This document shows positions 1 through 23,672 of a DNA stretch of 23,672 nucleotides, piece after piece. The notes below the pieces were generated by a model that made no database searches, had not been told where the DNA came from, and saw only the letters and a list, made by a program, of their open reading frames with translations. The position numbers and the translations under genes were made by a program. The DNA comes from a virus. The number at the start of each line of letters is the position of its first letter. Position 1 is the first letter of the stretch. The DNA lies in the IMG/VR virus record IMGVR_UViG_3300027833_000222, positions 1 to 23,672 of that record; one strand, given 5' to 3'.

Positions 1-98
1 ATCCCGAACGTGAGAACCTTTTGGCTTACAGAACACTGCTTAGAGACTGGCCTAGCACTGAAGACTTCCCAGCAACTCGCCCAGTACTAGGAGAATAG
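1..98 (+). CDS. Tail-assembly-chaperone-like protein, 3' end only (partial)
   Basis: This is the end of a gene that begins before the window; the codon frame starts at base 3 and stops with TAG at 96-98. The visible 31 residues end in a YRTLLRDWPSTEDFPATRP-type segment. The complete gene just downstream (100-303) ends in nearly the same segment, so the two are tandem paralogues. The YRxALRDxPxxxxFPxxxP pattern is typical of the C-terminus of phage tail assembly chaperone-like proteins (Phage_tail_APC family), which lie next to tail fibre genes. The family assignment rests on this short motif alone. The two genes are separated by one base and are surely co-transcribed. Confidence 0.6.
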   Translation, partial: PERENLLAYRTLLRDWPSTEDFPATRPVLGE

Positions 99-99
99 T

Positions 100-303
100 A
101 TGGCTTTAGTAATACAAGCAGACCATGTTTCACCAACATCAGCAGCTATCTTTTGGCGTAATGATGAACTCGCTCGCACCGACATAGCAGCTACAGTATC
201 TGACTATCCGAATGCAGCAGCTATTATCACTTACCGTGCAGCCTTGCGTGACTGGCCCAGCACTGAAGACTTCCCAGACACACGGCCAACTTTAGGAAGC
301 TAA
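100..303 (+). CDS. Small tail-assembly-chaperone-like protein (67 aa)
   Basis: A 67-residue protein with a WRNDELARTD segment in the middle and YRAALRDWPSTEDFPDTRP near the C-terminus. This layout resembles the phage tail fibre assembly/tail assembly chaperone-like family (Phage_tail_APC), whose members help fold or attach tail fibres; here that role is inferred. The start is ATG at 100, with a purine-rich AGGAGA ribosome binding site about eight bases upstream. It directly follows a truncated paralogue (1-98) and is followed after one base by a membrane protein gene. A tail fibre gene with a self-cleaving chaperone domain is two genes downstream, which fits a fibre-related job. No catalytic residues are visible. 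Confidence 0.6.
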   Translation: MALVIQADHVSPTSAAIFWRNDELARTDIAATVSDYPNAAAIITYRAALRDWPSTEDFPDTRPTLGS

Positions 304-304
304 T

Positions 305-760
305 ATGATTGTAGAAATCTCAGCAGTAGTTGGTGTACTCAAGACTCTTAACGCAGGTATCAAAACTGTAAAGGAGTCTGGGTCACACCTGTCAGACCTT
401 GCTGGTATTTTTACAAGTCTTACGGAAAGCAAGGTAGCCGTAGAAACGATTGAGGAGGCTTCTAAGCAGGGTGATCATGTATTGACCCAAGAGGAAGCCT
501 TAGAGCTTGCATGGGCTAAGAACGCCATTAGAGAGCGTGAGAAGGAACTCAAGAAGATAACCCCTAGAGAAGTATGGAGAGACATGCTAAACATACAGCA
601 TAAGTCTCTAATGGAACACAAGCACAAGCTAGAGAAGCAACGACTAGCTAAACTACGCAAGCAAACTAAAGCAACAGAAGCAGTCAAAACAATCTTAGGT
701 ACATCTTTACTAATTGTTGTAGGAATTGCATTGTATTTTTTAATTACTGGAGGTCAGTAA
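305..760 (+). CDS. C-tail-anchored coiled-coil membrane protein, unknown function
   Basis: A 151-residue protein I do not recognise by family. Residues 60-125 are rich in Lys, Glu, Arg and Leu and look helical or coiled coil. Residues about 129-148 form one hydrophobic membrane segment close to the C-terminus, followed by a short Gly-Gly-Gln tail. No N-terminal signal peptide is seen, so the body is probably cytoplasmic and held to the inner membrane by its tail. The ATG at 305 has AGGAAG upstream. It sits between the chaperone-like gene and the tail fibre gene, and two holin candidates lie about 1.3 kb downstream, so a lysis accessory role is possible but unproven. The topology is opposite to classical Rz-type spanins, which have an N-terminal membrane segment. 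Confidence 0.75.
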   Translation: MIVEISAVVGVLKTLNAGIKTVKESGSHLSDLAGIFTSLTESKVAVETIEEASKQGDHVLTQEEALELAWAKNAIREREKELKKITPREVWRDMLNIQHKSLMEHKHKLEKQRLAKLRKQTKATEAVKTILGTSLLIVVGIALYFLITGGQ

Positions 761-761
761 A

Positions 762-1865
762 ATGACTACGATTATTACAAAGAACTCAAGCACCGCAAGT
801 GCTGTACCCGCTGCTGGAGTTTTAACTCAAGGTGAGCTGGCTGTCAACGTCACAGACAAGAAGCTATACACTAAGAACTCTAGTGGTGCTGTTGTTGAGA
901 TTGGCCCTACTACAGTTGCTACTGCTGATGCGCTAACAACTGCTAGGACTATTGGTGGTACTTCGTTTGACGGAACTGCTGACATTCTTGTTGGTTTAGC
1001 TTCTGAAGCTACTATATTACAAAACACTAGGGCTATCTCTTTAAGTGGTGGTGTTACAGGTACAGTTAACTTTAACGGCTCTGCTCCTGTTGATATTGTA
1101 TCTACTGTTAACTTTGCTATTAACAACCCTACAGGTACTAACAATGTTACGTTAGGTGTAGGCTCTGGTGCAGCGTTAACGACTGGTACGTCTAATACTT
1201 TTATTGGTGCAGAGTCAGGCAAGCTTGTTACTACTGCTGTCAGTAACACAGCTTTAGGTGATGAGGCTCTTAGAGATGATGTTATAGGCACAGGTAATAC
1301 TGCAATAGGTAAGAATGCTCTTAATAAATGTCTTGGTAACTATAACTGTGCTATTGGTTTTATTGCTGGCAACGCTGCTACTTCAGCTTTTAGTAATACT
1401 TTTTTAGGTGACTCAGCAGGCGCTAACGTTACTACAGGACAGGGTAATGTTAACGTAGGGAACGCGTCTTATGCTTCTTCTCCTACCGCTAGTTTTGAAG
1501 TTACTCTAGGCGGTAGTAGCATTACTGCTCTACGCTGTAACGTAACAAGCATCTCTTCGTTGTCAGACGCTAGAGATAAGACTGACATTGTAGACACAGC
1601 TTACGGTGTAGACTTCCTTAACACGCTACAGCCACGTCAGTTCAAGTGGGCTACTCGTGACGGTAGTCCTAAAGACGGTAAGACAGAGCAAGGCTTTATT
1701 GCACAAGAGTTGTTAGAGGCTGCTGGAGTAGACAAGAACAAGCTTAACTTAGTCTATGAGTCTAACCCTGAGAAGCTAGAGGCTACGGCAGGTAATCTTA
1801 TTCCTATCCTTGTGAAAGCCATACAAGAGCTTTCAGCGCGTGTAACAGAACTGGAGAATAACTAA
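762..1865 (+). CDS. Tail fibre protein with C-terminal S74 intramolecular chaperone domain
   Basis: A 367-residue fibre. The N-terminal ~60 residues (a LTQGELAVN segment followed by a KLYTKNSSG segment) resemble the N-terminal attachment region common in marine phage fibres. The middle, about residues 130-240, contains repeated NTxxG/NTAIG-type units that predict a trimeric beta-rich shaft. The last ~100 residues are a peptidase S74/endosialidase chaperone domain. It begins with LSDARDK (Ser268-Asp269), the usual self-cleavage and catalytic region, continues with FIAQELLEAAG, and ends in a coiled-coil-like helix. In this family the domain folds the trimer and then cuts itself off. A strong GGAGGT ribosome binding site precedes the ATG. 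The fibre probably contacts the host receptor at the tail. The stop overlaps the next start (TAATG). Confidence 0.9.
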   Translation: MTTIITKNSSTASAVPAAGVLTQGELAVNVTDKKLYTKNSSGAVVEIGPTTVATADALTTARTIGGTSFDGTADILVGLASEATILQNTRAISLSGGVTGTVNFNGSAPVDIVSTVNFAINNPTGTNNVTLGVGSGAALTTGTSNTFIGAESGKLVTTAVSNTALGDEALRDDVIGTGNTAIGKNALNKCLGNYNCAIGFIAGNAATSAFSNTFLGDSAGANVTTGQGNVNVGNASYASSPTASFEVTLGGSSITALRCNVTSISSLSDARDKTDIVDTAYGVDFLNTLQPRQFKWATRDGSPKDGKTEQGFIAQELLEAAGVDKNKLNLVYESNPEKLEATAGNLIPILVKAIQELSARVTELENN

Positions 1866-2092
1866 TGAGCCATCAAGACGCAACCCCAGCACAGCAGTAC
1901 CTCTGGTGTTTATCCAGTGTAGACCTCATCAACGCTATTGTTGCTGACGACACTGACCACTACGAACCTGCTGATTGTGTAGACCGTAACGTACAGCATC
2001 TACAGCTTATGGTAGCTAAAGACTTCTGGACTAACGAAGATATGACACCGTTAATGTCTGCGATTAGAGAGGGTTTAGCGTATGGCTCTTGA
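1865..2092 (+). CDS. Hypothetical protein (75 aa)
   Basis: A short acidic protein with no family I can name. It contains two cysteines (CLSS and DCVDRN) and an EDMTPLMSAIREGLAYG segment near the end. There is no membrane segment. Its ATG overlaps the stop of the tail fibre gene (TAATG) and is preceded by GGAG, so translation is probably coupled to the fibre. Its end overlaps the start of the small holin-like gene at 2082 in another frame. It lies between fibre and lysis genes, so either association is possible. Confidence 0.65.
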   Translation: MSHQDATPAQQYLWCLSSVDLINAIVADDTDHYEPADCVDRNVQHLQLMVAKDFWTNEDMTPLMSAIREGLAYGS

Positions 2093-2249
2093 AACAGGTA
2101 AAGATTTAATTGACGTAGCTGCTGCCTCTACAGGTTTACTGTCTTTAGCAGCTTGGTTGCCGCCTACAGCCTCTATATTTACTATAGTGTGGTTAGGTAT
2201 CCGTATATGGGAAACAGACACTGTAAAAAAACTATTCCACAGGTCTTGA
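2082..2249 (+). CDS. Small one-helix membrane protein, holin candidate (55 aa)
   Basis: A 55-residue frame missed by length cut-offs. It starts ATG at 2082 with AGAGGG eight bases upstream and ends TGA at 2247-2249. The sequence has an acidic N-terminal stretch, a hydrophobic span around residues 14-44 (containing AAWLPPTASIFTIVWLGI), and a charged C-terminal tail with KK and HR. Small proteins with a membrane span and a basic tail at this position in podoviruses are often holins, which open the inner membrane for endolysin. The assignment is by size, topology and context; no diagnostic motif exists. It overlaps the preceding gene by 11 bases. Its stop codon lies inside the -35 element of the next promoter. 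A second holin candidate follows directly. Confidence 0.65.
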   Translation: MALETGKDLIDVAAASTGLLSLAAWLPPTASIFTIVWLGIRIWETDTVKKLFHRS

Positions 2250-2274
2250 CTTTTAACCAAAAATAGTGTATAAT
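2246..2274 (+). promoter_or_regulatory. Sigma70-like promoter inside the late operon
   Basis: TTGACT at 2246-2251 and a perfect TATAAT at 2269-2274 are separated by 17 bases, which is near-consensus for the bacterial housekeeping sigma factor. The -35 element overlaps the stop codon of the small holin-like gene. The expected transcription start is about 2281, which is a few bases inside the next open frame (ATG 2277). Transcripts from here would serve the structural genes from 2662 onward. Confidence 0.75.
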
Positions 2275-2276
2275 AT

Positions 2277-2660
2277 ATGAGTATTTTAGCGAGTTTGATA
2301 GCTCCCGTGACACAGCTACTGGATAAAGTCATTGAGGACAAAGACGAAAAGAACGCAATAGCCTTTAAACTAGCGACTCTAGCGGAAGAACACGCTCAAG
2401 AACTTGCTAAGGGGCAGCTAGAGGTCAACAAGGTAGAAGCGGCACACAAGAATCTATTTGTGGCTGGATGGAGACCTGCTGTCGGTTGGTCATGCTGTTT
2501 CGCTCTTGTGTACTCTACTATCCTATCTCCAATCCTAAGTATCTGGTTTACTGTTCCTCCTGTTGATAGCTCTTTGTTAACTACCGTCTTAATGGGTATG
2601 TTAGGCTTAGGCGCTATGCGTACAGTAGAGAAGTCTAAAGGCGTTCAAAGAGAGAAATAA
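2277..2660 (+). CDS. Holin of the 3TM type (GTA_holin_3TM-like)
   Basis: A 127-residue protein whose centre, KVEAAHKNLFVAGWRPAVGW (residues 52-71), matches the hallmark of the three-transmembrane holin family found in marine phages and gene transfer agents. A charged amphipathic N-terminal half (residues 15-55, rich in Glu and Lys) is followed by hydrophobic segments at about 68-93 and 100-115, and a basic tail. The family is thought to permeabilise the inner membrane for lysis. The ATG at 2277 has no Shine-Dalgarno sequence and sits only three bases after a strong -10 element. Upstream transcripts could translate it leaderlessly or by reinitiation, and the promoter's own transcripts may miss the ATG. 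It follows a second holin candidate; no endolysin is visible in the window. Confidence 0.8.
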   Translation: MSILASLIAPVTQLLDKVIEDKDEKNAIAFKLATLAEEHAQELAKGQLEVNKVEAAHKNLFVAGWRPAVGWSCCFALVYSTILSPILSIWFTVPPVDSSLLTTVLMGMLGLGAMRTVEKSKGVQREK

Positions 2661-2661
2661 T

Positions 2662-4977
2662 ATGGCTGATGCTTTTGCAAGTGATTTTGATGAAACAGAT
2701 GTCTTTGACGACACTTCTCTTAGCCTAGCGCAAGACAGTTTTGCTGTTGAAGGCTCTGCTAGACCAACTGGACTTACTTTAGCAGAAGCAGGTTCTTTTG
2801 AGAATGCTGACCTTGCTTTAGCAGGTTTAAGCGACTTTGTTAAACAACAACAAGGACAAGGTAGAGCTTTAGGTTTAGCGGCTGTAGAATCTGGCGATTA
2901 CAGTGATATTAAAAATAAAGATATTAACAAACTTCGTAGAGACGATAAGAATGTTACAGACTACTACACAGAGTCTGTAGACAACAACATTATTGACTTT
3001 GTTAATGATAACAATATTCCTTTGTATAAAGATGTTAACGGTCGAAGAGTTTACCTTAACACAGGAACAGAAGGTTCGTTAACAGGTATAGCCAAAGAAG
3101 GTAGTGATGTTACTTATGAGACTTACGGCCCAGTAGGTACTTACTCTTCTATAGCTGTGCCTAAAGCTAGAGGAATTGTTGCAGCCTTTCCTCCCGAACT
3201 AAGAACAGCTCTTGCTCTTATGACTGGCGGTATGTCAGAAGCAGTCCTAGCAGCAGCAGCAGGATTAGCTGGAGATACTTTACACACAGAAGACTGGCTA
3301 AACTTAGCAAAAGGCGCTATTGGTCTTTATCAGCAAAATGCACAAGTACCTGCTGAAACAGGAACAGGCCCGTCTAGGTCTTTAGAGGAAATGGCACAAG
3401 ACCCCAATAGTGGAGTTATGTCGGCCACAGGTGTTGGAGGCGCTACAGATGCTGTAGACACTGCCTCTACTGTTGCTTCCCGCTCAACAGCAATAGGAGA
3501 TGCAGCAGTCAACGCTGCTTTTGATTCAGGCAAGTTAATTGAAAATGTTTCAACCGCTGCTGATGCTCAATCAGTTGCTGACGCAGCTATTAATACTTAT
3601 AGAAACTCAGCACAGTATTTTCTTGACATTGCTAAAGACAATGCTGGCCTGCTTAAAGACATTGGCAGTGCAGCTATTTCATCACTAGGCGACGACGAGG
3701 AGTTAGTTCCTTCAGGTCTTCTTACTGGAGGCTCTACAGTACCTCAAGATACAGGATCAGGTGACTTAGACAAAGAACCAATCATAAACGAGTTTGAGTT
3801 TGACCCTGAGATAGATCGTCCTACGCTGCCTGAAGAAACTAAAGACCCTGCTGAAGCTGCTGCTTCTGCTGCTCAAGCTGCTGCCTCTGCTGCTGAAGCT
3901 GCTGGCGCTAGTGCTGCTGCTTCTGCTGCTGCTGCTCAAGCTGCTTACGATGCTGTTATGGGTGGAGCAGATGCCGCCGCCGCTGCTGAAGTAGGTGCTC
4001 AAGCCGCTGCTGATTTTAAAGACGAAGATGGTGATGATAAGTTTGACGACGACAACAGAGCAGAAGGAGAGTCTTTTGGATACGACAAGGATGCTTTTTT
4101 TGATAGCTTTGGTGATTTTTGGTTAGAAGCTGATTTTAATACTTTAGACGCTAACAACGATGGCATTGTTACTGCTGAAGAAATGGACGAATACGAAAGA
4201 AGTAAAGAAGTAGTAGAAGTAAAAGAATGTCCTATAGGGTTCGTAAGAGATGCTACTGGAGCTTGTGTACTTATTAAAATAGATGAAGTAGAAGTAGAAG
4301 ACCCTGTAGAGTGTCCAACAGGGCAAGAAAGAAACTCTGAAGGTGTCTGTGTTGCTATTACTGAAGACCCTGTAGTTGGTAAGTGTCCTGTAGGGTTTGC
4401 TAAAAACTCTGAAGGTGTTTGTGTACCTGAAGAAGTAGCGGAAGTACCTGAAGTAGAAGTAGAAGACCCTGTAGTTGGTAAGTGTCCTGAAGGGCAAGAA
4501 AAGAACGCTGAAGGTGTCTGTGTTGCTATTACTGAAGACCCTGTAGTTGGTAAGTGTCCTGTAGGGCAAGAAAAGAACGCTGAAGGTGTCTGTGTTGCTA
4601 TTACTGACGGGACTGGTGACTGCCCAGCGGGACAAAGCAAGAACGCTGAAGGTGTCTGTGTTGATGATGGCAATGGCAACGGCAATGGCAACGGCAATGG
4701 CAACGGCAATGGCAACGGCAATGGCAACGGCAATGGCGGTGGAGGAGGCAGTGGTTCTGGTATAGGTTATAGAGGAGGGTCACAAACTGAGTCTCTTTTT
4801 GCAGACTTCTTAAAGCTACAGAAGCCACAAGATACACAAGAACTTTTGCAATATGCACAACAAGCTCCAGAACAAGGCATGATGTCACCTAGCGCACGTA
4901 ATGACATTTTACTTGAATTTATACAAGCTAATCCCAATGCTGGAATGTTAGCAAACTTACAAAGGAATAGAAGATGA
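2662..4977 (+). CDS. Large repeat-rich structural protein with Ala-rich helix, EF-hand loop and Cys repeats
   Basis: A 771-residue protein with a clear modular layout but no family I can name. Residues 1-390 are mixed and moderately acidic. Residues about 397-453 are an Ala-rich helical repeat (AAASAAQAAASAAEAA type). Residues 496-507 read DANNDGIVTAEE, a canonical EF-hand calcium loop. Residues 523-667 hold six copies of CPxGxxxNxEGxCV. Residues 670-691 are an alternating Gly-Asn run, followed by a Gly/Ser-rich linker and a helical Gln-rich end. It lies directly before tail tubular protein A in the structural operon, so a virion protein (tail, fibre or ejection component) is likely. The ATG at 2662 follows AGAGA. 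It overlaps the next gene by ATGA. The paired cysteines suggest disulfide-stabilised loops outside the cytoplasm. Confidence 0.7.
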   Translation: MADAFASDFDETDVFDDTSLSLAQDSFAVEGSARPTGLTLAEAGSFENADLALAGLSDFVKQQQGQGRALGLAAVESGDYSDIKNKDINKLRRDDKNVTDYYTESVDNNIIDFVNDNNIPLYKDVNGRRVYLNTGTEGSLTGIAKEGSDVTYETYGPVGTYSSIAVPKARGIVAAFPPELRTALALMTGGMSEAVLAAAAGLAGDTLHTEDWLNLAKGAIGLYQQNAQVPAETGTGPSRSLEEMAQDPNSGVMSATGVGGATDAVDTASTVASRSTAIGDAAVNAAFDSGKLIENVSTAADAQSVADAAINTYRNSAQYFLDIAKDNAGLLKDIGSAAISSLGDDEELVPSGLLTGGSTVPQDTGSGDLDKEPIINEFEFDPEIDRPTLPEETKDPAEAAASAAQAAASAAEAAGASAAASAAAAQAAYDAVMGGADAAAAAEVGAQAAADFKDEDGDDKFDDDNRAEGESFGYDKDAFFDSFGDFWLEADFNTLDANNDGIVTAEEMDEYERSKEVVEVKECPIGFVRDATGACVLIKIDEVEVEDPVECPTGQERNSEGVCVAITEDPVVGKCPVGFAKNSEGVCVPEEVAEVPEVEVEDPVVGKCPEGQEKNAEGVCVAITEDPVVGKCPVGQEKNAEGVCVAITDGTGDCPAGQSKNAEGVCVDDGNGNGNGNGNGNGNGNGNGNGNGGGGGSGSGIGYRGGSQTESLFADFLKLQKPQDTQELLQYAQQAPEQGMMSPSARNDILLEFIQANPNAGMLANLQRNRR
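4228..4662 (+). repeat. Six-copy coding repeat CPxGxxxNxEGxCV
   Basis: Six copies of a Cys-Pro-x-Gly...Gly-x-Cys-Val unit, each with two cysteines about 12 residues apart, are spaced by acidic linkers such as EDPVVGK. Copies four and five are almost identical at DNA level (around 4480-4545 and 4545-4605), which shows recent tandem duplication. The first copy (from 4228) is the most diverged. Confidence 0.9.
4669..4740 (+). repeat. 12-bp minisatellite GGCAATGGCAAC encoding (Gly-Asn)n
   Basis: Five perfect head-to-tail copies of GGCAATGGCAAC lie at 4669-4728, followed by a degenerate sixth unit. They encode an alternating Gly-Asn linker. Such arrays change length by slippage without breaking the frame. 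A related array lies in the tail tubular protein B gene at 6056-6109. Confidence 0.95.
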
Positions 4978-5606
4978 CTTATCTAGAACTAGTCAATAAA
5001 GTATTAGTAAGACTTCGTGAGAATGAAGTTGCTACTGTTAACGAGAACGCATACTCTAAGCTTATAGGCGCTTACGTTAGTGACGCTAAGAGATCAGTAG
5101 AGAACGCATGGGACTGGACAGGACTACGTAACACGCTAACAGTAGCTACACAAGCTAACGTCTTTAACTATGTTCTTACAGACGAAGACAACACTATTAA
5201 GATTCTAGATGCAACTAACGACAGTCAGAACTCTTTTTTAAGTTACAAGACTTCACGTTGGTTTGACAATGCCTTCTTAGACTTTGAGAGTGTTCCTAAA
5301 GGCACTACGTCCTTCTACAGCTTTAACGGCATCAACGGTGTTGACTTATACCCTATTCCTGACAAAGAGTACACACTGCGCTTTAACGTAGTTCTGAGGA
5401 CTTCAGACTTTGTTAACGACACTGACAGATTGGACGTACCTTATAACCCTGTTATTAGACTAGCGTTAGCGTTAGCTGCTAGAGAAAGAGGAGAAACTGG
5501 AGGCACAAGCGCAGCAGAGTTGTTTGGACTTGCTGACTCTTCACTGGCAGATGCCATTGCTATGGACGCTGCTTTACATCCTGAAGAAACTATCTGGTAC
5601 TCATAA
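4974..5606 (+). CDS. Tail tubular protein A (T7 gp11-like)
   Basis: A 210-residue protein matching the T7 gp11 tail tubular A (gatekeeper) family in length and layout. It has an N-terminal helical segment (MTYLELVNKVLVRLRE), a conserved AKRSVENAWDW segment around residues 38-48, a beta-rich middle, and a C-terminal helical region with RLALALAARERGE. In T7 this protein forms a ring below the portal and connects it to the tail nozzle. It starts with an ATGA overlap with the preceding gene, with AAGGAA upstream, and ends in a TAATG overlap with tail tubular protein B. That pairing is the usual order in T7-like phages and strengthens the call. Confidence 0.85.
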   Translation: MTYLELVNKVLVRLRENEVATVNENAYSKLIGAYVSDAKRSVENAWDWTGLRNTLTVATQANVFNYVLTDEDNTIKILDATNDSQNSFLSYKTSRWFDNAFLDFESVPKGTTSFYSFNGINGVDLYPIPDKEYTLRFNVVLRTSDFVNDTDRLDVPYNPVIRLALALAARERGETGGTSAAELFGLADSSLADAIAMDAALHPEETIWYS

Positions 5607-7210
5607 TGGCTCAACAATTACAGAATTTAACAATAGCAGCTCCAGGATTTTTCGGTATTAACACACAGGATTCTCCTATTGGTATAGACCCTGCATACGC
5701 CTCTATTGCTGATAATTGTGTTATTGATCAGTTTGGTAGAGTAGGTGCTCGACAGGGTTATCAGCTAGTGACTACTAACGGCTCTAGTGTCTTAGGAACT
5801 AGCCGTGGCATTACTGGTATGCTTGAGTACATTAGCAGAGCAAACGTCACAACAGTCTTCTCAGTAGGTAATTTAAAGATATTCACAGGCACTACTACTT
5901 TAGTAGAGTGTACGTTACCCGCTGGCTACACTATTACTGACGACGACTGGAGGATTATATCTTTTAATGATGATGTTTATTTCTTTCAAGACGGACATCC
6001 TCCTCTTAAAACAAAAGATACAGACGTAACAGAGTTAGAACTATTGACAACTACTGGCAATGGCAACGGCAATGGCAATGGCGGTGGCGGTGGCAACGGC
6101 GGTGGTGGATTTGTACCTCCTCCAGCTAACGAAGCACTGGCAGCTTATGGTCGTTTATGGGCTGCTGATCTACCTACTAACAAGTACACTGTCTACTGGA
6201 GTGACCTACTAAACGGTAGTGATTGGCATGGCAACGCTTCAGGTTCTTTAGATACAACACTTGTGTGGCCTAACGGTTATGATGAGATTGTTGCTCTAGC
6301 AGAACACAACAACTTTCTGTTGATTTTTGGTAAGAAAAATATTCTTGTTTATTCAGGCGCAGATAACCCTAACGATCCTGCCTTCCAGCTACATGACACC
6401 ATTGAAGGCACAGGTTGTATTGCTAGAGACTCTATACAGTCTACTGGTACAGACTTGCTGTTCTTGTCTACTCGTGGTCTTATGTCTTTAGGTAGACTAA
6501 TACAAGAGAAGTCACTGCCTCTTAGAGACGTTAGCAGGAACGTAAGAACTGACCTGTTGAACTTTGTAGCAATTGAAGAACAATCTAATGGGCATAGAGA
6601 GTCTATTAAGTCTATCTACAGCCCTATAGACGCTTTCTACCTGTTAACACTACCTGATAGTAAGGTTGTCTACTGCTTTGACGTTAGACAGCCGTTAGAG
6701 AACGGAGCCTTCCGTGTTACCACTTGGACAAGCCTAGACCCTGTAGCCTTCTGTATGTTTGCTGACGATACCTTACAGATGGGTCACAGTGAGGGCATTG
6801 TTAAGTACAAGGGTTACTTAGACGGTACAGACACTTACCAGTTGCGTTACTTTAGCAACCCGTCAGACTTTGGCAACGCTTCTAATCTAAAGTTTCTCAA
6901 GAAGTTTAACTTAACTATTATTGGTGCTTACGCTACAGACATTACTCTTAACTGGGGTTATGACTACACGGAGGCTTACACTAAGCAAGTTCTTAGCTTT
7001 GGAACTACAAACGCTATTGCAGAGTACGGTATAGCTAAATATGGCATAGCAGAATACTCTGGTGGCGTTGACGCTTTAATTAACACACCTTCTGTCAACA
7101 CTGGCGGTAGCGGCACTGTTGTCACTATTGGTCTAGAAGCTCAGGTAAACGGAACATCTCTTTCAATACAAAAAATTGACATACACGCCTTAATGGGGAG
7201 ACTTATCTAA
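5606..7210 (+). CDS. Tail tubular protein B (T7 gp12-like nozzle)
   Basis: A 534-residue protein directly after tail tubular A. The N-terminus (a GINTQDSPIGIDP segment, then a DQFGRVGARQGY segment) is characteristic of the gp12-like nozzle family, and later GRLWAADL, a VYWSD segment and LLIFGKKNILVYSG are typical beta-propeller strands. Six copies of gp12 close the DNA channel in T7. The protein is smaller than T7 gp12 (794 aa) but within the range of marine relatives. Residues 151-168 are a Gly-Asn/Gly-rich insertion just before the conserved GRLW segment, encoded by a repeat like that in the 771-aa protein. The start overlaps the previous stop (TAATG) and lacks a strong ribosome binding site, so translation is probably coupled. 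Confidence 0.85.
   Translation: MAQQLQNLTIAAPGFFGINTQDSPIGIDPAYASIADNCVIDQFGRVGARQGYQLVTTNGSSVLGTSRGITGMLEYISRANVTTVFSVGNLKIFTGTTTLVECTLPAGYTITDDDWRIISFNDDVYFFQDGHPPLKTKDTDVTELELLTTTGNGNGNGNGGGGGNGGGGFVPPPANEALAAYGRLWAADLPTNKYTVYWSDLLNGSDWHGNASGSLDTTLVWPNGYDEIVALAEHNNFLLIFGKKNILVYSGADNPNDPAFQLHDTIEGTGCIARDSIQSTGTDLLFLSTRGLMSLGRLIQEKSLPLRDVSRNVRTDLLNFVAIEEQSNGHRESIKSIYSPIDAFYLLTLPDSKVVYCFDVRQPLENGAFRVTTWTSLDPVAFCMFADDTLQMGHSEGIVKYKGYLDGTDTYQLRYFSNPSDFGNASNLKFLKKFNLTIIGAYATDITLNWGYDYTEAYTKQVLSFGTTNAIAEYGIAKYGIAEYSGGVDALINTPSVNTGGSGTVVTIGLEAQVNGTSLSIQKIDIHALMGRLI
6056..6109 (+). repeat. Gly-Asn/Gly-rich coding repeat in the nozzle gene
   Basis: A degenerate run of GGCAAT, GGCAAC and GGCGGT hexamers encodes Gly-Asn then Gly-rich residues 151-168 of tail tubular protein B. 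Its first 20 bases match the minisatellite at 4669-4740. It probably forms an exposed flexible loop. Confidence 0.9.
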
Positions 7211-7444
7211 ATGTCTAATTATACAAAAACTACTAACTTTACTGCAAAAGATTCGTTGCCCTCTGGCGATACAAATAAGATTGTACGAGGATCAGAAATT
7301 GACACGGAATATAATAGCATTGCTGTTGCTGTTAACAGTAAATCTAACACTGCTAGTCCTACATTCACAGGAACTGTCGCTGCGACGACACTCAATGTCT
7401 CAGGCGTTGTTACAGCAGGAACTATAACTGGAGGTGCATTCTAA
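7211..7444 (+). CDS. Short fibre-anchor-like protein (77 aa)
   Basis: A 77-residue protein rich in Thr, Ser and Val. Residues 20-45 (KIVRGSEIDTEYNSIAVAVN) resemble the N-terminal virion-binding region of marine phage tail fibres. Residues 48-77 are repeated beta strands of the TFTGTVAATTLNVSG type seen at fibre shaft starts, but the protein stops at once with GTITGGAF. It may be a free-standing adaptor for another fibre, a short whisker, or a remnant of a fibre gene. There is no stop-disrupted continuation: the next gene starts in another frame with a TAATG overlap. GGGGAG lies upstream of the ATG. Confidence 0.7.
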   Translation: MSNYTKTTNFTAKDSLPSGDTNKIVRGSEIDTEYNSIAVAVNSKSNTASPTFTGTVAATTLNVSGVVTAGTITGGAF

Positions 7445-8445
7445 TGCCTTACGATGCTAATATGAATTGGGTAGCGGATACAACTACTCCAAGTTTTGAT
7501 AATACTGGTGGACTTACTCTTGATGGTGCTCCTGCTAACTCCACTGCTGCTGGTTCTGGTTTTGATTGGCAGGGTTTTTTAACTAATATTGGTAGAACAG
7601 GCGGTAGCTACTATCTTGGTCAAGAGAACATTAAAGATGTACAAGCCACAGGTAGAGAACTACAAGAAGGTACAGGGTTACTAGCTGAACAAGCAAGAGC
7701 AGGTACAGCTTTTCAGCCTTACGCTGTTACTAGTGACTTAGCTAACGTAGCTACTAACGCTCAAGGCGGTTTTGATGTTAACTTATCTCCTGAACAGGCT
7801 GCTATGCAACAGCAGCTAATGGGGCAAGCACAGGGTTTGTTTGGACAGGTAGGTCAAGACCCAGCAGCACAGCAAGCGGCTATATACGAGCAAATAAGAG
7901 CCACACAGCGCCCTGATGAGCAACGACAGGCTTTAGACACAGAAGCTCGTCTCTTGAGTCAAGGTCGTCTAGGTGTTTCTTCTAATCAGTATGGCGGTGG
8001 TTCTCCTGAGTTGTTTGCTCAAGAGACAGCTCGTCAAGAGGCTATGGGTCGTGCTAACTTAGGCGCTCGTCAGCAAGCACTAGCAGAGCAGCAACAGTCT
8101 CTAGCAGGTGCTCAAGGTCTAATGTCTGCTGGCTATCAGCCACAACAGCAAGCTCTTAATCTACTGGGCGGGGCTACACCTTCTGCTGGCTTTGCTGATA
8201 TTGGTCGTAGAACTGGTACTGAACTAGGTTCGCAGCTAGACGTTGCAGGCTTAGAAGGACGCTTGAATGCAGAGCAGATGGCTAATCAGCTAAGACTAGG
8301 ACAGCAATCAGCTCTGTTAGAAGGCATGGTTGGGTCAGAGATGTCTACTAGAGATAAACTGTTAGCGGCTGCTTTAGAGCAAGGCACAGACGGTTCTGGT
8401 GGCTTAATGGAAGCTATCTTTAAGCAATTTGGATGGGGAGGATAA
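7444..8445 (+). CDS. Putative internal virion protein (Gln/Ala-rich, 333 aa)
   Basis: A 333-residue protein very rich in Gln, Ala and Gly, predicted mostly helical from about residue 110 onward (QQQLMGQAQGL, QQALAEQQQSLAGAQ). No enzymatic motif is visible. Its place after the nozzle gene and before two larger helical proteins matches the position of the T7 core/ejection proteins gp14-gp16, so a role in DNA ejection is inferred from order and composition. It has a strong GGAGGTG ribosome binding site. Its end is followed by the next ribosome binding site (AAGGA) within six bases. Confidence 0.6.
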   Translation: MPYDANMNWVADTTTPSFDNTGGLTLDGAPANSTAAGSGFDWQGFLTNIGRTGGSYYLGQENIKDVQATGRELQEGTGLLAEQARAGTAFQPYAVTSDLANVATNAQGGFDVNLSPEQAAMQQQLMGQAQGLFGQVGQDPAAQQAAIYEQIRATQRPDEQRQALDTEARLLSQGRLGVSSNQYGGGSPELFAQETARQEAMGRANLGARQQALAEQQQSLAGAQGLMSAGYQPQQQALNLLGGATPSAGFADIGRRTGTELGSQLDVAGLEGRLNAEQMANQLRLGQQSALLEGMVGSEMSTRDKLLAAALEQGTDGSGGLMEAIFKQFGWGG

Positions 8446-8450
8446 GGATA

Positions 8451-9965
8451 ATGGCTAATCAACAAGATTTAGTGAGACTACTAACAGGCATTTCTGGCAC
8501 ACAGCAGCCTGTACAACCCGCCCCTGTCGCTGGTTCTAAGGACTTTGCAGGGATGTTTGGAGCACAGCAGGCGGCTAAGTTGTCTGGTGGTATACAGAAC
8601 CTAGCTCGTGGTGGTGCGCCGTCTCCACAGCAGAACATAGCTAGTGCTATTAGTGACATAGACTTGACGAGTGCTGACGGTCTACGCACTATGGCTAAGG
8701 TTAAGCAGATACAGGGTGATCCAGAGGGTGCTAATACTTTAAATAAGCAAGCCGTTGCTATGGAAGAAAAGGTCGAGCGGGCTAAAAACATTGCAGGTGT
8801 GGTTGAAAAAGAAATACCAAACAGGCCAGATTTAGTTAAATTAGCTAAATCTGGTGATTTTACTTTAAAAGATTTAGAACTGTTTAGAAAAAAACCAAAA
8901 GATTACGAGCCTTTATTTCTTACTAGTCAAACTGAGGGGTCTATAGGTAATATTACTTTAAACAATGGTAAGATTTATTTAAACGGTAATGAAATTAGTG
9001 AACAAGAGATACAACGTAGGAATTTATCAATAACTAAAACATACTCTAAAAAACCTACTGGCCCTGCTGTTACAAAAATAGACCTTGGCGATAAGATAAA
9101 TGCTATTCAATATAAAATAGATGCGGAAGCGACTGGAAAAATGGGAGAAGACACAAGAAAACAAGCAGAACAATATCTTCCAGTAATTCAAAACATGATT
9201 GATGTTTCTAAGACTGCGGAGTTTGGAGCTGGTACTTCTGTGTTGGCTTCTGCTAACAATGTTATAACGTCATTATCTAATCAATTTGGAATAGATTTAC
9301 AAGGCAGTGTAGAAAAAGACGCGACTCAGTTTTTTAACGCTAATTCTAAACTTTTAAAACAACGTCTGTTAGAAGCTACGAAAGGTGCTATATCTAATTT
9401 AGAAAACACTGAAATTACTAAGAACACTGCAAACACGGAGCAACCTAAGCAAGTTGCAATGGCATTGCTAAATTCTCAAAAAGCTTCTTTAACGTCTAAA
9501 GTAAATCAGGCTGCGGCTATGGATTCTTATTTAAGGACTAATAAAAGTTTAGGCGGTTTCGACCAAGCTTGGAGACAATATATAGAAATGTTCCCTAGAA
9601 CAGCAGGCTACCACGTTGCCAAGGTTAAAGACCCTGTTACTGGAGAAACGACAGAAAAAGTTGTTAATAATTTTGAAACAGCAGAAGGAAATTATGGGTT
9701 GTTTGAAGAGCTTTATTCTTACAAAACAGACGCAAATAAACTAAGACAGCCAGTAACTTTTGTAAGCACTAGTGGAGTTACTGACACGCTAGACAACCTT
9801 AAAAAAGCTTATAGGCAGAAACAAGCAGATATGTTGGCTATAGATGCTGACGTAGATGAGCCTAGTAAAGCTATGTACGACACGGCTGATAGAAGAACTA
9901 GGTTAGGTTTTGGTGCTTACTTGAAAGCCAATATAGACAGCAATGCGCTAAGGGTGGTTCGATAA
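8451..9965 (+). CDS. Putative internal virion protein (504 aa)
   Basis: A soluble, mostly helical, charged protein without a motif I recognise. The frame is open six codons further upstream, but ATG at 8451 has a good AAGGA site right before it and lies just after the previous stop, so I chose it (MANQQDLVRLL start). The N-terminal ~60 residues are Gln/Gly/Ala-rich; residues about 75-125 and 200-360 are probably helical. It lies second of three large proteins between the nozzle gene and the terminator, in the position of T7-like ejection proteins. That role is by context only. It ends in a TAATG overlap with the next gene. Confidence 0.6.
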   Translation: MANQQDLVRLLTGISGTQQPVQPAPVAGSKDFAGMFGAQQAAKLSGGIQNLARGGAPSPQQNIASAISDIDLTSADGLRTMAKVKQIQGDPEGANTLNKQAVAMEEKVERAKNIAGVVEKEIPNRPDLVKLAKSGDFTLKDLELFRKKPKDYEPLFLTSQTEGSIGNITLNNGKIYLNGNEISEQEIQRRNLSITKTYSKKPTGPAVTKIDLGDKINAIQYKIDAEATGKMGEDTRKQAEQYLPVIQNMIDVSKTAEFGAGTSVLASANNVITSLSNQFGIDLQGSVEKDATQFFNANSKLLKQRLLEATKGAISNLENTEITKNTANTEQPKQVAMALLNSQKASLTSKVNQAAAMDSYLRTNKSLGGFDQAWRQYIEMFPRTAGYHVAKVKDPVTGETTEKVVNNFETAEGNYGLFEELYSYKTDANKLRQPVTFVSTSGVTDTLDNLKKAYRQKQADMLAIDADVDEPSKAMYDTADRRTRLGFGAYLKANIDSNALRVVR

Positions 9966-11920
9966 TGAGTGGAATAGCTATTGATGATGCTTCTTTTGAT
10001 GCAGTAAACCAGTCTCTTTTTACTAATCCTAATTTAGAACTAGAGACAGCAGAAGAAGCAAAACGAGTGCGTCTAGAAGGTTTATCTGGCAGCAGAGAGA
10101 CTCCTGTAGAAAGGATTGCTAATTTTGCTTCTGATCCTGTAGGAAATATAATAGAACCTACCTCTGCTGCTTTAACTGACGTAGGTTCGGGCGTTATAAC
10201 TGGGTTAGCAGGCGTGGCTCAACTGTCTTCGACAGTTCAAGAGACCACAAGGCAAGGTTTAGATTGGCTTGTTGGAGAAGACTATACGGACGAAGAAAAA
10301 GAAGCTTTTATACAAGACAATATAACTGACCCAGAGATAGCTAGACAAGCAGCTTATTCTAAGTATCGTCAAAAAGTAAGTCAAAAAAAGCCTTCACCTA
10401 TTGCTGGGTTTATTGGAGAGGTTTTTCCTACCTTAGTTGCTAATCCCAAAAAAGCAGCTCAAGGGTTTTTTGGTAAAGTTCTTCAATCTACGTTTTACGG
10501 CGGTCTTTCAGGAAGCATGGAATTTGTAGAAGGAGGAGTTAACGAAAGGAACATGAATATATTAATAGGAAATGCTTCTGGCGGTATTCTTGATATTCTT
10601 CAACAAGCAGGTAGAAGAGGTTGGCAGATAGCGAAAGAAGCTTACAAACCATCTTTAAGAGACTTTGCTGCTACAGATCAAGTAGACATAGCGCAGAAAC
10701 TAAGCACAGAAGAAACCGTTAAGGTTATAAAAGCTGCTAAAGAATTAGGAATAACTGTAACTCCAGCAGAAGCTTCTGGTGACACTTTATTAATACACGG
10801 GCAGAATACTTTAAATGTCAACGAGGCTAGTAGAGAACAGTTAGCAGAGTTTTTAGCAAAAAGAAACGACTCCCTGACAGAAAACATACTAGCTCTTCAA
10901 AGAGTAGCGGATAAAGACTTACAATACGCAGGGGTGACTTTTATTCCTTCTGCTAGTCAAACAGCTAAAGCTCCTTTTGTTACTAAAAGTGACGAGATAA
11001 AATATAAAAAAACAAGGGAAAATGTATTAAGACAGACGTTAGAGCCTTCAGAGATGAAAGCGGTGTTTAACGCTCATCCCATGCTGGCGAAATTAAACGA
11101 CGACTATCAAAAAGCTTTAAGAAAACCAGCATCAAAAAGAACTAAAGATGATGTTTTAAAGATAACGGCTTTTAAAAATCTACACGATAGCGTAGGAATA
11201 GAAGGCTCAATGCCTATAAACAATGTTGGTTATTTAGACATGTTAATAAATAATTTAGACGACTTGTTGGAAAACACGGTAGCTGGTTCTAGTAAAGAGG
11301 CTAGGGATCAGGCTTTGTTACTGGCACAAAGGAAAGCCTTGTCTGGTGTTTTAAAAAGAAATGTCGAAGGCTATGAGGCTTTAAAAAATCTACAGCAGAG
11401 AAGGATAGCAGTTAATAACTTACAAACTGCTGTTGATACTTCTGTAGTCAGGGAAGAAGACTACGCAGAAGCTTTTTACAACAATGTACTAAAAAACAAA
11501 AAGAAAAGAGAAGAGCTTTTAAGACAATTATCTACAGACCCACAAGCTCAGAAAAAAGTAAACGACTTAACTACAGTAATGTCTCATATTTTTTCAGACG
11601 CTAACGTAGCTAAACTTGTTAGAAGGTCTGAGCCAGATGTCTTAGCTCAAGGTACAGGTGGTTTAGGGAGACTTGGTACTGCCGCTTTGAAACTTAGAGA
11701 ACTTGTTAGAAACGATGCTGGTCTTATAAATGTTATTACTAACCCTCAATGGACTTCGGACATTTCTAAGTTAAAAGGAAGAACTGCTGACGAGACATTA
11801 CAAAATTTAGCTGCTTTTCTATCAAGAGTTGTAAACACTTCTGATAAAATAGAGCAAGGTTTAAGTATAAAAGAACAGACTAGAGAAGAACTAGTAAATA
11901 GAGTAATACAACAGCAATAA
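9965..11920 (+). CDS. Putative internal virion/ejection protein (651 aa), last late gene
   Basis: A 651-residue protein closing the late operon. Residues about 55-90 contain a Gly/Val/Ala-rich stretch (DVGSGVITGLAGVAQL), and a second Gly/Phe-rich segment lies around 145-190 (GFIGEVFPTLVA and following). These are weakly hydrophobic and could touch membranes. The rest is charged and helical, with long Lys/Glu/Leu-rich regions from about 225 to the end. No lytic transglycosylase motif like that of T7 gp16 is visible. It starts with a TAATG overlap and is followed by a hairpin terminator. An ejection role is inferred from position, size and composition. Confidence 0.6.
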   Translation: MSGIAIDDASFDAVNQSLFTNPNLELETAEEAKRVRLEGLSGSRETPVERIANFASDPVGNIIEPTSAALTDVGSGVITGLAGVAQLSSTVQETTRQGLDWLVGEDYTDEEKEAFIQDNITDPEIARQAAYSKYRQKVSQKKPSPIAGFIGEVFPTLVANPKKAAQGFFGKVLQSTFYGGLSGSMEFVEGGVNERNMNILIGNASGGILDILQQAGRRGWQIAKEAYKPSLRDFAATDQVDIAQKLSTEETVKVIKAAKELGITVTPAEASGDTLLIHGQNTLNVNEASREQLAEFLAKRNDSLTENILALQRVADKDLQYAGVTFIPSASQTAKAPFVTKSDEIKYKKTRENVLRQTLEPSEMKAVFNAHPMLAKLNDDYQKALRKPASKRTKDDVLKITAFKNLHDSVGIEGSMPINNVGYLDMLINNLDDLLENTVAGSSKEARDQALLLAQRKALSGVLKRNVEGYEALKNLQQRRIAVNNLQTAVDTSVVREEDYAEAFYNNVLKNKKKREELLRQLSTDPQAQKKVNDLTTVMSHIFSDANVAKLVRRSEPDVLAQGTGGLGRLGTAALKLRELVRNDAGLINVITNPQWTSDISKLKGRTADETLQNLAAFLSRVVNTSDKIEQGLSIKEQTREELVNRVIQQQ

Positions 11921-11923
11921 ACA

Positions 11924-11959
11924 AAAAAGCCCTGCGTAGATAACTACACAGGGCTTTTT
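11924..11959. terminator. Bidirectional rho-independent terminator between converging operons
   Basis: An inverted repeat pairs AAAAAGCCCTG (11924-11934) with CAGGGCTTTTT (11949-11959); an inner GTAG/CTAC extends the stem around one mismatch, with an ATAA loop. The A-tract on one side and T-tract on the other make it a terminator on both strands. It lies between the last rightward gene (ends 11920) and the last leftward gene (ends 11974). Confidence 0.95.
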
Positions 11960-11973
11960 AGTACCTCTAGGTT

Positions 11974-13854
11974 TTACACTATCTCACACGCTCCACCTAC
12001 ACACGCTAACTCCTGACTCCCTGTCGTATTATCCTCCTGTTCATACTGTTCTAACTCTATCCAATCCACACCAACTGGCATTGCTGCTACCAACTCATCG
12101 TACTTCTCAGCAGTGATGTCCTCATACGGAGCTTGTTGATATACATGATCACTAAATGGCAACAGACTAATACCACTACACAGTTCGAAGTTATCCCATA
12201 TCCATTGAGCTATCTGCAAGAACTCGCTATCAGTGTAATAAACAGTGATGCTTGGTTTGTGTTCGCACCAATGGTTCTGGTATGCTTTCCAAAGTTCTAG
12301 CTGCTGCATAGCACCCACCTGAGACACTGTGACGCTTGTGTCAGGAGCTTTAATAGGGAAGCTAAATATAGAAGACGAAGGACTCGTCAGGTCTTGCTCT
12401 ACAGGGAATCCTCTGTTTGACATAAACTCTGCAAGCGGGTCTTTCTTATCGCTACGAACTCTGCGAATGTAATGCTTAGAGAAGCGAGGATGGATGCCAG
12501 AAGCACTATCGACAAGCTGAGATACAGTACCGCTAGGCTTAACGCATGTAATAGCCGCAGACTGATTAATACCAAGCTTCGCAGCCCATTCCTTGTTAGT
12601 GTCCACACATACATCTCTAACTTCCTCTAGCCACTTGCTCAAGTCCTTTGACTCGCCTTTGCTCAATAGGTAGTGATCCATAATACCTGTCATGCTAACG
12701 CCCAGCAGAGCCTCTTCCTCAGTGTTTCTCTTCCAAGCACTACGCAGGTATCTAAAGTCTGTTAGCGTTGCTTGCAGCGTACCAATGATAGAAGCAATCT
12801 CAGCCTTAGCCTTTAGAGTCTTTAGCGTATCGTCTGCGCGTACAACGATCTCTGACAGGTTACAGAACTGATTAGAGCGTAGGATGATCTCAGAGCAAGG
12901 GTTAGTACCAAAGTCCTGATCAGGGTCTCTACGTCCGTTACGTGCTGCTATTTTCTGTGCTGCTACACGACTAAAGATACCACGCTCACCTGCCTTAGAC
13001 TCGTACATATTCTGCATCTCGCCTAAGAAAGCCTCAAAGTCTGGCTTCTCAGTGTACGCCACAGAGTTGTTAGCAAGTCTACGCTGCCCTTCGTTCTCCC
13101 ACCAGTTACCATTCTTAGCTTTAGCCATTCGTGGGTCTGATAGGTTAGAGAGGCTGATGAGTGCTGAACGTCTAACACCGCCTACAACAACAATGTCTGC
13201 AATCTTACACACAATGTCGTGACACTCTAGGCTGTTGAGCTTACGTCCTGCTGCTTTCTGGAACACAGCAATGCAGAAGTGGAACAGGTCTTCTAGCGGT
13301 TCTGGCCCTGATGCACGACCACCAAAGGTCTTTAAACGCTCTCCTGCGCCTCTTACCTTGCTAACGTCATACTGAGGTATCTTACCTGCAAACAACATGG
13401 CAATAAGCTCACGGAACGCAGAAGCCCAACCAATCTTACTGTCAGACACTACAATGACGCTATCTGTCTTGTGGAAGGTCTCAGCCACTACTGGCAGCTT
13501 AGTGATAAAGTTACGCTCAACACTGAAGCCCACGCCTGTACCACACATAAGAACGTACATCAGCTCGTCAAAGCTACGCGGTGAGTCAATGGCTAGGTAG
13601 CTACAGTTGAATCCTGCTACGTTGTCCTTGTCTAACGCTACTCCTGCTGTCATCATGCAGCGCATAGAAGGCATAACGTCCATGTCATGTATAGCCTTAT
13701 AGAGCTTCTTAGACACCTTGTCATCTATCTGTCCACGATCTTCCCAGAAGCCAACGTAACGCTGCACTGTCTCTGCCCACGTCTCACGCCTGTTTAGCTC
13801 AGGTATCCATCTTGCGTATCTGCTCTTGTGTATAAACTGTTGATACTGATCCAT
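11974..13854 (-). CDS. nrdJ: Adenosylcobalamin-dependent (class II) ribonucleotide reductase, monomeric type
   Basis: A 626-residue enzyme that reduces ribonucleotides to deoxyribonucleotides for phage DNA synthesis, using vitamin B12 to create the radical. The catalytic set is complete and spaced as in Lactobacillus leichmannii RTPR: Cys84 (AGFNCSY) and Cys331 form the reducing pair, NPCSEI (318-323) carries thiyl-radical Cys320 and Glu322, and CVGGAC at the C-terminus (Cys618/Cys623) is the shuttle pair. The 11-residue gap between Cys320 and Cys331 and the five-residue gap at the C-terminus match RTPR (739 aa), so the phage enzyme is shorter elsewhere. AGAGGA precedes the ATG, which overlaps the upstream stop (TAATG). 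It is the last gene of the leftward operon. Activity would depend on host B12 synthesis or uptake. Confidence 0.95.
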   Translation of the reverse strand: MDQYQQFIHKSRYARWIPELNRRETWAETVQRYVGFWEDRGQIDDKVSKKLYKAIHDMDVMPSMRCMMTAGVALDKDNVAGFNCSYLAIDSPRSFDELMYVLMCGTGVGFSVERNFITKLPVVAETFHKTDSVIVVSDSKIGWASAFRELIAMLFAGKIPQYDVSKVRGAGERLKTFGGRASGPEPLEDLFHFCIAVFQKAAGRKLNSLECHDIVCKIADIVVVGGVRRSALISLSNLSDPRMAKAKNGNWWENEGQRRLANNSVAYTEKPDFEAFLGEMQNMYESKAGERGIFSRVAAQKIAARNGRRDPDQDFGTNPCSEIILRSNQFCNLSEIVVRADDTLKTLKAKAEIASIIGTLQATLTDFRYLRSAWKRNTEEEALLGVSMTGIMDHYLLSKGESKDLSKWLEEVRDVCVDTNKEWAAKLGINQSAAITCVKPSGTVSQLVDSASGIHPRFSKHYIRRVRSDKKDPLAEFMSNRGFPVEQDLTSPSSSIFSFPIKAPDTSVTVSQVGAMQQLELWKAYQNHWCEHKPSITVYYTDSEFLQIAQWIWDNFELCSGISLLPFSDHVYQQAPYEDITAEKYDELVAAMPVGVDWIELEQYEQEDNTTGSQELACVGGACEIV

Positions 13855-14168
13855 TAGCTATTTTCCTCTGTTACCATATCTGTTAATCTACGTAAGTACC
13901 AACCAGCCTTCTGTAAGTCCTCTACCTGCTTTCCCTTGTAGTCGTAGCGCCACAGGTACTTCATGCAATTACCCTTGAGGTAGCCCTTGAATGCGTGACT
14001 GGACATAGACTCTTCTATGGCATCAATACACTCTATGTTGCCTGAGTTGTAATGCTTTGGTGCGCCTACCATGTCTTCTTCTTCTTCGGCTAACGTAGCC
14101 CAAGGCTCTAGTCCTGTCTTGTTGGTTACTCTATCCCAATCAAATCTTGATGCGTCATTGATGCTCAT
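13854..14168 (-). CDS. DUF3310 family protein
   Basis: A 104-residue protein whose C-terminal two thirds contain the DUF3310 pattern: HYNSGNIECIDAIE, then a KGYLKGNCMKYLWRYDYKGK-like segment and DLQKAGWYLRRL. The domain is common in phages; a related segment occurs in T7 gp1.7, a nucleotide kinase, so a nucleotide metabolism link is plausible. The adjacent ribonucleotide reductase, overlapping by TAATG, supports that link, but no kinase motif is visible here. The start at 14168 has AGAGGA upstream and overlaps the preceding 55-aa gene by 14 bases. Confidence 0.85.
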   Translation of the reverse strand: MSINDASRFDWDRVTNKTGLEPWATLAEEEEDMVGAPKHYNSGNIECIDAIEESMSSHAFKGYLKGNCMKYLWRYDYKGKQVEDLQKAGWYLRRLTDMVTEENS

Positions 14169-14322
14169 GTCTAAATTCCTCTTGTAATTGTTCTAGTCTG
14201 TCATTAGCCTTCTCGCTAAAAGCATCTACTAACTCTTCTGAGGTAATGTCTAATATCTCTATGATTGTTAGTTCGTCTAATAGCTTGAGCTTCTCTAGTA
14301 AATCGTAGTAAGTGAGAGCCAT
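14155..14322 (-). CDS. Small acidic hypothetical protein (55 aa)
   Basis: A 55-residue frame starting ATG at 14322, one base after the metallophosphoesterase stop, with GGAG seven bases upstream. The sequence is helical and leucine/acid-rich (YYDLLEKLKLLDEL, then a DITSEELVDAF segment). Small phage proteins with a LLExL...LDITSEELVD pattern are widespread, and I know of no established function. It overlaps the DUF3310 gene by 14 bases in another frame. Both starts have their own ribosome binding sites, which favours both being real. Confidence 0.7.
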   Translation of the reverse strand: MALTYYDLLEKLKLLDELTIIEILDITSEELVDAFSEKANDRLEQLQEEFRHEHQ

Positions 14323-14323
14323 C

Positions 14324-15088
14324 TTAGTCTCCGTACTTATCTCTCAAGTAGTTTATACTAACTGGCAGCTCGTCGCAACCACCATTAGCAACTTCGTTAA
14401 GCATCCAAATGCCTGACCAGCTACCATTGGTCTGAGGTGTTAGGTAGTCTTCGTCGTGCTGATAGAAGATGCCTGAGAACAGTCCCAGTAGGTTAGTTCC
14501 GTCTGCCTTACGCGCATAAGCTATGTCGCGGTCTTGAACATGCCCCATAATACAGCTCATATACTTCTTCTGCAACATTAACTTAGCAGAACTAACTGGC
14601 CTGCCCATAACACCTGAAGTAAAGTAGTGGCAGTAGGCGATGTCATCAATGACAACAGGTTCCAAAAACGGTACAACTTCAAAGCCCATCTCCTCTAGCA
14701 TAAAGTCTTTAAAGCCTATGAGACCGTCTAGCTTAGGGTCTGACTCAACGGCTCTTGTTATGCGGTTCTCGTGATTACCAAGAGTAAACACTAGTCTAGG
14801 ATTCCACTGCTTCCACTTGTTACGCTTGAGTCTTTCCTGCTCACTGTGTATAGGCTCTAAGAACTTACGCATAGCGTCTATGCCAGCGTTAATGTCGTTA
14901 ACGTAGCGTCTGCCTTCGTAGCTCTTACAGCCAACATCAAAGCTGCTCAGGCTGCTCATGTCCCAATGGTCTCCTATGAAAACAATAACCTCTGGCTTCT
15001 TGTCTGCTGCGTACTGACCAGCCCATCTCAGATGATTAGTAGGATTATTAGGTTTAACCTGTGTGTCTGGTATCACTAAATGTTTCAT
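14324..15088 (-). CDS. Calcineurin-like metallophosphoesterase
   Basis: A 254-residue protein with the metallophosphoesterase motifs in order: PDTQ (Asp8, with Gln10 where a His is usual), GDHWD (residues 39-43), GNHE (104-107), a later CHYF and IMGH near residue 177. The two-metal site is thus largely complete. The family hydrolyses phosphoesters of proteins, nucleotides or nucleic acids; the substrate here cannot be read. It lies in the nucleotide/DNA metabolism operon between nuclease genes and the reductase, so a DNA or nucleotide substrate is a reasonable guess. GGGAG precedes the ATG. The start lies one base after the upstream stop. Confidence 0.85.
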   Translation of the reverse strand: MKHLVIPDTQVKPNNPTNHLRWAGQYAADKKPEVIVFIGDHWDMSSLSSFDVGCKSYEGRRYVNDINAGIDAMRKFLEPIHSEQERLKRNKWKQWNPRLVFTLGNHENRITRAVESDPKLDGLIGFKDFMLEEMGFEVVPFLEPVVIDDIAYCHYFTSGVMGRPVSSAKLMLQKKYMSCIMGHVQDRDIAYARKADGTNLLGLFSGIFYQHDEDYLTPQTNGSWSGIWMLNEVANGGCDELPVSINYLRDKYGD

Positions 15089-15089
15089 A

Positions 15090-15401
15090 CTAAGCTCCCT
15101 CTCCTAAGAACCAAGTAACACATAACCTGTTACACGCTTTACAAAGACGTGATTCGCCTTGTGCAGCTAAACCTCTCTTAGCTAAGTCAGGAAGCCTACG
15201 AGCAAACCTAGCTCTTTGTTGATGTATATCACCACCGCCTATGTCAGCTAGTTCTCTACTGGTTAGACCTTGGTTGTCCACCAATACTGAATAAACAAAC
15301 TGACTCTGTGCGTTTAATGCGCCTGAATCTATCATTTGTCTAGCAGCTTCTCTGCTTGTGTTAGGATCAGTTGTTCTTGATAACATATCTAATTGATTCA
15401 T
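15090..15401 (-). CDS. Small winged-helix-like protein with C-terminal cysteines
   Basis: A 103-residue protein. I placed the start at ATG 15401 because it overlaps the previous stop (ATGA); an in-frame ATG eight codons upstream would lie deeper in that gene. TTDPNTSREAARQMIDSGA (residues 10-28), then a segment with GLTSRELADIGGGD and RRLPDLAKRGL, resembles a helix-turn-helix/winged-helix fold seen in small phage proteins. Cys-x2-Cys-x3-Cys near the end (CKACNRLC) could bind a metal, though a fourth ligand is not obvious. DNA binding is inferred, not shown. Confidence 0.65.
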   Translation of the reverse strand: MNQLDMLSRTTDPNTSREAARQMIDSGALNAQSQFVYSVLVDNQGLTSRELADIGGGDIHQQRARFARRLPDLAKRGLAAQGESRLCKACNRLCVTWFLGEGA

Positions 15402-15877
15402 TGCTTGTCTCCAGCTTCTTGCCATTGTATACAGGATTTATCAAACTTAATTAATGGTTCGATGTCATCTGGGTTAGGTGTTCTGCCTTTTGGTGTTCCA
15501 CCTGTTTGCACTACAGAGAAGGTAGCTGACTTGTTAACACCATCGTGTAAAACAATGTAGCCCCATTTGCCCTGCTCTCTAAATATAAAATAACTAGGTA
15601 AAGATGTTAACTCGCTTAGGTTAATAAGCTCCATATACTTAGGAACATTAAGCGCACAGAAAGCAGATTTACCGTCTCCGTACCACTTACACTCTGCCCA
15701 CCCAACCATATCTCCTTTATCACAACCAGCAAAACTAGGGTTAAAGAACCACCCGTCTAGTCTGTATTTAACAAGGTTAGGATTTTGCCAGTAATGGCAG
15801 CCTAGATGTTCAGACATTATGCGTAAAAGTTTTTTTTCTCTTACCCTGTCTTGAGGTGTTTCTCTCATCTGAGTCAT
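15398..15877 (-). CDS. Putative PD-(D/E)XK nuclease
   Basis: A 159-residue protein. The start at 15877 overlaps the HNH nuclease stop (ATGA) and follows GGAGAAAGAG; the longer frame's upstream ATG lies inside that gene. The segment YRLDGWFF (Asp41) followed after about 20 residues by GWAECKWY (Glu62, Lys64) fits the Asp...Glu-x-Lys catalytic signature of PD-(D/E)XK nucleases, with a beta-strand context on both sides. T7 encodes such an enzyme (gp3 endonuclease I, 149 aa), a Holliday-junction resolvase, near its gp2.5 gene. This protein has similar size and position and may do the same job. The sequence does not otherwise resemble gp3 by eye, so the role is inference. Confidence 0.6.
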   Translation of the reverse strand: MTQMRETPQDRVREKKLLRIMSEHLGCHYWQNPNLVKYRLDGWFFNPSFAGCDKGDMVGWAECKWYGDGKSAFCALNVPKYMELINLSELTSLPSYFIFREQGKWGYIVLHDGVNKSATFSVVQTGGTPKGRTPNPDDIEPLIKFDKSCIQWQEAGDKQ

Positions 15878-16272
15878 CTCTTTCTCCGCTTGCGTTCTTC
15901 TGCTGTCTTTCCAGCATGACATTTATAACACAGCACTTGGTAGCCTGACGCTTCTAGGAACATTCTATTAATGTAGGTGTTCCAATCTACGAAGCCTACT
16001 TCTGGTTCTACCACTGGATCAATATGATCTACTGCTGCGTTGTTACGTTTGCGCTTGCGTCCTTCTAACGGTGGTAGAGTAGAGGAGCCTTCTTTCTTAC
16101 AAGCTTCACACCTGTAGACACCTCTACTTACCCACGCTGACTTCTTAACATCATGCTTAACGCCCCATTTACCGTGAGCGCCTCGCAATGCTGATATTAT
16201 AAAAGAACGGAAACGTGCTTCTGTCCAACGTCCATTATTCCTCACCTTTAAAACTCCATATCTCACCTTCAT
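15874..16272 (-). CDS. HNH endonuclease
   Basis: A 132-residue protein with a treble-clef HNH fold: CEAC (Cys55, Cys58), VDHIDPV (Asp82-His83, catalytic His), and LCYKCHAGKT (Cys115, Cys118, His119) that completes the zinc site and metal-binding helix. The N-terminal ~50 residues (RNNGRWTEARFRSFIISALR) are helical and typical of small phage HNH enzymes. The family cuts DNA as free-standing homing, packaging or degradation nucleases. Its place in the replication operon suggests a standing role. It begins inside the 3' end of the exonuclease gene (38-base overlap) with no clear ribosome binding site, so the start is uncertain; a GTG downstream is an alternative. Confidence 0.85.
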   Translation of the reverse strand: MKVRYGVLKVRNNGRWTEARFRSFIISALRGAHGKWGVKHDVKKSAWVSRGVYRCEACKKEGSSTLPPLEGRKRKRNNAAVDHIDPVVEPEVGFVDWNTYINRMFLEASGYQVLCYKCHAGKTAEERKRRKR

Positions 16273-16930
16273 AACGTCTAAGCCACAACAGTCTGCCGTT
16301 CTCTAGCACTCTGTCTGCATCTCCGTCATACATCTCTACACATTTGTCGTAGTACTCCTGCTCTGTCTTGCAGTCTTCTAACAGCTTTGCTGACTTCTTC
16401 TCGCCTATGCCGTGGATACCTATTATGTTATCAACGCGGTCACCCATTAGTATTTGACGATAGAAGAACAACATGCCTTCCTCTGGCGTAACGTAGTACT
16501 TATCATTCTTGACAAAGTTAAAGTGCCACCCTGCTATTTGGTCGAAGTCTTTGTCCAAGGTGACCATGATGGCTTCGTCTCCGTGAGTTGTGGCCGCTAT
16601 AGCTATGGCATCATCTGCCTCTTCTCCCTCAGTAACTATAGCGTCCCACTTCTCGATAAGGTGAGTTCTTAAAGCCTGAATATGCTTTGGTTTCTCCTTA
16701 CCTTTACGGTTAGCCTTGTAATCAGCAGTGACAGCGTACTCCTTTCTGAAGTTGCCCTTGCCAGTTAGATACAGAGCATAATCTCGTAGTTCCTCAGTAG
16801 CTGGGTACTTAGGGTTCTCTATGAGACTAACAACGTAGTCGTCTATCTTTAGGATAGCTTGCTTCTCACTAGCGTCATTACAGGACCAACCTACACGGTA
16901 GACCAAGATGTCTGCATCTATTAAAATCAC
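16235..16930 (-). CDS. 5'-3' exonuclease / flap nuclease (T7 gp6-like)
   Basis: A 231-residue PIN/FEN-type nuclease. Acidic metal ligands appear in order: Asp5 and Asp7 (LIDADIL), Glu104 with Asp106 and Asp107 (EGEEADDAIA), Asp126/128/130 (TLDKDFD) and Asp164/167 (GDRVDN). A Tyr/Arg/Lys-rich arch lies at 65-82. GIHGIGEKKSAKLL (171-184) is the helix-3-turn-helix DNA-binding segment. The enzyme removes RNA primers and may degrade host DNA. The start codon is GTG at 16930, overlapping the stop of the ssDNA-binding protein gene as GTGA, so translation is coupled. At 231 residues it is shorter than T7 gp6 (300). Confidence 0.9.
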   Translation of the reverse strand: MILIDADILVYRVGWSCNDASEKQAILKIDDYVVSLIENPKYPATEELRDYALYLTGKGNFRKEYAVTADYKANRKGKEKPKHIQALRTHLIEKWDAIVTEGEEADDAIAIAATTHGDEAIMVTLDKDFDQIAGWHFNFVKNDKYYVTPEEGMLFFYRQILMGDRVDNIIGIHGIGEKKSAKLLEDCKTEQEYYDKCVEMYDGDADRVLENGRLLWLRRYEGEIWSFKGEE

Positions 16931-17340
16931 AAGGCTTCTTCCAGAGAAACGTCTACAGCATCAGTGTTGCCCATGTACTCGATGAAGTCAGTGATTACTA
17001 GCTTCAAAATGCTAGGGCTTCGACCTGCCTTGCCAGAAGGGTTTGTCCAGTCGTAATAGCCTAGGACAGCGGTTGCCTTAGAACCATTGGCTAGTAGCTT
17101 GCCTTTGATCTCGTCACCGTCAGTGTCGTAGATGCGGATGGGGTTTACAGACTTAGCGGTTACGAAGTCGTTGTGGCCTTCCTTGCTGCGTACAGACAAG
17201 CCCATCATCTCTAGTGCTTCTTTTCCATCAGCAGACAGCTCTGTTAGGTCTACTTGATACTTACCAGACATCTTATTCTTCTCTTGAAGATTTGCCCACA
17301 TAATGCCGCACTTGATTGTTACTGGTTTTGCTTCACTCAT
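16927..17340 (-). CDS. Single-stranded DNA-binding protein (T7 gp2.5-like)
   Basis: A 137-residue protein resembling the gp2.5-like ssDNA-binding proteins of marine podoviruses: MWANLQEKNKMSGKYQVDL near the N-terminus, a KSVNPIRIYD segment, NGSKATAVLGYYDW, and LKLVITDFIEYMG. These form an OB-fold core. The C-terminal tail (residues 126-137) is acidic but short compared with T7 gp2.5 (232 aa). In T7 that tail contacts polymerase and helicase. AAGGTGAT precedes the ATG. This is the first gene after its own promoter (17394-17422), so its operon can be made independently of the polymerase transcript. Confidence 0.85.
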   Translation of the reverse strand: MSEAKPVTIKCGIMWANLQEKNKMSGKYQVDLTELSADGKEALEMMGLSVRSKEGHNDFVTAKSVNPIRIYDTDGDEIKGKLLANGSKATAVLGYYDWTNPSGKAGRSPSILKLVITDFIEYMGNTDAVDVSLEEAL

Positions 17341-17371
17341 AATATCACCTTTAATTAATTTACTATTGTTT

Positions 17372-17387
17372 TGATCACGAATGATCA
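17372..17387 (-). promoter_or_regulatory. Dyad TGATCA-TTCG-TGATCA at the expected transcription start
   Basis: On the minus strand two TGATCA arms flank TTCG. In RNA this gives a 6-bp stem closed by a UUCG loop at or next to the 5' end of the transcript; in DNA it could be an operator. It lies 6-22 bases downstream of the -10 element of the promoter at 17394-17422. Confidence 0.55.
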
Positions 17388-17393
17388 GCCTAT

Positions 17394-17422
17394 ATTATAT
17401 CACACTTATTACTACACATCAA
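17394..17422 (-). promoter_or_regulatory. Sigma70-like promoter for the ssDNA-binding protein/nuclease/reductase operon
   Basis: Minus-strand TTGATG (17417-17422) and perfect TATAAT (17394-17399) with 17 bases between them. The -35 element overlaps the polymerase stop codon. The expected start is near 17387, giving a leader of about 47 bases before the ATG at 17340. Confidence 0.8.
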
Positions 17423-19059
17423 TGTGTTTCTGCCCAGTTGTTGCCTATTTTATATTCACCATCAAGAGGACAGCGCATCTCTAGTACTTCTCCAGCGTTC
17501 CTGATGGCTCTTACTGCTGCTTTGCCTACTGTGACGGCAAAGTTTTCTGGTACTTCTATTTGAAATTCATCGTGTACGTTCGCTACTAGCTTGTAAGGTA
17601 TCTTGTATTTCTCTAGAGACTCTACTAGTAAGACCAACGCTTGCTTCATTACAATGGCTCCTGCACCTTGCAAGAGAGTGTTTAAAGCTGCGTGTTCGCT
17701 CCTGACTCGCAAGCGTCTGCCGTCTAGTGCTGGCAATGTACCGCCTTCTGAGAAGTATGATACACGCTTCCTGAGCTTGTCTAGTGCAGGAGTGTTGCGT
17801 AGGAAAGATTCTATCAGTACTTCACCTTCTTTATAGCCACCACCTACAATCTGACCTATCTTAGCCGCTCCAGCGCCATAAAGAAAAGCGTAGATAAAAG
17901 TCTTGGATTGATTTCTGTTAGTGAGGCCAGCAGCTTTCATGTTGTAAGTGTGTATGTCACCACTGAGAATCTGCTCAGTGTACGCTGGGTCTTGCATATA
18001 GTGCGCCAGCATTCTTAGCTCTAAGCCACTAGCGTCTATACCGACTAGCTTGTGATTCTCTGGTACACACCAGAAAGACCTACACTCTTTGCCATACGGT
18101 GCTGTCACTGACGGAATCTGCGCCATGTTAGGGCTGTGGTGCGTCATACGGCCTGTTACAGCGCCGTTAGTGATAACCCTGCCGTGAACCCTACCTTCCT
18201 TCTCAAAGGACAACCAAGAGTCTATCTGTGCTGCTCTCTTCTGCAACATCAGGTATTCGTGTATAACCTTGGCTTCGTGGATGTCAATGCCTTCTAACAC
18301 CTTCTCATTAACGATAATAGCGCCTTTGTCTGTCTTCTTCTTGAACTTAACGCCAACACTCTGCAATCTCTCTGCAATTTGCTTGCGTGATCCAACATTG
18401 AACTCAGTTACTTTGTCCTTCAGGCGCTTCCCCGTCTTCTCTGACCACCTCTCCTCCACTATTGGCGGGAATACTTCCTGTAGCATCTCCGTTATCTGTC
18501 TCATTCGGTGCGTTACGGTCTGCCATAACAAAGTTGCCTGCTCTACGTCTAGCATAAAGCCGTTCCGCTCCTGCTGAGCCGTAATGATGTACACCTTCTC
18601 TTCTAAATCGACGCATTGTTGACTAAATCCCTCCTGCTCTAGTGTTGTTTTAAGGTGTTTGTAGAGTCTAGTGGTTAAAACTACGTCCTGCTTGCAGTAA
18701 TCTATCATCTCAGGCGTTAAACCGCCGTCATAGTCACTAAATTCTATCTTATGATCCCCAAAACGCTTGCCCCAAGCATCTAAACTGTGTCCACCTTCCA
18801 ATGAAGGGTTCCAGAGCCTGCTCATTGACAGCGTATCCTTGAGTTTGTTAGCAGGTATCACTAAATTCCACACTTTCTCTAGCACTGGTGCGTCAAAGCC
18901 TATGATATTGTGACCAATAACGGCTTTTGAGTCACGTAATACAGGTTCTAGTGTGTCGGGAGCGGTGTGGGTCATCAGATTACCTGTTTCCACGTCCTGA
19001 GTCACTACTACCCAAATGGTGTCGTGGCTTAGATTCGTTTCTATGTCCAATGTAATCAT
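17419..19059 (-). CDS. Family A DNA polymerase with 3'-5' exonuclease (T7 gp5-like)
   Basis: A 546-residue polymerase. Start ATG 19059 was chosen because AGGG lies seven bases upstream and the protein then begins MITLDIET, as T7 gp5 does. The exonuclease domain has Asp5/Glu7, HNIIGFD (50-56) and YCKQD (121-125), so proofreading should be active. Polymerase motifs: IDASGLELR (341-349, Asp342), the O-helix RNQSKTFIYAFLYG (382-395; Arg382, Lys386, Tyr390) and VHDE (495-498). Tyr390 equals T7 Tyr526/E. coli position 762; Tyr there is linked to efficient replication and ddNTP acceptance. The enzyme is about 160 residues shorter than T7 gp5, partly in the thumb region, so a thioredoxin-binding loop is probably absent. 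It lies beside the helicase and ssDNA-binding genes. Confidence 0.95.
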   Translation of the reverse strand: MITLDIETNLSHDTIWVVVTQDVETGNLMTHTAPDTLEPVLRDSKAVIGHNIIGFDAPVLEKVWNLVIPANKLKDTLSMSRLWNPSLEGGHSLDAWGKRFGDHKIEFSDYDGGLTPEMIDYCKQDVVLTTRLYKHLKTTLEQEGFSQQCVDLEEKVYIITAQQERNGFMLDVEQATLLWQTVTHRMRQITEMLQEVFPPIVEERWSEKTGKRLKDKVTEFNVGSRKQIAERLQSVGVKFKKKTDKGAIIVNEKVLEGIDIHEAKVIHEYLMLQKRAAQIDSWLSFEKEGRVHGRVITNGAVTGRMTHHSPNMAQIPSVTAPYGKECRSFWCVPENHKLVGIDASGLELRMLAHYMQDPAYTEQILSGDIHTYNMKAAGLTNRNQSKTFIYAFLYGAGAAKIGQIVGGGYKEGEVLIESFLRNTPALDKLRKRVSYFSEGGTLPALDGRRLRVRSEHAALNTLLQGAGAIVMKQALVLLVESLEKYKIPYKLVANVHDEFQIEVPENFAVTVGKAAVRAIRNAGEVLEMRCPLDGEYKIGNNWAETH

Positions 19060-19171
19060 AATACTGCCCTGCCGTAGTCTTCTTGTTGCTGTACCTGTCA
19101 AAAGGATTGCCCTGCTTAACTTCTTGCTTGGCCTCTTGCCTCTCCAGTACCCAGTTACCTATCTTGCTCAT
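18980..19171 (-). CDS. Small basic protein overlapping the polymerase start (63 aa)
   Basis: A 63-residue frame from ATG 19171, which has an excellent GGAGG site six bases upstream. It begins MSKIGNWVLERQEAK, an N-terminal pattern I have seen in small marine phage proteins, and is rich in Lys, Arg, Gln and Asn. Its last 26 codons overlap the first codons of DNA polymerase in another frame. It also overlaps the zinc protein by 17 bases. No other gene covers 19060-19154, and the ribosome binding site is strong, so I judge it real. Function is unknown; nucleic acid binding is possible from its charge. Confidence 0.65.
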   Translation of the reverse strand: MSKIGNWVLERQEAKQEVKQGNPFDRYSNKKTTAGQYYDYIGHRNESKPRHHLGSSDSGRGNR

Positions 19172-19349
19172 CTTCTGCCTCCAGAATACAGTCTGCTTCA
19201 CTTCTAAGGTCTTCTCTGTCAATGGTAGCTACATCTTCAGCAGTGTAATAGGCGCACTCGTTGCAAAAATCCAAGTAATCACCATTCTGTGCTGATTTAC
19301 GAGTTGATTCAAAATCCGTTAAGTTCTTATTACATGCTATGCATCTCAT
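19155..19349 (-). CDS. Small zinc-ribbon-like protein (64 aa)
   Basis: A 64-residue protein with Cys3 and Cys6 (RCIACN) and Cys29 and Cys32 (FCNECA), a four-cysteine zinc site. The second half is acidic and helical (EDLRSEADCILEAEDEQD). Small CxxC...CxxC proteins next to the primase-helicase are common in T7-like marine phages; the role is unknown, perhaps DNA or protein binding. The ATG overlaps the primase-helicase stop (TAATG). Confidence 0.75.
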   Translation of the reverse strand: MRCIACNKNLTDFESTRKSAQNGDYLDFCNECAYYTAEDVATIDREDLRSEADCILEAEDEQDR

Positions 19350-20977
19350 TACAGGGCTTCCTCTCTAATTTCGTTCATTCTACCTGTCTTCTGATCGAAT
19401 AGCAACCCACCAGCTCTGCCTGTAGTACCACAAAAGCGGTTCTTGAGCACTCTGACGTGCGTTGTGTTCCTCTCTACTGGGTCATCAGCCTGTCCGTTGC
19501 GCTCTAGTCCTATCACCATGTCTGAGAGCTGTGCAATGCTTGCAGAACCCCTGAGCTGTGACAACGAACTTACAGCGCCCTCTTCGTGGCCTTTGCCGTC
19601 AGGTCTCTTGAGGTGGCTAACCATAAACAACGTGATACCAGTCTCTTGTACTAACATCCTGAGCTTAGTGCATATCTCGTCTAAGGCTTTTCTCTCGTCT
19701 CCGTTGCTCTGAGCACTGACGACAATACTGACGTGATCCAAGAAGATATACTTTGTATCTAACGCCTTTGCCATGTAACGACAACGGGCAATGATGTTAT
19801 CAACGCTGGTGCTGCCGAAGTGGTCAAACAGGAACATTCTCTGCGTCCCCATAGTGGCCTCAAAAGCCTCGTAGCGTTCTTCTTCTGTGCTCTCTACGTC
19901 TGGTAGGTGTAAAGGTTTGTTGGCTGCTAGTGACATCATAGACAACGCCGTCTTTCTTGCGTTCTCTTCTAGGAATAACAGTCCAATGTTCTTATCTGTG
20001 CTCTTGAGTATCTCCCATACTACCTCTCTAACAAACTGAGACTTGCCTAGTCCAGAGCCAGCGGTGATTGTCACCAGTTCAGCCTCTCTTATGCCGTAGG
20101 TTAGCTTGTTTAAGCACTCCCAAGGGTACATGGCTGCTGCCTTCTCTAAAGGCTTGTTAACCTCTTCCCAGAGCGTAGCACCGTTAATGATGCCATCAGG
20201 CACAAACCTCTCTGCTGCCCAGAATGCCGCTGTAAACTCCTTAACATTGTCATCCATCAGGTAGTCATTAGCATCTTTGTATTGCACTGGGTGTTTCATT
20301 ACCGCCGACTTACCGCCAAATAACTCTGCAACCTCTCTAGAGGCTTTTAAGCCTGCCTCGTCGCTGTCGAAGCATACGATAATGGCCTTAAAACTGTCTA
20401 GGTACTCATAAGCCGCCTTACAGTCCTTAAGGGCGCTCTGTGCTCCGTTCCTGATGCTGACACAAGGGTACTTGCTACCTTGCATTTGGTAAGCTGCTGC
20501 TGCGTCATACTCGCCCTCACAAATAGTGATGTACTTGCCGCCACCATTGAACAGGTTTTGACCAAATAGCCCTGCTTCCTTCCAATCACCCATCGTCGTG
20601 AACCGCTTATCTGCCTGTCTTACCTTTGCTGCTATAGGCGTATTAGGGTTCTCTGCGCTGTAGTAAGAGAAATAGGTCTTCTCTGGAGTGTCGAGAATGC
20701 CATAGGTTTGCGCCGTCTTGGTGGTCAAACCTCTAGAGGGAATAGCATTATAACGCCCGTTAGTTAACAGCTTGTCGAGTAACGCCAACTCTCTATCATG
20801 CTCCATAGGTGCTGCTTCTGCTTCTGCGTTATAAGGAACTTCTATCACAAATTCACCATTAGTAGGTTTACTATAAACACCGCAGCTATGGCAATAACTG
20901 CTCCCGTTCTCGTTCTTCTGCAATGCATCGCTTGAACCGCAATCATCGCAGGGTAAATGCGCGTCATGGTAACCCAT
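19349..20977 (-). CDS. Primase-helicase (T7 gp4-like)
   Basis: A 542-residue bifunctional protein that makes RNA primers and unwinds DNA. The zinc-binding domain has Cys10, Cys13, Cys29 and Cys32. The TOPRIM primase core has CEGEYDAAAAY (Glu154) and CFDSDEAG (Asp204/Asp206). The RecA-like helicase domain has Walker A GSGLGKS (307-313), Walker B IFLDH (Asp414), a sensor His455 (VSHLKRP), LRGSASIAQLSD (475-486) and a likely arginine finger Arg514 (LKNRFCG). All key residues are present, and the length is close to T7 gp4 (566). It starts with a TAATG overlap and ends in another. It is the first large enzyme of the second leftward operon. Confidence 0.97.
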   Translation of the reverse strand: MGYHDAHLPCDDCGSSDALQKNENGSSYCHSCGVYSKPTNGEFVIEVPYNAEAEAAPMEHDRELALLDKLLTNGRYNAIPSRGLTTKTAQTYGILDTPEKTYFSYYSAENPNTPIAAKVRQADKRFTTMGDWKEAGLFGQNLFNGGGKYITICEGEYDAAAAYQMQGSKYPCVSIRNGAQSALKDCKAAYEYLDSFKAIIVCFDSDEAGLKASREVAELFGGKSAVMKHPVQYKDANDYLMDDNVKEFTAAFWAAERFVPDGIINGATLWEEVNKPLEKAAAMYPWECLNKLTYGIREAELVTITAGSGLGKSQFVREVVWEILKSTDKNIGLLFLEENARKTALSMMSLAANKPLHLPDVESTEEERYEAFEATMGTQRMFLFDHFGSTSVDNIIARCRYMAKALDTKYIFLDHVSIVVSAQSNGDERKALDEICTKLRMLVQETGITLFMVSHLKRPDGKGHEEGAVSSLSQLRGSASIAQLSDMVIGLERNGQADDPVERNTTHVRVLKNRFCGTTGRAGGLLFDQKTGRMNEIREEAL

Positions 20978-21174
20978 TAGTGAACCTCCACATAAACACG
21001 GCCATAGCTAACCAGACACAAGGGCAGGTGTAAGATCGTTCCTTGAAACAACATAGGCTCCAGTTCGTCGGTTTCAGTGTCCCAGCAAACTACTGGCCTG
21101 CTCTCTGAGAACTCTAGGTCTATACCTACGCCCAGCCTATACTCTATTGATAAATGTCTACCAAAAATAATCAT
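20977..21174 (-). CDS. Hypothetical protein (65 aa)
   Basis: A 65-residue, beta-rich, non-membrane protein (MIIFGRHLSIEYRLG start; CWDTETDELEPMLF in the middle). No family is recognised. Its ATG overlaps the upstream stop as ATGA, directly after a run of seven adenines on the coding strand, and its stop overlaps the primase-helicase start (TAATG). A -1 slip on that run would join the upstream protein to this one in frame. Confidence 0.65.
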   Translation of the reverse strand: MIIFGRHLSIEYRLGVGIDLEFSESRPVVCWDTETDELEPMLFQGTILHLPLCLVSYGRVYVEVH

Positions 21175-21371
21175 TTTTTTCTCTCTCTGTTGAACACAAA
21201 GTCATATTCTGACGACTCTGCAATGAATTGAACAATTGCTTCACTGGACACTCTATAGAACTTTGCAGCATCTTGCAAGCTCATTACGCCATTAGCAATA
21301 TCTTCTGATGCTTTAAACACTGCCTGAACTTCTGGGTCAAGTGTTCCTTCAGTCATATACCGCTTAAACAT
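21171..21371 (-). CDS. Small helical protein, possible helix-turn-helix (66 aa)
   Basis: A 66-residue protein. I chose ATG 21371, which overlaps the upstream stop (TAATG) and has GGAGA nine bases ahead, rather than ATG 21395, which has no ribosome binding site. Residues about 30-50 (VMSLQDAAKFYRVSSEAIVQFI) resemble a helix-turn-helix, suggesting DNA binding. It ends in basic residues encoded by an A AAA AAA TGA context. It lies just downstream of another small HTH-like gene, so the two may act in regulating this operon; this is inference. Confidence 0.65.
   Translation of the reverse strand: MFKRYMTEGTLDPEVQAVFKASEDIANGVMSLQDAAKFYRVSSEAIVQFIAESSEYDFVFNRERKK
21174..21180 (-). other. A AAA AAA slippery heptamer before the stop
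   Basis: On the coding (minus) strand the upstream frame reads AGA AAA AAA TGA, so the last seven adenines form an in-phase A_AAA_AAA heptamer immediately before the stop. A -1 shift would continue directly into ATG ATT ATT, the start of the next gene. Confidence 0.4.
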
Positions 21372-21622
21372 TACACTATTCTCCGTGTTAGCCATTCTTG
21401 GCTTGTGTGGTCTAGTTTGCTTTCTAGTCTAGGCCAGATAATAGGGCGCTCTTTAACCTTTAAATCGTCCTCGATTAAAAAGTCTCTTCTGCCTACTCGA
21501 CGGTGCAACGTGCTAATGTTTGTGCCTGTAATAATAGCTACTTGGCTCAATGTATACCTAACATTCTCAAGCATACGTGGGTGTTTAGTTCTATTCTCTA
21601 CTATTTTCTGATTTCTAATCAT
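21371..21622 (-). CDS. Small helix-turn-helix DNA-binding protein (83 aa)
   Basis: An 83-residue basic protein. The start at 21622 (MIRNQKIVENRT) has AAGG upstream; the frame is open 21 codons further up but without a ribosome binding site. Residues about 22-45 (RYTLSQVAIITGTNISTLHRRV) form a typical helix-turn-helix like those of excisionase or MerR-type winged helices, followed by DFLIEDDLKVKERP. It probably binds DNA and may regulate the early/middle switch. No partner site can be assigned. The end overlaps the next start (TAATG). Confidence 0.7.
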   Translation of the reverse strand: MIRNQKIVENRTKHPRMLENVRYTLSQVAIITGTNISTLHRRVGRRDFLIEDDLKVKERPIIWPRLESKLDHTSQEWLTRRIV

Positions 21623-21702
21623 TTCTATTTCGCCTTTAATTTTATTAGTTTTTCTGATACCCTCAAAACCTTCACAGTATCGCAAACGATCACAAGCACT
21701 CT

Positions 21703-22026
21703 CTAGCGTTCCTCAAGCGAGAACCCTTCCAACGATAATTGATCTAAGACAGAATCTTCTGCTCTAGTTTCTGCGAGCCTCAAAAGGTAATCGACAGCGT
21801 TCTCTCTTATAAAACGGCCTAGTTTCTCATCTTCTTCTTGTAAAATGTAGTTCCTAACGGTCTCTAAGTAGGCGCTACCGTCTCCAGAGACGCTGTCTAC
21901 GCCTGTAGCTTCGTTTAATATGTTATCGTCGTCGATCAACGCTTGTGGCATTGCATAGAAGGCAATTTCGACAGTTTCATCATCAACACGGCGCTGGAAT
22001 TGCTCTTGATCTATTAGTTTTCTCAT
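21703..22026 (-). CDS. Acidic hypothetical protein (107 aa), first gene after a strong promoter
   Basis: A 107-residue acidic, helical protein with no family I can name (DDDNILNEATG, LQEEDEKLGRFIREN, LSLEGFSLEER). It has no membrane segment and no cysteine. It is the first gene after the promoter at 22063-22092, with a GA-repeat ribosome binding site ending about six bases before ATG. Small acidic proteins made early by phages often mimic DNA or bind host enzymes. That would fit, but nothing in the sequence proves it. An 80-base gap with no gene separates it from the HTH gene. Confidence 0.65.
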   Translation of the reverse strand: MRKLIDQEQFQRRVDDETVEIAFYAMPQALIDDDNILNEATGVDSVSGDGSAYLETVRNYILQEEDEKLGRFIRENAVDYLLRLAETRAEDSVLDQLSLEGFSLEER

Positions 22027-22062
22027 TGGTTTCTCTCTCTCTCTCTATTGGTTTAAAACACA

Positions 22063-22092
22063 ACTTTACCGAATGCAAGCGCATTGTGTCAA
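22063..22092 (-). promoter_or_regulatory. Sigma70-like promoter for the replication operon
   Basis: Minus-strand perfect TTGACA (22087-22092) and TAAAGT (22063-22068) with an 18-base spacer. The expected start is near 22056, about 30 bases before the ATG at 22026, leaving a short leader that holds the GA-rich ribosome binding site. Confidence 0.7.
22072..22085. promoter_or_regulatory. Operator-like dyad AATGC-N4-GCATT within the promoter spacer
   Basis: Perfect 5-bp arms AATGC and GCATT separated by four bases lie exactly between the -35 and -10 elements. A protein bound here would block polymerase. The binding protein is unknown; the two HTH-like proteins encoded downstream are candidates. 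Confidence 0.45.
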
Positions 22093-22248
22093 ATGTTTAT
22101 TTCGTTATATTCTTTATAGTCTCTCTAGTACGGGAAACAGGTTTAAAGGCTCTGTATTGCGTTCTAACGGCGTTTATAGCATTCTAGGTGCTAGGGTACT
22201 GCTTAGGCGTTAACGGCCTTAAATCGCCATTGTTAACTGCTAGGCATT
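22093..22248. other. Non-coding stretch between early terminator and replication promoter
   Basis: No supported gene. It contains two GTTAAC palindromes (22210 and 22232 areas) and a GGCG...CGCC dyad (22206-22228), AT-rich in part. The rightward frame across it lacks a ribosome binding site and family similarity, and I treat it as chance. Confidence 0.5.
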
Positions 22249-22267
22249 AAAAAAGCCTCCAAAGGCT
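22249..22267 (-). terminator. Rho-independent terminator of the early operon
   Basis: On the minus strand AGCCT-TTGG-AGGCT is followed by a run of T. The stem is only 5 bp but is G/C-containing and directly followed by U-rich RNA. It lies after the last early gene (ends 22333) and before the next promoter (22092). Confidence 0.7.
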
Positions 22268-22332
22268 AAAAGGCTCGTATTCGGCACGGTGAGCCAGCCC
22301 GACTTCAAAGGGAAAAGGAGACCCTCGCCTAG
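22268..22332 (-). other. Structured non-coding 3' region of the early transcript
   Basis: Between the last early gene and the terminator, the minus strand can fold GGCTC...GAGCC (22272-22295) and a small GGG...CCC hairpin (about 22309-22323). No tRNA features or known riboswitch pattern are visible. It may be a stabilising 3' UTR or a small RNA. Confidence 0.35.
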
Positions 22333-22584
22333 CTATCCACGCGCTGCGTATCCTTTAACGGTGCAACAATCAGTAGCTAATCCAAATGCAGGGTAGCGCT
22401 TAAAATTGCCATCTTCTAAGCTCTCTATATCTACTTCCCAGTGAGTAACCTTGGCAAAATGCTCCAAAAATGTGTCGAGGGTTATTATGTCATCCCAATG
22501 TAAACTTGAATAATCTTCATTGATTAAGGCACTGAGCGCCCATTTTGGGAAATCATCGACTGTTAAAACGTGCTCAATACTCAT
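22333..22584 (-). CDS. Early hypothetical protein (83 aa)
   Basis: An 83-residue acidic protein, the last gene of the early operon. It is rich in Trp, Asp and His (FPKWALSALINEDYSSLHWDD) and has two adjacent cysteines near the C-terminus (ATDCCTVKGY). No family is recognised. The start overlaps the upstream stop (ATGA), so translation is coupled. Position in the earliest operon suggests a host-takeover or counter-defence role, by analogy with other phages only. Confidence 0.65.
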   Translation of the reverse strand: MSIEHVLTVDDFPKWALSALINEDYSSLHWDDIITLDTFLEHFAKVTHWEVDIESLEDGNFKRYPAFGLATDCCTVKGYAARG

Positions 22585-22742
22585 TCTATCACCTCGTCTA
22601 TGTATTGCTGGTGCGCGTCTCTACCTATGTCTATCAGGGTTCGTGCGTGCCTTACATCTAGACCGTGATGCTCCGCTATAGTTTCTACTGTCAGGTAGTT
22701 ATTGACCCAATCAAGATAAAATTCTCTTAGCTGCTTATTCAT
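22581..22742 (-). CDS. Small early protein with WVNNYLTVE motif (53 aa)
   Basis: A 53-residue frame, ATG 22742 to TGA 22581. FYLDWVNNYLTVETIAEHHG, then LDVRHARTLIDIGR, matches a very common small phage/bacterial pattern (WVNNFLTVExFAExxxL...A..LI..GR) that looks helix-turn-helix-like; its function is unknown to me. The start overlaps the upstream stop as TAATG, and the end overlaps the next start as ATGA, which supports it as a real gene. Confidence 0.75.
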   Translation of the reverse strand: MNKQLREFYLDWVNNYLTVETIAEHHGLDVRHARTLIDIGRDAHQQYIDEVIE

Positions 22743-22927
22743 TATGCCACCTCATTATTATTGTAGTTAATAGCTATACAGGTCTGGAAGTCATCATGCG
22801 GGTAAGAGCCTACATTGAATGTCTGACCTATAAAGTAGCTCTCAGCGTCTAGCTGCGTTGCCTTCGCACTGTGCGATGTCCTGTAATTATGCTTGGGATC
22901 GTCAAAAATGACTTGAACGCTATTCAT
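22742..22927 (-). CDS. Early hypothetical protein (61 aa)
   Basis: A 61-residue protein beginning MNSVQVIFDDPKHNYRTS, with Asn/Tyr/His-rich sequence and a probable beta-strand content. No membrane segment and no known family. It starts by TAATG overlap with the upstream gene and ends by TAATG overlap with the next, in the middle of the early operon. Confidence 0.65.
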   Translation of the reverse strand: MNSVQVIFDDPKHNYRTSHSAKATQLDAESYFIGQTFNVGSYPHDDFQTCIAINYNNNEVA

Positions 22928-23127
22928 TAGATTAACTCTTCAGTTGCATTGTTTAATAAATCCATAGCGCACTCTAGCGCCTCGTGGTCTGTTTCAATAC
23001 CATAGCAGGTGAAGCAGTGATAATCTACCCATTGGCCGCCTATTGGCGTTTGTAGGTTAAACGTGCCGCCCTCGTTCCACTCTATGCGTATATGTTCGCC
23101 GTTGTGCTCTATTTCCCAATGTTTCAT
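22927..23127 (-). CDS. Early hypothetical protein (66 aa)
   Basis: A 66-residue acidic protein. The start is ATG 23127, preceded by a near-perfect GGAGGG seven bases upstream; the frame is open five codons further only from a TTG. The sequence (HWEIEHNGEHIRIEWNEGG) predicts beta hairpins followed by a C-terminal helix (HEALECAMDLLNN), and contains three cysteines. No family is recognised. It ends in a TAATG overlap with the next early gene. Confidence 0.7.
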   Translation of the reverse strand: MKHWEIEHNGEHIRIEWNEGGTFNLQTPIGGQWVDYHCFTCYGIETDHEALECAMDLLNNATEELI

Positions 23128-23128
23128 T

Positions 23129-23323
23129 TTACAACCCTCCAAATAATACTAAGTTAACGCCACCAAGGGCCAAGACTGCTAAGCCTACCATAAGAGCTGT
23201 TAGACTTACCCAACTCATCAGTTCGCGGCGCTTATTCATACGCTGCCATTCTTTATGACGTAGATACTGATAGGCCAATTCTATTTCTGCCGCTCTCAAT
23301 TGCTGCTCTGTTTGTTTGCTCAT
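23129..23323 (-). CDS. Small early membrane protein (64 aa)
   Basis: A 64-residue protein. The start is ATG 23323, which overlaps the upstream stop (TAATG); a longer frame reaches 23371 but has no ribosome binding site and overlaps the upstream gene. Residues 1-35 are charged, helical and basic near the membrane (NKRREL), and residues 37-62 form one hydrophobic span (MSWVSLTALMVGLAVLALGG). It should sit in the inner membrane with its N-terminus in the cytoplasm. Early membrane proteins of phages can block superinfection or alter host membrane proteins; this is inference. Confidence 0.7.
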   Translation of the reverse strand: MSKQTEQQLRAAEIELAYQYLRHKEWQRMNKRRELMSWVSLTALMVGLAVLALGGVNLVLFGGL

Positions 23324-23463
23324 TATATTAAAGCCTCTATAAGTGCCATAGTTGCTGGCGGTATAGCGCAAGCCGCCATAGGATGCTTGCTAATATGTTT
23401 GATTATACGCGCCGCTGTAGCTGCGTTGGGATTAGCGTTGAAAGCTTCTAATAGTTTAATCAT
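23323..23463 (-). CDS. First early gene, small protein (46 aa)
   Basis: A 46-residue frame from ATG 23463 to TAA at 23323-23325, too short for usual cut-offs. AAGGG lies ten bases before ATG, and a consensus promoter lies about 30 bases upstream. The sequence (LLEAFNANPNAATAARIIKH, then HISKHPMAACAIPP) is helical and short. No family is recognised. Its TAATG overlap with the next gene and position right after the promoter support it. Confidence 0.7.
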   Translation of the reverse strand: MIKLLEAFNANPNAATAARIIKHISKHPMAACAIPPATMALIEALI

Positions 23464-23496
23464 TTTGGTAGTACCCTTGTTTGTTTGTATGGGTCC

Positions 23497-23524
23497 ATTA
23501 TATAGACTTGGTATTTTGTGTCAA
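23497..23524 (-). promoter_or_regulatory. Consensus sigma70-like early promoter
   Basis: Minus-strand TTGACA (23519-23524) and TATAAT (23497-23502) are both perfect, with a 16-base spacer. The expected start is near 23490, about 27 bases before the first early ATG (23463). It is the best promoter in the window and needs no phage polymerase. Confidence 0.85.
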
Positions 23525-23647
23525 ACTTATAGCCATTTATTTAACTTATAATGATGTTGACTACTATTGATCTGGTGAATGCCTACTATCTATTATGCGC
23601 GCCCGCGTGCGAATACTATACAGCTATAGCATTGTCAATATATTGGG

Positions 23648-23663
23648 GTGACTAGGTGGTCAC
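23648..23663. promoter_or_regulatory. Operator-like dyad GTGAC-N6-GTCAC upstream of the early promoter
   Basis: Perfect 5-bp inverted arms separated by six bases lie about 125 bases upstream of the early promoter. A TTGACA on the minus strand (23633-23638) lies beside it, without a good -10. The stretch 23525-23672 otherwise holds no supported gene; a GC-rich run (around 23596-23611) is present. Confidence 0.35.
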
Positions 23664-23672
23664 AAAAACTTT

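Follow-up and report, generated by a model that had tools for sequence, protein, structure and literature searches.

The window, the whole 23,672-nt stretch of DNA analysed, is an IMG/VR contig of a marine tailed phage in which late genes occupy the plus strand up to position 11920 and replication genes run convergently on the minus strand. Preceding the primase-helicase and DNA polymerase genes, the minus-strand region from 23463 to 22333 contains six ORFs (genes A to F) that start with ATG, measure 46, 64, 66, 61, 53 and 83 codons and follow one another with no real gaps. Stop and start codons are joined as TAATG at the A/B, C/D and D/E boundaries and as ATGA at E/F; genes B and C are separated by a single nucleotide (TAA-A-ATG). 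All six starts are preceded by a purine-rich ribosome site, the strongest being that of gene C (GGAGGG).

A chain of six linked ORFs was never obtained in 1000 dinucleotide shuffles, where linked ATG ORFs of at least 40 codons were counted and the longest chain comprised two. Values of dN/dS, which are based on few changes, lie between 0.04 and 0.18 for genes B, C, E and F and at 0.43 for gene D. Together, the shuffling and selection tests rule out chance ORFs as the source of the chain; judging from these sequence comparisons, genes B to F are under purifying selection. The initial annotation had described six tiny coupled genes here, and ORF calling and shuffling bear out their coordinates, strand, number and sizes.

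Signals flanking the operon

A TTGACA-16-TATAAT promoter lies ahead of gene A on the minus strand (23497 to 23524). It is the sole 12/12 match in the window, where the perfect TTGACA-N16..18-TATAAT arrangement is expected 0.01 times. Its two hexamers are identical in the related loci L223 and L083, with 6 of the 16 spacer bases differing, which confirms the consensus promoter claimed at first reading. Further upstream, a non-coding leader (23525 to 23653, minus strand) shows few differences from L223 and L083 and is better conserved than coding genes in the nearest relative; it belongs to no Rfam family and has no excess DNA folding. Rfam and tRNA searches returned no matches. Beyond the promoter, L223 carries divergent TerS-, M15-type peptidase-, TerL- and portal-like genes (identified by reading, not by family search), and with these packaging genes across the promoter, the operon is the unit that opens the replication side.

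An intrinsic terminator follows the operon (22253 to 22276, minus strand). The terminator scan alone performs at chance level (3 found versus 2.5 expected); support comes from relatives, since a hairpin with a T run occurs at this position in six of them (L223, L178, L009, L003, L008 and L004). Their stems include the compensatory pairs AGCCTAGT/GCTAGGCT, GCCCAGT/GCTGGGC, GCCAAGT/GCTTGGC and TACCCAG/CTGGGTA. The terminator that had been proposed after the operon is thus upheld by its conserved position and by compensatory stem changes. Next comes a candidate second promoter, TTGACA-18-TAAAGT (22063 to 22092, minus strand; 10/12 match), for the unit leading into the replication genes; a 9/12 match occupies the same place in L223, and the intergenic stretch between terminator and candidate promoter is conserved. 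This stretch includes AACCTGTTTCCCGTA (22129 to 22143, minus strand), of which 20 of 224 loci have one identical copy each. We considered a repeated element here and rejected it, as neither the window nor any locus carrying the sequence has more than one copy. Elsewhere in the window, a 771-aa late protein (2662 to 4977) combines repeats resembling CPVGxxKNSEGVCV with a (GN)n tract, and a GN tract of similar type occurs in a 534-aa protein encoded at 5606 to 7210.

Properties of the six genes

Gene A (46 aa, 23323 to 23463) occupies the first slot and is the weakest of the six calls. Being the shortest and having no relative in isolate phages, it might be taken for an untranslated leader of gene B. 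We consider this unlikely in view of its codon usage (z = 3.0) and TAATG coupling to B, to which its ribosome site can be added; moreover, the same slot in L223 holds another short ORF, one with a divergent relative in L168.

Gene B (23129 to 23323) encodes 64 aa from its ATG; a mechanical ORF finder gives an 80-aa form starting at TTG. The product has a charged N-terminal helix and a hydrophobic segment with a maximum 19-residue hydropathy of 2.37, in agreement with the single membrane protein announced by the initial annotation. Relatives are found in L223, L179, L182 and L183, with dN/dS of 0.10 to 0.18. PADLOC, whose library covers defence and not anti-defence genes, gave only two weak matches, both for gene B. 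A small hydrophobic protein could serve lysis, as a holin or antiholin, and the M15-type peptidase gene of L223 lies nearby, on the other strand. Such a role is extremely unlikely: no holin match was obtained for B in Pfam, PHROG or NCBIfam, and its unit is oriented opposite to the packaging and peptidase genes. We give lysis little weight because a holin is located elsewhere, in the late region, where the protein at 2277 to 2660 scores 61.4 bits with GTA_holin_3TM (cut-off 24.8). As a small membrane protein, B could also point to a unit whose main task is to shield the infected cell against other phages, with B as the effector of superinfection exclusion; in L009, the position just before gene C is taken by a small, unrelated protein that likewise has a hydrophobic segment. 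This, too, is very unlikely for the unit as a whole, as only one of the six products is a membrane protein and nothing ties the other genes to exclusion.

Gene D (61 aa, 22742 to 22927) has three relatives in viral contigs and a distant one among the small hypothetical genes of Vibrio phage vB_CoeS_P1 (41% identity, E = 5e-7). Gene E (53 aa, 22581 to 22742) matches phrog_26669 (E = 1.7e-10) and phrog_4907 (E = 2.4e-7), neither of which has a function annotated in PHROGs; its relatives occur in Erwinia, Salmonella, Aeromonas and Vibrio phages. In an alignment of 33 members, YLDWVNNY stands out as a near-invariant motif with an HTH-like segment behind it, and matches to Pfam HTH_36 and HTH_ParB fall below cut-off. 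Its dN/dS lies between 0.04 and 0.11. No literature was found for the YLDWVNNYLT motif. A match of the E profile to a "CAP REPEAT" entry of the PDB was discarded, as it spans 21 residues with no stretch passing alone. In L223, two diverged copies of E (L223:6186-6344 and L223:6628-6789) reside in one operon.

Gene F (83 aa, 22333 to 22584) scores 41.5 bits with PF21977 (DUF6926), above the curated cut-off of 27, and has dN/dS of 0.09 to 0.18. None of the records in the isolate-phage collection matches it. A search for DUF6926 gave no signal in ten phage contigs or in 14 control genomes and thus carries no information, and a literature search found no paper on this domain. The predicted structure of F was set aside (pLDDT 59). 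The assignments of F to DUF6926 and of E to phrog_26669 and phrog_4907 overturn the earlier statement that five of the six genes lack a known family.

Gene C (66 aa, 22927 to 23127) belongs to no Pfam, PHROG or NCBIfam family, yet it is encoded in 129 other viral-contig stretches, including phages without this DNA polymerase. No match was found among 50,697 isolate-phage records, and no relative was confirmed when 84,980 species genomes of bacteria and archaea were scanned with two short patterns. An alignment of 39 sequences contains 19 invariant columns; invariant residues include R14, W17, N18, F23, N24, Q26, G31, W33, D35 to Y42, E49 and A50. The protein is predicted to adopt a beta-beta-beta-beta-alpha fold (model pLDDT 87), for which PDB and BFVD contain nothing at E <= 0.001. 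Likenesses to the inhibitory subunit of methane monooxygenase (Z 5.9) and to T7 gp1.2 (Z 3.7) were set aside because these scores are inside the range of chance arrangements.

In contigs of 55-60 kb that lack this polymerase, gene C lies near terminase and amidoligase genes. Since C need not be early in such surroundings, this calls for caution over an early role. In a second set of phages, the gene immediately after C encodes a conserved protein of 98 aa (METITLELPxxWATALFYDDTSGF...), which is weakly like F/DUF6926 (L108:2105-2401, L116:4804-5106, L121:6189-6485, L129:6189-6485 and L132:2898-3194). Comparison of F with the protein that follows C in other phages (E = 0.0016, probability 16%) is only suggestive of a relationship at the sequence level; C may be repeatedly paired with DUF6926-like genes.

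Gene exchange among related loci

The backbone DNA of the window is about 93% identical to that of L223 and L224 over 3.2 kb and to that of L179 over 2.1 kb, and against this background the gene content of the operon changes. In L223, the first ORF (57 aa) is unrelated, and two short genes plus the second copy of E replace F. L179 keeps B and E and carries a different 56-aa gene and a phrog_5643 member in place of the window's C and D. Blocks of homology end no more than about 30 nt from an ORF border. The comparison of gene content in related phages that had been suggested as a check therefore reveals swapping of genes within a near-identical backbone. By DNA similarity, the region has no match among isolate phages.

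We surveyed 50 loci, with heuristic gene calls and some near-duplicates among the loci, and counted 111 gene families, 61 of them found once, with a median length of 66 aa. The order of the slots is strict in this sample: C precedes phrog_5643 in 20 cases to 0, phrog_5643 precedes E in 16 to 0 and C precedes E in 7 to 0. The cassettes of relatives also hold GP88, MazG, HNH, sigma-region-4 and HTH genes, and in L004 the last slot before the terminator contains a gene of a DNA-methyltransferase family (phrog_757). Ordered-slot turnover of this sort is a clear illustration from nature of the way in which early accessory modules may evolve; the comparison also separates the exchangeable genes from C and E, which differ very little between different marine phages.

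Several small proteins with unrelated N-terminal parts, most of them encoded at or close to the last slot, share a C-terminal tail close to WxRLRx[DE]YPAIER (L003:99-311, L008:821-976, L009:3334-3549, L092:667-927, L103:1040-1282, L173:1115-1315 and the L178 ORF ending at 615). The DNA encoding the tail is identical over about 21 bases in L009 and L178, a pattern that would suit a recombination anchor ahead of the terminator.

Probable role and relation to known systems

Taken together, these sequence data are best read as describing an exchangeable accessory operon placed at the head of a marine phage's replication side. This kind of region is already known; its individual members are mostly undescribed. 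The operon offers small phage proteins in a compact set that lends itself to testing. As the main role of the unit we favour, with some reserve, host modulation or counter-defence. The initial annotation had made the same proposal. What stood is a real operon in the usual position for host interaction (the first leftward unit, a host-type promoter, fast change in content); takeover or counter-defence itself is plausible rather than proven. It draws on position, on turnover and on the one methyltransferase-family gene in a relative's slot. Searches of Pfam, PHROG and NCBIfam recognised no anti-defence family in the window, and none of the six genes has a tested homologue. As a base rate for toxicity, overexpression of about 25% of the 94 genes of mycobacteriophage Hammy inhibits growth (PMC10700055), which makes inhibition of growth by itself weak evidence.

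We infer from position and promoter type that the unit is early. With a sigma-70 consensus promoter and no phage RNA polymerase recognised in this incomplete contig, host RNA polymerase would transcribe it soon after DNA entry. The products would be small binding proteins that modulate functions of the host or weaken its defences: B would act at the inner membrane, E may bind DNA, and C and F could bind host or phage proteins. The fast turnover of content would then reflect differing hosts and their defences.

Alternatively, the unit could tune the phage's own early programme (transcription through E, nucleotide pools, replication) and leave host defences and shut-off alone. The operon adjoins the replication module, E resembles a small DNA-binding protein in sequence, and MazG, HNH, sigma-region-4 and HTH genes are found in the cassettes of relatives; regulation or nucleotide metabolism might be served, since MazG, HNH, GP88 and sigma-like genes fill other slots. 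However, phages normally retain their replication functions, whereas the members of this unit vary between phages with near-identical replication genes, and we regard this alternative as possible but rather doubtful.

Within the host-modulation or counter-defence reading, gene C lends itself to a bolder proposal, namely that it founds an undescribed family of phage inhibitors directed at one conserved host target, carried with DUF6926-like partners in an ordered-slot cassette whose genes are traded one by one at start/stop overlaps. A single conserved host target would explain why the RIEWN...WVDYHCFTCYGI core is near-invariant across marine phages with different replication genes. This proposal is speculative and more likely wrong than right by a good measure; were it correct, the target would probably be a conserved component, and finding it would raise the interest of the family.

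Lytic tailed phages have early accessory-gene regions, of which the early region of T7 is the type. The present operon resembles it in having small packed genes placed first behind a host-type promoter, before the replication genes, and in its high turnover. It differs in that none of the genes here is recognisable as an early gene with a known function, that slot order is unusually strict among the surveyed loci and that early timing is deduced. By DNA polymerase, the nearest isolated phages are the Pelagibacter phages HTVC103P, HTVC104P and HTVC115P (49-50% identity), from which the window is set apart by genes C and F, unmatched in the whole isolate collection. The HMO-2011-type polymerase carries a partial DnaJ domain insertion (PMC9038755). 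Reading the window's 560-aa polymerase by eye revealed no CXXCXGXG repeats, and the window, whose polymerase thus appears to lack the DnaJ insertion, is probably not of the HMO-2011 type proper. Outside phages, the leading region of plasmids carries anti-defence islands (PMC11541004). Here, in contrast, we are dealing with a phage, an ordinary double-strand promoter and a window without a recognised anti-defence gene; the likeness lies in what would be a first-expressed accessory segment, made up of uncharacterised small genes and methyltransferases.
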